Shown here in pieces: positions 1 through 64,000 of a stretch of 64,000 nt of DNA. The notes under the pieces were generated by a model. It did not search any database. It was not told where the DNA came from and was given only the letters and a program-made list of their open reading frames with translations. Origin of the DNA: Chloroflexota bacterium (GTDB taxonomy: Bacteria > Chloroflexota > Dormibacteria > Dormibacterales > Dormibacteraceae). The DNA lies in the NCBI GenBank assembly GCA_005880795.1, contig VBGP01000007.1, forward strand, positions 60,067 through 124,066. The letters are read 5' to 3'. The stretch's first letter is position 1. Each line of letters starts with the position of its first letter. The position numbers and the translations under genes are program-made.

Positions 1-371
1 CCGGAGCTTGTTTGCAGCAGGTCGGGAGTGCTCACCGCGTCGGCCGCCTGACTCAGGTTGGCGACTGCCAGGTCCTCCACCGGCAGCCGGCCGATCGACT
101 GCGGCGTTCCGTTTGGCGCCACGGTTGGAGCGCCCGAGGGCCTCACGGGATGAGCGGCCGGCAGGAAGCCCGTCGACGACTGCAGGCGTATGAAGACAAG
201 ACTCCCGACGATGATGACGGCGAGCACTGCCGCGACAAGCCCCACGAGACGCGGATGCGCCTCGGCTTCCGGCTCGCGCAAGCGGGCCTCGACCTTGCTC
301 TTCAGAGCCGCCGGGTAGTGGGCCTCGCCCACCGCGTCGCGCAACCTTTCACGGATCTCGGTCTCATTCAT
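1..371 (-). CDS. Partial one-TM protein downstream of ECF sigma factor (putative anti-sigma or partner protein), runs off left edge
   Basis: My translation of the minus strand from ATG at 371: MNETEIRERLRDAVGEAHYPAALKSKVEARLREPEAEAHPRLVGLVAAVLAVIIVGSLVFIRLQSS...; no stop before position 1; start overlaps the sigma factor stop (ATGA-type coupling). Missing from the ORF track because it is incomplete. Confidence 0.75.
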   Translation of the reverse strand, partial: MNETEIRERLRDAVGEAHYPAALKSKVEARLREPEAEAHPRLVGLVAAVLAVIIVGSLVFIRLQSSTGFLPAAHPVRPSGAPTVAPNGTPQSIGRLPVEDLAVANLSQAADAVSTPDLLQTSS

Positions 372-906
372 CGGCCAGCACCTCGGGGCTCAAGCGCAGT
401 CTCTCCAGCGCTCGGTACGTGCGCGATTTGGCGGCTTTCGTGCTGATCTTCATGACCTGGGCGACCTCGTCGAAGCTGAGATCGAGGTAGTAGCGCAGCA
501 TGACCACCAGGCGCTGGTCGTGCGGCAGGCGATCGAGCGCGCGACGCAAGTCGGCGTGGATCGCGTGGACTTCCGGCCGCACGGGGTCTCCGGCGTCGAT
601 GGCATCCGAGGTCTTGATCACCCAAAACCAGCGGCTGCGGCGCTGGCGGCGGCACTCGTTCGCGACGATGGCGAGCAGCCAGGGCTTCATCTCAGCATCC
701 CGCCGGAACCTTCCGAAATGACGCCATGCCTTGAACATCGCCTCCTGGACCGCGTCCTCCGCCTCGGTGTCGGAGCGCAGCATCGCCGCCGCCAGCCTGT
801 ACGCTGCCGGAAGGAGGGGCTCGACCAGGGCGACGAAAGCAGCCGCATCGCCACCGGTCGCCTCTTGTGTCGAGGCGGCTATCACTCCACCCGTACTATC
901 CCGCAC
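364..906 (-). CDS. ECF-type RNA polymerase sigma factor (sigma-70 family)
   Basis: Region 2 and 4 motifs: DTEAEDAVQEAMFKAWRHFGRFRRDAEMKPWLLAIVANECRRQRR and LPHDQRLVVMLRYYLDLSFDEVAQVMKISTKAAKSRTYRALERLR. Confidence 0.92.
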   Translation of the reverse strand: MRDSTGGVIAASTQEATGGDAAAFVALVEPLLPAAYRLAAAMLRSDTEAEDAVQEAMFKAWRHFGRFRRDAEMKPWLLAIVANECRRQRRSRWFWVIKTSDAIDAGDPVRPEVHAIHADLRRALDRLPHDQRLVVMLRYYLDLSFDEVAQVMKISTKAAKSRTYRALERLRLSPEVLADE

Positions 907-929
907 GCCTCCTGAAAGTCCCGGGCATC

Positions 930-1565
930 ATGATGATCCCGATGCCAGGCCTTACGACGATTCTCCTTTTCGCGCTCGCGACGTTCATCCTGACGGTCTC
1001 CCCAGGACCCGGCGTCCTCTACGTCACGGCACGAAGCCTCGCCCAGGGGCGCCGCGCAGGGTTCGCCTCGATGTTTGGAATCGAGGCGGGCGAGGTCGTG
1101 TGGATCGCGGCCGCCGCGACGGGCGTCGCCGCCGTGCTGGCCGCCTCGGTGTCGGCGCTGACGTTCTTGCGCTTTGCGGGCGCCGCCTACCTGATCTTTC
1201 TCGGCATCCAGCGGTGGCGCGACGCCGGTGCGTCCGACACACCGGAAGCGGCGGGCCTTGGCCGCATCTTCGCTCAGGGCTTCGTGACGCAGATTCTGAA
1301 CCCGAAGGTCGCCGTTTTCTTCGTCGCCTTCCTGCCGCAGTTTCTCAACCCTGCCCAAGCCATCGGGCCGCAGGTCGCGGTGCTCGGCGCCGTGTATATC
1401 GGAATCGCCATCGCGGTCGACGCGTCATACGTGATGAGCGCCGCGGCCCTCTCCAGGCGATTCATCGAAAGCGGGGCCGCTCGGAGGCGGACCGGCCGCA
1501 TCGCCGGCGCGAGCTACGTCGCGCTGGGCCTTGCGGCGGCTGCGACCGGGGTCAAGACGCCCTAG
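930..1565 (+). CDS. LysE family translocator
   Basis: MPGLTTILLFALATFILTVSPGPGVLYVTARSLAQGRRAGFASMFGIEAGEVVWIAAAATG, typical LysE/RhtB; ORF opens at 867 but an internal Met near 930 is the likelier start. Confidence 0.88.
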   Translation: MMIPMPGLTTILLFALATFILTVSPGPGVLYVTARSLAQGRRAGFASMFGIEAGEVVWIAAAATGVAAVLAASVSALTFLRFAGAAYLIFLGIQRWRDAGASDTPEAAGLGRIFAQGFVTQILNPKVAVFFVAFLPQFLNPAQAIGPQVAVLGAVYIGIAIAVDASYVMSAAALSRRFIESGAARRRTGRIAGASYVALGLAAAATGVKTP

Positions 1566-1608
1566 CGGGGACGCCTTCGGGGGCCGTTACGGCACACTTT
1601 GCGTTGCC

Positions 1609-2571
1609 TTGCGAACCCTGATCACCACGGCCGGCAGGCAGGAGTCGACCGCAACCGACGCGATCGTCCGATGCTTCAACGAGGCGCACGAGCTCGGGTT
1701 CTGGCTCGACATCGAGGCGCCGGACGAGGCCGACTTCCATCTTCTGGAGCAGACCTTCAAGTTCCACGCCCTGACCATCGAGGACATCAGGCACCAGGAC
1801 CAGCGGCCCAAGGTCGATGAGTACAGCGAGTACAACTTCACGGTGCTCTTCGTGGCGCAGTGGCAAGAGGAAGAGATCGTTCTCCGGGAGCACCACCTGT
1901 ATGTAGGCTCCCACTACCTGATCACCGTGCACAACGAGCCGTCGTCGCAGCTGACGGACCTTCAAGATCGAATCCATAAGAGTCCCGAGCTGACCCACGG
2001 TAAGCCGGCCTTCATCACGTACCTGGCCATCGACGCCCTGGTCGACGCGAACTTTCCCGTCCTCGACAAGCTCGACGACCTCGTCGACCAGCTCGAGGAC
2101 GACATTCTCCAGAAAGCATCGCCGAAGGCCCTCGGACGCATCTACAACCTGAAGCACACGGTCACCGAGCTCCGGATATTCCTGGGCGCCCAGCGGGACG
2201 TGTTTCAGCGCCTGATCACGCACGGCATCCACCTGCAGCAGGAGGACCTGACCCTTTACTACCGCGACGTCTACGACCACATCGTGCGGCAATACGAGAC
2301 CGTCGACTCGCTGCGCGACCTGCTCTCGAGTGCGATGGACGTCTACCTGTCGACGGTATCGAACCGCGTCAACGAGACGACGAAGGCGCTGACCGTGATC
2401 GCCAGCCTGTTTCTTCCGTTGAGCTTCCTCACCGGTTTCTATGGAATGAACTTCGTGTATCTGACCCAGGTGCTCGAGACCCCCTACTGGGCGTTCGCGG
2501 TCGGCGTGGCCACAATGCTGATCGCGACCGCGATCCAGCTCTGGCTGTTCCGGCGCCGCGGCTGGATCTAG
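1609..2571 (+). CDS. CorA-like magnesium/divalent cation transporter
   Basis: C-terminal signature LTVIASLFLPLSFLTGFYGMNF followed by final TM; TTG start at 1609 proposed because the upstream ORF extension overlaps lysE and is not conserved-looking. Confidence 0.88.
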   Translation: MRTLITTAGRQESTATDAIVRCFNEAHELGFWLDIEAPDEADFHLLEQTFKFHALTIEDIRHQDQRPKVDEYSEYNFTVLFVAQWQEEEIVLREHHLYVGSHYLITVHNEPSSQLTDLQDRIHKSPELTHGKPAFITYLAIDALVDANFPVLDKLDDLVDQLEDDILQKASPKALGRIYNLKHTVTELRIFLGAQRDVFQRLITHGIHLQQEDLTLYYRDVYDHIVRQYETVDSLRDLLSSAMDVYLSTVSNRVNETTKALTVIASLFLPLSFLTGFYGMNFVYLTQVLETPYWAFAVGVATMLIATAIQLWLFRRRGWI

Positions 2572-2574
2572 GAA

Positions 2575-3222
2575 GTGAGCGACTGCTGCTCGCCCAAGGG
2601 CTACAAATGGGTGTTCAGCGAGAAGAGCGCCCGCGCGGAGGCGAAGCGGTACCGGCGAAAAGGCCTCGATTCCACCTCGCGCCGGATCGTCGACTTTCTG
2701 AGGACGCAGGGCGTCGGAGGCAAGACGCTGCTAGAAATTGGTGGCGGGATCGGCGCGATCCAGATCGAGCTTTTGAAAGCGGGCGCGTCACGCGCGGTCA
2801 GCGTCGAGCTCACGCCGACCTATGAAGACGTGGCGATAGAACTGCTGCGTGAAGCCGGACTGGAGGACCGCGTCGAGCGCAAGGTGACGGACTTCGCCCA
2901 GGCCGCGGGCCAGGTGGGCAGCGCCGACATCGTGATCCTGAACCGGGTCATCTGCTGCTATCCCGACATGCCGCGTCTTGCGGGCGCGGCCGCCGACCAT
3001 GCGCGCCAGCTGCTGGTCATGAGCTTTCCGCGGCAGACGTGGTGGCTCAGCATCGGGCTCGGGATGGGCAACTTTGTGCTGAGGGTGCTGCGGCGGGAGT
3101 TCCACATCTTCCTGCATCCACCAAAGAAGATCGTCGCCACATCACGGCAGCACGGTCTCGAGCCGGTGCTCGACAAAGAAGGCGTGATTTGGGTGGTGGC
3201 CGCCCTCCGTCGCGTCGCTTAG
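2575..3222 (+). CDS. Class I SAM-dependent methyltransferase
   Basis: GKTLLEIGGGIGAIQIELLKAGASRAVSVELTPTYEDVA (motif I) and ADIVILNRVICCYPDM; GTG start. Confidence 0.82.
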   Translation: MSDCCSPKGYKWVFSEKSARAEAKRYRRKGLDSTSRRIVDFLRTQGVGGKTLLEIGGGIGAIQIELLKAGASRAVSVELTPTYEDVAIELLREAGLEDRVERKVTDFAQAAGQVGSADIVILNRVICCYPDMPRLAGAAADHARQLLVMSFPRQTWWLSIGLGMGNFVLRVLRREFHIFLHPPKKIVATSRQHGLEPVLDKEGVIWVVAALRRVA

Positions 3223-4463
3223 GCGCGTCTCAGGCCTGGAAGGACGCTCTCCCTCCAGAAGCTTTCGTCGTTCGGTATCGACCGACGTGCGACGGTCGGC
3301 GGCGGCTCCGACTTGAAGCCGGCGCCGGTGTCGAACAGCACCACGGAGTCCTCTCGGCCAACTCGGTCTGATTCCACAAGGACAACAAGACCGGCCGCGG
3401 CTGCGGCCGTCTCGAGGCTGACGTAGCCAAGGCCAAGCGAACCCATCCGCCGCTGCATGTCGAGCATGTCTGACTCCGGCACGGCAACGGCCGCGCCACC
3501 CGACTCGCGAATGGCGTCCAGGATCAGGAAGTCCCCGACCGCGCCCGGGACGCGGAGGCCCGCGGCCGCCGTGGAGGCGTTGTCCCAGCTTCTCGCAAAG
3601 CGCGAGCCTTCCTGAAAGGCCCGGACGATCGGCGCGCAGCCCTCGGCCTGGACGCAGAACATCCGCGGGCGCTCACGCCCGATGAGACCCATCGATTCGA
3701 GCTCGGCGAAGGCCTTCCACATGCCCACCACGCCGGTGCCGCCGCCGGTCGGGTACACGATCGCGTCCGGCAGGTGCCAGTCGAATTGCTCGGCGATCTC
3801 CAGGCCCATCGTCTTCTTGCCTTCAACCCGGTACGGCTCCTTCAGCGTGCTGAGGTCGAACGCCGCGGTCTCCTCGGCGATGAGCCGGGCCAGCCTGCCG
3901 CAGTCGGAGATCAGGCCCTCGAGGAGCAGCAGTTCCGCTCCCGTCGCGAGCACCTCGACCTGGTTGGCGGCGGGAGAGTCGGAAGGCATGACGACCGTCG
4001 CGCGGACGCCGGCCGCGGCGGCGTAAGCGGCCAGCGCGCCGCCCGCGTTGCCGGCAGATGGTGCCACCAGGTGGTTCGCGCCGAGCTCGACCGCCCGGCT
4101 GACCGCGACCGCCATGCCTCGGGCTTTGAACGAACCGGTCGGGTTGAGGCTCTCGCGTTTCACCCCAAGATTCGAGAGACCGAGCGAGGCGCCGAGTCGA
4201 GGCGCTGGCTGCAGTGGAATGTCGCCCTCTCCGAGGTAGGCGATGTGCTCCCAGCGCTGAACCGGCAGCAGCTCGCGCCATCGCCACAAGCCGCCCGACC
4301 GGCGAGTCGCGACCGACTCGCGGGTCAGCGTCCGAGCCGCACGATCGAGGTCGTAACGCGCGAGCAGCGGGCGCTGGTCGGCCGGGTCGAGCCCAATCAG
4401 CCGGCCAGCGTCATACCGAGCACCGGAAAGGCCACCCTCGAGGTGGCTGAGCGTCGATCCGGT
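3219..4463 (-). CDS. thrC: Threonine synthase-like PLP enzyme
   Basis: PLP lysine motif NPTGSFKARGMAVAVSRAVELG, APSAGNAGGALAAYA, YPTGGGTGVVGMWKAF; the ORF extension to 4715 overlaps the neighbouring hydrolase and is spurious; exact start uncertain. Confidence 0.82.
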   Translation of the reverse strand, partial: TGSTLSHLEGGLSGARYDAGRLIGLDPADQRPLLARYDLDRAARTLTRESVATRRSGGLWRWRELLPVQRWEHIAYLGEGDIPLQPAPRLGASLGLSNLGVKRESLNPTGSFKARGMAVAVSRAVELGANHLVAPSAGNAGGALAAYAAAAGVRATVVMPSDSPAANQVEVLATGAELLLLEGLISDCGRLARLIAEETAAFDLSTLKEPYRVEGKKTMGLEIAEQFDWHLPDAIVYPTGGGTGVVGMWKAFAELESMGLIGRERPRMFCVQAEGCAPIVRAFQEGSRFARSWDNASTAAAGLRVPGAVGDFLILDAIRESGGAAVAVPESDMLDMQRRMGSLGLGYVSLETAAAAAGLVVLVESDRVGREDSVVLFDTGAGFKSEPPPTVARRSIPNDESFWRESVLPGLRRA

Positions 4464-4474
4464 GCTTCCTTCGC

Positions 4475-5338
4475 TCAGGCGAAACGCTGGACGAAGGCGA
4501 GCGCCGTTTCCGCGACCTCTTTCCAGCCACTGTCGATCGTCAGCGCGTGGCCGCGTCCCGCAATCTTCGTGATCTCGGTCACGCCTGGGTTGCGTTTCTG
4601 GCGCTTGTACGAGGCGTTGGCGATCGCCCACGGAACGGTGTTGTCCTTGTCCCCGTCGATGATCAGCAGCGGCCCGCGGTCGGGATTTATCGTGTTGACC
4701 TTCGCCTCGGTCCATGGGTTCAGGTTGGCGGTCGCCGCCTGGAACAGCGGAGCGCCTGACGCCGGGACGGCAAACTCCTCATAGAGCTGCTTGGCCTCGT
4801 CCTCGCTGACAGCGTTCGCGAATGCGAACCGAAACTGGTCATACGTGAGCGGGATGGCCTTGCTCCGGTTGGCCGGATTCGACAGGACCGGCGAAGAGGC
4901 TTTCAGCGCGGAGATCGGAAGTGGCAGCACGCCGCGGAACGGCGCTGGGTCGATCGCCACCGACACGGCGGCAAGGCCGCGTCCCGCGAGGATCTGCGTC
5001 AGCAAGCCGCCGAAAGAGTGCCCGATGATGGCCGGCTTCTGGTTCAGGCCACGGATGACCCCCGCGAAGTGATCGGCGACCTGGCCGACGGTCTTGCCTG
5101 CGAAAACCTCCGGGTGCGCCTTCGCGTCGGCGACCGTTTCGGGATCGTCAGGCCATCCGGGCTTGACGGCGCTGTAGCCGGATTCCTCGAACAGGGTGGC
5201 CCAGCGATCCCAGCTGCTTGGGAGGAGCCATAGCCCGTGAATGAAAACCACCGGCTTCCGTCCCGAAGTGTTTGCGCGCTCGACCTGGTCGGACTCGTGC
5301 TGGGTGATGCCGGTAGCGTCGGCGGTCGTCATGGTCAT
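4475..5338 (-). CDS. Alpha/beta hydrolase
   Basis: KPVVFIHGLWLLPSSWDRW, nucleophile elbow IGHSFGGLL, LLIIDGDKDNTVP. Confidence 0.88.
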   Translation of the reverse strand: MTMTTADATGITQHESDQVERANTSGRKPVVFIHGLWLLPSSWDRWATLFEESGYSAVKPGWPDDPETVADAKAHPEVFAGKTVGQVADHFAGVIRGLNQKPAIIGHSFGGLLTQILAGRGLAAVSVAIDPAPFRGVLPLPISALKASSPVLSNPANRSKAIPLTYDQFRFAFANAVSEDEAKQLYEEFAVPASGAPLFQAATANLNPWTEAKVNTINPDRGPLLIIDGDKDNTVPWAIANASYKRQKRNPGVTEITKIAGRGHALTIDSGWKEVAETALAFVQRFA

Positions 5339-5446
5339 GGTGTCTCCCTTGTCCGCGTGAATCCCACCCGCTCGCGACTACCGCGCTGGACGTATGGTAC
5401 GCGCCCAAATGGCGCCGCCAACTTGGGCTGATGTAGCCTCACCGAA

Positions 5447-6793
5447 ATGACCGTCGATCCTGAGGCGACCTATCGCAAGACAACCCCTGGCTCGCGTGCC
5501 CTTCATGAGAGAGCGGCGGCCGTGATGCCGGGCGGGACCACCCGCACGACGACCTACTTCGACCCCTATCCCCTGTTCATCGAGCGCGGCGAGGGCTGCC
5601 TTTTATGGGATGTCGACGGGACCCAACGCATCGACATGCTCGGCAACTACACGGCCATGATCCTCGGCCACGCCCACCCGAAGGTCGTGGAAGCGATCCA
5701 GCGCCAGGCGGCCCGCGGCACCGGTTTCGCCGCCGCCAATCCTGTCGAGGTGCAGCTGGCGGCGTTGCTCTGCGAGCGGGTCCCGAGCCTCGCTGCGGTC
5801 CGGTTCTGCAATTCGGGCACCGAGGCAACGATGTTCGCGATGCGGCTGGCCCGCGCTTTCACGGGCCGGCCCAAGATCGCGCGCATCGAGGGCGGCTATC
5901 ACGGCACACATGACTACGCCGAGGTCAGCACCCATCCCGCGCTGTCCGAAGCAGGTCCGCCCGAGGCGCCGATCGCACGGCCGGACTCGAAGGGCACGCC
6001 CGCCTGGGTGCTCGAAAACACGGTCGTGCTCCCCTTCAATAACGCCGACGCTGCCGAGGCGATCATCCGTCGGGAGGGCACAGAGCTGGCCGCGGTCATC
6101 CTGGAGCCGATCATCGGAGCGGGTGGCGTCATCCCCGCTTCTGTCGACTTCCTGAGGCGACTGAGGACGCTGACCACGGAGCTTGGCATCCTGCTGATCT
6201 TCGACGAGGTGATCTCCTTGCGTGTCGCGCCGGGCGGCGCGCAGCAGATGTATGGCATCACACCCGACCTAACCACGATGGGCAAGATCATCGGCGGCGG
6301 CCTGCCTGTCGCGGCCTTCGGCGGCCGCGGCGATGTGATGGAGCTTCTCGATCCGCGCCGCGATGGGAACATCGCCCAGGGTGGAACGTACAACGGCAAT
6401 CCACTTGGAATGGCGGCCGGTCTCGCGACGATGACGGAGCTCACACCCGACGTCTATGACGACCTCAATCGCAAAGGCGAGCGCGTCGCCGAGCTCCTCG
6501 CCGAGGTGTTCGCCTCGCACAAGGTCCCGGTGCAAGTGAATTCGGCCGGCTCGATGTTCGCGCTGCATTTCACGGACCGGCCGGTGGTCGACTACAGAGG
6601 CGTTGCCGGCGCGAACAAAAAGCGGACCCGAGATTTCTTCCTTGGGCTTGTGAACCACGGGGTGCTCATGGCGCCGCGTGGGATGGGTGCGCTTTCGACG
6701 CCGATGGCCGAGCATGACATCCAGCATTTCATCGACGCCGTCGACACGGTCGTCGCCGAGGAGCGCCCGCGCTGGGAAGAGGACTCGGCATAG
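5447..6793 (+). CDS. Class-III aminotransferase (glutamate-1-semialdehyde 2,1-aminomutase-like)
   Basis: VMPGGTTRTTTYFDPYPLFIERGEGCLLWDVDGTQRID; FCNSGTEATMFAMRLARAFTGRPKIARIEGGYHG; IFDEVISLRVAPGGAQ; TTMGKIIGGGLPVAAFGG. Confidence 0.87.
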   Translation: MTVDPEATYRKTTPGSRALHERAAAVMPGGTTRTTTYFDPYPLFIERGEGCLLWDVDGTQRIDMLGNYTAMILGHAHPKVVEAIQRQAARGTGFAAANPVEVQLAALLCERVPSLAAVRFCNSGTEATMFAMRLARAFTGRPKIARIEGGYHGTHDYAEVSTHPALSEAGPPEAPIARPDSKGTPAWVLENTVVLPFNNADAAEAIIRREGTELAAVILEPIIGAGGVIPASVDFLRRLRTLTTELGILLIFDEVISLRVAPGGAQQMYGITPDLTTMGKIIGGGLPVAAFGGRGDVMELLDPRRDGNIAQGGTYNGNPLGMAAGLATMTELTPDVYDDLNRKGERVAELLAEVFASHKVPVQVNSAGSMFALHFTDRPVVDYRGVAGANKKRTRDFFLGLVNHGVLMAPRGMGALSTPMAEHDIQHFIDAVDTVVAEERPRWEEDSA

Positions 6794-6797
6794 CCGG

Positions 6798-7853
6798 ATG
6801 ACCGTCCGGCGCGTGGTACCCCTGTTGCTCATAGCTGCTGTGCTGGCCGGGTGTTCGGCCGCTTCGACCACCCCGCCCTCGCCAACACCCGCCTCCCCTT
6901 CGGCATCCGGCCTGACGCTCGACGAGGAGATCGGCCGCGTGATGATGGTCGGGTTCGAAGGCCCGCTGACGGACTCGGTCCTCGCGGACTGGAAGCAGCG
7001 CCAGTTCGGCGGTCTCCTGATCGTCAATCTCAACCACAACGCCTCGTCCGACGCCGGGATGAGCACGCTGATCGCCGCGCTCCGCGGCGCCTCACGCCAC
7101 CGGCTGATTGCCGCCACAGACCAGGAAGGCGGAGCCGTCTGCCTCGCCGCGGCTTCCGTTCCGTGCACGCCCATGCCGGTCGGCGAATCGGACACGACGC
7201 GTATGGCGGGCGCGCTGCGCGCACTCGGTTTCGACCTCGACCTCGGTCCGGTGTCAGACGTCTGCTCCGGCCCATCTTCAGTCATGTGGGGGCGGTGCTT
7301 TGGTACGACGCCGGACGCCGTCGCTCCGGCGGTTGGCGCGGTGGTCGATGGAATCCACGCCGCGCACATGCTTTCAGCGGCCAAGCATTTCCCGGGCCAT
7401 GGCAACACCACGGTGAGCTCGGAGACGACACTGCCCCGCATTGACGAAAGTCTTGACACCCTTCTCTCGCGCGACTTTCCGCCATTCGAGACCGCCATCG
7501 CACACAGCACGGACTTCGTTCTGCTCGGCCACCTTTTCTACCCGGCGCTTGATGCCAGGCGGTCGGCAGACCTGTCTCCGAACACCATGAATTTTCTGCG
7601 TGCCGACCTCCGCTTCCACGGCGCGATCCTCTCCGACGACATGGAGATGGGCGCGATTACCGCGAGCACGCCGACGCCTGAAGCCGCGGTCGAGTTCCTG
7701 ATGGCCGGGGGCGACATGGTCATGGTCGCGCATCACCTGACGGTCGCCAACGCGACGTTCGACGCGATCAAGGCGGCCGTCGAGTCGGGCCGGTTGCCAC
7801 GCTCGCGACTCGACGACGCCGCGAACATCCTTGCGGACCTTGCCCCTACGTAG
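6798..7853 (+). CDS. Lipoprotein GH3 family beta-N-acetylhexosaminidase-like (NagZ-like)
   Basis: Lipobox LIAAVLAGCSAAS; DQEGGAVCL, SAAKHFPGHGNTTVSSETTLPRID, AILSDDMEMGAI; true ATG at 6798. Confidence 0.88.
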   Translation: MTVRRVVPLLLIAAVLAGCSAASTTPPSPTPASPSASGLTLDEEIGRVMMVGFEGPLTDSVLADWKQRQFGGLLIVNLNHNASSDAGMSTLIAALRGASRHRLIAATDQEGGAVCLAAASVPCTPMPVGESDTTRMAGALRALGFDLDLGPVSDVCSGPSSVMWGRCFGTTPDAVAPAVGAVVDGIHAAHMLSAAKHFPGHGNTTVSSETTLPRIDESLDTLLSRDFPPFETAIAHSTDFVLLGHLFYPALDARRSADLSPNTMNFLRADLRFHGAILSDDMEMGAITASTPTPEAAVEFLMAGGDMVMVAHHLTVANATFDAIKAAVESGRLPRSRLDDAANILADLAPT

Positions 7854-7884
7854 CCTCATCCTCCGGCGCAATACTTTGCAGTCA

Positions 7885-9570
7885 ATGATCTCGCGGCGGC
7901 TGGCGGTGGCAAGAGGCGACGAGCCCGCCGACCTCGTGCTCACCGGCGGCAAGGTGTTCTCGGTGTTCACGCGCGAATGGATCGACGCGGACGTCGCGAT
8001 CGCCGACGGATTCGTGGCGGGTCTTGGGACCTATCGCGGGCGCCAGCAGGTGGACGCGCGCGGCGCATTTGTCGTGCCCGGGTTCATCGACGCCCACGTT
8101 CACATCGAGTCCTCCAAGCTCATGGTCGACCAGTTCTCACGCGCCGTGCTGCCCCACGGCACCACCGCGGTCGTGGCCGATCCGCACGAGATCGCCAACG
8201 TCTTGGGCACCGACGGCGTGCACTGGCTGCTCGACGCATGTGATCGCGTCCCGCTGGATATCTTCGTCATGGCGCCTTCCACCGTTCCGGCATCGCCGCT
8301 CGAGTCACCGCGCCGCGGGTTCACTGAGGGCGACCTGGCAGGACTTCTGCGGCGCCACCGGACGATCGGGGTGGCCGAGATGATGAACTTTCCCGGCGTC
8401 ATCGCCGGGCTGCGAAGTGAGCTCGCCAAGCTGGACACCGGACTCACCACGCACGTCGACGGCCATGCACCCGGGGTGCGCGGGCATCAGCTCAACGCTT
8501 ACGTCGCGGCCGGCATCGCCTCCGACCACGAGTGCTCCACCTACGCCGAAGCGCTGGAAAAACGGCGGCTGGGAATGTGGATCATGCTCCGTGAGGGATC
8601 GGCGGCTCGCAACCTCGTCGACCTGCTTCCGCTGGTCCTCGAGCACGGGCCCGAGCGATGCATGTTCTGCACCGATGACAGGGAGCCTGTTTTCCTCGTC
8701 GACGAGGGGCACATCGACCAGATGCTGCGCGTCGCGGTGGCACACGGCGTTCGTCCTGAGGACGCGCTCGTGATGGCAACCCTGCACCCGGCGCAGTACC
8801 ACGGCCTTTCCCACCTCGGCGCGATCGCACCCGGGTATCAGGCCGACGTCGTGGTGCTGGAGGATCTCATCAGCTTCAAGCCGCGGATGGTGCTCAAACG
8901 CGGTGCGGAGCCCATGCATCAGCCGATCGAGATCCCCGAATGGGTACGGCAGACGGTGAACATCGGCTCTCTTGCCGAAACCAGCTTTGCGGTACGCGGC
9001 CCGGCCCGGCACATCCGCGTGATGCGAGTTGTCCCGGGCCAGCTCGTGACCGGCAGCGAGATCGTGGCCCCAACGGCTCAGGATGGACTTCTGGTCGCCG
9101 ATCCCGCTCGCGACCTGGTCAAGATCGCGGTCGTCGAACGCCATCACGCGACCGGTCGGGTCGGCGTCGGGTTCGCCACCAACGTCGGGTTGAGGAAAGG
9201 CGCGTTTGCATCGACCGTCGCGCACGACGCACACAACATCGTGGTGCTCGGCGTGGACGATGCGGACATGCTGCTGTGCGTGCGCACGCTCGCCCGGCTG
9301 GGTGGCGGAATCGTCGTGGTCGAAGGTGGCGAGGTGAGGGGCGACCTGGCGCTGCCGGTCGCCGGCCTGATGAGCGACGCGCCGCTCGCCGCTGTGCACG
9401 AGCAGATGCTCGGCATGGAAAAGGTCCTTCGCCACAACGGCGTGACGTGGGAGGCGCCGTTCATGTGCCTTAGCTTTCTCGCCCTCTCCGTGATCCCGGA
9501 GCTGAAGATCACCGATCGGGGGCTGGTGGACGTCAACCGGTTCGAGCTCGTGCCGCTCCAGGTCGATTAG
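7885..9570 (+). CDS. ade: Adenine deaminase
   Basis: GKVFSVFTREWIDADVAIADGFVAGLG; VPGFIDAHVHIESSKL; VADPHEIANVLG; TDDREPVFLVDEGHIDQMLR; C-terminal FMCLSFLALSVIPELKITDRGLVDVNRFELVPL; start uncertain (7831-7885). Confidence 0.92.
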   Translation: MISRRLAVARGDEPADLVLTGGKVFSVFTREWIDADVAIADGFVAGLGTYRGRQQVDARGAFVVPGFIDAHVHIESSKLMVDQFSRAVLPHGTTAVVADPHEIANVLGTDGVHWLLDACDRVPLDIFVMAPSTVPASPLESPRRGFTEGDLAGLLRRHRTIGVAEMMNFPGVIAGLRSELAKLDTGLTTHVDGHAPGVRGHQLNAYVAAGIASDHECSTYAEALEKRRLGMWIMLREGSAARNLVDLLPLVLEHGPERCMFCTDDREPVFLVDEGHIDQMLRVAVAHGVRPEDALVMATLHPAQYHGLSHLGAIAPGYQADVVVLEDLISFKPRMVLKRGAEPMHQPIEIPEWVRQTVNIGSLAETSFAVRGPARHIRVMRVVPGQLVTGSEIVAPTAQDGLLVADPARDLVKIAVVERHHATGRVGVGFATNVGLRKGAFASTVAHDAHNIVVLGVDDADMLLCVRTLARLGGGIVVVEGGEVRGDLALPVAGLMSDAPLAAVHEQMLGMEKVLRHNGVTWEAPFMCLSFLALSVIPELKITDRGLVDVNRFELVPLQVD

Positions 9571-9872
9571 TGGCGCGCTACGTCGTCCGGGTGAAACGTG
9601 GTGGGCCGTGGGACTTCACGCGCGACATGCGCGAGCAGCGAGGCTGGGATGACCACGCCCGCTACATGGACCGGCTGTTCGAGGAGGGCTTTGTGCTGCA
9701 GGTAGGCCCGCTCGAGGGCGAGCGCGAGACCTTGTGGATCGTCGAGGCGGAGTCCGAGGCCGACATCCGCCGGCGCATGGCTGAAGACCCATGGTCGGCA
9801 AGCGGCATGCTGCGGCCAGTTCGAATCGAGCGTTGGACGCTCGTCATGGACGCCTTCCGGCCCGGCCCCTAG
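9570..9872 (+). CDS. YCII-related domain protein
   Basis: RGGPWDFTRDMREQRGWDDHARYMDRLFEEGFVLQVGPLEGERETLWIVEAESEADIRRRMAEDPW; GTG start overlaps ade stop. Confidence 0.72.
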   Translation: MARYVVRVKRGGPWDFTRDMREQRGWDDHARYMDRLFEEGFVLQVGPLEGERETLWIVEAESEADIRRRMAEDPWSASGMLRPVRIERWTLVMDAFRPGP

Positions 9873-11197
9873 AGCCACCCCTCGCGGGTGGCGCGGCGTG
9901 CCAGCTCCGTCCGGTTGGACGTGGACGTCTTCTCCAGGATGCGACGAACATGGAATTTGATCGTGTTGGCGCTCCGATGAAGGCGTTCGGAGATCTCGAG
10001 GTTGGTGAACCCTTCCACGATCAGACGCAGCATCTCGGTCTCGAGATCGCTCAGCTCTGGCTGCGGCGCACCGGTCCCTCGGTGTCCGGCCTCCGACGGC
10101 GAGGTCAGGACCGCGTAGTCGATCGCGACCCCAGCCAGGTCACCAAGCATCTCGAAGAAATCGAGCCAATCCTGGTCCCAATCGACCAACGAGCGGTTGT
10201 AGATCTCGAGCATGCCCAGGAGCTTGTTGCGGGCGTGTAGAGGCACGCGGAGCACAGTCTGGAAGCCCTCACGGGCGAACAGAGACCGGCGTGGATTCCG
10301 GCCCGCGCGATCGAGGTCCGCGAGGTGATCGACGTGAGGCCGCGCTGTCGACGGCGCCGGCATGTCGGCGTCGACCGAGAGTCGATAGTCGGGGGGTGAC
10401 GGAGACCGAAAGCCCGCGCTGGCGACCACGACCAGCTCCGAGCCGGCTTCGCTCATCAGGAGAATGTCGGCCGCGTCGATGACGAGTCGTGCGGTGACCT
10501 GCTCCACGATCACCCTCAGGGTGAGGCGAAGGTCCTGGCCGTACCTGTTGGCCAGCGCGATCGCCCGTATGAGGTCCATGCGTTCTAGCCGGTCATGGGT
10601 GGTTGCGACGAGCCGGGCGTGCTCCAGCGATAGCGCGACCCGATCCGCGACTGCCTGCACCCACGCCACATCGGCCTCGACGAGGAGGGGGTCGCGGCGC
10701 CAGTCCAGCATCCCCAGCGTCCCGATCGTTGCACCGCCGACCCGCATGGGAACCATCAAAACGCCCACCGACTTGACCTCGACGGGCGGCGGATTGGCCT
10801 GGATGAAAGCCCGGCCGTTTTCAGAAAGCACCTTGACGAACTCGTCGTACTGCACGCCGGGGTTGAAGATCGCGGTCCCCGACTCGATGACCTGCTGCGA
10901 CAGCCCGGCGGTCGGCGTGCGGCCAGGCTCGAACAACGCCGCCACGTACGTGTGGATGTAGTCGGCCACCGCGGGCGCGTCCACGTCCGCCGCCACGACC
11001 CGCGAGGTTCCGGGGTCGGCGTTCATGATGACGGCCACCCAGGTGGCCTTCCTGATCCGACTCAGGCTCGAGGTAGCGGTCGCAAGGATGGCGGGGACGT
11101 CAAGAGCGGTCGCGCTGAGGTCTCGGCTGACCGCCGCCAGCCGTTCGTCCCCCGCGCCCGAATCGAATTCCACGTCTGCGACCCTGATCGGGTTCAT
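9869..11197 (-). CDS. GAF-domain LuxR-family transcriptional regulator
   Basis: Two GAF-like regions; C-terminal LuxR HTH LSDLETEMLRLIVEGFTNLEISERLHRSANTIKFHVRRILEKTSTSNRTELARRA. Confidence 0.87.
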   Translation of the reverse strand: MNPIRVADVEFDSGAGDERLAAVSRDLSATALDVPAILATATSSLSRIRKATWVAVIMNADPGTSRVVAADVDAPAVADYIHTYVAALFEPGRTPTAGLSQQVIESGTAIFNPGVQYDEFVKVLSENGRAFIQANPPPVEVKSVGVLMVPMRVGGATIGTLGMLDWRRDPLLVEADVAWVQAVADRVALSLEHARLVATTHDRLERMDLIRAIALANRYGQDLRLTLRVIVEQVTARLVIDAADILLMSEAGSELVVVASAGFRSPSPPDYRLSVDADMPAPSTARPHVDHLADLDRAGRNPRRSLFAREGFQTVLRVPLHARNKLLGMLEIYNRSLVDWDQDWLDFFEMLGDLAGVAIDYAVLTSPSEAGHRGTGAPQPELSDLETEMLRLIVEGFTNLEISERLHRSANTIKFHVRRILEKTSTSNRTELARRATREGWL

Positions 11198-11241
11198 GGC
11201 CTAGTTGCAGTGACTAAGGACATGCATCACACCGACTTTGG

Positions 11242-11961
11242 TCACACGCCTGCCGCCCGAATCAGGGCATCGGGGTCCAGCACGGTTATCCCATCGGCGT
11301 TCCTGGCGACAACACCTTCTCTGCGTAGCTGGCCCAACGCGCGGGACACCACCTCGCGTACCGAGCCCGTCGCATCCGCCAGGGACTGTTGGGTCACGTC
11401 GATCTCGAGCCCGGCACGCAGAGGACCGCGCATCTTCGCTCGCTCGACGAGATCCATCGCCAGTCGCGTACGCACGCTCATGAAAGCGTGGGCCGCCAGG
11501 GCGCGGTAGGCCAGACGAAGCCGAGTCACCAGCTCGTCGATCAGCGCCCTTGCGAGATCCAGTCGGCGATTGGTGATGGCCATAAGGCGGTCTCTATCCA
11601 GGTGGAGGAGGACGCCCGGCTCGAGGAGCTCGATGTGCGATGCGACGTTGGACTGCTCCGCGATCGCGGTGCCGACCAGATCGCCAGGGAGGAGGTACCG
11701 GATCGTCAGCTGCCGGCCGTCAGGAGCAGAGAGGAAATAGCGGAGGGAGCCGGACACGACCAGTGCGGGCCCGGATTCTTCGCGCGACGAGGAGATGACG
11801 GTTCCAGCCGGGTACGACGCCAATCGTCCGGACTGCAGCACCTCCTCGGCCAGGTCCGGGGAAAGGCGCCCCAGAAAGCCGCGGCCGGCGATGTCAGAAA
11901 GCCGTGTGCCGCTCAGATCCACGTCTCGCCGTCCGCGCCGCGCGGACGTCATTCTCGCCAC
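11242..11961 (-). CDS. Crp/Fnr family transcriptional regulator
   Basis: cNMP-binding fold LASYPAGTVISSSREESGPALVVSGSLRYFLSAPDGRQLTIRYLLPGDLVG; HTH TQQSLADATGSVREVVSRALGQLRREGVV. Confidence 0.9.
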   Translation of the reverse strand: MARMTSARRGRRDVDLSGTRLSDIAGRGFLGRLSPDLAEEVLQSGRLASYPAGTVISSSREESGPALVVSGSLRYFLSAPDGRQLTIRYLLPGDLVGTAIAEQSNVASHIELLEPGVLLHLDRDRLMAITNRRLDLARALIDELVTRLRLAYRALAAHAFMSVRTRLAMDLVERAKMRGPLRAGLEIDVTQQSLADATGSVREVVSRALGQLRREGVVARNADGITVLDPDALIRAAGV

Positions 11962-12022
11962 TTATTCACTTCACCCATATCGGAGGCCTGCAGCTATCAC
12001 TCATAATATCTCTCAGATAGAT

Positions 12023-12766
12023 ATGAATGCTAGCTGGCTGAGCACGCGGCAGGCCGCGGACCGCCTGGGGGTGAGCGAAGCCTCCGTCCGCCGCTGGAGC
12101 GATCGCGGCGTGATTCCGGTGCAGCGGGTCGGCAAGCGTCGAGAGCGACGGTTCCGGGCCGAGCACCTGGACCGCGCTCCGCGGGGGGTTCGGGCAGGAT
12201 CGGTGCCGACTCGGGTCCAAAAGTCCCAGGTCATCCTGGGAGGTGAGGCCTTCGACGTCCCAATCCACGTCGCCGCCTTTTACGACTCCGACGCCGGCCG
12301 GGTGCGGCTGACGGCTCCCTTCCTGGCCGACGGCATCAGGGCCGGGCAGCCCTGCTTTCTGCTCGCCCAGGGTGAAGAGCTGGACAGCTACATGGTCGCG
12401 CTGGACCAGACGCCCGGCATCGACGTCGACAGCGCCCTTGCGTCAGGGGTGCTGGTCGTGGCCGGTGCGCCTGGCCATACCGCGGCCGCGGCTCTCGACT
12501 ACTGGGAGAAGACCCTGTGGTCGGCGATGGACCGGCACGTGCCGTTGGTGCGCGCCGTAGGGGAGATGGTGTCGGAGCGGGAGAACTTCGAGTCTGAGCC
12601 GGAGATGTTCGCCTATGAGGTGGCTTTTAACATGACGGCAAGGCGCTTTCCGTGCGCTGTCATCTGCCAGTACGACGTAAGGAAGTTCTCGGGGCCGGCG
12701 ATCCTCTCCGCATTCCGCGCCCACCCCGACATGCTCGGTGTGTCACTCAACCTGCTGCTGAAATAG
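12023..12766 (+). CDS. MerR/excisionase-type HTH fused to a MEDS/DcmR-like sensory domain
   Basis: MNASWLSTRQAADRLGVSEASVRRWSDRGVIPVQRVGKRRERRFRAEHLD then HVAAFYDSDAGRVRLTAPFLADGIRAGQPCFLLAQGEELDSYMVAL... (MEDS-like); in-frame ATG at 12023. Confidence 0.78.
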   Translation: MNASWLSTRQAADRLGVSEASVRRWSDRGVIPVQRVGKRRERRFRAEHLDRAPRGVRAGSVPTRVQKSQVILGGEAFDVPIHVAAFYDSDAGRVRLTAPFLADGIRAGQPCFLLAQGEELDSYMVALDQTPGIDVDSALASGVLVVAGAPGHTAAAALDYWEKTLWSAMDRHVPLVRAVGEMVSERENFESEPEMFAYEVAFNMTARRFPCAVICQYDVRKFSGPAILSAFRAHPDMLGVSLNLLLK

Positions 12767-12814
12767 CCGACCCACCACTCGATGTTTCGAGGGAACCCCC
12801 CAAGTTCGATTCCG

Positions 12815-12840
12815 GGCCGGGCGGCTAGCACCGCCCGGCC
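12815..12840. terminator. Bidirectional hairpin between convergent genes
   Basis: GGCCGGGCGG-CTAGCA-CCGCCCGGCC, perfect 10-bp stem with 6-nt loop between convergent CDSs ending at 12766 (+) and 12860 (-); no strong T-tract. Confidence 0.6.
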
Positions 12841-12859
12841 TCAGAACTATTTCGTCAGC

Positions 12860-14707
12860 TCATGGGTAGCCGACCACCGGGACCACCGCGTCGGGGTTGA
12901 CGATGGTTGACGACCCACCGGTCTCATTGATGACATGCAAGATGCCGCCAAATCCTGCTCTGGAAAGGAAGATGGTCAGAAGGTCGTGCAGGCTGGCCTT
13001 GGGTAGTGAATCCGGAACCTCGAAGGCGCGCTCGGCGAATATGTCCTTGCCCTGGTTGAAGAAGCTGTAGCTTCCCATCCCGTACCCGGAGAAGCTGGTC
13101 ACGTTGTCGGCGACTTTGAACGCCGCATAACCGTCGACGCCCGCCGCCTCCATCCACGCGCCCTGGCTCGGCACGTCATAGGGCATCTCGTTCTGGAAGA
13201 ACACATCAGTGCCGCCGGTGCCATTCCAGATCACCTCGTACTTCTGGAAGTGCTCGACGAACAGGCCGTATGCGGTCACATTTTCGCCGTTCACGATGAC
13301 GCCCGTGTCCGCTGTGTTGATGGTCCACCCCACACCGCTGCCGTGGTCGGCCCGCCACGCCCAGATGTCATCGAGGATCACGTTGCTGCTGTTGACGATC
13401 AGCGCGCTGGTCGCCTTACCGACCGCTGCGCCGCCGATGCGGAAGAAGACGTCCGACAGCTCCGACGGGTCGGAGGCTTCGTTGTCGCTTTGCGCGTGGC
13501 CGCTGCCGACCTGAAGCAAGACCGGTGAGCTGGTCGGGCCCGCGTCGAAGAGGACGCCGGAGATGAGCATGCCCTTGGCGCGGGCAACGGTCATGGCGCG
13601 GTTGCCGCCCGTTGGCACCAGCGTGGGAAAGCCGAGCCCGAGAACGATGCTGTCCGGTCGCGTGACGTCGATGCTCTGGTCGAGCGAGTAAACACCTGGC
13701 GTGAGGATCAGGTTCTTACCGCGGTGAATCGCACCGTTGATCGTGCTCGCTGAGTCGCCGGGCTTCGCGATGAAAAAGGAGCTGATTGGAAGCGAGATTC
13801 CAGGAGTCTGCCCGTTCCCCCAGGACGTTCCCGAGGAGCCATGCTGGACCGAAGGCACGAAGACCTGGTACGCGCCGCTCGCGCCAACGTACAGGTACGG
13901 TGCTTCGCGAGTCACCGGGCTGGCGGACAGGGTCGTGTAGGGTCCACAGCCCTTGGGAACGCCGGGGAAACACTGAGCCGGAGCACCAACGACGCCTGAG
14001 AACACCTGGTTCCACACGCCGTTGCTCCACGCACCGGGATTCATCCGGCTGTTTCTCGTGAGCCACTGCTGCTGCGAACCACTCGTGATGACATCGTCGA
14101 ACTGTGAATCGGCGATGAAACCGCCACTCGCAAATGAAGGACCGGTGCAGTAGTCCATGAGGCTCATGTATCCATGGACGTGAACCCTGCGCATAGGCGC
14201 TGCCTGCGAGACTGGCCAGAACTCGCCGAAGTAGCAACCGAAATCCGGCGTCGTGACGTTGATGGTCAGGTTGGAGAGGGAACGCCAGAAGTTCACCAGC
14301 GCCGTGCAGCCGTTGGCGTCGCACTGATTGCGCGCGAACACAGAGCCATTGATCACAACGTCACCCGGGGACTGACCAAGTCCGGCGACCGACGTGTAGT
14401 AGCCCACCTGAAAGTTCAGGGGGTGCACTGCGGTGCCATAGGTTCCGGGCTCGAACAGAATCGCGTCGCGCTGCGAGCCGAACTGGTTGTTGACCTGCAC
14501 GGCTGCGATGGCGTCGACCTGCGACTGGATCGCCGCCTGGCCCATGCCGGAATTGAAGATGTGGACCTTCGGCCCGAAGTTCGGTGCGCTCGGATCATCC
14601 GCGACGGCCGAGAGCACAGTGGTTGTCGCGGCCGACGCGAGCGCCAGCAGGCCCGCCACGAGTAACGCCCGAAGACTGCGCAATCTCATCTCGCTCTTCT
14701 CCCCCAA
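12860..14707 (-). CDS. Secreted right-handed beta-helix protein (pectate-lyase/GH55-like fold)
   Basis: Signal peptide MRLRSLRALLVAGLLALASAA; repeated beta-helix-like segments (FEPGTYGTAVHPLNFQVGYYTSVAGLGQSPGDVVINGSV; KNLILTPGVYSLDQSIDVTRPDSIVLGLGFPTLVPTGGNRAMTVARAKGMLISGVLFDAG). Confidence 0.65.
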   Translation of the reverse strand: MGEKSEMRLRSLRALLVAGLLALASAATTTVLSAVADDPSAPNFGPKVHIFNSGMGQAAIQSQVDAIAAVQVNNQFGSQRDAILFEPGTYGTAVHPLNFQVGYYTSVAGLGQSPGDVVINGSVFARNQCDANGCTALVNFWRSLSNLTINVTTPDFGCYFGEFWPVSQAAPMRRVHVHGYMSLMDYCTGPSFASGGFIADSQFDDVITSGSQQQWLTRNSRMNPGAWSNGVWNQVFSGVVGAPAQCFPGVPKGCGPYTTLSASPVTREAPYLYVGASGAYQVFVPSVQHGSSGTSWGNGQTPGISLPISSFFIAKPGDSASTINGAIHRGKNLILTPGVYSLDQSIDVTRPDSIVLGLGFPTLVPTGGNRAMTVARAKGMLISGVLFDAGPTSSPVLLQVGSGHAQSDNEASDPSELSDVFFRIGGAAVGKATSALIVNSSNVILDDIWAWRADHGSGVGWTINTADTGVIVNGENVTAYGLFVEHFQKYEVIWNGTGGTDVFFQNEMPYDVPSQGAWMEAAGVDGYAAFKVADNVTSFSGYGMGSYSFFNQGKDIFAERAFEVPDSLPKASLHDLLTIFLSRAGFGGILHVINETGGSSTIVNPDAVVPVVGYP

Positions 14708-14746
14708 CTGAATCCGCCAGCAGCCGAAAACTCCCCCGCCGCTACT

Positions 14747-17221
14747 TCATTGCAGCACCACCTTTGCTTTCAACCTCAGGTCCCGCGACGACCGTCCAGC
14801 ATGGATCGTGTAAGCGCCCGGCTGGGGCACCCACCTGTGGAGCCGCTCATCGAAATGCGCGAATGCACGGGCCGGGAGCACGAGTCGGGCGGCAGCCGTC
14901 TCGCCAGGTTCCGCCGCGATGCTCGCAAAGGCGGCGAGTGTGCGAATCGGGAGAGTCGGATCGTCCTCGGCGCCATCGAGATAAAGCTGCACGACCTCGC
15001 GGCCGGCGCGCCCCCCCGAGTTGCGCACGTTGACAGTCAGCTCGAGGTCTTGTCCGGGTGCGATGGACGAGGCCACCGGCTCGATTGATTCATAGGTCCA
15101 GTCCGTGTAGCCGTGTCCGTGGCCGAAGCAGTAGAGCGGCACTGCCCCGCTTCGGTCATAACCCCGATACCCGACCAGGAGCCCTTCGGCGTAGACGAGG
15201 CTGCCGGCCTCGGGGTCCGCCCGCAGGACGGGTGAATCCGCCTCTCTCCTGGGCATGGAGACCGGCAACCGGCCGCCAGGCTCGGCATCCCCAGTCAGCA
15301 CCTCGGCGAGCGCTTCGCCGAACGCCTGGCCGGGGAACCAGACCTGGAGAATCGCGGCGACGTCATCGGCCCATGGCATCAGCATCGGCATGCCAGAGTT
15401 GACGACGACCACGGTGTTCGGGTTCGCCGCGGCGACGCGCCGCACCAGCTCGTCCTGCCGGCCAGGAAGGGCCATCGTGTCGCGGTCGTATCCCTCGCTC
15501 TCGGTCCCGTCCGCCGACCCGACAACCACCACGGCCACCTCGGAGGCGGCGGCCGCCTGGGCGGCTTGCTCGATCAGGTGGTCGTCCTGGAAGTGGGGCG
15601 CGATCCCAAGGCGCATCGTTACGAACCGCCCCTCCGGCCGATAGTCGACCTGCACCTCGACCTCCTGGCCCGCCCTCAATCGAACCGGCACGCGAAGCTC
15701 GGGCGGACGCGACAGCGCCTCCACCACGTCTCGCGGCGGGAGGCTGGTCGACTCGGCCACGAGCGTGCCCCCCACAGCGATGCTTATGTGGCCGACGCCG
15801 GCCGCGCCGATAACGTGCGCCCCGTCGACTTCCGCGCGATAGCGGGCTCGCATCGTCAACTCGGCGCCGCGCAGTTGCACGGCTTCGGGCAAGCCGTCCC
15901 ACCAGGTGACGACGCTCGTCGGAAACGGGGCGTCGTGCAGCACGCTTCCGTCGGCGCTGCGGATCACGACGTGAACGCCGGCTTTTCCCGTGATCGGATC
16001 GTGCAGGGTGCCCTCACCGGGCACGGCGATGGTCGCGCTCGTGACGCACCCCTGGTGCACGCTGACGTGGGCATCCATGGCATCGCGCAGCGCGTCGGCG
16101 ATGCTCGGGCGGTGTACCGGCAGCACGCGCACGCTGCCGCCGCCCTGTGTCTGCGGGTCGATCGAGTTGGGGCCGATCAGCGCGAGCCGCTCGACGCTCC
16201 CCGCGGGCAGAGGGAGGACACCGCGATCGTTTTTCAGCAGGACAAAGGAACGCGCACCCACTTCTCGCAGCAGCGCCGGATCGATGAGGGCGGAGTGCGG
16301 TGACGCGACGTGGCCCGCGCCGCTGCCGTCGACCGCGCCGTTGAGCGCACCCACCCTGCGTGCAAGGCCCAGCAGCCGTGCGACCTTGTGGTCGATCTCG
16401 GCTTCCGGCACCCGGCCGGCGCGCACCGCGGCCAGCAGCGAATCGCCCCAGGGTCCGTTCGGCCCCGGCATGATGAGGTCCAGACCGCCGAGCGCGCTCG
16501 AGACGGTGGATGTCGTGGCGGACCAGTCGGACACGACCACTCCACTGAAGCCCCACTCGGTCTTGAGCAGGCCGTCGAGCAGGACTGGATTCGCGGTCAT
16601 CGTGGCCCCGTTGACCGAGTTGTACGCGGCCATGATCATGAAGACGTCAGCTTCGGCGACGCATGCCTCGAACGGCGCCAGGTAGAGCTCGCGCAAGACG
16701 CGCTCTGTGATGCGAGCGTCGTAAGTGCGGCGTTCGGTTTCGGAATCGTTCGCGACAAAGTGTTTCGCAGTGGCCCCGACGCCGGCCTTCTGCAGGCCGC
16801 GCACGTAGGCCACCGCGATTCGCGACGTGAGAAGGGGATCTTCGGAGAAGCATTCGAAGCCGCGGCCGCTGAGCGGCGTGCGGATGATGTTGACGGTAGG
16901 GCCCAGCAGGACGTCGACGCCTTTGGAGCGAGCCTCGCGCCCCAGAGCGGTGGCGAGCTCCTCGATCAGCGGCCCGTCCCACGTCGCGGCGAGCGCGACG
17001 GGGCAAGGGAGCGATGACGACGGGTTGGCAGCGTCGAAACGCACTCCGCGTACGCCGGCCGGACCATCAGATAGGACCATCTGGCGCAGTCCGACCTCGC
17101 TTTCGCCGTAGAGCACCCACGAGTCCAATCCGGTGAGCAGACGGACCTTCTGCTCGAGGTTGAGCCGCGCCACCAGGGCGGACTCGTCGCCCGTGATGCC
17201 GACGGTGGCGCTACTCATCAA
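14747..17221 (-). CDS. Glycoside hydrolase family 3 beta-glucosidase with inserted PA14-like domain
   Basis: GPTVNIIRTPLSGRGFECFSEDPLLTSRIAVAYVRGLQKAGVGATAKHFVANDSETERRTYDARI; GVVVSDWSATTS; C-terminal fibronectin-like tail. Confidence 0.92.
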   Translation of the reverse strand: MMSSATVGITGDESALVARLNLEQKVRLLTGLDSWVLYGESEVGLRQMVLSDGPAGVRGVRFDAANPSSSLPCPVALAATWDGPLIEELATALGREARSKGVDVLLGPTVNIIRTPLSGRGFECFSEDPLLTSRIAVAYVRGLQKAGVGATAKHFVANDSETERRTYDARITERVLRELYLAPFEACVAEADVFMIMAAYNSVNGATMTANPVLLDGLLKTEWGFSGVVVSDWSATTSTVSSALGGLDLIMPGPNGPWGDSLLAAVRAGRVPEAEIDHKVARLLGLARRVGALNGAVDGSGAGHVASPHSALIDPALLREVGARSFVLLKNDRGVLPLPAGSVERLALIGPNSIDPQTQGGGSVRVLPVHRPSIADALRDAMDAHVSVHQGCVTSATIAVPGEGTLHDPITGKAGVHVVIRSADGSVLHDAPFPTSVVTWWDGLPEAVQLRGAELTMRARYRAEVDGAHVIGAAGVGHISIAVGGTLVAESTSLPPRDVVEALSRPPELRVPVRLRAGQEVEVQVDYRPEGRFVTMRLGIAPHFQDDHLIEQAAQAAAASEVAVVVVGSADGTESEGYDRDTMALPGRQDELVRRVAAANPNTVVVVNSGMPMLMPWADDVAAILQVWFPGQAFGEALAEVLTGDAEPGGRLPVSMPRREADSPVLRADPEAGSLVYAEGLLVGYRGYDRSGAVPLYCFGHGHGYTDWTYESIEPVASSIAPGQDLELTVNVRNSGGRAGREVVQLYLDGAEDDPTLPIRTLAAFASIAAEPGETAAARLVLPARAFAHFDERLHRWVPQPGAYTIHAGRSSRDLRLKAKVVLQ

Positions 17222-17248
17222 TAAGTACCTCGTTCTCGTAATTGCGGA

Positions 17249-17275
17249 GTCCGGCCGGCGAGCTGCCGGCCGGAC
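17249..17275 (-). other. Intercistronic hairpin between SBP gene and GH3 gene
   Basis: GTCCGGCCGGC-GAGCT-GCCGGCCGGAC, perfect 11-bp stem. Confidence 0.6.
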
Positions 17276-17296
17276 ATGTCACCTGTCGACAAATCG

Positions 17297-19066
17297 TTAG
17301 GAAACGGGCTTCAGCTGCATGAGGATGTACGGCATCTGAGGGTCGCTTGGTGAGGGGTTCATGTAGGGATGCGATTGGTTGGGCCAGCCCGTGTACTTCG
17401 CGCTGCTGTAGACGTTCCAGTCCGCGCCGTAGAGCAGCGGAGCGTAGGGAACGTCGGTCGACATGATCTTCTCGAGCTTCTGGACGAGCGGGTAGAGCGC
17501 GGTGGTGTCAGTGGGATCGGTGCTCGCGTAAGCAGTCAAGGCTGCCTTGGCGTCGGCGTTGGAGTAGCCGATCTGCTGCGCGGCAGTGCTCGCAAACCAG
17601 TCGTTGTACTGCGTGTACGGGATGCTGCCACCAGCGCCCCAGTGGATCATCGTCTGCCACCCGGAGGGGTTGGAGGTCAGTGTGGTGTTCCAGTCCGAGT
17701 AGCCCTGCGCCGGCTTGGTGGTCACGGCCATTCCAAGGGGTTGCAGCTCCTGTGAGATGAGCGCCGCGTTCTCCCAGTAGTCGGAGAACGGAACCGGGTC
17801 GTAGACCGAGAACTTGATGATCTTGCCGCCCTTGGTCCAGCAGTTGGCGGTGTTGCTTCCGTCGCAGTTCCCGCCTGACTTGAAGGTCCCGTTGCTGTAC
17901 TGGGAGGTGGCCGGAGGAGTCCAGCCGCCGTTCTTGAGGATGTCGTAAACGTCCATACCGGCTGGCAGCTTCTGGGCCGTCGCCGTCGCTGCGTCCGGGG
18001 TGTTGGCGCCGGTCGAAAGGTCGCCCGCGAAGCTGCCGTCAGTAGGCAGGAACGCCTTCTGGTTGGGCAGGATCAGGGCGCTCGACGAGCTCGCCGCGCG
18101 CTCGTAGCCTGACTCACCTAGCAGCGCGAGAGCGTTGCGGTCGATGCCGTAGCTGACCGCTTTGCGGACAGCTGCTTCGTTGATGCCGGTCGCGCCGCCG
18201 TTGCCGGCGTTCAGGTTGAAGTAAAGCGTGACCGTGGAGCCTGACGCGAACCAGGCGTGGTTCGTCTGCGGGTTGAGGTTGACGAAGTTTTCGTAGACGT
18301 TGGGGATGTCGTTGCCGGCCCAGTCGAGCTGCCCGCTGATGAGCGCGTCGCTGGCGGCAGCGTTCGTCGCGATCGAAGGAGTGTCGATTTCAGATTCGGG
18401 TGGAGTCCCGCCCCAGTAGTTGGGGTTCGGCTTCCACTTGATCAGTGAGCTGGAGTAGCTGGCCAGCACGAAAGGCCCGGTGCCGACCGGGACCTTGATC
18501 GTCATGGTCGGGTTCTGCGCGACCTGCGCCGCCACCGACGCCTTGAGGACGTAGGTGTGCCCGAGGATGGTCGACAGAGAGGTGTACTGCGGAGACGTGA
18601 AGTGAAGAGTGACGTTGTTACCGTTGACCGTCGCGTCCGATGCCTGGTCGGGCACACCGAACACGTTGGCCTTCGGATTCGCGAGCGCCTTGAAGGTGGC
18701 GGCGACGTCGGCCGGACCGAACGATGAGCCGTCATTGAACTTGACGTTCTGGCGGATCGTCATCTGGAGGTCCTTGCCGCCGTTCGCAAACTGGAAAGCC
18801 GTGGCCAGCCAGGGGTGGATACCCGCCGCGGTCGGGTCGAGCTCGTCGAATTCGACCAGCGGCTCGTTAACCAGGCTCCGGGTGCCCATGGCGGACGTAA
18901 CTGAGTTCGAGTCGTACGGGTTGAAGTCTTCCGAGAAGGTAACCCCGGTGGTCGGCTCGGCGATGAGAGCCTTGCCTCCCGGTGTCGTCGCGTTGTTTGA
19001 CTGCTGACAGGCGCCCAACGCGAGGGCGGCCACGCCAAGCAGGCTTGCCAAAGGTCGCCAATTCAT
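17297..19066 (-). CDS. ABC transporter substrate-binding lipoprotein, family 5 (oligopeptide/oligosaccharide)
   Basis: MNWRPLASLLGVAALALGACQQSNN lipobox; DLQMTIRQNVKFNDGSSFGPADVAATFKAL; AVRKAVSYGIDRNALALLGESGYERAASS; ORF extension upstream of 19066 rejected. Confidence 0.9.
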   Translation of the reverse strand: MNWRPLASLLGVAALALGACQQSNNATTPGGKALIAEPTTGVTFSEDFNPYDSNSVTSAMGTRSLVNEPLVEFDELDPTAAGIHPWLATAFQFANGGKDLQMTIRQNVKFNDGSSFGPADVAATFKALANPKANVFGVPDQASDATVNGNNVTLHFTSPQYTSLSTILGHTYVLKASVAAQVAQNPTMTIKVPVGTGPFVLASYSSSLIKWKPNPNYWGGTPPESEIDTPSIATNAAASDALISGQLDWAGNDIPNVYENFVNLNPQTNHAWFASGSTVTLYFNLNAGNGGATGINEAAVRKAVSYGIDRNALALLGESGYERAASSSSALILPNQKAFLPTDGSFAGDLSTGANTPDAATATAQKLPAGMDVYDILKNGGWTPPATSQYSNGTFKSGGNCDGSNTANCWTKGGKIIKFSVYDPVPFSDYWENAALISQELQPLGMAVTTKPAQGYSDWNTTLTSNPSGWQTMIHWGAGGSIPYTQYNDWFASTAAQQIGYSNADAKAALTAYASTDPTDTTALYPLVQKLEKIMSTDVPYAPLLYGADWNVYSSAKYTGWPNQSHPYMNPSPSDPQMPYILMQLKPVS

Positions 19067-19199
19067 AGGTATGTCACCTCCGTGACGCACTGCGCGTTCG
19101 CAGTGGACTTCTGCTGGGAACACCGGGATACGCACGCCACCACACCCCTGCGGCAACGGCCGGCGGGGACCGAAACGCACGACGAAAATCCATCCATCC

Positions 19200-20240
19200 T
19201 CACCTCTTTGATTTCTCTGGTTCGAGTGGTCCGGTCGCGAGAACTCCGTTTTCGCTGGCCTGCCGCTCAGCGGGGTCGACATGCAGCCAGCACGCCGCGA
19301 TGTGGTCCGGCGACACCGCGATGCTGGGCGGCGCCTTGTGCCTGCAGACCTCCATCACGTGCGGGCATCGCGGGTGGAAGCGGCACCCCGTCGGCGGCGC
19401 AAGGAGGCTGGGCGGTGCGCCAATGCCGGCCAGGACGGGAGGCTGCGCCCGATCCGGATCGGGCGCAGCGGAGAGCAGTAGTTGCGTGTAGGGATGGGCG
19501 GGGCGGTCGGTCAGCTCCACGCTCGGCGCCGCCTCGACCAGCTGCCCCGCGTACATGACGACGATCGTGTCGGCCAGGTAGCGGGCCGACGCGATGTCGT
19601 GCGTGATGTAGAGGATCGCGAGCTTCTCTCGGTCGCGCAGGTCGGCCAGCAGGTTGAGCACGCCGAGGCGGATCGAAACGTCGAGCATCGACACGGGCTC
19701 GTCCGCGATCAAGACGCGGGGCTTGACCGCCAGGGCGCGGGCGATGGCGACGCGCTGCCGCTGCCCGCCCGACAGCTCGTGCGGGAACTTGTCGGCGAAC
19801 TGCCGCGGCGGCTTGAGGGCGACCCGCTCGAGCAGATCATCGACCGCCTTGTCCGTGTTGCCGTTGACGAGGTGGTGGATCTTGAGCGGACGTTCCAGGT
19901 CGTGGCGGACGCGATGCACGGGGTTCAGGGAAGCGAACGGATCCTGGAATACCATCTGGACCTGCTTCGCGTACGAGCGGGGGCGCCCCGCCTGAACCGG
20001 CTTGCCGTCGAGCAGGACCGTGCCTTTGTCTGGCTTGGTGATCTCGGCCAGGATCCGCGCCACGGTCGTCTTCCCCGCACCGCTCTCCCCGACGAACGCG
20101 GTCACCTTCCGCGCGTCCAGGCTCACCGAAACGTTGTCCACGGCGTGGACGGGCGACTTGCGAGCAAGTAATCCCCTCCCCTGCTTGACCCAGAAGTACT
20201 TGGTCAGGTTGCGACCTTCCAGGACCGGTGCTGTCGTCAC
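19200..20240 (-). CDS. Oligopeptide-type ABC transporter ATP-binding protein (OppF/DppF-like)
   Basis: Walker A GESGAGKTTV; HELSGGQRQRVAIARALAVKPRVLIADEPVSMLD; C-terminal oligo_HPY motif PTGCRFHPRCPHVMEVC. Confidence 0.93.
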   Translation of the reverse strand: MTTAPVLEGRNLTKYFWVKQGRGLLARKSPVHAVDNVSVSLDARKVTAFVGESGAGKTTVARILAEITKPDKGTVLLDGKPVQAGRPRSYAKQVQMVFQDPFASLNPVHRVRHDLERPLKIHHLVNGNTDKAVDDLLERVALKPPRQFADKFPHELSGGQRQRVAIARALAVKPRVLIADEPVSMLDVSIRLGVLNLLADLRDREKLAILYITHDIASARYLADTIVVMYAGQLVEAAPSVELTDRPAHPYTQLLLSAAPDPDRAQPPVLAGIGAPPSLLAPPTGCRFHPRCPHVMEVCRHKAPPSIAVSPDHIAACWLHVDPAERQASENGVLATGPLEPEKSKR

Positions 20241-22402
20241 TGGATGTTCACCTGGGACAACCGCTCGCGCATGACGTCCCCCGGCTCAGCAAGTGAGAGC
20301 TCGGCTGGTGGAGTTGCGCCATTGCGATGCAGCCAGCACGCGACCTCGCGGTTGGGCCCCGGGATCGACCCGAGCACGGGCACATCGTGCTTGCACTGAT
20401 CGAGCGCCCACTTGCAGCGGGGATGGAAAGCGCATCCCGAGGGGAGATCCCTGAGGTCGGGAGGTGACCCCGGGATCCCCGCCATCGGGACGCGCTTGCC
20501 GTGCATGGGCGGAAAGCAGTGCAGAAGCCCATGCGTGTACGGCAAGCGCGGTGCGCGAAAAAGGGAGTTGGCGGGCGCCCGCTCCATCAATCGACCCGCA
20601 TACATCACCGCGATGTCATCCGCGAACTCGACCAGCAGCGAGAGGTCGTGAGTGATGAAGAGAGCCGCGAAACCGAGCCGGTCGCGTAGGCCCATCAGCT
20701 CTTCGAGAATCTCGCGCTGGGTCACGACATCAAGTGCCGTGGTGGGCTCGTCGAGCACCATCACCTGCGGCTCGAGGGCCAGCGCCATGGCGATCATCGC
20801 CCGCTGCCGCATGCCGCCGGACAGCTCGTGCGGATAGCTGCGCAGCCGATCGCCGTTCATGCCGACCATATCGAGCAGCTCGACGCCGCGCGTATACCGC
20901 TCGTCGCGAGACATGCGCGGCCGGTGGGCGCGCAGCAGGTCGTCGAACTGCGCCCCAATCGTGGTCACCGGGTTCAACGCGTTGAGCGAGCTCTGCAGCA
21001 CGACCGCGATCTCCGACCAGCGGATCTCGCGCAGCCGGTGCGGTCCCGCCGCGAGCATGTCGATCGTTTCCTTCGGGTTGTCACGGGTGAATGGCTTGGA
21101 GTGGAACAGCACCTGTCCTTCGGTGATGACAGCAGGAGCACGCAGGAGGCGGATGGCGGCGAGGGCAAGCGTCGTCTTTCCGCTTCCACTCTCGCCCGCC
21201 AGGCCAAGGACGCGGCCGCGGCGGAGGACGAGGTCGCAGTCTCTCACCGCGTGGACCGCCTGGTCGCCGTATCCGTAATCGACCGACAGGCCGCGGATCT
21301 CCAACACGGCGTCGGCCGTGCTTGGCGTTGTGTTCGGTACCGTCGCAGCGCCTCTCATCACGGGCGTCAGGCCGAGCGTCGTGCTGACATGGGCGCCGGC
21401 TTTCCTTGCGGCTCTCGCCGTAAGACCTGACGTACGCAGGCGTGGGTTGATGAACTCGTCGATACCGAAGTTCACCAGCGCCAGCCCGGTGCCGAGCAGC
21501 GCGACGCAGATCCCGGGCGGCGCCCACCACCACCACCAGCCGCCGCGCACTGCATTGTTGGCGAAGCCTTCGCGCAACATCTCGCCCCAGTTCCACAGGC
21601 CCGGGGGCGAGCCCGTCGGCGATCCGGCGAGGCCGAGGAAGGAAATGGCGACGTAGGCATAGATCGCAGTGAGTGAGGTGAAGAGAAATGAGGCGGCGAC
21701 GATCGGGATGAGGTTGGGCAGGATCTCGACGCCGATGATCCGTAAAGGTCCCTCGCCGGAGACGCGCGAGGCTTCGACAAAGTCACGATTGCGCAGAGAC
21801 AGGGTTTGCGCGCGCAGCGTGCGCGCGGTGTACGCCCACGTGGTCACGGCGATGATCGCCGCCACGAGCACGAGGCTGGATCCAGCCGAGGGCACGTAGT
21901 CGGCGAGCACGATCAGGAGGGGCAGGCCGGGAATCGCGAGAGACACGTTCGCGACGAGGGAAAGTCCCTCATCCGTGGCGCCGCCGATATAGCCGGCGGT
22001 GACTCCGAAGATGATCGAAAGCACAGTCGCTATCGCGGCGGCGAGGAGGCCCACGAACATGGTCGCCTGCGTCGAGGCGAGCAGCTGTGACCATGCGTCC
22101 TGCGCGAACACCGTCGTGCCGAGCCAGTGCGCGGCGGACGGGCCTAACGGCAGCGGGTAGTAGCTGGCCGGAAAACCCGAGTCGCCGCCGGTGCCCGGGA
22201 CGAGCACGTGCTGGACCCAGTTCTGCGTGTCGGTCGCGTTGGGCGAGTAGGGAGTAATCCAGCGTCCGATGATCGCGACCACGCTGAACACACCCAGGAT
22301 GACCAGCCCTGCTATGACTTTCGGCGAGCGTGGGATGCGGAGCACGCGCGCTCTCTCCAGGGTGACCGGCACCTGGGTGAGGGTCGTGCTGTCGATGGTC
22401 AT
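20237..22402 (-). CDS. Fused ABC permease (DppC-like) and ATP-binding protein (DppD-like)
   Basis: N-terminal permease with EAA-like region VEASRVSGEGPLRIIGVEILPNLIPIV; C-terminal Walker A AGESGSGKTTLALAAI, signature HELSGGMRQRAMIAMALALEPQVMVLDEPTTALDV. Confidence 0.92.
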   Translation of the reverse strand: MTIDSTTLTQVPVTLERARVLRIPRSPKVIAGLVILGVFSVVAIIGRWITPYSPNATDTQNWVQHVLVPGTGGDSGFPASYYPLPLGPSAAHWLGTTVFAQDAWSQLLASTQATMFVGLLAAAIATVLSIIFGVTAGYIGGATDEGLSLVANVSLAIPGLPLLIVLADYVPSAGSSLVLVAAIIAVTTWAYTARTLRAQTLSLRNRDFVEASRVSGEGPLRIIGVEILPNLIPIVAASFLFTSLTAIYAYVAISFLGLAGSPTGSPPGLWNWGEMLREGFANNAVRGGWWWWWAPPGICVALLGTGLALVNFGIDEFINPRLRTSGLTARAARKAGAHVSTTLGLTPVMRGAATVPNTTPSTADAVLEIRGLSVDYGYGDQAVHAVRDCDLVLRRGRVLGLAGESGSGKTTLALAAIRLLRAPAVITEGQVLFHSKPFTRDNPKETIDMLAAGPHRLREIRWSEIAVVLQSSLNALNPVTTIGAQFDDLLRAHRPRMSRDERYTRGVELLDMVGMNGDRLRSYPHELSGGMRQRAMIAMALALEPQVMVLDEPTTALDVVTQREILEELMGLRDRLGFAALFITHDLSLLVEFADDIAVMYAGRLMERAPANSLFRAPRLPYTHGLLHCFPPMHGKRVPMAGIPGSPPDLRDLPSGCAFHPRCKWALDQCKHDVPVLGSIPGPNREVACWLHRNGATPPAELSLAEPGDVMRERLSQVNIQ

Positions 22403-23391
22403 GCGGCCTGCCTCGCCCGAGGATCGATCGCGACATAGACGGCATCGGCGATCAGGTTGGCTACCAGCACGACCAGCGTGATCACCACGAACACGCCCTG
22501 AACCAGCGGATAGTCGAGCTTGCCCAGCGCGTCGAACAGATGGAATCCGATTCCGGGGTAGTTGAAGACGATCTCGACCAGGATCTGCCCCCCGACGACG
22601 AGGCTGATGGCGATCGTGAAGTTGGCGACGACCGGGAGGAGGGCGTTGCGCACCGCGTACCAGACCACGGTGCGGCCGGGCAGTCCCTTAGCCTGCGCCA
22701 CCAGGACAAAGTCCTCGTCCATGGTGGTGATCACCTGGTTGCGTATCGAGAGGATGAATCCGGCCATCGACGCGAGGACCACGGTTGCCGCCGGCAGGAC
22801 GGCGTGGCTGACGACGCTCCCGATGTACGGGAGGTTGGGGCCAGGGGTGGTCGCGTAGATGTCGTAGCCGAACAGGCTGGGGAACCACTTCAGCATGGTC
22901 CCGGTCTGGCCGAGGACCAGGACCAGGACGATGCCCAGGAAGAAGAATGGGAGCGCCTGGAAGAAAGTCGCGAACGGGATCAGCCAGTCGGTCCAGGAAC
23001 CCCGTCGCCAGGCGATCAGCGTTCCGATCGCGCTGCCGCCGAGAAATGCCAGCGTGGTCGAGATGCCGAGGAGGACGAGCGTCCAGGGCAGGTAGGAGAG
23101 GATCAGACTGCCCACGGGCGCGTTCTCTGACCACGAGTGGCCGAGGTCGCCGTGCAGAAGGTTGCCGATGTACTGCGTGTACTGATCCCACAGGCTCGTG
23201 TGGACGTTGTAGCCGAGCTGCAATTCGATCGCTCTTACGCACTGCGCGTTGCAGTTGCCGGACTGCGAGGCCCGGGCCACCGCCCCGGCCACGGGGTTGC
23301 CCGGCACAACGCGCGGGAGCAGAAAGCTGACCGTGACCGCCACCCAAGCGGCGAGCAGGTAAACGCCAAAACGCCGGACCAACGCGCGCAT
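22399..23391 (-). CDS. Oligopeptide-type ABC transporter permease (DppB-like)
   Basis: MRALVRRFGVYLLAAWVAVTVSFLLPRVVPGNPV; VLVAQAKGLPGRTVVWYAVRNALLPVV (EAA loop). Confidence 0.92.
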   Translation of the reverse strand: MRALVRRFGVYLLAAWVAVTVSFLLPRVVPGNPVAGAVARASQSGNCNAQCVRAIELQLGYNVHTSLWDQYTQYIGNLLHGDLGHSWSENAPVGSLILSYLPWTLVLLGISTTLAFLGGSAIGTLIAWRRGSWTDWLIPFATFFQALPFFFLGIVLVLVLGQTGTMLKWFPSLFGYDIYATTPGPNLPYIGSVVSHAVLPAATVVLASMAGFILSIRNQVITTMDEDFVLVAQAKGLPGRTVVWYAVRNALLPVVANFTIAISLVVGGQILVEIVFNYPGIGFHLFDALGKLDYPLVQGVFVVITLVVLVANLIADAVYVAIDPRARQAA

Positions 23392-23393
23392 CG

Positions 23394-24476
23394 CTAGATG
23401 CCGTCCTTCGCGGCACGGACCGCGCGACTCGCGCATCCGCAGCTCTCGCGAATGATCAGCTGCACGGGAAGGACCACGTCGGCGTCACCCTTGCCCGTGC
23501 TGATCTTGGAATAGAGGACGTCGAACGCGGTCGCGCCAAGCTCCTGCATCGGCTGGCGCACGGTGGTCAGCGGAGGATGCAGGTGGCGAGCCACCGGCAC
23601 GTCGTCAAAACCGGTCATCGCGACGTCATGCGGAACCCTGATCCCTCGACGGGCGAGGGCGTGCATGGCCCCGAGCGCGGTCTGGTCGTTGGCGCAGACG
23701 ATTGCGCGCGGCAGTTTTTCTCCGGCGTCGAGCAGCCCATCGATGACCTTTGCGCCCCCGGCCGCGCTGTAGTTGCCCTGCCAGCTGCTCCCGACGTGGA
23801 CCTCGGCGCCATGCGCCACGGCCTCGAGCTCGAAAGCCCGGGCGCGCGCGCGGTTGTCAGGGCTGTCCGTGCGCCCGGACAGGTAGGCGACGCTCTGGTA
23901 TCGATGGTCGACGAGGAGATGCCGGACCAGCGCGCGCATTCCGGCCTCGTTGTCACACCTGACGTTCATCGCCCCCCGCACAGGTGTCCCGGCCAGCGTG
24001 ACGATGGGGACCATACCCGCCAGGCGGGTCACACCCGCCGCGGGAAGCATGCGGTCGTGCAGGATGATCCCGTCCGCCTTGCCGGCGACCCCGGAGATTC
24101 GCGTGGTGGCGTTCTGGTCGTTGAAGCCGACCGAGCTCATCAGCACGTCGAAGCCACGGCGCTGCGCGGCGACGTCGATGCCGCGATTGATGACGTCGAT
24201 GAAGAGCAGGCTTTCGTCCTCGTCTTCGAAATGCGTTTCGTCGCCGCGGCGAAAGACCACGCCGACGACCTCTTTCAGTCCGTTGGAGAGAGCGCGCGCC
24301 GCGCCGTCGGGCACGAAGCCGAGCTCGGTCACCGCGCGCATGACGCGCTCACGGGTGCTCGCGCGCGGAGTGCCCTGACTGTTCAGGACCCGCGAGACCG
24401 ATGCAATCGAGACGCCGGCCCGGCTCGCGACGTCATAAATCGTCAGCGGACCTTTTGGCCTTTTCGGTTCGGGCAT
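23394..24476 (-). CDS. LacI family transcriptional regulator of the carbohydrate locus
   Basis: MPEPKRPKGPLTIYDVASRAGVSIASVSRVLNSQGTPRASTRERVMRAVTELGFVPDGAARALSNG; VAMTGFDDVPVARHLHPPLTTVRQPM. Confidence 0.93.
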   Translation of the reverse strand: MPEPKRPKGPLTIYDVASRAGVSIASVSRVLNSQGTPRASTRERVMRAVTELGFVPDGAARALSNGLKEVVGVVFRRGDETHFEDEDESLLFIDVINRGIDVAAQRRGFDVLMSSVGFNDQNATTRISGVAGKADGIILHDRMLPAAGVTRLAGMVPIVTLAGTPVRGAMNVRCDNEAGMRALVRHLLVDHRYQSVAYLSGRTDSPDNRARARAFELEAVAHGAEVHVGSSWQGNYSAAGGAKVIDGLLDAGEKLPRAIVCANDQTALGAMHALARRGIRVPHDVAMTGFDDVPVARHLHPPLTTVRQPMQELGATAFDVLYSKISTGKGDADVVLPVQLIIRESCGCASRAVRAAKDGI

Positions 24477-24508
24477 TCGGGGTGGCTCCAACCGACGGGC
24501 GACTGGCT

Positions 24509-24538
24509 CTGTAAGCGCTTACCGGTAAGCGCTTACAG
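24509..24538. promoter_or_regulatory. 30-bp perfect palindrome, tandem LacI-type operator
   Basis: CTGTAAGCGCTTACCGGTAAGCGCTTACAG equals its own reverse complement; contains two GTAAGCGCTTAC half-operators (24511-24522, 24525-24536); 33 bp upstream of the lacI start at 24476. Confidence 0.88.
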
Positions 24539-24654
24539 GATTATATGGACGTCGAGGGAGTTGTCAAGACCGAAGATCGGCGGACCCCAGGCAGGTTATT
24601 TCGCCCGCCGACGCGCACGTGCGGAATTGGGTTGCCTGGGCTTAAGGTCGAATC

Positions 24655-25428
24655 ATGCCAAGTGTTCTCTACCGCACAGATCTGGTCGCGCCGCCCGCGG
24701 TGGCGGCAGATCAGAGCCGGCTCATCGTGCCGGGCAACCTGCAGGGCAAGACGGAGCATTTCTCGGTCTATCTCGACCCCGCGCTGGGAGCTGACGGCAC
24801 GCAGGACGCCGAGGGCGTGCTCGGGAAATGCGAGGGCGATTACGCGACGGTCGCGGGCTACTTCGGCGGGCTGGCCGCCGGCCCATTCAATGTCATCCTT
24901 TTCGCGAACCCGGGCGGCGCGTATCACCAGACCTGCGCCGCGACCGACCTCTTCTGCGACGCCAGGACCAGCCCCGCGGACGGCGACTACTCCGAGTTCC
25001 TGAACGTCGCCGAGTTCGTCGAGGTATTCGAGGCGCTGCAGGCCGGCGGGTGGGATTGCGGCATGAGCAACGGCGAGGGACTGTCTCGCGTCCTCGCGAC
25101 GGACGCCTATCCGAAGGAGCTGGACGGCTTTGCCACGGCCCCGAGCTGGCTCGATTCGAGCCGCCCGAACTTTGTCGACCGCAACGAGAACAGCGACACC
25201 AACACGCCGGCCAACGGCTGCTCCGTCCTTTTTCTGAACTGGATGCGATTCCAGCTCAACTTCACTTGGCAGCAGATCACCGAGGGTGCGGCGCCGACGC
25301 TCGCCCAGACGTACTCGAAGCTGACGGGCAAGAACGATGGGTTCAGGCAGTTCGCGAGCCTGATCGATTCCCAGTTTCCAAAAGGCAGACCCTCCGGCCT
25401 GCTCACGGATAATCCGTTTCCCCTCTGA
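24655..25428 (+). CDS. Hypothetical protein, no recognised family
   Basis: 257-aa ORF with GC3-consistent coding pattern and its own ATG; no recognised domain. Confidence 0.65.
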   Translation: MPSVLYRTDLVAPPAVAADQSRLIVPGNLQGKTEHFSVYLDPALGADGTQDAEGVLGKCEGDYATVAGYFGGLAAGPFNVILFANPGGAYHQTCAATDLFCDARTSPADGDYSEFLNVAEFVEVFEALQAGGWDCGMSNGEGLSRVLATDAYPKELDGFATAPSWLDSSRPNFVDRNENSDTNTPANGCSVLFLNWMRFQLNFTWQQITEGAAPTLAQTYSKLTGKNDGFRQFASLIDSQFPKGRPSGLLTDNPFPL

Positions 25429-26374
25429 AACGGTCGGTCGCCCGCACGATCTCGGAGCCGATTCTGTCACCGGCCGCGTGGCCGGCCCCGTCAACGATCA
25501 CCATCTCGACTCCAGGCCACGCCCGCTGGAGCTCCCACGCGTTCGCGATGGGAGATTGAAAATCGAACCGGCCGTTGATCAGAACCCCCGGGATCTTCGA
25601 TAGTGCGCCGGCGTTGCGAATCAACTCGTCGTCCTCCAAAAACAGGTTGTGCCGGACGAAGTGCGTGGCGATTCGCGCGAAGGCCATCGCGTAGTCGGGA
25701 TCCTGGAACCGCTGGTCAAGCCCTTCGTGCGGCGGCCAGTGTGGCGTCGCCGACTCCCACACGCACCACTCGAAAGCCGCGCGCCGCCGGACCTCCGGAA
25801 GAGGGTCGTCGAGCATGGCGGCATAAGCGTCGACGACGTCCAGGCCTCGACCCGTTGAACCAACCGCGGCCAGCAAGCGGGACCACTGCTCCGGAAAGAA
25901 CCGCGCGATACCTCCGCGAAACAACCAATCAACCTCGCTGCGGCGCCCCGACGTAACGCCGAACAGGATCATCTCGCTCACGCGTTCGGGATTGGCCTCG
26001 GCGTAGGCGAGCCCGAGCGCGCTGCCCCACGAGCCGCCGAGGACGAGCCACCGCTCGATTTCCAGGCGCCCGCGCAGCGACTCGATGTCGGCGAGCAGGT
26101 GCTGCGTCGTATTCGTGGTCAGATCAGTCGTCGGGTCGGCGGCGTGCGGGCGGCTCCGCCCGCTGTTGCGCTGGTCGAAGAGCACGAGACGATAAGCGCG
26201 CGGGTCGAACAGCCTGCGAAACCACGGCGAGCATCCGGAGCCCGGCCCGCCATGAAGGACCAGGACGGGCTTGCCGCGCGGATTGCCGCAGGTCTCCCAG
26301 TAGATGAGGTTCCCATCAGACGTGTCGAGCAATCCGCTTTCATAAGGCTCGATGTCGGGATATAGGTCAGCCAC
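25403..26374 (-). CDS. pip: Proline iminopeptidase (alpha/beta hydrolase)
   Basis: YPDIEPYESGLLDTSDGNLIYWETCGNPRGKPVLVLHGGPGSGCSPWFRRLFDPRAYRLVLFDQRNSGRSRPHA; GGSWGSALGLAYAEANP; INGRFDFQSPIANAWELQRAWP. Confidence 0.93.
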   Translation of the reverse strand: MADLYPDIEPYESGLLDTSDGNLIYWETCGNPRGKPVLVLHGGPGSGCSPWFRRLFDPRAYRLVLFDQRNSGRSRPHAADPTTDLTTNTTQHLLADIESLRGRLEIERWLVLGGSWGSALGLAYAEANPERVSEMILFGVTSGRRSEVDWLFRGGIARFFPEQWSRLLAAVGSTGRGLDVVDAYAAMLDDPLPEVRRRAAFEWCVWESATPHWPPHEGLDQRFQDPDYAMAFARIATHFVRHNLFLEDDELIRNAGALSKIPGVLINGRFDFQSPIANAWELQRAWPGVEMVIVDGAGHAAGDRIGSEIVRATDRFRGETDYP

Positions 26375-26396
26375 GTTGGTGGGAGGTTAGCCGAGC

Positions 26397-26780
26397 ATGG
26401 CTCGAGGCATGGTCGATTTGCCGGGCACCCGTCCAGTCGAGCAGACGGTGGAGCACTTGCTGGACACATTGCGCGCGAAGGGTTTGACTCTATTCGCGCT
26501 GGTCGACCACAGCGGCGAGGCAGCCAAGGCGGGCCTCACCATGCCGCCGACGAGGGTTGTGATCTTCGGCAACGCCACAGCCGGCACGCCTTTGATGCTC
26601 GCCGCACCGAGCGTCGCGATCGACCTGCCGCTGAAAATCCTGGTTTGGCAGGACACCGCAGGCAAATGTTGGGTTTCGTACAACACACCGGAGTACCTAC
26701 TTGAGCGACACGGTTTTCCGGCCGAGCTGACGAAGAACATATCAGCGGTCGCCGCCATTGCGGCCGCAGCCGCCGGCTAG
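26397..26780 (+). CDS. DUF302 family protein
   Basis: VEQTVEHLLDTLRAKGLTLFALVDHSGEAAKAGLTMPPTRVVIFGNATAGTPLMLAAPSVAIDLPLKILVWQD. Confidence 0.85.
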   Translation: MARGMVDLPGTRPVEQTVEHLLDTLRAKGLTLFALVDHSGEAAKAGLTMPPTRVVIFGNATAGTPLMLAAPSVAIDLPLKILVWQDTAGKCWVSYNTPEYLLERHGFPAELTKNISAVAAIAAAAAG

Positions 26781-26782
26781 CT

Positions 26783-27673
26783 CTATCCGCCGAGTGCTCG
26801 TAGGAGGTCCTTCAGCTGCGCGGTCTGCCAGTCCTGGAACGTCGCGTCGGCTGGAACCAGCGTCTCGGTGATCTTCACCACCGGGATCCCCGCCGAGGTC
26901 GCTCTGTCGACGAGCCCCTGGATGTCGGGTGTCGAGTTCTGAGAGTTGAAGACGAAGGCTCTGATCTGCTTGTTCGCGATCTCGTTCTCGACTTCAGCCT
27001 TGTCAGCGGCGCCGGGGTCCGTGCCCTCGCTGATTGCTTTCAGGTAGCCGTACGGGGTGACCAGGTCAAGTCCCGTTCCCTCGGCCAAGTAAGAGAAGAT
27101 GCTCTCGGTTGCGCCCACTTTGGTGCCGGCGTACTTCTGCCTGATCATGCCAATGGTGTCGTGGTACGCCTTCAGGCCGACAGTCCGGTACTGCTCCGAC
27201 TGTTGCATGAAAGTGGACGCGTCGGCGGGGTCGAGCTTTGCCAGGTCGGATGCGATCCGTTCGATCACCTGGTCGACGTAAGCAGGCGAATACCACATGT
27301 GCGGGTTGTCGCCTTCGCTCTTGCCAAAGAGATCACCGATCGTCAGCACCGTGCGGCCCGCCACCGGGTTGGCTGCGATCAACTTGGGCGCCCAGGCGTC
27401 GTAACCGGCGCCGTTCACGATCACGTACTGGGCTTGCGCGATGAGGCGCGCGTCGCCGGGCGTGGCCTCGTAGGAATGGGGATCGGTGCTCGGGTTGACG
27501 ATGATGCTCGTCACCACCGCACGCGAGCCGCCGACCTGGGCCGCGATGCTGCCCCAGAAGTTCTCCGCCGCGACCACGCGCACCTTGCCGCCATCGGCGC
27601 CGGCGCTCGGCGGCTGGCTCAGACCGCAGGCCGAAAGCAGGATCGCAGCCGCCAGCGCGACCACGCCTTTCAT
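26783..27673 (-). CDS. Metal (Zn/Mn) ABC transporter substrate-binding protein
   Basis: MKGVVALAAAILLSACGLS lipobox; VRVVAAENFWGSIAAQVGG; DPHSYEATPGDARLIAQAQYVIVNGAGYDAWAPKLI; true start 27673 overlaps upstream permease stop. Confidence 0.92.
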   Translation of the reverse strand: MKGVVALAAAILLSACGLSQPPSAGADGGKVRVVAAENFWGSIAAQVGGSRAVVTSIIVNPSTDPHSYEATPGDARLIAQAQYVIVNGAGYDAWAPKLIAANPVAGRTVLTIGDLFGKSEGDNPHMWYSPAYVDQVIERIASDLAKLDPADASTFMQQSEQYRTVGLKAYHDTIGMIRQKYAGTKVGATESIFSYLAEGTGLDLVTPYGYLKAISEGTDPGAADKAEVENEIANKQIRAFVFNSQNSTPDIQGLVDRATSAGIPVVKITETLVPADATFQDWQTAQLKDLLRALGG

Positions 27674-28503
27674 CGTGAGGCGGCCGGGAGCACCCGCCGG
27701 CCGAGCTGCGAGACGAGGTAGGCGGCGAAGGCGAGCGCTGTGATGAAGAAGCTCGCGGGGTAGGAGATATAGAAGGAGAGGACCAGACCAATCCAGACCG
27801 CCGCCAAAGCGATCAGCGCCGAGAGCGCCATGCCGAGCCACGGCCTTGCGGAGAGGTTCTGGGCGACGGCGGCCGGGGTCACCATCAAACCGAAGATCAG
27901 CAGGGCGCCCACTGCCTGCACCGATTCCGCGACCGTGACCGCCACCAGGACCAGGAACAGCGCCGTCAGCGCGCGCGTCGGCACACCCCTCGCGAGGGCG
28001 ACGTCAGGATCCAGGCTGACGAACAGGAGCGGCCGCGCCACCAGGAGCGTGACCGCGCACGTCGCGATGCCGATGATCGACCCGACGACGACCTGGATCG
28101 GCTGCAGTCCGAGGATCGACCCGAACAAAACGCTTATGCCGACTGAGCCGGTGGCGCCGCTCTGCGCCGAGGTGTAAACGCTCAAGAACAGCACGCCGAT
28201 CCCGAGCACCCACGCAAAGATGGTGCCGATCGCCACATCTCGGCCACGCCCCCGGCCGCCAAACGTGCCGATCGCCAGCGCGACCGCGATGCAGCTGCCA
28301 AAGACGCCGGCCAAGAGGTTCAGGCCGGCGAGGAGTCCGCCAAGGCTCCCCGTGAAGGCCACGTGCCCGAGGGCGTCGGAGGTGAACACCTCGTTGCGCA
28401 GGACGACGAAATAGCCGACCAGTCCGGCCGCGAGCGCGATGCATCCGCCGGTCACGAACGCGTTGCGCATGAAGTCGAGGGCGAGCATCTGCCCGATGGA
28501 CAT
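27670..28503 (-). CDS. Metal ABC transporter permease (ZnuB-like)
   Basis: ABC-3 family: MRNAFVTGGCIALAAGLVGYFVVLRNEVFTSDALGHVAFTGSLGGLLAG; VESVQAVGALLIFGLMVTPAAVAQNL region. Confidence 0.92.
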   Translation of the reverse strand: MSIGQMLALDFMRNAFVTGGCIALAAGLVGYFVVLRNEVFTSDALGHVAFTGSLGGLLAGLNLLAGVFGSCIAVALAIGTFGGRGRGRDVAIGTIFAWVLGIGVLFLSVYTSAQSGATGSVGISVLFGSILGLQPIQVVVGSIIGIATCAVTLLVARPLLFVSLDPDVALARGVPTRALTALFLVLVAVTVAESVQAVGALLIFGLMVTPAAVAQNLSARPWLGMALSALIALAAVWIGLVLSFYISYPASFFITALAFAAYLVSQLGRRVLPAASR

Positions 28504-29399
28504 CAGGCCTCCGCCGCGAACCACGCGCCGCGAAGCTGAAAGTTTCCCCTGCGAATCGCCGATGCCCCCTTCACCGCCCGAATCGCCACGTAAGCGACAA
28601 AGGAGACAGTGCTGATAAAGAACCCCACGGGGAGGTCGCTGAAGTACGCGAGGGCCACCCCGAGCCAGGTGAACCCCAGCGACAGCAGGACGCTCAGGGC
28701 CAGCGCGCGCACTGGCCGCGCGGTGAGCTGCAGCGCTGAGGCTCCGGGTGCGACGAGCAGGGCAAAGATCAGGAGCGTACCCACGATCTGCACGGTGATC
28801 GCGACGGAGAGGGCGACGATGACGAGAAACCCGATGGACAGCAGCCGCACGTTCACCCCGCGCGCCTCAGCCACGTCCGGGTCGACTGTCGCGAAGACCA
28901 GCCGTCGGCCGAAGATGGCCAGCGCGCCGAGGCCGAGCAGCGCCACGACGAAGGTGAGCTGAACGTCTCGATCGGAGATTCCGAGGATGGTTCCGAACAG
29001 GAAGCCGTAGATGCCCGCGGCGCTGCCCGCGTAGAGGCGGAAGAAAAGCAGGCCGAGCCCGAGCGAGAAGGCGAGGATCGAGCCCACTGCTGCAGACTCC
29101 GCGCGATGGCCCGCATCGACGTTGCGTCCCACCCAACCGATGCCAAGCGCGGCGGCGACGCAGAAGGCGACCAGGCCAAAAACAGGAGCGACGTGGACGA
29201 GGACGGCACCCGCCGCGCCCGGAAAGCCGACCTGCGACAGCATGTGCGCCGCGAAACTCTGACCGCGCAGCACCACGAAATACCCGGCCGCCCCGGCGAG
29301 CAGGGCGACCAGCGTGCCCGCGACAAACGCGTTCTGCATGAAGTGGAACTGGAGCAGCAGCTGCACGTCTGCGACCAGATCCCACGAAGGCCCCTGCAC
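28503..29399 (-). CDS. Metal ABC transporter permease (ZnuB-like), second copy
   Basis: FMQNAFVAGTLVALLAGAAGYFVVLRGQSFAAHMLSQVGFPGAAGAVLV; VQIVGTLLIFALLVAPGASALQL; GTG start at 29399 overlaps ATPase stop; N-terminal ORF extension to 30383 is out-of-frame shadow. Confidence 0.9.
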   Translation of the reverse strand: MQGPSWDLVADVQLLLQFHFMQNAFVAGTLVALLAGAAGYFVVLRGQSFAAHMLSQVGFPGAAGAVLVHVAPVFGLVAFCVAAALGIGWVGRNVDAGHRAESAAVGSILAFSLGLGLLFFRLYAGSAAGIYGFLFGTILGISDRDVQLTFVVALLGLGALAIFGRRLVFATVDPDVAEARGVNVRLLSIGFLVIVALSVAITVQIVGTLLIFALLVAPGASALQLTARPVRALALSVLLSLGFTWLGVALAYFSDLPVGFFISTVSFVAYVAIRAVKGASAIRRGNFQLRGAWFAAEA

Positions 29400-30187
29400 T
29401 AGTGATCGACGGGGTGATAGCTGACGGGCTCGTGCTGCCCGACCACGACGAGGCGGCCGTCGCTCGTCCTGAGGACCTCGACCGGTGCGCCGTAGAGCCG
29501 GGTCAGCGTCTCGGTCCGGATCACCTCTTCCGGCCGGCCGCAAAGCACGTGTCCCCCCGCGACGTAAACGACCCGATCGACGAAGGGCAGGATGGGGTTG
29601 ATGTCGTGGGCGACCAGGAGCACCGTGACGAGGTGCCTCTGGCAGATGGTTCGGATCAGGTCGGAGATCGCCTGCTGGTTGTTGAGGTCGAGACTCTCCA
29701 GGGGCTCGTCGAGCATCAGCATTCGCGCCCCCGTGACCAGCGCCTGCGCGATGAGGATTCGCTGCTGCTCGCCGCCTGAAAGCTCGCCGATCGGCCGGCC
29801 GGCGTAGGCGGTGGCACCCACCAGCTCGATCATCTCCCCCACCTTCGCCTCCTTGGTGCGCGAGGGGAGGGGCACGCCGAGCCGGTCGCCATCGAGGCCC
29901 AAGCGCACCAGGTCGAGAGCACGGATCCTGAGGTCGGGGTCGAACCTGCGGCGCTGCGGCAGGTAACCGACCTGATCGTTGCCGCGGCGGACCGTACGCC
30001 CAAAGACCCGCGCCGTGCCTGCGCTCAGCGGGACGACGCCTAAAAGCGCCTTCAACAAGGTGGATTTGCCCGCTCCGTTCGGACCGAGGATGGCGACGAA
30101 CTCGCCGGCCGCCACCTCCAGGCTCGCATCCCGCCAGACGAGCTGACCGCCCAGGGAGACACTCGCCCGCTCGAGCGCGACCGCCAT
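29399..30187 (-). CDS. Metal ABC transporter ATP-binding protein (ZnuC-like)
   Basis: MAVALERASVSLGGQLVWRDASLEVAAGEFVAILGPNGAGKSTLLKALLG; GELSGGEQQRILIAQALVTGARMLMLDEPLESLD. Confidence 0.92.
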   Translation of the reverse strand: MAVALERASVSLGGQLVWRDASLEVAAGEFVAILGPNGAGKSTLLKALLGVVPLSAGTARVFGRTVRRGNDQVGYLPQRRRFDPDLRIRALDLVRLGLDGDRLGVPLPSRTKEAKVGEMIELVGATAYAGRPIGELSGGEQQRILIAQALVTGARMLMLDEPLESLDLNNQQAISDLIRTICQRHLVTVLLVAHDINPILPFVDRVVYVAGGHVLCGRPEEVIRTETLTRLYGAPVEVLRTSDGRLVVVGQHEPVSYHPVDH

Positions 30188-30224
30188 CCCACCCCCCTTC
30201 TGATCCACCGCCACCCCGACCAAG

Positions 30225-30278
30225 ATGCGCAAGATTATTGCACAAGACATATGCGCAAGCCGCATGCGCAAGCCGCAT
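30225..30278. promoter_or_regulatory. Putative Zur/Fur operator region with repeated ATGCGCAAG units
   Basis: ATGCGCAAG at 30225-30233; 13-bp tandem repeat ATGCGCAAGCCGC at 30251-30263 and 30264-30276 giving ATGCG-N5-CGCAT dyads; lies between divergent znuC-like and fur/zur-like genes. Confidence 0.72.
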
Positions 30279-30291
30279 ATACTTGGCCCAG

Positions 30292-30678
30292 ATGCCCCGC
30301 CCCAGCCCGGTGACCGACGAGGTGCGCCGCCTGTTCGAGATCCAGGAACGGCATGCGTGGTCGATCGACGAGCTGCACGACACGGTCCGCTCCTCGCTCG
30401 GATCTGCCGACTACTCGTCGGTCTTCAGGGCCGTGAGCATGCTCGAGAAGCAGGGTTTGATCGACCGCATCGACCTGGGCGAAGGCCACGCCCGCTTCGA
30501 GCTGCGCGACGACCATCACGAGCACATCCGCTGCGACAGCTGCGGGCGCGTGGCGGAGGTTCCGGTCTGCGTCCTCGACGACGCCGCGGCGCAGGTCCAG
30601 AGCCTCACCGGTTACAGGGTGCTCAGCCACCAGGTCGTGTTCGGCGGTCTGTGCCGCGAGTGTGCGGCCCGCGCGTAG
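30292..30678 (+). CDS. Fur family transcriptional regulator (probably Zur)
   Basis: AWSIDELHDTVRSSLGSADYSSVFRAVSMLEKQGLIDRIDLGEGHARFELRDDHHEHIRCDSCGRVAEVPVC; genomic pairing with Zn ABC operon. Confidence 0.9.
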   Translation: MPRPSPVTDEVRRLFEIQERHAWSIDELHDTVRSSLGSADYSSVFRAVSMLEKQGLIDRIDLGEGHARFELRDDHHEHIRCDSCGRVAEVPVCVLDDAAAQVQSLTGYRVLSHQVVFGGLCRECAARA

Positions 30679-30845
30679 TTACGTTGTCGGCGAGACCTGG
30701 ACTTTGAGGCCCGTCCCGGCCAGGAAAGCGTCGATAGCCTTGGGGTAGTCGTCGAGCGAGAATCGATTGGTGATCATCGCCTCTGAATCGATGACGCCCC
30801 TGGCGAACAGGGTCAACGCTCGCTCGAAGCTGTGCAGGACGGCGA
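30679..30845 (-). pseudogene. C-terminal remnant of a zinc-type alcohol/polyol dehydrogenase
   Basis: Minus-strand translation: SLAVLHSFERALTLFARGVIDSEAMITNRFSLDDYPKAIDAFLAGTGLKVQVSPTT*, matches the C-terminal tail pattern of MDR alcohol/sorbitol dehydrogenases; no N-terminal domain upstream. Confidence 0.75.
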
Positions 30846-31729
30846 GCGAGCGCCTGGACTACCGCCACAACCTCACCGCGAGCAGTCTCCGAAGATCGGA
30901 CGGCCGGAGCGCCACGATCGGCGTCGTCCTCGAGGATGTTTCCAACCCTTTCGCCTCGGCGCTGCATCGGTCGATCGAGGACGTTGCGGTGCGGCGTGGC
31001 GTGCTCGTCTTTGCCGGCAGCTCCGACGAAGACGAGGACAGGGAACGAAAGTTGATTTCAGCGTTCGCCTCCAGGCGGGTCGACGGCCTGATCATCCAGC
31101 CCGCGAGCCATGATCACAGCTACCTGCTGACGGAACGCAAGGTGGGTACGGCGATCGTGTTCGTGGACCGCCCGGCAGGTTTTTTCGACGCCGATACGGT
31201 GCTCACCGACAACGCGGCCGGCGTGCGCCGCGGGATGCGGCACCTGATCGCGCACGGCCATCGCAGAATCGGATACCTGGGTGACCTACACACGATCGCC
31301 ACGGCCGCCGAGAGGCATCGCGGGTACGTGCAGGAGCTCGCCGCGCAGAAGATCCAGCTGGATGAACGGCTGGTGCGCCTGGACCTGCATGGAATCGAGA
31401 AAGCCGAGGCGGCGGTCACCGAAATGCTGGCCGCCTCACCAAGACCGACCGCGCTGTTTGCGGGACAGAACCTGATCACGATCGGCGCCTTCCGTGCGAT
31501 GCGGCACCTCGAGCTGCACAATCGGATCGCCCTGGTCGGCTTCGACGACTTCCTGCTCGCGGACCTCCTCGAGCCTGGGATCACGGTCATCGCCCAGGAC
31601 CCCGCGGCAATCGGGCGCACAGCCGCGGAGATGTTGTTCCGCCGCCTGGATGGTGATCGATCGCCGTCGGAACACCACACCGTCGTGACCCAGATGATCA
31701 CCAGGGGTTCGGGCGAGATCCGTCCGTGA
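30845..31729 (+). pseudogene. LacI-family regulator lacking its N-terminal HTH (truncated or chimeric)
   Basis: Homology begins at ERLDYRHNLTASSLRRSDGRSATIGVVLEDVSNPFASALHRSIEDVAVRRG, immediately C-terminal of the usual HTH; upstream in-frame residues are antisense of the ADH remnant. Confidence 0.75.
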
Positions 31730-32640
31730 TCGTCGTCTGCGGCGAAGCGCTGATCGACATGATCCACAACGGCGACGGCACGCAGCGGGCGGCGCCAGGC
31801 GGAGGACCGTTCAACACGGCCCGAGCCCTTGCGAGGCTCGGCGTCCCCACCGCATTTCTCGGACGCCTTTCGACCGACGCTTTTGGACGCGACCTGGCCG
31901 GCCTGCTCGAAGATGACGGCGCGGACCTGCGCTTCGCGACGCTCGGTCCGGAGTCGACCACCATCGCGGTCGCCGACGTCGACAGCGAGGGTCTCGCCGA
32001 GTACGAGTTCCTCATCCAGGGCACCTCGGCGCCAAACCTGACGCCGGAGATGCTTCCGCAGGGTTTTGACGCGAACGTGAGCGCGCTCCACCTCGGCACG
32101 CTTGGGCTTGTCCTCGAGCCGATGGCCTCTACGTTGGCCGGGCTGGCCGAGCGCGAGAGCGGCCGCCGGCTTTTGATGCTCGACCCCAACATCAGGCTCG
32201 GGCTCATCCCGGAGGACGAGTACCGCGAGCGCCTGCGCACCGTGATTGCGCAAAGCACGATCGTGAAAGCCAGCGATACAGACGTGGCCTGGCTGTATCC
32301 GGAGGTCGATCACGAACGCGCCGCGGATCGCCTCCTCAATGAGGGCGTGCGGCTGGCCGTCGTGACTCTCGGCGCAGACGGCGCGTTTGGCGCCCACCGC
32401 GACTTCCGAGTGAGGGTCGCCGCGCCGCAGGTGGAGGTCGTGGACACCATCGGGGCGGGCGACGCATTCGGGGCCGCGCTGTTGGCGTGGCTCCATGACC
32501 AGGGCTGCCTGAACCCGGAGCTCAGCCTGGAGGAGGACGAACTGCGCGCGGCCCTCGAATTCGCATGCCTGGCCGCCGCCATCACCTGCACGCGGGCGGG
32601 TGCCGACCCGCCTCGCCGATCGGAGATGCTCCCCGGCTGA
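31726..32640 (+). CDS. PfkB family carbohydrate kinase (fructokinase-like)
   Basis: VVCGEALIDMIHNGDGTQRAAPGGGPFNTARALARLG; VEVVDTIGAGDAFGAALLAWL. Confidence 0.92.
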   Translation: MIVVCGEALIDMIHNGDGTQRAAPGGGPFNTARALARLGVPTAFLGRLSTDAFGRDLAGLLEDDGADLRFATLGPESTTIAVADVDSEGLAEYEFLIQGTSAPNLTPEMLPQGFDANVSALHLGTLGLVLEPMASTLAGLAERESGRRLLMLDPNIRLGLIPEDEYRERLRTVIAQSTIVKASDTDVAWLYPEVDHERAADRLLNEGVRLAVVTLGADGAFGAHRDFRVRVAAPQVEVVDTIGAGDAFGAALLAWLHDQGCLNPELSLEEDELRAALEFACLAAAITCTRAGADPPRRSEMLPG

Positions 32641-32646
32641 CCGTCG

Positions 32647-33462
32647 CTACCGAGCTAGCGCGCGCTTGTAGCGCTCGGCGGATCGACGCACGGCGTTCTT
32701 GCCGTCGGACCTCACGTTGCGGTCCCACCACGCGCCATAGATGCGGTCGAACTCGAACGGCTCGACGGCAGCCACTATGCGCTCGATCTCGGTCGCCGGC
32801 AGCGGGATGTAGTTCGGGTAGCTGTACATGAAGCTGACCCACCTCCTGTCCTGCGCGACCTGGAGGATGTCGCCGCTCAGGAGCGCGCCGCGGCCGCCCG
32901 CACCCCCGGGCCAGTGCATGACCGTGCCACCTTCGAAATGCCCTCCCGCCCGAATCAGGGTCATGCCGTCCCACAGGGTTTTCGTCTCACCGCTCCACGA
33001 CTCGATGCATGGATCGGTTCGCATCACCCACCGCGCGTCTGCCGTATGCAAGAAGACTGGCGCGTCGAATGCCCTGCTCCACTCCACGATGGATGAGTAG
33101 TAGTGGGGATGCGAGATCGCGATCGCGCGGATGCCGCCGAGGTCCCGCAACGCAGTGATGGTGGCGTCGTCGATCACGGTGATGCAGTCCCAAAGCAAAT
33201 TGCCTTGGGGAGAACGAACGACCAGCGCGCGCTGGCCGATCGCAAACGACGGTTCGGTGCCGATGCCGACCAGGCCCAGGTCGTCACGCAGCTGGTTGTG
33301 ATGCTTCTCACGCAGCTCCTCCAGGGTCGTCCATCGCTGGCCGCCCCACCCGACGTACTGCCGCTCGTCTTCGCAGATGGGGCAGCGCTGAGGGGTGTCA
33401 ACCGTGGGCGCGAATTGGACGCCGCAGGCTGCGCAGATGTGACACCGTGCCTCGCCTTTCAT
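32647..33462 (-). CDS. MBL-fold metallohydrolase with N-terminal zinc ribbon/rubredoxin-like segment
   Basis: MKGEARCHICAACGVQFAPTVDTPQRCPICEDERQYVGWGGQRWTTLEEL; GIRAIAISHPHYYSSIVEWSRAF. Confidence 0.83.
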   Translation of the reverse strand: MKGEARCHICAACGVQFAPTVDTPQRCPICEDERQYVGWGGQRWTTLEELREKHHNQLRDDLGLVGIGTEPSFAIGQRALVVRSPQGNLLWDCITVIDDATITALRDLGGIRAIAISHPHYYSSIVEWSRAFDAPVFLHTADARWVMRTDPCIESWSGETKTLWDGMTLIRAGGHFEGGTVMHWPGGAGGRGALLSGDILQVAQDRRWVSFMYSYPNYIPLPATEIERIVAAVEPFEFDRIYGAWWDRNVRSDGKNAVRRSAERYKRALAR

Positions 33463-33574
33463 ATCCGCAATGTAGCGCCCTAGTTGCGGACCAGCCCCTC
33501 CCCATGAAGGGGGAGGAGCTAGATCCAACCCGTCAGCCGTTTCCTATTTAGGAATCTCTGGAGGGAGCGTTCGA

Positions 33575-34117
33575 ATGCATATACGGCTGCCTCGCCTGAG
33601 GCGTCCTGTCGTGACGGTTTTTGGGGCCGCCGCATTCGGGGCGCTGCTCGCGGGCGCGGGGCCGCAGGTGCCCACCATGCTGGACCGCCCTTCGTGTCTA
33701 GACACAGTGATGAGGGCGGTGGCGAGCGACCGGGCGGTGGCCGGAACCTACAACTGCTTTGACAGCAATCTTCAGATGGGGCTTCAGTCGGTCGGCATCG
33801 ATTCCGACAGCGCGTTTGCGGCCCGGATCGGCCAGGACGGTGACTACCGCTTTGTGCACAAGACTGAGGACGGGGGCTACGTCTACGAGTTCGACCGTCC
33901 AACCACGCCCCATGACAAATTCAAGGGTGTGGTGGTTGCGCTGGGGTTGCCCGAGACATCGGCCGACATGCGCGGCGGGAAGCTGGGGGCGGCGTTGACG
34001 GTGAGGCGCGACCTTCGCGCCGCATGGGCCGAGATCTCCGGCAAGACGCAGAATGCGGAGAGCAAGCTGTATACGTTTTACGTGGGTGCGGACGGCAAGA
34101 TCACAGCCGTCAAGTAG
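33575..34117 (+). CDS. Putative secreted hypothetical protein
   Basis: Signal-like N-terminus MHIRLPRLRRPVVTVFGAAAFGALLAGAGPQ; no recognised domain. Confidence 0.62.
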   Translation: MHIRLPRLRRPVVTVFGAAAFGALLAGAGPQVPTMLDRPSCLDTVMRAVASDRAVAGTYNCFDSNLQMGLQSVGIDSDSAFAARIGQDGDYRFVHKTEDGGYVYEFDRPTTPHDKFKGVVVALGLPETSADMRGGKLGAALTVRRDLRAAWAEISGKTQNAESKLYTFYVGADGKITAVK

Positions 34118-34149
34118 GACCCCTCGGCCGATCACTCTCGCCCGTTACC

Positions 34150-35495
34150 ATGAGCGTCAAATTCGCGTCCTAGATCCGCCGCCGCAAACCAAGGTCCGCC
34201 TCGGTCAGCGCTCCGAGGGGGCCTTTGATCAGTTCCAGCGGGACCGGCTGGGGTTCTTCCGACGCTGTGCCGAGACTTCTGAGGTCGTCCCGTTTCGGTT
34301 TGGCGCCGATGACGTCCTCGTCGTGAGCCGGCCTGAGCTCGTCAACGACGTGCTCATGACTCACCGCGACGACTTCAGCAAGGCCTACCTGACGAGCATC
34401 ATGCATCCGCTGCTGGCGGGAAGCCTGCTCCTCGTCGACAGCGACAGCTGGCTGCATCAGCGAAAGCTGATGCTGCCGGGATTTCATCGCGAGCGGCTCG
34501 ATGCATACGCCACCGTGATGGCGCAGGAAGCCGAGCGCGCCTCCGCAACCTGGACGCCCGGACAGCACCGAGACATCCACTCCGACATGATGCGAATGAC
34601 TCTCCAGATCGTGACCCGCACTCTGTTCGGCATCGACTTCTCGAACGCAGTCGGAGTTGCGGAACGACTTGTCTCGACGGTGATGGATGAGTTCAACCGC
34701 CGGATCGCAAGCCCGGTCAGGCTGCGATTCCCCGTCCCGAGCATGCGCACGCTCCGCCTGTTTCGATCGATGCGCGAGCTCGACGTGATCGCTTATCAGG
34801 CGATTCGTGAACGTCGCGCCAAGCCGCAGCCAGACCTGCTTTCGATGCTGGTCGAATCCAGGGACCAGGACGGACGGCCGATGAGTGATCGAGAGGTCCG
34901 CGACGCATGCCTTGCGGTCTTCTTCGCCGGCCACGAGACCACGGCATGTCTTCTGTCCTGGACCTGGTACGTGCTGGCCCGGCACGAGGACGTTCAAAGC
35001 AAGATCCTGGCTGAGCTGTCCCGAGCGGGCACCGACCCCGGCGAGTCACCGGCGGTGCTGGTCCAGCGCCTGCCTTATACGCAAGCCGTGCTCAACGAGG
35101 TCCTCCGCCTCTACCCGCCGGCCTACGCTTTCGGGCGTCGCGCCCTGAGGGCTACAACGGTCGGTGCTAACCCAGTCCCGGCGGGTACGACCGTGCTGAT
35201 GAGCCCGTGGGCGATGCACCGTGACCCGCGCTTTTTCGAAAACCCCGACAAGTTCGTCCCCGAACGATGGCAGGACGGTCTCGCTTCGCGGCTGCCGAAG
35301 TTCGCCTATTTTCCCTTCAGCAGCGGTCCGCGCCGCTGCATCGGCAGCTCCTACGCAATGATGGAGGCGACGATCGCGATCGCGACCATGCTGCCTCGAT
35401 TCAAGCTGCTGTCCGGCGTCGAGGTCGAGGCGGCGCCGTCGATCACTCTCCGGCCCGCCGGGGGCATGCCCATGACCGTGGCGGTGCGCAGCTAA
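34150..35495 (+). CDS. Cytochrome P450
   Basis: I-helix AVFFAGHETTACLLSW; ExxR EVLRLYPP; heme motif FPFSSGPRRCIGSSYAMMEA; start codon not determined. Confidence 0.93.
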
Positions 35496-35535
35496 CAAGG
35501 CCCCAAGACGCGTCGCCTGCTGCAATATTTCCGCC

Positions 35536-36222
35536 ATGCCCGCGGAACACGTGCTGCCGCTCGTGGTCATCGCCGCGGTCATTGCGGCGGTGCTGTTTGC
35601 GGCCCGCCGCCGGCCCGGGCACTGGGTCGACCACGGGGCTCGGGTGGTGGCGGTTGCGGTTGTCGTGGCGGAGGTCGGGTGGTGGGTGATCACCATCGCC
35701 CAGGGCACCTGGACGGTGCGTTGGAGCCTCCCCCTTCACCTGTGCGAGGCGGGTTGCTTCCTTCTCGCGGCCGCGTTGTGGTGGCGGGCTCGATTCGCCT
35801 TCGAGACCAGCTATTTCTGGGGACTCGGCGGCACCCTGCCGGGCCTGTTCACACCTGACATTCCCGGCCATTTCCCGCAGCCGGTGTTTTTCCAGTACTA
35901 CACCGAGCACGGACTCATCGTCCTCGGGGCCCTTTACCTCGTGGTCGCGCTCCGCATGCGACCGGCCAGGCGGGCGGTGCTCAGGGTTTCAGTCTTCACG
36001 GGCATCTATGCAGTCGCGGTCGGAGCGGTCGATTACTTCACCGAGGGCAATTACCTGTTCTTGCGGAACATCCCGCCGACGCGGACCTTCCTCGACTACA
36101 TGGGTCCGTGGCCCTGGTACATCCTCACGCTGACCGTTCTGGCGATCGTCGTTTTCAACCTGCTGTACCTTCCCTTCGCGCGTTCAACGCGCGCTCCAGC
36201 GATGGCCGAAACGACCGCCTGA
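35536..36222 (+). CDS. YwaF/TIGR02206-like integral membrane protein
   Basis: LPLHLCEAGCFLLAAALW, FWGLGGTLPGLFTPDI, FFQYYTEHGLIVLGALYLV, NYLFLRNIPPTRTFLDYMGPWPWYI. Confidence 0.83.
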   Translation: MPAEHVLPLVVIAAVIAAVLFAARRRPGHWVDHGARVVAVAVVVAEVGWWVITIAQGTWTVRWSLPLHLCEAGCFLLAAALWWRARFAFETSYFWGLGGTLPGLFTPDIPGHFPQPVFFQYYTEHGLIVLGALYLVVALRMRPARRAVLRVSVFTGIYAVAVGAVDYFTEGNYLFLRNIPPTRTFLDYMGPWPWYILTLTVLAIVVFNLLYLPFARSTRAPAMAETTA

Positions 36223-36225
36223 CGA

Positions 36226-36522
36226 TCAGCGCTCGTTTCTCTTGCCCGCGCCCCCGATCGACAGGATTGATCCCGCACTGCCGATGCTCAGGATCGAGCC
36301 CGCGCTGCCGATGCTCAGGATCGATCCCGCGCTGCCGATGCTCAGGATCGAGCCGGCGCTGGCGATCGAAAGGATCGAGACAGCACTGAACAGGCTGGCG
36401 GCGCTAAGCAGGCTGTGCGAGCTGTAGGCGCTCGCGACGCTCGACCGGCTTCGCCAGCTTGGCAGCTCCAGCCGCCGCTGCCATCGACCGATCGCCGCCA
36501 GCATCAAAAACCCGCGTGGCAT
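36226..36522 (-). CDS. Nonapeptide-repeat protein (SAGSILSIG)n
   Basis: MPRGFLMLAAIGRWQRRLELPSWRSRSSVASAYSSHSLLSAASLFSAVSILSIASAGSILSIGSAGSILSIGSAGSILSIGSAGSILSIGGAG. Confidence 0.62.
   Translation of the reverse strand: MPRGFLMLAAIGRWQRRLELPSWRSRSSVASAYSSHSLLSAASLFSAVSILSIASAGSILSIGSAGSILSIGSAGSILSIGSAGSILSIGGAGKRNER
36254..36388. repeat. Five 27-bp tandem repeat units
   Basis: Units at 36254, 36281, 36308, 36335, 36362 (e.g. ccgatgctcaggatcgagcccgcgctg), each encoding one nonapeptide. Confidence 0.88.
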
Positions 36523-36553
36523 TGAGGGGCATCGTACCGATCATCCTTATTCG

Positions 36554-37540
36554 ATGCGCAAGATCGACGCGTTCGCGCACATCCTTCCAAGGAAATATCG
36601 GGATCGGCTCGAGCGTCAGCTCGAGGGCGCGATCTCGAGCCGGCAGCTTCGCTACTACCGAGAAGGCGTTTTCGACTTCGATCCGTCACTGACCGACCTG
36701 GACGCGCGGTGGCGAAGCCTCGAGGCTTTCGCGGACTACGCGCAGGTGCTTGTGCTTGCGGTCCCGCCGCTCGAAGAGACAGGCCCGCCGGCTGTCGCCG
36801 CCGAGCTCGCCCGACTCGCCAACGACGAGATGGCCGAGCTCGTGCAACGGCATCCGGACCGGTTCGTCGGATTTGCTGCGGCGCTGCCTCTCAACGACAC
36901 GGAGGCCGCGCTCGAGGAAATTGACCACGCGGTGAATGAGCTGCATGCGTTGGGCGCGCAGGTCTACACGAACATGCTGGGCACGGCGCTCGACGATCCC
37001 CGATTCGAACCCATCTTCGCCAGGATGGAAAGCATGGGTCGGACGGTCTGGCTTCATCCCACCCGCAACGCGACCTGGCGGGACTACCCCACGGAAACGG
37101 AATCCGATTACGGGCTGTGGTGGTCGATCGGCTGGCCCTACGAGACCGCCGCGGCGCTCTCGCGCCTCGTCTACTCAGGCACGATGGAGCGCCATCCGAA
37201 CCTCAAGCTGATCGCGCACCACGGCGCGGGCATGGTTCCACATTTCTCTGCGCGGCTCGCGATGGGTCCTGGCTTTCGCCAGGTCAAGGACCTGCTCCCG
37301 CGACCGCCTCTCGACTACTTCCGCCGGTTCTACGCCGACACGGCGCTGTTCGGTGCACCGCACGCTGTCCGCTGCGTCCTGGATTTCTTCGGATCGGACC
37401 ACGTGGTGTTCGGCACGGACATGCCGCTCGGGCCGGCGGGCACGATCAAAGCGACGATCGCCGACATCGATGCTGCGGGACTGCCGGACAAGGATCGCTC
37501 GACGGTGTACGCGGACACCGCCGAGCGGCTGTTCCTCTAG
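36554..37540 (+). CDS. Amidohydrolase family protein (ACMSD-like)
   Basis: MRKIDAFAHILPRKY; HPDRFVGFAAALPLNDTEAALEEIDHAV; WLHPTRNATWRDYPTE; LIAHHGAGMVPHF; VVFGTDMPLG. Confidence 0.9.
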   Translation: MRKIDAFAHILPRKYRDRLERQLEGAISSRQLRYYREGVFDFDPSLTDLDARWRSLEAFADYAQVLVLAVPPLEETGPPAVAAELARLANDEMAELVQRHPDRFVGFAAALPLNDTEAALEEIDHAVNELHALGAQVYTNMLGTALDDPRFEPIFARMESMGRTVWLHPTRNATWRDYPTETESDYGLWWSIGWPYETAAALSRLVYSGTMERHPNLKLIAHHGAGMVPHFSARLAMGPGFRQVKDLLPRPPLDYFRRFYADTALFGAPHAVRCVLDFFGSDHVVFGTDMPLGPAGTIKATIADIDAAGLPDKDRSTVYADTAERLFL

Positions 37541-37878
37541 CGGCTCCGCGACCCGGGCTTTTCAGCCCTGATCTCGATGCCGTATTTCTTGGCCGCGGAT
37601 TTGATCCGGCGCCAGGCGGCGTTGCGCTCGGCCTGGCTGACGCCCTCGACCTGGTTGAAGCGCGCGACCGCGTTCCGGACGTGACGCGGGTCGGTCAGCG
37701 GCTCTTTCCGCTCCTTGGGGAACGCGAACTTGCTGGACGGGATCTCGCGCTCCGCGCGTGAGCTCAACGGGTGCTTGCCTCGCTTTGGCGCCGCGCCCTT
37801 ACGACGGCGCGCTGCCGAAACCGAGACTGCCTTCTTGATGTTCCGCCTCGCGGCAGTCTTCTGTCGTGTCGTCGCCAT
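37537..37878 (-). CDS. Small basic DUF6582-like protein
   Basis: MATTRQKTAARRNIKKAVSVSAARRRKGAAPKRGKHPLSSRAEREIPSSKFAFPKERKEPLTDPRHVRNAVARFNQVEGVSQAERNAAWRRIKSAAKKYGIEI; ATG at 37878; ORF extension to 38214 overlaps xylB and is rejected. Confidence 0.82.
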   Translation of the reverse strand: MATTRQKTAARRNIKKAVSVSAARRRKGAAPKRGKHPLSSRAEREIPSSKFAFPKERKEPLTDPRHVRNAVARFNQVEGVSQAERNAAWRRIKSAAKKYGIEIRAEKPGSRSR

Positions 37879-37937
37879 GCAGTTACCTCCCTTCGTTGGG
37901 GTTTCACTTAAGAAACGCATCGACGAGAGGTCGATAC

Positions 37938-39437
37938 CTAAGAGGCGCTGAGGTCGGCGAGGCGGTGCATCAGCGGCGCCATCGCTCTGTACGCATCGAC
38001 GTAGGCCGCGTGATAGCCCTGGTAAAGGCGCTGCCGCTCTGGGTCGGGCGCCTCCATGTCCAGATGCATTCGGACCACCGAGCATGCTTCGAACACATCC
38101 GCGTAGACCCCGCCCGCCACGCCCGCGAGCAGAGCGGCTCCGAAGGCCGGGCCCTCTTCGTTGTCGACGCGATGCACCGGCCGCCCGAACACATCGGCCT
38201 GCATCTGGCGCCACAGGCGGCTCTGTGATCCCCCACCTGTTGCGCGAATCTCAGTGATCGGCACACCGAGCTGTTCCATCAAGTCGAGGGAATCCTTCAG
38301 GCTGTAGACGACGCCCTCCATCACCGCACGCGTGAGGTGAGCCTGCGTGTGGCGCAGGTTGAGGCCGACGAACGCCCCCCTGGCGCGCGGGTCGAGGTGC
38401 GGGGTCCGCTCGCCGGTGAGGTAGGGCAGAAAGAGGAGACCTTCAGAGCCGGCCGGTGCCTTCGCGGCCAGCGACGCCATCACCTCGTAGTCCTGTCCTC
38501 CCGTGGCCTCCCCCCACCAGCGCAGCGAGCCGCCCGCCGACAGCGTGACGCCCATCAGGTGATACCGACCCGGCACCGCGTGGCAGAAAGCGTGGAGCCG
38601 GCCCCTGGGGTCGATGCGAGGCGTCGCGCTGTCCGCAAAAACCACTCCACTCGTGCCTATCGACGAGCTGACCAGGCCCTCGCGCACTATCCCGTTTCCA
38701 ACCGCCGCCGCCGCGTTGTCGCCCGCACCCGCGGCCACGGCAAGACCAATGGGCAGCCCGGTCGCCGCGGCGGCCGTGGGCGTGATGTGGCCGGCGACGT
38801 CGGGACCTTCATGCACCGCGGGCAACCAGGATGGGGGAATCTCGAGCGCCGACATGATCTCTCCGGACCAGGCACGGCGATTCAGGTCGAGCAGCAGCGT
38901 GCCCGATGCGTCCGAGGCATCGGTCGCGTACTCACCGGTCAGGCAAAGGCGGATGTAGTCCTTCGGCAGAAGAAGGTGGTGCACGCGGGCGTAGGACGCC
39001 GGCTCCTGCTCGCGCAGCCACAACACCTTGGGCGCTTGAAATCCGGTGATCGCGGGGTTGCCCGTGATCTCGATCAGCCGGGCGGCGCCGACTTTCTCGG
39101 TGATGGTCCGGCACTCGTTCTCGGTCCGCTGGTCGCTCCACAACAGGGCCGGGCGGATCACGCGATCGCCTTCGTCCAGGAACACCGACCCGTGCATCTG
39201 CCCCGTCAACCCAAGCGCCAACGGCGGATGCGGAAGCCGGGAGACGACACGCTTCAGAACGTCCTGGCTCGCGCTCCACCACTGTTGGGGGTCTTGCTCG
39301 GTCCATCCCGGACGCGGGACCGAGAGAGGATAAGAGGCCGAAGCCGAGGCGACAACGTTGCCGAGAAGGTCGATGGCGACCGCACGCGCTCCGCTCGTTC
39401 CGATGTCCAGCCCGATCAGCGAACCAGGCCTGATCAC
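37938..39437 (-). CDS. xylB: Xylulokinase
   Basis: FGGY kinase: GLDIGTSGARAVAIDLLGNVVASASASYPLSVPRPGWTEQDPQQWW; GLTGQMHGSVFLD; ITEIRATGGGSQSRLWRQMQADVFGRPVH. Confidence 0.92.
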   Translation of the reverse strand: MIRPGSLIGLDIGTSGARAVAIDLLGNVVASASASYPLSVPRPGWTEQDPQQWWSASQDVLKRVVSRLPHPPLALGLTGQMHGSVFLDEGDRVIRPALLWSDQRTENECRTITEKVGAARLIEITGNPAITGFQAPKVLWLREQEPASYARVHHLLLPKDYIRLCLTGEYATDASDASGTLLLDLNRRAWSGEIMSALEIPPSWLPAVHEGPDVAGHITPTAAAATGLPIGLAVAAGAGDNAAAAVGNGIVREGLVSSSIGTSGVVFADSATPRIDPRGRLHAFCHAVPGRYHLMGVTLSAGGSLRWWGEATGGQDYEVMASLAAKAPAGSEGLLFLPYLTGERTPHLDPRARGAFVGLNLRHTQAHLTRAVMEGVVYSLKDSLDLMEQLGVPITEIRATGGGSQSRLWRQMQADVFGRPVHRVDNEEGPAFGAALLAGVAGGVYADVFEACSVVRMHLDMEAPDPERQRLYQGYHAAYVDAYRAMAPLMHRLADLSAS

Positions 39438-42160
39438 CTCTCGAGCTTCAAGGTCAGGATCTTGAACGGCCCCAGGTCCACCTCGATCTGCTCATCGCGC
39501 ACCTCAACCTCCTCCAGGTTGCGCTCCAGGAGGTCGCAACGGTGAGCTTGCCGCGCGGGCAGCGTGGTCTTGAGGCGGGCGTGGCACGGTCTCCCCCACG
39601 CCTCGTAGAGACGGACGATCGTCGCGTCTGAATCCTCGGCGCGCTTGATCGCCTCGACGATCACCTGGCGGGTGTCTATCTCGATCAGCGACCGCGATGC
39701 TCCGGCCGCCAGGTTGCCATGAGCGGGCAGAAGCGGAGAGCTCAGGTCCTCGGCAGCCTCGATGACCCCGGCCTCTCGGAAATCTCCCGGATGCGGCATC
39801 AGGGCATACGTGAACTGATGGTCGCCGAGGTCGGCGGTCGGGTCAGGATGCGTCGGTCCCCGCAACAGGGAGAGCCGCATCACCGACCCGTGGATGTCGT
39901 AGCCGTGCTTGCAGTCGTTGAGAAGCGCGACGCCGTAATCGCCGTCGCCCAGGTCAGCCCAACGCTGAGCGCATACCTCGAACATCGCCCTCGCCTGGCT
40001 CGTGTCGCCGTGCGTCGGCCGGTGGAGGTGGCCGAACTGGACCTCGTAGGTCGCCTCGCGTGAGCTGACCGTCACCGGAAAGGCGACCTTGAGCATCTTG
40101 TGCCGTTCCTGCCAGTCGACGAACGTCTCGAAGCGAAGTACGCGTGAGCCGGCGTCGAGCGACATGACCTGGACGAGCCTCGAATCACCGAACTTGCGCG
40201 TGAAGGCAAGCACTCCGCGGAGTCCGCCCCGCAGCCTGGCCAGCTCGAAGGCTGTCACGTCGGCGAAGGAATCGCGGTACCCGGCGTCGAGGTCCCACGC
40301 GTCCCATCGCGTCGGATTGTCGTCGTGCAGCTGGAGCAGATTCCCGGGCGCGCTCAGCACTTCGCGATCCGCTGCGTTGTCCCAGATCGAGGTCAGCACC
40401 GCGCGGTCGTCCCATTCGACGCGGAGCAGCTCGTTCTCCATGCTGTGGTCGGTGACCGAGACGGCGGGTTCGCTCGTGCGCCCAACGACAACCGCCCACC
40501 CGCACGAGGGCGCCTCGATCCGGGCGTACTCGCCGTTGATGTTGACCAGCTCGGAGCGCGGATGAGAGGTCGAGTTGAATGCGACAAGGGATTCGCCCTT
40601 GCCCACGCTGGCGGACATGGCTGCGTCAGTGATCTCACCAGCGCGCTCGGTGACATGCTCGAGGTCGCGCTCCGCCTCCTCGTAAACCCAATCGATGCTC
40701 GAGCCGGGGAGGATGTCGTGGAACTGGTTGAGCAGGAGGGATTTCCACAAGGCCTCCAGCTCACCCGACGGATAGACGCCGCTCGCCACCGACCACATCT
40801 CCGCCTCCCGAAGCGACTGCTGCGCCCGGCGGTTCAGCCGCTTGGTCCGCGACTGGCTTGTGTATGTGCCGCGGTGCAGTTCGAAGTACAGCTCGCCAGA
40901 GACCGTCGCGAGGTCGTGCGCATCTCGTGATGCCTGGTCGAAGAAGTCTGCAGCCCGTCCGATATCGACTCCGAGGTGGTGGGCCGACTCGATCATCTCC
41001 GCCTGCGGACCGCCTCCTCCGTCGCCCCAACCGAACAGGTAGAGCGATCGGTTCGAGCTCTGGCCGTCCTTGAAGTTATGGACGCTCCTCTCGACTTCTT
41101 CGCGACTGAAGCTGCCGTTGTACGTGTCGGCGGGCGGGAAGTGGGTGAAGATGCTGGTGCCGTCGATCCCCTCCCACATGAAGGTGTGGTGCTCTGGCTT
41201 GTTGGTGTCGTTCCACGAAAGCTTCTGGGTGAGGAAGAAATCGCAGCCGGCCGCGTAGATGAGCTGCGGCAGGTTGCCCGGGTAGCCGAAAACGTCGGGC
41301 AACCAGAGGATCCTGGTCTCGTACCCGAACTCCTGCATGAAAAAGCGCTTGCCGTGCAGCAGCTGACGCACGAGCGATTCGCCTGAAGGCAGGTTGCAGT
41401 CCGCCTCGACCCACATCGCGCCGACCGGCTCCCAGCGGCCGGCGGCTACCTTCTCCTTTATTCGGCGGTAGATGTCGGGGTACGACTCCTTCATCCATGC
41501 GTATTGCGCGGGTTGGGAGGCGGCGAACACGTAATCGGTGTACTCCTCGATCAGGGCGAGCTGCGTCGACCAGCTGCGCGCGACCTTTCGCTTCGCCTCA
41601 CGGATCGGCCATTCCCAGGCCGTGTCGATGTGGCCATGGCCGACGGATGTGATCTTGTGTGATGGGTCGAGCGGGCTTTCGTCGCTTTCCGCTTCGACTG
41701 CCGGGCGCGAGGTCAACACCGCCTGGCGGAGGACGAATGCGGGCTCGGGCGATGCACGAAGGGCGATCATCGATGGGGCGGGCTCTGATCCCTGCTCCGT
41801 CGCTCGCGGATTGGCCGCGGCCTCGAGGTAGAAGTCAATGTCAGGTCCCTCGACGGGCAGCCACCGGTGGTTGGAATCGACCCCACGCCAGGGTTTGCCG
41901 TCTTTCCAGGCCAGCGCCTCGCACGTAAACCCGGCCGGCCCGTCGTAGCCGAGGTCGAACTGCGCGCCCAGCCTGCGCCCCGCCCACGACTCGGGCACCT
42001 TGCCCTGGACGTGGAACCATGTCGTGCTCCATGGCGGACCCCAGGCATCGCCGGCTGCGATCGGCGTGAAGGTGCCGCGCAGCGCGTCGGCGTAGCTGAT
42101 CGGTTCACCCCGCACGCAGAACGCTGTCAGCTGAAGAGGCCGGTTTTGCTCCTCACTCAC
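39434..42160 (-). CDS. Glycoside hydrolase family 38 alpha-mannosidase
   Basis: SVGHGHIDTAWEWPIREAKRKVARSWSTQLALIEEYTDYVFAASQPAQYAWMKE; MWVEADCNLPSGESLVRQLLHGKRFF; LWLPDVFGYPGNLPQL. Confidence 0.95.
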   Translation of the reverse strand: MSEEQNRPLQLTAFCVRGEPISYADALRGTFTPIAAGDAWGPPWSTTWFHVQGKVPESWAGRRLGAQFDLGYDGPAGFTCEALAWKDGKPWRGVDSNHRWLPVEGPDIDFYLEAAANPRATEQGSEPAPSMIALRASPEPAFVLRQAVLTSRPAVEAESDESPLDPSHKITSVGHGHIDTAWEWPIREAKRKVARSWSTQLALIEEYTDYVFAASQPAQYAWMKESYPDIYRRIKEKVAAGRWEPVGAMWVEADCNLPSGESLVRQLLHGKRFFMQEFGYETRILWLPDVFGYPGNLPQLIYAAGCDFFLTQKLSWNDTNKPEHHTFMWEGIDGTSIFTHFPPADTYNGSFSREEVERSVHNFKDGQSSNRSLYLFGWGDGGGGPQAEMIESAHHLGVDIGRAADFFDQASRDAHDLATVSGELYFELHRGTYTSQSRTKRLNRRAQQSLREAEMWSVASGVYPSGELEALWKSLLLNQFHDILPGSSIDWVYEEAERDLEHVTERAGEITDAAMSASVGKGESLVAFNSTSHPRSELVNINGEYARIEAPSCGWAVVVGRTSEPAVSVTDHSMENELLRVEWDDRAVLTSIWDNAADREVLSAPGNLLQLHDDNPTRWDAWDLDAGYRDSFADVTAFELARLRGGLRGVLAFTRKFGDSRLVQVMSLDAGSRVLRFETFVDWQERHKMLKVAFPVTVSSREATYEVQFGHLHRPTHGDTSQARAMFEVCAQRWADLGDGDYGVALLNDCKHGYDIHGSVMRLSLLRGPTHPDPTADLGDHQFTYALMPHPGDFREAGVIEAAEDLSSPLLPAHGNLAAGASRSLIEIDTRQVIVEAIKRAEDSDATIVRLYEAWGRPCHARLKTTLPARQAHRCDLLERNLEEVEVRDEQIEVDLGPFKILTLKLER

Positions 42161-42182
42161 CCAGGAAGGCGAGTATGACGAT

Positions 42183-43499
42183 TCAAATAGCGGCGAGCTG
42201 CAGGGCGCGGGCGGTGAGAGCGCTCACGACATCGCCGACGATCAGCGTCGCCGGCGCGTCGATGTGGGCCGTGTCAGCCATGCGCGCGATGTCGCCGATC
42301 GAGCCTTCCACGCTGCGCTGGTCCGGCCAGGTCGCCTTGCTGACCAGCGCTGCAGGTCGAGCACGTCCAACCACGCTCCCTATCTCCGCGGCGATCTCGG
42401 CGAGATTTGCGCGGGCCATCATGACGACGAGGGTATCGCTGGCGGCGGCCAGGTCGCGGAGCCTGGTCATCGACTCCGGGCCTTGAGCAGTGGTGATTGC
42501 GACCGACGATGCGACCCCCCGCAGCGTGGCCGGGACGCCGATCGACTCACCCGCTGCAAGGGCTGAGGTCACCCCGGGCACGACCACGACATCCACGCCC
42601 GCCGCGAGAAGATCGCGCATCTCCTCGCCACCTCGGCCAAAGACAAAAGGGTCACCGCCCTTCAGCCGCACCACGACGCGACCCGCGTGAGCCAGCTCGA
42701 TCATTCGGGCGGTGATCGCATCCTGCTCCGCGCTTTCGGAGCCGCCCCGCTTTCCGACCGGTTCGAGAATCGCCTGTGGACCGCACAGCTCGAGCGTTGC
42801 GGGCGAGATGAGGGCATCGTGCAGCACGTGGTCCGCGTCCGCCAGCAGCTCGCGGGCTTTGACCGTGATCAGGTCTGGGTCGCCCGGTCCCGCTCCGACG
42901 AGGGCGACCTGCCCGGAGTGCTCGGCGCCCGGCCGGGCCAGAATCGCCGCGCGCGCCGCTGCCTGGTCGGCGTGGCCGGAGCGCAGGAGCCTGAGCACGT
43001 CCGAGCTGATGAGCCGGCGGTACACCTTGGACTGTTCCGCGATCGGCACGCCGCGCTCGCGGAGCTGGCGGCGGATTCGGCCCACCAGCGCGGTGAACGG
43101 CCCCCACTCGCTGCCCAGCCAGCGCTCGAGCCGGGCCCGGAGGGCGGACGCCAGGAATGGGCTCTCACCGGAGGTCGAGATCGCGATCAGGAGGGGATCG
43201 CGGCGCACGATCGCGGGCGCGATGAACCGGCATTGCGCGGGGCGGTCGACGACGTTGATCAAGATGCTCGCCTCTTCCGCCTCTTCCCATGTCTGGCCAT
43301 TGATCTCGGGGTCCTCGCTTGCATCCACCACCAACCGCGCCCCGTGCAGGTCGCCAGGTTTGTAGTCGCGGGATGCGATGACCCGGACCAGCGCCCCGGC
43401 TTCACGGAGGCCGGCCGCTTTCTCGATCGCGAACTTGCCGTCGCCGACCACGATGCAAGGCTGGCCCGCCAGATCCAGAAAAACCGGGTAGTACCTCAC
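42183..43499 (-). CDS. cysG: Siroheme synthase: precorrin-2 dehydrogenase fused to uroporphyrinogen-III C-methyltransferase
   Basis: N-terminal [30 protein letters not shown]-terminal [56 protein letters not shown]. Confidence 0.93.
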
Positions 43500-45142
43500 G
43501 CGCTCGCCTCTTGCTTGGATGCTTCCAGCAGCACGCGGGCCACCTCAGGCCGGGTGAATTCCACCGGCAGGTCCGATCCCCCCTCCAGCAGCTTGCGCAC
43601 CGCGGTGCCGCTCAGCGTCCGGTGCAGCTCCTTGGGATGCGGGCATGTTCGGGTCGAGGCCATGCCACCACACGAGGGGCAGTAGAAGGTGTGCTCGAAG
43701 CGAAGGATCTCGATCCCGAGCTCGCCGGGTTTGTAGCCGTCGAAAATCCGATGCGCGGCGTAGGTGTCGTAGTAGCTTCCGACGCCGGCGTGGTCACGCC
43801 CGACGATGAAATGGGTGCAGCCGTAGTTGCGCCGGACGATGGCGTGGAAGACCGCCTCTTTTGGTCCCGCGTAGCGCATCCACGCGGGATTCGTCGCCAG
43901 CAGGGCGCGGTCGGCCGGGAAGTAGCCGGCCAGCAGCTCCTCGTAGCAGCGCATGCGCACCGAGGCCGGGATGTCGTCGCTCTTCGTCTCGCCAACGAGC
44001 GGGTGCAGCAGCAACCCGTCGACGATCTCGAGCGCCACCTTCTGGAGGTATTCGTGGGCGCGATGCACCGGGTTGCGCGTCTGGAAGCCAACCATCGTCT
44101 GCCACCCGCGCTGAGCCTTGACCTCGCGCACCTGCACGGGTGTCAGGTCGAACTCCGGAAAGCCGGATCCCGGTCGAGCCAGCGCGACGACGTCTCCGGC
44201 GAGCGCCCAACGGCCGGACTCCTTGAGCACGCGCACGCCGGGATGCGCGTCATCCTCGGTTCCGTAGACGGCCCGCGCTTCGCGCAGGTGCTCCGCTTCA
44301 TAGGCGTCGGTGATGCTGAGGATGCCGACGGGCTTGTCGCCGCAGAAGAGCGCCAGCCGGCTTGCGGAAGGGACCTCTTCTGTGCGGAGGACGATCGGGA
44401 TGGTGAACGGGATGCCGCTCGCGAGCCTGCCGTGCTCGATCACAGATTCGTAGTCGTCGCGCCCGATGAAACCGTCGAGCGGTGAGAGGGCGCCGGCGGC
44501 CAGCATGAAGATGTCGGACAGCTCGCGCTGCCCAACCTGCAATCGCGGCAGCTCCCTGGCCTCGGCTCGGAGCTGCTGCAGCTCGTCGCCCGAGGGCAGG
44601 CGTTCCGGCACCTGCCGCGGCAGGTGGCCGAGGCGCTCCAGCTTGTCGATCACCCTTGCCACCGACTCGCCCACGCTCTCCTTCGACGTATCGCACGTGA
44701 CCTCAGGTCGAAGCGGCTCTTCGTACGGGTCGCTCACACCGGTGAAGTTGGCGATCTCGCCGGCGATCGCCTTGCGGTAAAGGCCTTTGACGTCGCGCTC
44801 GACCAGCGTGTCCAGCGGGCAGCGGGCGAAGACCTCGACGAAGTTGGGCGTCTGGCCGCGCACCTCATCGCGCACGTCACGGTAGGGGGAGATCGCCGCG
44901 GTGATCGCAACTCCGCCGCTCCGCGCGACCAGGCGCGCTACGTAGCCGATGCGACGGATGTTGGTGTCGCGGTCCTCCTTGGAGAAGCCCAGTCCTTTGG
45001 AGAGGTGGGTACGGACCTCGTCGCCGTCGAGCAGCTCGGCGTGGCGCCCGCGACGCGCGAGCTCAGATTGGAGCGCGGTCGCGATCGTGGATTTGCCCGC
45101 GCCGGACAACCCCGTGAACCAGACGACGAATCCCCTGGTCAT
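43496..45142 (-). CDS. Bifunctional APS kinase (N-term)/ATP sulfurylase (C-term)
   Basis: [16 protein letters not shown]...[35 protein letters not shown]; sulfurylase [62 protein letters not shown]. Confidence 0.95.
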
Positions 45143-45996
45143 GCCTCTCCTCCGAGTAGTCCCCAGCGTTGCCGGACCGATCGGTCGACGGCACCAAAGA
45201 GGCTGTCGATGACGACGCCGATGACGAAGATCACGATCATCAAGGCGAGCAGCTGCTGTGTGTCTAGCAGGTTTCTTGCCAACTGAAGCTGCGTCCCAAT
45301 TGAGGTCTGGTTGCCTGCGACGACGAGCAGCTCAGCCGACATGAGGCTGCGCCACGCAAATGCCCAACCCTGTTTGAGACCACCGACGAACGCAGGGAGC
45401 GCAGCCGGAAGGACGACGTGGCGGTACAGTCGCAGACCGTCGGCTCCCATCGCGCGACCGACTCGGATCAGCATGGGGTGTACCTGGTCGATCCCACTCA
45501 AGAGACCTGCGGCGATGGCCGGCGCAGCGCCCATCAAGACGACGAGCGTGATCGCACCTTCGCTGCGCTGCAGCAATAGGAGGGCCAGGGGGAACCACGC
45601 TATGGACGGCATCGACTGAAGGCCAACCAGCAGGGAACCCACCGCTCTGCGAGCGAGCTTGACCCGCGCTATGAGAATCGCGACGACGGTCCCGGCTCCT
45701 GCCGCGATTGCGTAGCCGAGGGCGGCACGACGCAGCGTCATCCCGATTCCGGCGTAGAAGTCCAGATTGCGGAGGTCGCCGGCGAGCCGCTCCAGAACTG
45801 GCCACGGCCCGGGCAGCGCCGACTGCGGTCGCCAGCCGGACCATACGATGAGCTGCCAGATCGCGACCGCAAGAACGACCGCGCCCAGCTTTGGCCAGAG
45901 GTTTGACCACACTCGAGCGGCCGATTTGCGAACCGGATGCGGTCCGGTTCGCGGAACCTCTGACATCCGAAGTTCAGACGTGAGCTCAGCGGCCAT
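45139..45996 (-). CDS. Sulfate/sulfonate-type ABC transporter permease (SsuC/TauC-like)
   Basis: [101 protein letters not shown]. Confidence 0.9.
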
Positions 45997-46750
45997 TCGA
46001 CATCTCGTGCTTGAGCCGGTCTGTGATGCGGCCCGCGATCACTGCAAGCTCAGGCGAGTCAAGGCTCCGCGGGCGGGGCAGGTCGATCGGCACCTCGTGT
46101 GCCACGCGACCCGGCCGGCTCGTAAGAACGATCACTCGATCGCCGAGCCGCACGGCTTCGCGCGCATTGTGGGTGACAAAGAGGATGGTCAGGTGGCTCT
46201 CCGTCCAGATCCGTTCCAACTCTTCGTGCAGGAGGTCGCGACTGATCGCGTCCAGCGCCGCGAACGGCTCGTCCATCAGGAGCACGTCCGCTTCCTGAGC
46301 CAGGGCACGCGCGAGCGCGGCGCGCTGTTTCATGCCGCCCGAGAGCTCGTGGGGCCTCCGCCTTTCGAACCCGGCAAGGTGCACGCGATTCAGCAGCTCG
46401 TGGGCAACCTTTTGTCTGGCAGATGCCTTGACGCCTCGCAACTCCAGCGCCAACTCGACGTTGCCTGCGGCGGTCAGCCAGGGCAGTAGAGCCGATTCCT
46501 GAAAGATCAGCGCCACGCGCCCGTGGACGTGGGCTCGTCCACCGGACGGTCGATCGAGGCCCGCCAGGACATTGAGCAGCGTGCTCTTGCCAGACCCAGA
46601 TGCGCCCACGACGCAGACGAACTCGCCACGCTTGACCTCGAATGTCGCGCCGTCAAGCGCCAGCATCACCTGATCGCCGTGAGGAAAGGCGACGGTGAGC
46701 CGCTCGACGCTGAGCGCGTGCTTGTCGGAAAGGGCCATCACGTTGCTCAC
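45986..46750 (-). CDS. Sulfate/sulfonate-type ABC transporter ATP-binding protein (SsuB/TauB-like)
   Basis: VVGASGSGKSTLLNVLAGLDRPSGGRAHVHGRVALIFQESALLPWLTAAGNVELAL; HELSGGMKQRAALARALAQEADVLLMDEPFAALDAISR; GTG 46750 (overlapping cysH stop) or ATG 46738; N-terminal ORF extension to 47116 is shadow. Confidence 0.9.
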   Translation of the reverse strand: MSNVMALSDKHALSVERLTVAFPHGDQVMLALDGATFEVKRGEFVCVVGASGSGKSTLLNVLAGLDRPSGGRAHVHGRVALIFQESALLPWLTAAGNVELALELRGVKASARQKVAHELLNRVHLAGFERRRPHELSGGMKQRAALARALAQEADVLLMDEPFAALDAISRDLLHEELERIWTESHLTILFVTHNAREAVRLGDRVIVLTSRPGRVAHEVPIDLPRPRSLDSPELAVIAGRITDRLKHEMSNGR

Positions 46751-47418
46751 CGCACCAGCCCCTGGTAATGCAGACCGCACTCTTTCACCTCGTTGTGCTC
46801 CCACCACCAGCGGCCTGCCCTTTCGTCCTCGCCTGGCGCGGTCGCGCGAGTGCACGGAGCGCAGCCGATCGAGGTGTATCCACGGTCGTAGAGCGAGTGG
46901 TACGGGAGCTCGTTGTCGCGGATGTAGTCCCAGACGTCTGCCTTCGACCAGGACGCCAGCGGAGCGATCTTGGTGATTCCCTTGTGTTCTGGATCGAGGG
47001 AAACGACCTGGGTGTTCGCCCGAGTCGCCGCCTGCTCGCGGCGCAGGCCGGTGACCCAGGCGTCGTACCCGCCGAGCGCTCGGTCGAGCGGACGCGACTT
47101 TCGAACATCGCAGCACAGCCGCCTCATCTCGACTGCCCGGTAGAAGAGGTGGCTGCCGTTCGCCGCGACCATCTGCCCCACCTCATCCGCGTCCGGGGTG
47201 ACGACCTCGATCTCGATCCCGTAGCGATCGCGGACGCGGTCGATCATGTCGTGCGTCTGGGGCGGCAACCGGCCCGTGTCCAGCGTCAGCACCCGCAGGT
47301 CGGGACGGATTCGAGACGCGATGTCGATGATCACCGACGACTCGGCCTGGAAGCTCGCGACGATCGCGACCCGCGGGAACGTGTCGTAAGCCCAGCGCAG
47401 CGTTGCCTCGGCGCTCAT
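46747..47418 (-). CDS. cysH: Assimilatory APS/PAPS reductase with [4Fe-4S] cysteine motifs
   Basis: RRLCCDVRKSRPLDRALGGYDAWVTGLRREQ ... SIGCAPCTRATAPGEDERAGRWWWEHNEVKECGLH (CC...CxxC plus C-terminal ECGLH). Confidence 0.93.
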   Translation of the reverse strand: MSAEATLRWAYDTFPRVAIVASFQAESSVIIDIASRIRPDLRVLTLDTGRLPPQTHDMIDRVRDRYGIEIEVVTPDADEVGQMVAANGSHLFYRAVEMRRLCCDVRKSRPLDRALGGYDAWVTGLRREQAATRANTQVVSLDPEHKGITKIAPLASWSKADVWDYIRDNELPYHSLYDRGYTSIGCAPCTRATAPGEDERAGRWWWEHNEVKECGLHYQGLVR

Positions 47419-49130
47419 GCGATCGCCTCGGTCGCCGTGCGTTCGCGCAGCGGGTCGAACCCTATCCGTTCAACCCAGTTGCCAAAGCCTTCACCTTCGC
47501 GCCTGTCGGAGCGAAACTCGACGAAGATCGGGCGCAGCAGCGAAGGGATGTTGGCGATAGGCACATTGGGTGCGTAGACGCGATTCAGGCGCGTGCCGTC
47601 GAAGTCGCCCGCCAGCATCACGTCGTACTTGCCGAGTGTCGTGCCGACGAAGCCGACATCGCCGAGGTATGGCCGGGAGCAGCCGTTGGGGCAGCCGCTC
47701 ATCCGGAAGCTGATCCGCTCGCCGGCCAGACCGAGCTCGTCGAGCATCGAGGCGATCTGGCGGATGAGGCTGGGAAGCACGCGCTCCGCCTCGGCGACGG
47801 CCAGGCCGCAGGTGGGGATGGCGGGGCAGGCCATCGCATACCGGATCGCGCGCGGGATCGATTCGACGCCGGCCACGCCGTGCTGTGCAAGCAGCTCCTC
47901 GACGCGTGGTCTCTGAGCCGGAGCGATGCCGGCCAGGATCACGTTTTGCTGCGCGGTAAGCCGCACCTGGGGCCGGATCTCCTCGACGATCTTGCGCAGA
48001 CCAGTTCGCGATCGGACCTCACCGACGTCCGCGATGCGTCCGTTCTCGATGTAGATGCCGACGTAGAGCTTGCCGTCGCCCTGGTCGTGCCAGCCGAGGT
48101 GGTCGTCCACCGGCTCCCAGCGGAGAGGTTCGGGCGGCTGCAGCGCGAACGGGAGGCGTGCCTGCACCTCGGCGCGGAACCAGTCGAGTCCGCGATCGGC
48201 GATCGTGTACTTGAGGCGAGCGTGCTTCCGATTCGAGCGATCACCGTAGTCGCGCTGCACGGCGACGACCTCACGGGCCACGTCGACGACCTGTTCAGGC
48301 GCGACGAATGCCATCGGCTGCGCGACGGCGACAAACGTTTCGGGTTTGTTGTGGGTCCGGCCCAAACCTCCCCCGACCAGCACGTTGAAACCTCTGACCG
48401 AGCCGCCCTCCCCACGCATGGCGACAAGCGCCAGGTCGTTGGCGTAGACGTCGACGCAGTTGTCGCCCTCCAGCGCAACCGTGGTCTTGAACTTGCGCGG
48501 GAGGTACTGCTCGCCGTAGAGCGGCTCGGCCTCCGGCTCGGATGAATCGACCACCTCGCCGTCGAGCCAGATCTCGTGATAGGCGCCGGTGCGCGGGGTC
48601 AGGGCGGCGACCATCGCCGCGATCGCCTGGTGCGCCTCGTCGTGGAATCGGTCTGAGCGCGGCTCGGGGCAGCACATGATGTTTCGCTCGACGTCTCCGC
48701 ATCCGCCCAGGGTCGTCAGCAGCCCCTCGTTGATGGCGGCGATTGACTTCTTGAGATCGCCCTTGAGCACGCCGTGAAGTTGGAAGTCCTGGCGCGTGGT
48801 GATGCGCAAGGTTCCATTGGCCCAGCGCCCGCTTATGTCGTCGTGGGCGAGATACGCATCAGCTGAAACGATGCCGCCCGGGATCCGCGTCCGGATCATC
48901 AGCTGGTGGTGCTTGTCGAGTCCCTTGGCCCGCGCTTCTTTGCGCCGGTCGCGATCGTCCTGCTGGTAGATGCCGTGGAACTTGAGCAGCTGCTCGGAGT
49001 CGTCGCTGAAGGCGGGCGTCTCTTCGACGAGCTCCTCCTTGATGAGTCCTCGCAGGTGGTTGCTCGCCGCCTTGACGGACTCGTTTCGGGACAAGCCGTC
49101 GAGCGGTGCTCCGTCCGACAGGTTCGACAA
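47415..49130 (-). CDS. Ferredoxin-type sulfite/nitrite reductase
   Basis: LMIRTRIPGGIVSADAYLAHDDISGRWANGTLRITTRQDFQLHGVLKGDLKKSIAAINEGLLTTLGGCGDVERNIMCCPEP; SFRMSGCPNGCSRPYLGDVGFVG; TTG start at 49130. Confidence 0.93.
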   Translation of the reverse strand: MSNLSDGAPLDGLSRNESVKAASNHLRGLIKEELVEETPAFSDDSEQLLKFHGIYQQDDRDRRKEARAKGLDKHHQLMIRTRIPGGIVSADAYLAHDDISGRWANGTLRITTRQDFQLHGVLKGDLKKSIAAINEGLLTTLGGCGDVERNIMCCPEPRSDRFHDEAHQAIAAMVAALTPRTGAYHEIWLDGEVVDSSEPEAEPLYGEQYLPRKFKTTVALEGDNCVDVYANDLALVAMRGEGGSVRGFNVLVGGGLGRTHNKPETFVAVAQPMAFVAPEQVVDVAREVVAVQRDYGDRSNRKHARLKYTIADRGLDWFRAEVQARLPFALQPPEPLRWEPVDDHLGWHDQGDGKLYVGIYIENGRIADVGEVRSRTGLRKIVEEIRPQVRLTAQQNVILAGIAPAQRPRVEELLAQHGVAGVESIPRAIRYAMACPAIPTCGLAVAEAERVLPSLIRQIASMLDELGLAGERISFRMSGCPNGCSRPYLGDVGFVGTTLGKYDVMLAGDFDGTRLNRVYAPNVPIANIPSLLRPIFVEFRSDRREGEGFGNWVERIGFDPLRERTATEAIA

Positions 49131-49159
49131 TGAAATGCGCCTCCACTTGATGAGCTGAT

Positions 49160-49195
49160 GCCGAAGAAAAAGAACCCACGCCTATGGCAGCGTGG
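49160..49195 (-). terminator. Intrinsic terminator/attenuator in the leader of the sulfate assimilation operon
   Basis: Minus strand: CCACGC-TGCCATAG-GCGTGG followed by GTTCTTTTTCTTC; located between the leader peptide and the sulfite reductase start. Confidence 0.72.
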
Positions 49196-49224
49196 TGGGG
49201 CCCCGGCCCCTTCAGAGAATTCGG

Positions 49225-49311
49225 CTAGCTACAGAAGCAGCTGGCGCAGCGGGCGTAGTCGATCGCTCGTCGCCGAGTGAGCATGAAGGCGCGAGTCACC
49301 GTTCTACGCAT
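49225..49311 (-). CDS. Cysteine-rich 28-aa leader peptide
   Basis: ATG at 49311: MRRTVTRAFMLTRRRAIDYARCASCFCS*; GGAAG SD-like upstream; resembles actinobacterial leader peptides of LTRRRxxDxxRxxS..C type preceding Cys/sulfur genes; three Cys in the last seven residues. Confidence 0.78.
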   Translation of the reverse strand: MRRTVTRAFMLTRRRAIDYARCASCFCS

Positions 49312-49479
49312 GGCTTCCGGCAAGACTACCCGATGAGAACCCCGCTCCGCCTGTGGCAATTCCACCAAGGTGGGGCCGGTTCTTTTGTCCCCTACCTATA
49401 TATCTATGTATGCGCTCCGACTCGGCGAGGCGGTTGGTTGGGTAGAGCCTCGTGTCCCGGCGCCGGGAGCCCTGCCGGA

Positions 49480-50136
49480 CTAGACCTCGACCAGTCCCTT
49501 CTTTACGGCGTAGAGGACGGCCTGAGACCGGTCATAGATCCCTAGCTTCTCGTACATGTTGCTGACATGGTTGCGAACGGTCTTCTCACTGATCTTCAGC
49601 CGGTAAGCGATCTGCTTGTTGGCCATCCCGTTCGCAAGGAGCTTGAGGATCTCGATTTCCCGGTTGGTCAGTCCGTCGTAGAACTCCTTGGGAGTCGCAG
49701 TCCCCGTGAGCATGTCGAGCACTCGGTTGGCTACCGCGCTCGCCATGACCTTTTCCCCCGACATCACGGCAACGATGCTGCTGACGATTGCAGCCGCGGA
49801 GGAGTCCTTCAGGACGTAACCGCTTGCTCCGGCCTTCAACGCCTGGATGACCTGGCTGTCGGTTTCGAAGGTGGTCAGAATCAGCACCTTGATGCCCGCC
49901 GCCACTTCCACGATCTGCCGAGTCGCTTCGATCCCGTCGACGTTGGGCATTTTGATGTCCATGAGCACGACGTCGGGCTTTAGCTTCACCGCCTGCTTGA
50001 CCGCGTCGGCGCCGTCGATCGCCTGCCCGACGACCTCCACCCGCTCATCCTCACCCAGAAGACTGGTGAGGCCGGTCCGAAAGAGCGTTTGATCGTCGAC
50101 CACGAGTACGCGTGCGGCTCTGGCGGCTACGGTCAT
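49480..50136 (-). CDS. NarL/LuxR-family response regulator
   Basis: RVLVVDDQTLFRTGLTSLLGEDERVEVVGQAIDGADAVKQAVKLKPDVVLMDIKMPNVDG; HTH LTNREIEILKLLANGMANKQIAYRLKISEKTVRNHVSNMYEKLGI. Confidence 0.94.
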   Translation of the reverse strand: MTVAARAARVLVVDDQTLFRTGLTSLLGEDERVEVVGQAIDGADAVKQAVKLKPDVVLMDIKMPNVDGIEATRQIVEVAAGIKVLILTTFETDSQVIQALKAGASGYVLKDSSAAAIVSSIVAVMSGEKVMASAVANRVLDMLTGTATPKEFYDGLTNREIEILKLLANGMANKQIAYRLKISEKTVRNHVSNMYEKLGIYDRSQAVLYAVKKGLVEV

Positions 50137-50927
50137 GCACTCTTCCTTTTTGCAACGATCACCGTATCGTGCGATACAAGCAGGTCCTTCGGAAACATCG
50201 CGCGCACCAGGGTTCCATGTCCGTCTTCGCTCTCAATCCGGATATGTCCACCCAGGAACATAGCCCGCTCACGCATTCCAATCGTCCCCAGACCAACCGG
50301 ACGGGAGGGGTCTGTGTCGACACCACGGCCATCGTCTTCAACCACGATTCCGAGCTCGTTCTCGGCATGGGGCCCCAGGACTATACGGACGCTCCGAGCC
50401 CCGCTGTGCCTTCGAATGTTGGCGAGGGCCTCCTCGATGATCCGATAGAGGTTCAAGGAGGCTTGCGGCGTCAGAGCCTGAGGCCAGCCCGGGGTGATCT
50501 CGATCTCGGCCCTGATCCCGCTCTTTTCTTCAAACCTGCCGAGCAGCGCCTTTACGGCGTCAACAAAGCTGCCATCCAGCGGTTCTTCACCGCGCAGATC
50601 GTGTAGGAGCTGGCGAATGCTGGCCAGCACCTGACGGGTAGAGCTCTGGATGACGTCCAGCTGCTGCACCACGTCCTGCCAGCTGACCTGCTCGGACTTG
50701 AAGTTTTCGACATCGACAAGCATCCCGGTCAGAGTTTGGGCAACCCGGTCGTGAAGCTCCCGGGCGACCAGTCGCCTGACCTCCTCCTCCACCCCCGTCT
50801 GCCGAGCCCCAGCGCTCAAGCGTGGACTCGCGACCACAGGCGGCATAGCCAACCCCACTTCTCCTCCCGATGACCGATCCAAATACAACAACGGGAGACT
50901 CATTACGGCGGGACCCGACCGGGACAT
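50133..50927 (-). CDS. NarL-type sensor histidine kinase (HisKA_3, soluble)
   Basis: VARELHDRVAQTLTGMLVDVENFK (H-box); LYRIIEEALANIRRHSGARSVRIVL; GVDTDPSRPVGLGTIGMRERAMFLGGHI. Confidence 0.92.
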   Translation of the reverse strand: MSRSGPAVMSLPLLYLDRSSGGEVGLAMPPVVASPRLSAGARQTGVEEEVRRLVARELHDRVAQTLTGMLVDVENFKSEQVSWQDVVQQLDVIQSSTRQVLASIRQLLHDLRGEEPLDGSFVDAVKALLGRFEEKSGIRAEIEITPGWPQALTPQASLNLYRIIEEALANIRRHSGARSVRIVLGPHAENELGIVVEDDGRGVDTDPSRPVGLGTIGMRERAMFLGGHIRIESEDGHGTLVRAMFPKDLLVSHDTVIVAKRKSA

Positions 50928-51070
50928 GTCCGCTTTTCCCGGGGACCCTCCCTCGTTTGCCCCGGGTCACGACGTGTGCATGAGGCTAACTGCCTAGCCG
51001 CGCCCGGTCAATGGTCTGAAATAACCATTTGTTTCAGTAAATGACGAGTGTTTTGGTTAACGCCGACTGC

Positions 51071-51814
51071 CTAGCGTCGGCGGCCGGCAACCTGAGCCCA
51101 GGGTTCAGCCGTGACCATGGCCACCGCCTGGGAGCGGGTTCTCACGTGAAGCTTCTTGAGGACCTGCTGGACGTGCTTGTTGATGGTCGTGATCGACACC
51201 CCGAGATGCGCGGCGATCTCCTTGTTTGAGCGGCCGCGACGCAGTTGGGCGAGCACCTCTTGCTCCCGCCGGCTCAATGCACGCTGCCAGGCCAGGGACG
51301 CGGTGCTACGGCGCGACTGCACATCCAGAAGGTCCTTGAAGCTGTGCTTGCCGAAGTTTGGCGAGGCGAGGCCACGAATCGTGGCGACCATATCGGCGAT
51401 GGACAGGTCCTTGGGCAGATAACCGTTGGCGCCGGCCGCACGTGCCGCCGTCGCCGCCTCCCAATCCAGCGACGCGGAGATGACGATAACCTTTACCAGC
51501 TCGTATTTCTCCCTGATCTGCATGATCGCCGCCAGGGCGTCCTGCCCCGGACCCAGGCTGAGATCCATGAGGACCACGTCGACCGGAAAGCCGTCCAGCA
51601 TGGTGAAAAGCTCGGTCACGCCCGGAAGCTCCCAGAGGACGGCCAGGTCGTTTTCGCGCTCGAAAGTGCGAATCAGGCCCAGTCGGAAGACTGGATGGTC
51701 GTCAACGATGCCAAGGCGGATCAGGCGGGCTGCCTCCGTTTCATTCGAGTTCCCTCGTCTCGAAATGTCGGTGCGGAGAATACACCGCTTCGAAGCAGGA
51801 CGCACGCAGACCAT
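51071..51814 (-). CDS. NarL/LuxR-family response regulator
   Basis: RLGIVDDHPVFRLGLIRTFERENDLAVLWE; VDVVLMDLSLGPGQDALAA; LSRREQEVLAQLRRGRSNKEIAAHLGVSITTINKHVQQVLKKLHVRTRSQAVAMV; start uncertain. Confidence 0.92.
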   Translation of the reverse strand: MVCVRPASKRCILRTDISRRGNSNETEAARLIRLGIVDDHPVFRLGLIRTFERENDLAVLWELPGVTELFTMLDGFPVDVVLMDLSLGPGQDALAAIMQIREKYELVKVIVISASLDWEAATAARAAGANGYLPKDLSIADMVATIRGLASPNFGKHSFKDLLDVQSRRSTASLAWQRALSRREQEVLAQLRRGRSNKEIAAHLGVSITTINKHVQQVLKKLHVRTRSQAVAMVTAEPWAQVAGRRR

Positions 51815-51878
51815 TCAATCGGCACCGTGGCCATCGATGACTATTAACGCCGCACAGGGTCGTTTGGATTCCGCCGGG

Positions 51879-52249
51879 TTAGCGACGCTCCGAGCCGGGA
51901 ACCGCCTCCTCGAGCGAAATCTTCAGGCTGTGCAGGGCCTCTGGGGGCACCGGCGCGTCTTCGACCCAGATGAAGAAGGCGTCCGCGATGCGCCGCCAGG
52001 TGGCGACCTGTCGAGCCATGCTTCGGTGCCAGTAAGACTTGGACCACGCTGCTGCCGCCAACCAACCAGCGATTACACAGCACAATGCCCCGGTGCCCAC
52101 CTCCAGCCAACCGGGCCACGTCTCCGGATGCAGGCCGGTGAGGATCAACAAGCCCAGGCTGAGGTTGGCCAGCACGGACAGCGGCAAGAACACTGCGAAG
52201 AAGAAACGTTGGCGTCTCGTCTCCGGAAGGCGCGGAGCACCCATGGGCA
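51879..52249 (-). CDS. Small two-TM hypothetical membrane protein
   Basis: MPMGAPRLPETRRQRFFFAVFLPLSVLANLSLGLLILTGLHPETWPGWLEVGTGALCCVIAGWLAAAAWSKSYWHRSMARQVATWRRIADAFFIWVEDAPVPPEALHSLK...; upstream ORF portion rejected. Confidence 0.65.
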
Positions 52250-52302
52250 TCCCCCCTTTTGTCACAGCCGCCAGCTTGGCACGTCGCCGCCGCTTGGCAA
52301 AT

Positions 52303-52316
52303 ATGACAAATGTCCC
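52303..52316 (-). promoter_or_regulatory. GGGACATTTGTCAT, near-match to the motif upstream of pilT
   Basis: Minus strand GGGACATTTGTCAT, 12/14 identical to GGGACATTTGTCCC at 62341 and 62370; 54 bp upstream of the small membrane protein. Confidence 0.55.
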
Positions 52317-52670
52317 GGTCGCCCTTGGTGGCAAGCGCTCGGTTCGTGGGTCGAACTCAGCAGGCGAGGCGGATGGCCGCTTCCGGTCGCCATTTGCGGG
52401 GTGGAGCATCGGATTCTCTGGTGAGGGACGCGGGGACCGAAAGAGCGAAGTTCGGCCGCTACAGCCGGAACCGCTTGGGTTTCCAAAGCATGTCCCGGAG
52501 CTCACCGTGACATGACGCCGGCGCCCGACGGGCCGCCCCCGGAACCCGCCCTGTTAGCGCGCGCGTGATCTCGCGGCCAAATCAAGTCCCAACTCGGGTG
52601 ACCTCGCTGTCTCGGAACTAGTACTACGATCCCATTACCGTCATATAGGGGTCACCCATACAGTTCGGAC

Positions 52671-53372
52671 GTGATCGTTGTGCCGGCGCCGTCGCCCAAG
52701 CCAAGCATGGAGACGCGCGCGGTCAAGCCGGTAGAGGCGCTGATCATCGACAAGCAGCCGCTTTTCCTCGCCGCGCTCGGGAGCCTGTTGGAAGCGCCGC
52801 CCCTGTCCGCCCACGTCGTCACCGCTTCGAGATCCGACGTGGGGCTGGACATCGCCCGCACACAGCCAATCAGCCTTGTCTTCTGCGAGCTGCGGGCAGA
52901 ACCGCTCTCTGGAGTGGAGCTGGTGGGCGTGCTGGCCTCGGAAGAGCGCGGGATTCCAGTGGTTTTGCTGGGGGACGATGGCGACGAGCCTCAGCTCGCG
53001 GCCGCTCTGGCCATGAGCGTCGCCGGCGCATTCAGCAAGAACTCGGCCCTCGACGAATTCCTGGTGGGGGTGCGCGCGGTGGTGTCGGGCCACAGGGCGA
53101 TCGGCTCAGGCCTTCTGGTTCGTTTGCTCGAGAGGCCCACCGGGCTCCGTGCACCCGAATCCGAAACTTTCGCCGGCCGGCTCTCCCCGACCGAGCTCGC
53201 GATTCTGGGCATGATCGGACAGGCGCAATCGATTCCCGCCATCGCGGCGAATCGAGGAATCAGCCACAAGACCGTGCGCAACCATCTAGCGAAGATCTAT
53301 CGCAAGCTGGACCTGCACGGCAGAACAGAGGCAATGCTGTGGGCAGCGCGAATGGGCCTGACGGGAAGCTAG
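52671..53372 (+). CDS. LuxR-family regulator with degenerate receiver domain
   Basis: VEALIIDKQPLFLAALGSLLEAPP...PISLVFCELRAEPLSGVELV; HTH LSPTELAILGMIGQAQSIPAIAANRGISHKTVRNHLAKIYRKLDLHGRTEAMLWAARMG. Confidence 0.87.
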   Translation: MIVVPAPSPKPSMETRAVKPVEALIIDKQPLFLAALGSLLEAPPLSAHVVTASRSDVGLDIARTQPISLVFCELRAEPLSGVELVGVLASEERGIPVVLLGDDGDEPQLAAALAMSVAGAFSKNSALDEFLVGVRAVVSGHRAIGSGLLVRLLERPTGLRAPESETFAGRLSPTELAILGMIGQAQSIPAIAANRGISHKTVRNHLAKIYRKLDLHGRTEAMLWAARMGLTGS

Positions 53373-53414
53373 CCACTCCGGCGGCTTTCCCGGACGACCT
53401 TCAAACCAGGAAAC

Positions 53415-55259
53415 ATGACCGGCGCGGATAAGTCGCAGAGGCGGGATCGAGGCGCCTCGGCACCGGGACAAAGAGCCCATGAGGTTGGGCAAATCCCCAT
53501 TACCAACGGGGTCAGGACAGGCCAACATGACGGCGTGGCAGTCGAGGCGAGCGCCCGCCCGCGGCCGACGCCGGCGCTCCACGAGCGCATTGGTCAGGTC
53601 CTGCTGACGGAAGGGCTCATCACGGAAGAGCAGCTCGCGCGAGCGCTAAATGCGCAGCGCCTGGCTTACGCGCCCCTGGGGACCGTGCTGGTAAACCAGG
53701 GGGCCGTCCACGAGGACCACATGACCATGGTGCTCAGTGCGCATCTTGAGATTCCGGTGGCAGATCTGAAGCACCTGGAAGTCGATGCAGAAGTTGCGCG
53801 GCTCGTCCCCGAGGATTTCGCCCGTCGCAACCTGGTGCTGCCACTCCGCCGCGACAACGGGCACCTCGCGGTCGCGATGAACGACCCCAGCAACCTCATG
53901 GTGATCAACGACATTCGCCTGATCACCGGCCTACCCGTTGCCCCCTATATCGCGGCGCCTTCAGACATCCTGCTGAACCTGACGCGCATCCACGACATGC
54001 ATCCGCGGCTCAGCGTCGCCGCAAAGACGCTCAACGAATCTCGCCCTCAAGCGCAGACCGACCGAGTGATGACGCTCGAGCTCGCGAAGGTCACCTCGAG
54101 CTCACCCGCGGTCGAGATCGTCAACCTTCTGATCACTCAGGGATTGCGCGATCGTGCGTCTGACATCCACATCGAGCCCCAGAAGGATTACCTGCGCGTC
54201 CGGTTCAGGATCGACGGAGTGCTGCAGGACATGGCTCACCTGCCCAGCGCGACAGGGGCAGCGCTGTCATCCAGGGTGAAGATCATGGCCGGCATGAACA
54301 TCGTCGAGCGCCGGCGAGCCCAGGATGGGCAGATCAGCGTCAACGTCGACGGCCGTGAGCTGGACGTCAGGGTCGCCACGATGGAAACGATCTGGGGCGA
54401 GAAGCTCGTGATGCGGTTGCTCGACCGTGGTCGCTCGCTCATCACCCTGCCTCAGCTCGGATTCTCGCAAGGCGCCTACCACGAGTATCACCGGCTGCTC
54501 CACTCGCCGTACGGAATGATGATCGTTTCCGGCCCGACGGGCAGCGGCAAGACGACCACGCTGTACGCGTCGATCCACGAGCTCGACAGCCAGGTTCGCA
54601 ACATCATGACCATCGAAGATCCGGTCGAGTACATGTTCGACCACATCAATCAAAGCCAGATCAACAAGCTGGCCGACATCAGCTTCGCGAACGGTCTTCG
54701 AGCAATCCTTCGCCAGGACCCGGACATCATCCTGGTCGGCGAGATCCGCGATCGAGAGACGGCGGAGATTGCGGTCCAGTCAGCGCTCACCGGACACCTG
54801 GTGCTTTCGTCGCTTCACGCGACCGATGCCGTTGGTGCACTGCTGCGCTTCACGGACATGGGGATCGAAGGCTTTCTCATTGCGTCGTCTGTAATCGCAA
54901 TCGTCGCGCAGCGTCTCGTACGAAAGACCTGCGACGGCTGCCGCGTTCCGTACGCACCAGCCACGGAGGACATCGAGTTCGCCGCGTCGGTCGGCGTCGC
55001 GGCGCCCCACGAGCTCTACAAGGGGCAGGGATGCAGCCGGTGCAACGGGACGGGCTATTTCGACCGCATCGGCGTGTTCGAGGTACTGACGCTGTCCGAC
55101 GAGGTGAAGCGGCTTGTGATCGCCAAGGCGAGCCACGCCGAGATCATGACCGCCGCGGTCGCGGAGGGAATGCTGCCTCTGCGCGCCGACGCGTGGGCCA
55201 AGATCTCTAAGGGTGTGACGACCGTGTCTGAAGTCATGCGCAGCGTTTACATCATCTGA
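53415..55259 (+). CDS. pilB: Type IV pilus assembly ATPase PilB (GspE family)
   Basis: MshEN-type N-domain; VSGPTGSGKTTTLYASIHELDSQVRNIMTIEDPVEYMFDHINQSQINKLADISFANGLRAILRQDPDIILVGEIRDRETAEIAVQSALTGHLVLSSLHATDAVGALLRFTDMG; CDGCRVPY...GQGCSRCNGTGYFDRIGVFEVL. Confidence 0.95.
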   Translation: MTGADKSQRRDRGASAPGQRAHEVGQIPITNGVRTGQHDGVAVEASARPRPTPALHERIGQVLLTEGLITEEQLARALNAQRLAYAPLGTVLVNQGAVHEDHMTMVLSAHLEIPVADLKHLEVDAEVARLVPEDFARRNLVLPLRRDNGHLAVAMNDPSNLMVINDIRLITGLPVAPYIAAPSDILLNLTRIHDMHPRLSVAAKTLNESRPQAQTDRVMTLELAKVTSSSPAVEIVNLLITQGLRDRASDIHIEPQKDYLRVRFRIDGVLQDMAHLPSATGAALSSRVKIMAGMNIVERRRAQDGQISVNVDGRELDVRVATMETIWGEKLVMRLLDRGRSLITLPQLGFSQGAYHEYHRLLHSPYGMMIVSGPTGSGKTTTLYASIHELDSQVRNIMTIEDPVEYMFDHINQSQINKLADISFANGLRAILRQDPDIILVGEIRDRETAEIAVQSALTGHLVLSSLHATDAVGALLRFTDMGIEGFLIASSVIAIVAQRLVRKTCDGCRVPYAPATEDIEFAASVGVAAPHELYKGQGCSRCNGTGYFDRIGVFEVLTLSDEVKRLVIAKASHAEIMTAAVAEGMLPLRADAWAKISKGVTTVSEVMRSVYII

Positions 55260-55270
55260 TCGGAGGGGAC

Positions 55271-56488
55271 GTGGTCAGCAGGTTTACCTACAGGGCCTAT
55301 TCACCCCGTGGCAAGCTCGAAGAGCGCGTCGCCACCGGCGAGTCCGCGGCTGCCGTGCACCGCGACCTCATCGGCCGCGGATTCCGGGTGGTATCGGTGC
55401 GGCCGGCACGCAGCGGATGGCGCTGGATATACCGCCAGTTTCCGACCTTCTTTCGAGTCAAGACGGCCGACCTCATCCTGTTCTCGCGCCAGCTGGCCAC
55501 TTTCATCAGGGTTGGTGTGCCGATCACCGACGCGATCAAGCTCCTTCAAGGAGCATCAAGCTCAGGAGCTTTCCGCGCTGCGCTCGAGGACATCTTCGCG
55601 GACCTGGAGGCGGGCGAAGCGTTCTCATCAGCCATTGAACGTCACCCAAGCGTTTTCGACGAGCTGTACGTGGACATGGTGCGAGCGGCCGAATACAGCG
55701 GGACGCTCGACCGTGTGCTGATCCAGGTTGCCGCCTATCTGCAGCGCCAGGACACCGCCCTGAAGAAGTTACGCAGCGCGATGATCTACCCCGCGGTGAT
55801 TCTCGTGCTGGCCATCTCGGTCTGCACGGTTTTGATCGTCTTCGTGCTTCCGAACTTCGTCTCGATCTTTCACGAATTCAATGCCACCCTGCCGCTCCCG
55901 ACGAGGATCCTGCTCGGGGTTGGCACGTTCGCCCAAACGTGGCGGATTGAGATCGTGATCGTGCTCTTCGTCGTCATCGTCAGCGTACTGGTGCTCATGA
56001 GCAGCCCGCCTGGCCGGGTGTTCTGGGATTACGCGATCCTGCGTGTGCCGGTGATCGGGACGATAGTGGTCTACAGCATCATCGAGCGCTTCACGCGAAC
56101 GCTAGCCACCATGCTCGCGGCGGGGATACCGATCAGCCAGACTTTCGAGGTCGCCATCGCGTCGGCCGGCAACATCCGCTATCGCCGCGGACTCGATTCG
56201 GTCAAGGATCGAATGATGACCGGAGACGGTTTCTCCGTCCCGCTGGACGCGACGGGCTTGTTCGCGCCGATGATGATCCGCATGATCCGCGTCGGCGAAG
56301 AAACCGGAACCCTCGACTCGAGCCTCGAGCAGATCGCCGACTTCTTGGCCGAAGAGATGGATTACAAGGTCCGGAACATGATTGCGCTCATGGAGCCGTC
56401 GCTCGTGATTGCAGTCGGCGGCGCGGTGGGATTTGTGGCGGTGTCGGTCATCCTGCCGATGTACGGGCTCCTCAAGCAAGTCCACTGA
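55271..56488 (+). CDS. pilC: Type IV pilus inner-membrane platform protein PilC (GspF family)
   Basis: LILFSRQLATFIRVGVPITDAIKLLQGASSS...; RFTRTLATMLAAGIPISQTFEVAIASAGN; MIRVGEETGTLDSSLEQIADFLAEEMDYKVRNMIALMEPSLVIAVGGAVGFVAVSVILPMY; GTG start. Confidence 0.94.
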   Translation: MVSRFTYRAYSPRGKLEERVATGESAAAVHRDLIGRGFRVVSVRPARSGWRWIYRQFPTFFRVKTADLILFSRQLATFIRVGVPITDAIKLLQGASSSGAFRAALEDIFADLEAGEAFSSAIERHPSVFDELYVDMVRAAEYSGTLDRVLIQVAAYLQRQDTALKKLRSAMIYPAVILVLAISVCTVLIVFVLPNFVSIFHEFNATLPLPTRILLGVGTFAQTWRIEIVIVLFVVIVSVLVLMSSPPGRVFWDYAILRVPVIGTIVVYSIIERFTRTLATMLAAGIPISQTFEVAIASAGNIRYRRGLDSVKDRMMTGDGFSVPLDATGLFAPMMIRMIRVGEETGTLDSSLEQIADFLAEEMDYKVRNMIALMEPSLVIAVGGAVGFVAVSVILPMYGLLKQVH

Positions 56489-56934
56489 TGCTCCGAATGA
56501 AGGATCGGCGCCGGGCACAGTCCGGCACGACACTCGTCGAGCTGTTGGTCAGTCTTGTGATAGCGAGCCTGGCGCTTGCGCTCGTCGTGGGAACGCTGAG
56601 CAGCGGCCTGCTCGACTCAACGATTGCGAAGCGAAATACGGCGGCGCAGGCCAGCCTCCAGTACGAGATGGAGGCAATCAGTGCCAGCGTCTTCGACTCC
56701 TCAGGCGCGCCCTATTCGGATTGCTTCGCGACCGAGGACCCTACCAGCCCGACCTCAGCCGGCGGCTACCAGGCTGCTTGCCCAAACGGTCCATTCACAT
56801 TGCGAGCTGACGTCGGCTGGCAGTGGCTGGCGTCCTCACCCGGGGTAGTCCAGGTTTGGACGATCTCCATCATGTCCTGGCCGTCCAGCGCGGCCATCGG
56901 TTCGTCGGTTTCGGTTTACAAGATCAACAGATGA
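56488..56934 (+). CDS. Prepilin-like protein with type IV N-methylation motif
   Basis: RAQSGTTLVELLVSLVIASLALALVVGTLSSGLL. Confidence 0.87.
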   Translation: MLRMKDRRRAQSGTTLVELLVSLVIASLALALVVGTLSSGLLDSTIAKRNTAAQASLQYEMEAISASVFDSSGAPYSDCFATEDPTSPTSAGGYQAACPNGPFTLRADVGWQWLASSPGVVQVWTISIMSWPSSAAIGSSVSVYKINR

Positions 56935-57455
56935 GGGGTGGCCGCTCCTCCTTGAAGGGTCAGAACGGCTACACGCTGGTCGAGCTGATCATCGCTGTTG
57001 CCATTGGTGCGCTCCTGATGTCCGCCTTGACCTCTGTCTTGCTGACATCCTGGCGGGCCGCAACGATCGCCTCCAGCCGAGTCGAAGCGACCAGCCAGAT
57101 CCGCAACTTCGAGTACTTCGCCTACGACGATTTCGCCCGGAGCGCCATCCCGAATGCCAGCGGCTGCGTGCCGGCGACGCCGTGCACCACTCAGCCGCTG
57201 GTGTTGAGCGGGCTCCAGGTCACCAACTCGACGCCGGTCCCCGCTTCGTTCCAGGTGAGCTACGCGTGGGACGGCTCCAACTTCCTCGACCGAACTGTTG
57301 CCACCACCGACGCGACGGGGCATGCGGCCACCAACGTGACCGCGTTCTCATGGTTCGTCGACACGAATGCCACTGTCGTAGTCAGCCTCACGGTCACGGT
57401 CCAGGCCTACAGCGAATCCCAGACTTTCCGATTTGATCCGCGGATGAATCCGTGA
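56931..57455 (+). CDS. Prepilin-like protein with type IV N-methylation motif
   Basis: MRGGRSSLKGQNGYTLVELIIAVAIGALLMSALTSVLLTSWRAA; ATG at 56931 overlapping previous stop. Confidence 0.88.
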   Translation: MRGGRSSLKGQNGYTLVELIIAVAIGALLMSALTSVLLTSWRAATIASSRVEATSQIRNFEYFAYDDFARSAIPNASGCVPATPCTTQPLVLSGLQVTNSTPVPASFQVSYAWDGSNFLDRTVATTDATGHAATNVTAFSWFVDTNATVVVSLTVTVQAYSESQTFRFDPRMNP

Positions 57456-59071
57456 CCGCGATCCTCGCTCTGTTGAAGGATCGCAGGCGTTCGCAGCGAG
57501 GCAGCGTGCTGAGCGGCGTGCTGATCATGACCGCATTCATCGCCATCATCTCGGGCGCTCTGATGACCGAGCTGAGCACGAACTTCATTCTCTCGCACAC
57601 CAGGCTCAACCGAGTCGCTAACCAGGCGACAGACAACTCCGCGATTGAGCTGTCCGTGAGCCGGCTCCAGTCCACGCAGCTCAACGCTCCCTGCCCGGCG
57701 CTTCCAACCACGACGGTGAACAACCTCACAGCGTCGGCTACGTACCTGAGCTGCTGGCCCACCGTGGACGTCAGGTCACCGCAGTTCAGGCAGATCGGGA
57801 GCTCGTCCGGAGCATTCAATGTCGACGGAATGCACGCGGAGCTCGGCCAACTCAACGACTACATCGTCGGCGACGCTGACGGCAACGTTTTCGACTACCC
57901 GTTTGGCTCTGTCACGCAACGCTGGGGGCTTGACCTGGACGGGGCCGTAACCGCGACGCCGCTGGTCATGGCGAGGCCGGGATACTCCGGCCAGTACCTG
58001 GACGTCATTCCACTTTCCGGGAGCCCGAGCTGTCCGACATCCGGATCGTGCCTCAACGTCATGATCGACAACACCTCATTCACGACTCCGCCCCTGATGT
58101 GCGTCATAACGACAACCTCCGGCGCAGCCGTCACGACCCAACCCGCGGCCAGCCCGTCGGTCGGCGGTCTCGTTTACTTCGCGGACAGCGCGAACCTGGA
58201 GGCCGATGTCATAACCACCGGGGGGGCGTGTAACCCGAAGTCCAGCGCCACGATCTCAGGCAATCGGCCGGTTGTCGCGGGACCGGTCGCTTTCCGTTGT
58301 ACGGGCGGGTGCGGCCAAATCGTCGACTACATATACGCCATCGTCTCGAGCGTAACCTCGAGCCGACTCGTCGAATACACCTATGACTCAAACGAGGGTC
58401 TCGAGTCCGTGGGGAGCTGGTCGCTGCCGTGGGCGAACGCATCCGGGATCGCGGTCCAAAGCGCGACCTTACCCGCCGGGCTGGCGATCACGTTCGGCGG
58501 AGGTGGCGTCGCACTCTACAGGCTTGGGTCGAACGGGCCGACATTCTTGAACAGCCAGCAGGTCGGCGGTGGCGTCGCCGATGCGCCGTACTGGTGCAGC
58601 CAATGCAACCTTTTCGGCGTGGGTGCTCAAAACGGCGGACTCTACCTCTTCAACTCGTCGCTCAATCCGATCGCAAGCTATGCCGGCACAGGTTCGGCGA
58701 TCAACACGACGCCGGCGGTCGACGGCGCCGGTGACTGGTACTTCGGCGCCGACGACGGCTACGTGCACGAGGTCCAAAACCAGGGCGGCCAGATGGTGCA
58801 AGTCAACCGGTACGGCAGCATGGGCACAGTGGGCAGCTCGGTAACGGTTGGGGGATGCGCCACCGGCATTTGCGTCTACCTCGGCACGCTGGGCAACCGC
58901 CTCTACCTCGTTCCGCTGGACGCTCGCGATGCTGTGCTCTCCGCGTGCATCACAAGTGCACCCCCCACCTGTTCTGGGGCAAATCCACGTCTTTGGGCAA
59001 GTGTCGAGGTGGGGGCCAGCGGAAGCCCACAGACCGTCCACGTGGAGGGCTGGTCATATTATTCCGGCTGA
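57452..59071 (+). CDS. PilX/GspK-like N-terminus fused to PQQ-like beta-propeller-type domain (putative pilus tip protein)
   Basis: RSQRGSVLSGVLIMTAFIAIISGALMTELSTNFILSHTRLNRVANQATDNSAIELSVSRLQ (pilin-like helix lacking Glu5); repeats such as NDYIVGDADGNVFDYPFGSVTQRWGLDLDGAVTATPLV and NTTPAVDGAGDWYFGADDGYVHEVQNQGGQMVQVNRYG. Confidence 0.75.
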   Translation: MTAILALLKDRRRSQRGSVLSGVLIMTAFIAIISGALMTELSTNFILSHTRLNRVANQATDNSAIELSVSRLQSTQLNAPCPALPTTTVNNLTASATYLSCWPTVDVRSPQFRQIGSSSGAFNVDGMHAELGQLNDYIVGDADGNVFDYPFGSVTQRWGLDLDGAVTATPLVMARPGYSGQYLDVIPLSGSPSCPTSGSCLNVMIDNTSFTTPPLMCVITTTSGAAVTTQPAASPSVGGLVYFADSANLEADVITTGGACNPKSSATISGNRPVVAGPVAFRCTGGCGQIVDYIYAIVSSVTSSRLVEYTYDSNEGLESVGSWSLPWANASGIAVQSATLPAGLAITFGGGGVALYRLGSNGPTFLNSQQVGGGVADAPYWCSQCNLFGVGAQNGGLYLFNSSLNPIASYAGTGSAINTTPAVDGAGDWYFGADDGYVHEVQNQGGQMVQVNRYGSMGTVGSSVTVGGCATGICVYLGTLGNRLYLVPLDARDAVLSACITSAPPTCSGANPRLWASVEVGASGSPQTVHVEGWSYYSG

Positions 59072-59074
59072 CCC

Positions 59075-59938
59075 GTGGCTCCATTAGCGACTCGGCTGGC
59101 TATCGACCTCTCCGGTGCTTCGATTCGAGTGGTTGAAGGCACCGTGGGCGGCGAGATGCGCTGCGGATCCTCCTCGGTTCCCGATGGCGCATCGGTCGGT
59201 GGCAAGGTGTCAGATCCCGCCGGCGTGGCCAGGGCGCTGAAGCCGTTGCTGGCCCGGATTGAGGTCACCCAGACGCGCGCCTTCGTAGCAGCAAGCGATG
59301 CCGTGGCGACTTTCAGGATCCTTCGTCTCGCCTCCACATCAACACCGCGCGACGTCGATGCCGCTATCGCCCGGGAGCTTCCATTCGACCCGCAGAGGAT
59401 GGCGACTCGCTGGCTGGACGTGGTCGACCCGCAGGCACAGCAGCGCGTGGTTTACGCGGCAGCCTGGGATCAGGCCCTGGTCAAGAACATCACCGAGGCG
59501 ATCAAGCTGGCCGGCCTCGAGCCGACCGTGGTCGAGCTGAAGTCGGCGAGCGTGGCCAGGGCGGTGCCGGCTCCGGCGTGCGTGGTCGTGGATCTGTCCT
59601 CATCTCCTGCCGAGATCGTCCTGATCGACAAGCACCTGCCGCGGGTCTGGCACACCTTCACAGTCGAGGAACCCATCGGAGACGATGCGGTGTCTGCGCT
59701 CGCCGCACCGCTCCGGACGACGCTCCGTTTCTACCGGCGTCAGTCGAACGGTGACTTCGGGCCGTCGGCTCCGGTGTTCGTCTCAAGCGAGCAAACGCTG
59801 CCCCCGCAGCTGCTCTCAGAGCTGTCCGGCCTCATCGGCCAACCGGTGCTGCTGCTTCCAGCCCCGGCGCGAGTGCCGCATAACGTCCGCCATTCGACCT
59901 ATCTGGCCTGCCTGGGCCTGCTCATGCGGAGGAGCTGA
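59075..59938 (+). CDS. PilM-like type IV pilus assembly protein
   Basis: TRLAIDLSGASIRVVEG; DVDAAIARELPFDPQRMATRWLDVVD; ACVVVDLSSSPAEIVLIDKHLPRVWHTF; actin-like ATPase fold features and position in operon. Confidence 0.82.
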   Translation: MAPLATRLAIDLSGASIRVVEGTVGGEMRCGSSSVPDGASVGGKVSDPAGVARALKPLLARIEVTQTRAFVAASDAVATFRILRLASTSTPRDVDAAIARELPFDPQRMATRWLDVVDPQAQQRVVYAAAWDQALVKNITEAIKLAGLEPTVVELKSASVARAVPAPACVVVDLSSSPAEIVLIDKHLPRVWHTFTVEEPIGDDAVSALAAPLRTTLRFYRRQSNGDFGPSAPVFVSSEQTLPPQLLSELSGLIGQPVLLLPAPARVPHNVRHSTYLACLGLLMRRS

Positions 59939-60108
59939 TGAAGCCGAAGCGGCCGCAGCAGGAGGATAGGCGCAGGCCTCTGGCGGACCTGAACCTGATC
60001 GGCGAGACGAGGCGGCAGGCCGTTCGGCGCAGGGGTTGCGCATCGCTGTTCGGTTCCGTCCTGCTGCTCGTGGCCGGGGCGGTCTCGATCGGCCTGGGAC
60101 TGCACTAG
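59938..60108 (+). CDS. 56-aa one-TM protein, candidate minimal PilN
   Basis: My translation: MKPKRPQQEDRRRPLADLNLIGETRRQAVRRRGCASLFGSVLLLVAGAVSIGLGLH*; ATG overlaps the pilM-like stop (TGATG); below the 60-aa ORF-track cutoff. Confidence 0.7.
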   Translation: MKPKRPQQEDRRRPLADLNLIGETRRQAVRRRGCASLFGSVLLLVAGAVSIGLGLH

Positions 60109-60230
60109 CCGGCCCCGCCCATCGGCCCAGTCCGTATAGGGACACCCGCCCATGCTATGGGCCACTCCCTCTATTCAGGTTTGACGCCGCCAGACCCATG
60201 CTGAGGGCCGGTCAAATCAAAAGCACGGCG

Positions 60231-60251
60231 CCGCATTGGGGAAATGCGGCT
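60231..60251 (+). promoter_or_regulatory. Hairpin in the 5' region of the pilin gene
   Basis: GCCGCATT-GGGGA-AATGCGGC, perfect 8-bp stem, 23 nt before the preferred pilin start at 60274. Confidence 0.5.
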
Positions 60252-60273
60252 GCCTTACAAGGGGGCGATTTCA

Positions 60274-60756
60274 ATGGCAGGTCTCTACGGTTGGTTCAAC
60301 AAGAACTTGCGAGGACGCAAGGGTCAACAGGGCTTTACCCTGATCGAGCTGTTGGTGGTCGTGACCATCCTCGGCATCCTGGCCGCGATCGTCACCCTGA
60401 GCCTGGTCGGTCTCACCACGCATGCCAACGTCGAGGCTTGCAACTCTGAGTACAAGACCGTTCAGGCGGCAATGGACTCATACATGGCTAACAACAACTT
60501 GTCGACACTCCCGGCGGCGCAAGTCAAGTACACGAACGATATGACCGGCGGCGGCGGTTTGACCGGTGGCAACGTGGCGCTGTACAACGCCGCTCCCTCC
60601 GACACGAGCCCGAACTACACGCGCAACGGCACGACCCAGTTCTACTACGAGTGGGACAAGTTCGGGAAGATCACCAACCCGTCGGGAGGTGCCGGCGGCA
60701 ACGGCATCGCTTCAGATTCATCCGGCACGGTAATCAGCGGATGCGCCCCGAAGTAA
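60274..60756 (+). CDS. Type IV pilin (probable major pilin)
   Basis: MAGLYGWFNKNLRGRKGQQGFTLIELLVVVTILGILAAIVTLSLVGLTTHANVEACNSEYKTVQAAMDSYMANN; ORF allows start at 60244. Confidence 0.93.
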   Translation: MAGLYGWFNKNLRGRKGQQGFTLIELLVVVTILGILAAIVTLSLVGLTTHANVEACNSEYKTVQAAMDSYMANNNLSTLPAAQVKYTNDMTGGGGLTGGNVALYNAAPSDTSPNYTRNGTTQFYYEWDKFGKITNPSGGAGGNGIASDSSGTVISGCAPK

Positions 60757-60779
60757 GGCATATCCCGTAGCGAAAGGCT

Positions 60780-60819
60780 GGTTGAGGGCGCCGTACAAAG
60801 CGGCGCCCTCAACCTTTCC
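60780..60819 (+). terminator. Intrinsic terminator after pilin gene
   Basis: GGTTGAGGGCGCCG-TACAAAG-CGGCGCCCTCAACC-TTTCC, perfect 14-bp stem. Confidence 0.88.
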
Positions 60820-60855
60820 ACAAGGGGAACTGACCTGGCATCCATCACCCCGTTT

Positions 60856-61233
60856 GTGAGCGCCTACCTCCTCCTCCTCGGCCTGCTGCTCGGGAGCTTC
60901 ATCAACCTGGCCGCCGACCGCATACCCAGGGGTGAATCCATCCTCCGACCGCGCTCCCACTGTCGGGCCTGTGGCCGGCAGCTCGACGCGCTCGACCTGC
61001 TGCCGGTGCTCGGCTACGCGATGCGCGGAGGGCGGTGCGCCACGTGCCGCTGTTGGATCGGCGCGTCGGCACCGATCGTCGAGGGGGTCGCGGGGCTTTG
61101 CATGGCGGCGCCCATCCTCTGGCTCCCGCTCTGGCCGGGCGTGGTCGCGGGACTGGGCCTGGTCGTCTGCTGGGGTGTGGCTGTTACCGGTCTTGCCGTG
61201 CGGCGCTACGCGACGGGCGGGCGGTCAGGTTAG
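60856..61233 (+). CDS. Prepilin peptidase N-terminal domain only (A24_N/DiS_P_DiS-like)
   Basis: LLLGLLLGSFINLAADRIPRGESILRPRSHCRACGRQLDALDLLPVLGYAMRGGRCATCRCWIGASAPIVEGVAGL; no GxGD or catalytic Asp region before stop. Confidence 0.82.
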   Translation: MSAYLLLLGLLLGSFINLAADRIPRGESILRPRSHCRACGRQLDALDLLPVLGYAMRGGRCATCRCWIGASAPIVEGVAGLCMAAPILWLPLWPGVVAGLGLVVCWGVAVTGLAVRRYATGGRSG

Positions 61234-62281
61234 AGGCGACCTGGATCTCGCCCGGGTATAGGGAGTGCGCGCGGGCGTCGCGCTCGGTCACCAACCCTGC
61301 GCGCAGGAGCTGGTTCAGCGAACGTTCGAGCGTCTGCGAGCCCTGCCGCAGATTGGTGAGCAAAACACTTCGGATCTGGTCCGTCTTGCCGTCCTTGATC
61401 ATCGAGCGCACCGCCACGTTGGCCACCAGGACCTCGAAGGCGGCGACCCTCCCTCCCCCGACGGCCGGGACGAGCTGCTGGTAGATGACCCCGGTCAGAC
61501 AGGCTGCGAGCTGCGCCCGAACCTGCTGCTGCTGTGGTCCTGCGAAGCTGTCGACGATGCGGTTGATCGCCTGCGGCGCGTCATTTGTGTGCAGCGTGGC
61601 GAGCACGAGGTGCCCTGTCTCGGCGATTGTCAGCGCCGATCGCATCGTCTCGACGTCACGCATCTCGCCGATCAGAATCACGTCGGGATCCTCGCGGAAC
61701 GCCGAGCGCAGAGCGTCGGCGAAGCTCCTCGTGTCGATGCCCACCTGACGCTGGTCAACGAGTGCCAGCCGGTGCTGGTGCACGTACTCGATCGGATCCT
61801 CCACCGTCACGACGTGACAGGCGCGAGTCCGGTTGATGTAGTCGATCATGGCTGCCTGGGTGGTCGACTTCCCGGACCCGGTTGGTCCGGTGACGAGGAT
61901 CAAACCCTGGTTTCTGCCCACCAGCGTGTAAACCGCCTCGGGAACGCCGAGCTGTTCAAAAGTCGGAATTTCTAGGGGCAGCGAGCGAAACGCGGCTGCC
62001 GGGGTGCCCCGCTGCAGGTATGCGTTTCCGCGCACTCGGACGCGGTCTTGAAAGGTGAAGGCAAAATCGACGTTGCGGCCCTGGCTGAGGGCTTTCAGTT
62101 GGTGGCTGTCAAGTACTTCGCACAGCATTGTGTGGATCTCGGGCGCCTGGAGGGCGGGCGCGGCGCTGTCGAGCGCAACGAGCACCCCGTCCTTTCGGAT
62201 ACGTGGTGATGACCCCACGCTCAGCAAGAGGTCAGATCCAGCACTTTCGAGCATTCGGTTGAGGGCGTCGAAAAGAGTCAC
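61184..62281 (-). CDS. pilT: Type IV pilus retraction ATPase PilT
   Basis: MTLFDALNRMLESAGSDLLLSVGSSPRIRKDG; ILVTGPTGSGKSTTQAAMIDYINRTRACHVVTVEDPIEYVHQHRLALVDQRQVGIDTRSFADALRSAFREDPDVILIGEMRDVETMRSALTIAETGHLVLATLHTNDAPQAINRIVDSF. Confidence 0.94.
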   Translation of the reverse strand: MTLFDALNRMLESAGSDLLLSVGSSPRIRKDGVLVALDSAAPALQAPEIHTMLCEVLDSHQLKALSQGRNVDFAFTFQDRVRVRGNAYLQRGTPAAAFRSLPLEIPTFEQLGVPEAVYTLVGRNQGLILVTGPTGSGKSTTQAAMIDYINRTRACHVVTVEDPIEYVHQHRLALVDQRQVGIDTRSFADALRSAFREDPDVILIGEMRDVETMRSALTIAETGHLVLATLHTNDAPQAINRIVDSFAGPQQQQVRAQLAACLTGVIYQQLVPAVGGGRVAAFEVLVANVAVRSMIKDGKTDQIRSVLLTNLRQGSQTLERSLNQLLRAGLVTERDARAHSLYPGEIQVASNLTARPSRSAARQDR

Positions 62282-62340
62282 GTTCGATCACCGTAGCACC
62301 CGATTCCGAAAGCCGCCTTGAGTTGAGACGGAAACTCGCC

Positions 62341-62383
62341 GGGACATTTGTCCCAAAGGCCGGCCTACCGGGACATTTGTCCC
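62341..62383. promoter_or_regulatory. Two copies of inverted repeat GGGACATTTGTCCC
   Basis: Copies at 62341-62354 and 62370-62383 (29 bp start to start) between divergent pilT and the 62445 gene. Confidence 0.75.
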
Positions 62384-62444
62384 GGGCCGGTCCGCGATCG
62401 CCGATTGCCGCCGGCACTGCGGCCCTTAGCGTTGGCGCGGCCGA

Positions 62445-62774
62445 ATGTCGCGAGTCGGGGTGCACGCCAGCCTGAAACGTTTCCTGAACGAGGTGGTTGG
62501 ACTCATGCTCGCGCAGATCGACGAGATCCTCCGGGGGGGCGGCCCTGGCCAGGAAGGATTGGAACCGCGCCAGAAAGCCACCCTCGACATCGGATGCTGG
62601 CTCGTCCTGGGCACCGTGGCACTCGGTCTTCAGATTGGCGGTTGGTCAGCCTGGAGCGTGGCGGTGGCCGCGGCCGGCTATGTGATTTGGGTGCTCGCCT
62701 ATTCCGAGGCCACCGTCCAGGCCGCTCTGCGGCAGCGCGGAGATCTCGGTCCGCGATTGGCAGGTTCAGACTAG
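62445..62774 (+). CDS. Small membrane hypothetical protein
   Basis: MSRVGVHASLKRFLNEVVGLMLAQIDEILRGGG...IGCWLVLGTVALGLQIGGWSAWSVAVAAAGYVIWVLAYSEATVQAALRQRGD, two TM-like segments. Confidence 0.62.
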   Translation: MSRVGVHASLKRFLNEVVGLMLAQIDEILRGGGPGQEGLEPRQKATLDIGCWLVLGTVALGLQIGGWSAWSVAVAAAGYVIWVLAYSEATVQAALRQRGDLGPRLAGSD

Positions 62775-63183
62775 AGGAGCCCGCGAATTCGAGGGTTCGG
62801 ACTTTCCTCTTGGTGTGAGGCAAGTTCAGCCTCAGGGCTGACCAGCGGAGTTGCCGACTCAGTGGCGAGAGCGGGCGGGCCGATTGAACCTTTAGGTCTT
62901 ACCGCCCGTTTCATTGCTCACCCGACGCGCTCGCCGTTGATGCGCACGTTCACGGCTCACCCAGCCGGAGCCGGCGCCCGGCGCCGGGTGTGACGAATTA
63001 CTCATCGCGGGCGGAGCACTTTGCGCTAGCGGGCGGGTTTCGCCCATTCTCTCAGTCCGGCATCGGGCGGCAAACTCACTTCGAGCATGGTCGGCCTTCA
63101 CGACGCAGTCGTTCGCTGCGTGACGCGACCAGGGAGATGAAGACAGTCTGAGATCACTGAAGCGATTCCAATCGAGGCGGCTG

Positions 63184-64000
63184 ATGGCAGGAGCCGTCGT
63201 TGGATTGACCCTATCGGCAAGTCTGGTCGTCGCTTCGCAGATGCTACCGGCCCGCGCAGGCTCGGCCGGCCTGGTCATCACCTCAGGAACCGGCGGGGTC
63301 GTCCATGTGTCCGACGAGTCCCTCGACCTGGTGTTCGATCCGGCCCAAGAGGGTGGCATCTCGCGCGTCTACGACCTGGCCACAGATCCCCAGCGTACGG
63401 TCAGCCTCGGACCCGCCCCCGGCTACACCGTGTTCAACACGTACGTCTACAACACGGGGTGGGCGAACATCGGTCGAGGCAGCGCGAGCGTCTTCGAAGT
63501 GAGCCGCGGCGGATCCGGATCCGTGGTGGTGCACGCGGTTGGCTCGTTCATGCGGGAGGACGGCAGCGGCGCCGTGCCGGGGCTGCAGCACGAAACCTGG
63601 ACCACCATCTATCCGGGCGGTCATGTCTTCATCAGACGGCACCTCGTCACCGGGGCCAGCGCCGTGGCGCTATCCAACTTCGGGGGCAAGGCGATCGATG
63701 TCTCGACCGCCTCGACCTGGAATGCGATCTTCACCGGCGCCGCCGGCGACAGCAGCTATCCGAACGGCGCCAACACCTCAGCCGGCAACGGCGGCGAGAG
63801 CTGGATCGGCCTCTGGCAGGGCGGCAGCGGGCCCGGCCAGAGCCTGAGCGTGGGCATGAGCTCCTGGCAGAGCCAGGACTTCGGCTTCACCTATCGGACG
63901 GTCCGCGTCCTGGTCGGCAACGCCTCCTCGCGCTCGCACGAGGCGCAGAGGACGGAGTCGGGGGTCACCCTGGCCGCCAACACGACCTACAGCTCCCAGT
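63184..64000 (+). CDS. Secreted hypothetical protein, partial (runs off right edge)
   Basis: My translation from ATG 63184: MAGAVVGLTLSASLVVASQMLPARAGSAGLVITSGTGGVVHVSDESLDLVFDPAQEGGISRVYDLATDPQRTVSLGPAPGYTVFNTYVYNTGW..., open to position 64000; absent from the ORF track because it is incomplete. Confidence 0.8.
   Translation, partial: MAGAVVGLTLSASLVVASQMLPARAGSAGLVITSGTGGVVHVSDESLDLVFDPAQEGGISRVYDLATDPQRTVSLGPAPGYTVFNTYVYNTGWANIGRGSASVFEVSRGGSGSVVVHAVGSFMREDGSGAVPGLQHETWTTIYPGGHVFIRRHLVTGASAVALSNFGGKAIDVSTASTWNAIFTGAAGDSSYPNGANTSAGNGGESWIGLWQGGSGPGQSLSVGMSSWQSQDFGFTYRTVRVLVGNASSRSHEAQRTESGVTLAANTTYSSQ

Follow-up and report, generated by a model that had tools for sequence, protein, structure and literature searches.

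The window that we analyzed, a 64,000-nucleotide stretch of DNA, is part of a 3.2-Mb draft genome. Its closest relatives with a name are MAGs from soil, entered in the databases as "Chloroflexi" or Candidatus Dormibacteraeota. On the basis of these relatives the host belongs to the phylum Dormibacterota and is not an actinobacterium, and the actinobacterial context in which the first-pass annotation had set the locus was mistaken. The minus strand of the window carries a sulfur operon that opens with cysI (47415-49130), which encodes an assimilatory sulfite reductase hemoprotein (NF010029, E = 1.1e-222) and begins, as had been proposed, at position 49130, with a TTG codon. The rest of the operon (42183-47418, same strand) comprises cysH (47418-46747), an ABC ATPase (about 46732-45986), an ABC permease (45996-45139), an APS kinase-ATP sulfurylase fusion with the APS kinase part N-terminal (45142-43496), and siroheme synthase (43499-42183). 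Among the ORFs listed around the ABC ATPase and permease (45139-46732), none encodes a binding protein. Upstream of cysI, also on the minus strand, lies a 28-codon ORF (49225-49311), followed in the 5'-to-3' direction by a hairpin that we call P3, a second hairpin (P4) with a T-rich tail, the cysI ribosome-binding site (RBS) GGAGGCGCA (49136-49144), and the cysI start. An Rfam scan of the window returned no match above the gathering score.

The short ORF encodes the peptide MRRTVTRAFMLTRRRAIDYARCASCFCS, which ends in RCASCFCS before the stop and thus has its cysteines spaced as CxxCxC. Its coordinates and letters had been given correctly in the first-pass annotation, and the comparison suggested there, of regions upstream of cysI in related genomes, recovered the same peptide. 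With a profile built from 22 leaders, we found the peptide in 35 of the 42 genomes of the host's family. Because of this conservation and the codon-level constraint described below, the leader ORF is genuine, beyond what chance would produce. A phylum-wide profile search matched 19 of 301 genomes at E ≤ 0.01; 12 of these belong to the host's family and several others were spurious. We set aside the weak phylum-wide matches L114 to L119, which lay mostly within long unrelated frames or had no terminal Cys codons, and a search of plasmids with the leader peptide gave no match. The order of elements, an LTRRRxxD motif and then Cys codons near the stop, is that of the Cys leaders in NCBIfam NF042934 and NF042933. 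The window peptide matched NF042934 with 24.8 bits (E = 1.2e-5; curated cutoff, 27) and NF042933 with 23.5 bits (E = 3.2e-5; cutoff, 45), and since it falls below both cutoffs, we claim no formal family assignment. Of 21 leaders from relatives, 16 matched NF042933 and 13 matched NF042934 at E ≤ 0.01. Our literature search found no report of such a leader in Dormibacterota.

Within the family, the leader precedes genes for cysI, TauE-type exporters, siroheme synthase, and carbonic anhydrase, the last being the downstream gene in several genomes that had no cysI match; a genome from another family has it ahead of a gene for a cysE-like serine acetyltransferase. The carbonic anhydrase leaders (L111, L113, L120, L139, L140, L145, and L146) are close paralogues with the pattern LT(R/W)R(R/L)A(I/V)D...CxxCLCS before the stop and are each separated by approximately 50 to 60 nt from a downstream gene for beta-carbonic anhydrase. 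All are from the same genus, and most of these genomes had no cysI match. At L144 (about 2511-2582, minus strand), a weak leader match, LTQRRVVDFSHCTSAACK, precedes a frame that by eye resembles cysteine dioxygenase, with a rhodanese-like frame after it; control of a catabolic gene would clash with simple starvation logic. In five relatives (L017, L020, L021, L024, and L030) cysI seems to begin with an extra CxxCxC segment (MCKVCGC-like) that is absent from the window cysI. Finally, at L079 (= L015) and L017 the RBS GGAGGC precedes a short frame that ends before cysI, so that either control acts on the start of another small ORF there or the contigs contain errors.

The region before the leader start contains a -10-like box, TAGTCT (49323-49328), 11 nt upstream of the ATG. 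It fits a TANNNT pattern that 23 of 24 leaders have 6 to 12 nt ahead of the start codon; the background, for gaps of 8 to 12 nt, is about 0.004. A box at this distance suggests that the leader ORF is probably translated from a leaderless or near-leaderless transcript, for which a Shine-Dalgarno sequence would not be needed. The GGAAG that had been read as a Shine-Dalgarno-like sequence can be dismissed, as a mere 2 nt separate it from the ATG and just 3 of 24 leaders have GGAA at that place. Farther upstream is a match to a SigR/SigH-like promoter motif, GGAAT-N18-GTT (49338-49363), a candidate inferred from the motif only. The pattern GGAA(T/C)-N17-19-GTT recurred in the upstream regions of 8 of 26 species, with a background of 0.009 per 170 nt, and the host genome encodes a SigH-like ECF sigma factor (C76:11078) that scores 151.8 bits, below the family cutoff. 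Such a promoter could couple the operon to thiol stress.

Codon-level constraint divides the leader in two. Numbering codons from the L of LTRRR, we found across 21 species that synonymous divergence (pS) was 0.000 over codons 12 to 18 and 0.50 over codons 1 to 10. Over codons 1 to 5, the LTRRR itself, pS was 0.58 and pN was 0.04, so that the amino acids are kept while the codons drift. All 26 species use TGC at codon 15 and TGT at codon 17, although TGT is rare in the window (one occurrence among 34 Cys codons, counted in eight genes). The carbonic anhydrase leaders behave in the same way, with a pS of 0.000 over their last four codons versus 0.47 over codons 1 to 8. Since synonymous sites are frozen at the Cys codons and free in LTRRR, the sequences imply that selection acts on the encoded peptide in the first half of the leader and on the RNA in the second.

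A partner for that RNA is offered by the cysI RBS, in which GGAGGC is invariant among 21 aligned species. The stretch UGCGCC, which spans Cys12 and Ala13 (49243-49248), pairs in most single folds with a GGCGCA that overlaps the RBS (49141-49136), the two forming the helix P1a in which UGCGCC would be the anti-RBS strand. As a named helix, P1a was paired in 98.4% of cells over the 21 species; being nearly invariant, it shows no covariation by itself. In window RNA without a ribosome, its predicted probability was 0.97. A second register is provided by UGCUUCUGU, which spans Cys15 to Cys17 (49231-49239) and is part of the hairpin AGCUGC-UUCU-GUAGCU (49242-49227); here GCUUCU, from codons 15 to 17, can pair with GGAGGC, and the two registers compete. 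The Cys-codon stretches matched their own RBS better than swapped ones, with a P value of 0.00015 for 24 leaders that is inflated by the relatedness of the leaders and a P value of 0.03 with one leader per group. Scored by the longest complementary run, the corresponding values were 0.015 and 0.023. An early version of the swap test with 11 representatives had shown little specificity by eye. Change of the kind that P1a does not offer is seen between leader groups, where codon 16 tracks the RBS, with UUC facing GGAGGC, CUC facing GGAGGCA, and UCC facing CAGGAGCA. Two cysI leaders, L049 and L050, have weak complementarity to their RBS.

A further helix, P2, joins GCCGAA (49220-49225), which overlaps the end of the leader stop codon, to TTCGGC (49160-49165), and so encloses P3 and P4 and folds the linker between leader and RBS. 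The two strands covary, and at the last pair of the helix (62-145) we observed AU in 12 species, CG in 5, GC in 1, and UA in 1. The test of P2 took it as a predefined helix, which had been named after inspection of the sequences; slid controls gave far fewer paired cells. RNAalifold, run on the leader alignment, returned pairs without compensatory change, and L036 and L047 seem by eye to have lost P2. The folding energies were less telling. In a GC3-matched test on the window, real codons paired no better than synonymous ones, 36% of which were as strong or stronger. Masking the leader raised the predicted mean accessibility of the Shine-Dalgarno sequence by little, from 0.22 to about 0.3, a rise likewise seen when the ribosome stood on the stop codon, and in single-strand folds the GC-rich RBS takes other partners. 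Pairing between the leader region and the downstream RBS is supported by sequence comparison, with weak thermodynamic support, and it is the comparative signals, not the energies, that carry the case for an attenuator.

Conservation of the peptide, the two codon constraints, the complementarity, the covariation of P2, and the non-conserved T-rich tail can all be read from the sequences themselves, and the comparative data favor occlusion of the RBS by the Cys-codon stretch. With a probability of roughly two in three, we consider the leader to be a cysteine-responsive translational attenuator. The first-pass view that an LTRRR-type leader with Cys codons controls the sulfur operon is upheld as the most likely one. 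We infer stalling, the switch and its direction, and the response to cysteine as follows. The leader ORF would be translated from a leaderless or near-leaderless mRNA. When Cys-tRNA is ample, the ribosome would complete the ORF and depart, the Cys-codon stretch (UGCGCC, GCUUCU, or both) would then pair with the RBS, assisted by P2 and by hairpins P3 and P4 as they fold the linker, and translation of cysI would be low. When Cys-tRNA is scarce, the ribosome would stall on Cys12, Cys15, or Cys17, its footprint would hide the anti-RBS strand, and the freed RBS would allow the operon to be translated. With assumed footprints of nt 17 to 46, 26 to 55, and 32 to 61 for an A site on Cys12, Cys15, and Cys17, respectively, the predicted probability of P1a fell from 0.97 to 0 at any of the three positions. 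When the ribosome was placed on the stop codon, the prediction for P1a was 0.06, which implies that repression would need the ribosome to depart. Coupling by termination and reinitiation was also considered and is thought unlikely across a stop-to-start gap of 94 nt. For mycobacterial poly-Cys leaders, Canestrari and colleagues are said to have put forward an RBS-occlusion model in 2020.

The alternative that the first-pass annotation had favored is classical transcription attenuation, in which stalling at the Cys codons would block a terminator made of P4 and its tail. The elements are present: the CCACGC-N8-GCGTGG hairpin (49195-49176) was borne out 29 nt after the stop, followed by GTTCTTTTTC, and hairpin and T-rich tail (49174-49164) together pass a terminator scan. 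Two such sites occur in 48900-49700, P4 included, compared to 0.6 ± 0.8 in shuffled sequences. The surrounding 20 kb contain 13, which is no enrichment over the 10.3 ± 3.3 in shuffles, and the tail of P4 is the most T-rich of them. In L034 and L035, which are close relatives, a similar stem is followed by six T's of eight. Against this, a T-rich tail follows P4 in only 5 of 26 leaders (L009, L033, L034, L035, and L045) and is missing from most relatives that have the peptide; a sixth leader, L050, has a weak tail after another stem. Four of the five tail-bearing leaders (L009, L033, L034, and L035) group together in a supported clade of five, a placement that leaves out L045. Moreover, P4 was predicted to form in the window RNA with a probability that never fell below 0.87 wherever the ribosome was placed, or below 0.98 when only RNA beyond the footprint was counted. 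In a search of the window for an antiterminator, the best upstream competitor for the 5' arm of P4 reached -4.8 kcal/mol versus -11.0 kcal/mol for the hairpin. The GGGGCC and GGCCCC segments that had been proposed to compete with the terminator do exist, but they form the separate and compatible hairpin P3 (GGGGC-CGGG-GCCCC, 49197-49210) adjoining P4. Since P4 would form wherever the ribosome sits and has no strong competitor, no ribosome-gated termination was seen, and we regard termination-based control as unsupported and quite improbable. An unlikely but less extreme possibility is that this small clade combines both layers, an ancestral translational attenuator and a terminator-like hairpin that would reduce readthrough, whether constitutively or at times when the polymerase is slowed by untranslated RNA. 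The tail does sit within an otherwise conserved attenuator in all five leaders that bear it, four of them in the clade described above. This arrangement also has no termination gate that we could find, and the T run coincides in part with the P2 strand TTCGGC, so that it may be just structural.

Two other explanations bear on what the leader senses and how it would act. In Rho-dependent attenuation, a leader region without ribosomes would allow Rho to terminate transcription before cysI. Although this was suggested for the same kind of leaders by Seliverstov et al. 2005 (PMC1262725), that study itself called the prediction weak, and it would leave the frozen synonymous sites, the covariation of P2, and the match to the RBS unexplained; we hold it to be extremely doubtful. 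In nascent-peptide sensing, LTRRRxID would act in the ribosome tunnel, and stalling would depend on the peptide beyond charged tRNA-Cys. The retention of the LTRRR amino acids over freely varying synonymous sites, which the carbonic anhydrase leaders share, is what such sensing would predict. The same conservation could instead serve leaderless initiation or pausing, and sensing of this kind strikes us as very improbable. More tentatively than the translational attenuator itself, we speculate that the leader is a two-part sensor, in which the LTRRRxID nascent chain tunes stalling at Cys codons that also serve, through their fixed nucleotides (the rare UGU among them), as the anti-RBS. One such module would then govern a cysteine regulon read by the ribosome in a family of the Dormibacterota, made up of sulfite reductase, sulfite export, siroheme synthesis, and carbonic anhydrase.

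The translational attenuator that we prefer would extend cysteine-leader attenuation beyond Actinobacteria to an uncultured and little-studied phylum and would add carbonic anhydrase to its likely targets. The split in codon constraint makes the unexplained LTRRR motif a testable question, and the terminator reading, which a single sequence would favor, was corrected by comparison.

Several known systems resemble this leader in part. Its location directly upstream of cysteine and sulfur genes is that of mycobacterial-type cysteine attenuators, and the window peptide aligns at 18 of 19 positions with NF042934 (cis_reg_atten, putative leader peptide), although under its cutoff. The mycobacterial ilvB1 transcription attenuator (PMC13236596) likewise has a leader ORF with regulatory codons and then a hairpin with a U-tract, but ilvB1 has a mutually exclusive antiterminator and none was found in the window leader. 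A trp-type attenuator differs in the same respect, as here the terminator is not conserved with the peptide and no exclusive antiterminator set by the ribosome was found. Cys leaders without terminators were described in Mycobacterium and others by Seliverstov et al. 2005 (PMC1262725), and in these actinobacterial leaders, too, a short ORF placed before a cys operon has its Cys codons close to the end; no conserved hairpin was found for them, whereas the Dormibacterota leaders have a conserved linker helix and, in one clade, a terminator-like tail. Mycobacterial Cys leaders have been described as translation attenuators (PMC13236596), and the closest parallel may be the cysteine-responsive poly-Cys short ORFs of the Ms5788A family (Canestrari et al. 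2020, as cited in PMC13236596). As far as that citation describes them, they too are LTRRR-type ORFs that carry Cys codons close to their end and lie before sulfur genes; they are apparently near-leaderless, as the window leader may also be. Control through access to the downstream RBS has reportedly been proposed for them and is the reading preferred here, a likeness of mechanism that we draw from the title of that work and the paper citing it. Compared to the poly-Cys ORFs so described, the window leader belongs to another phylum, has CxxCxC spacing instead of a Cys run, and scores below the NF042933 cutoff (23.5 of 45), and the Dormibacterota leaders have each Cys codon frozen to one synonym, fold their linker in a covarying helix, and have carbonic anhydrase as a frequent target.
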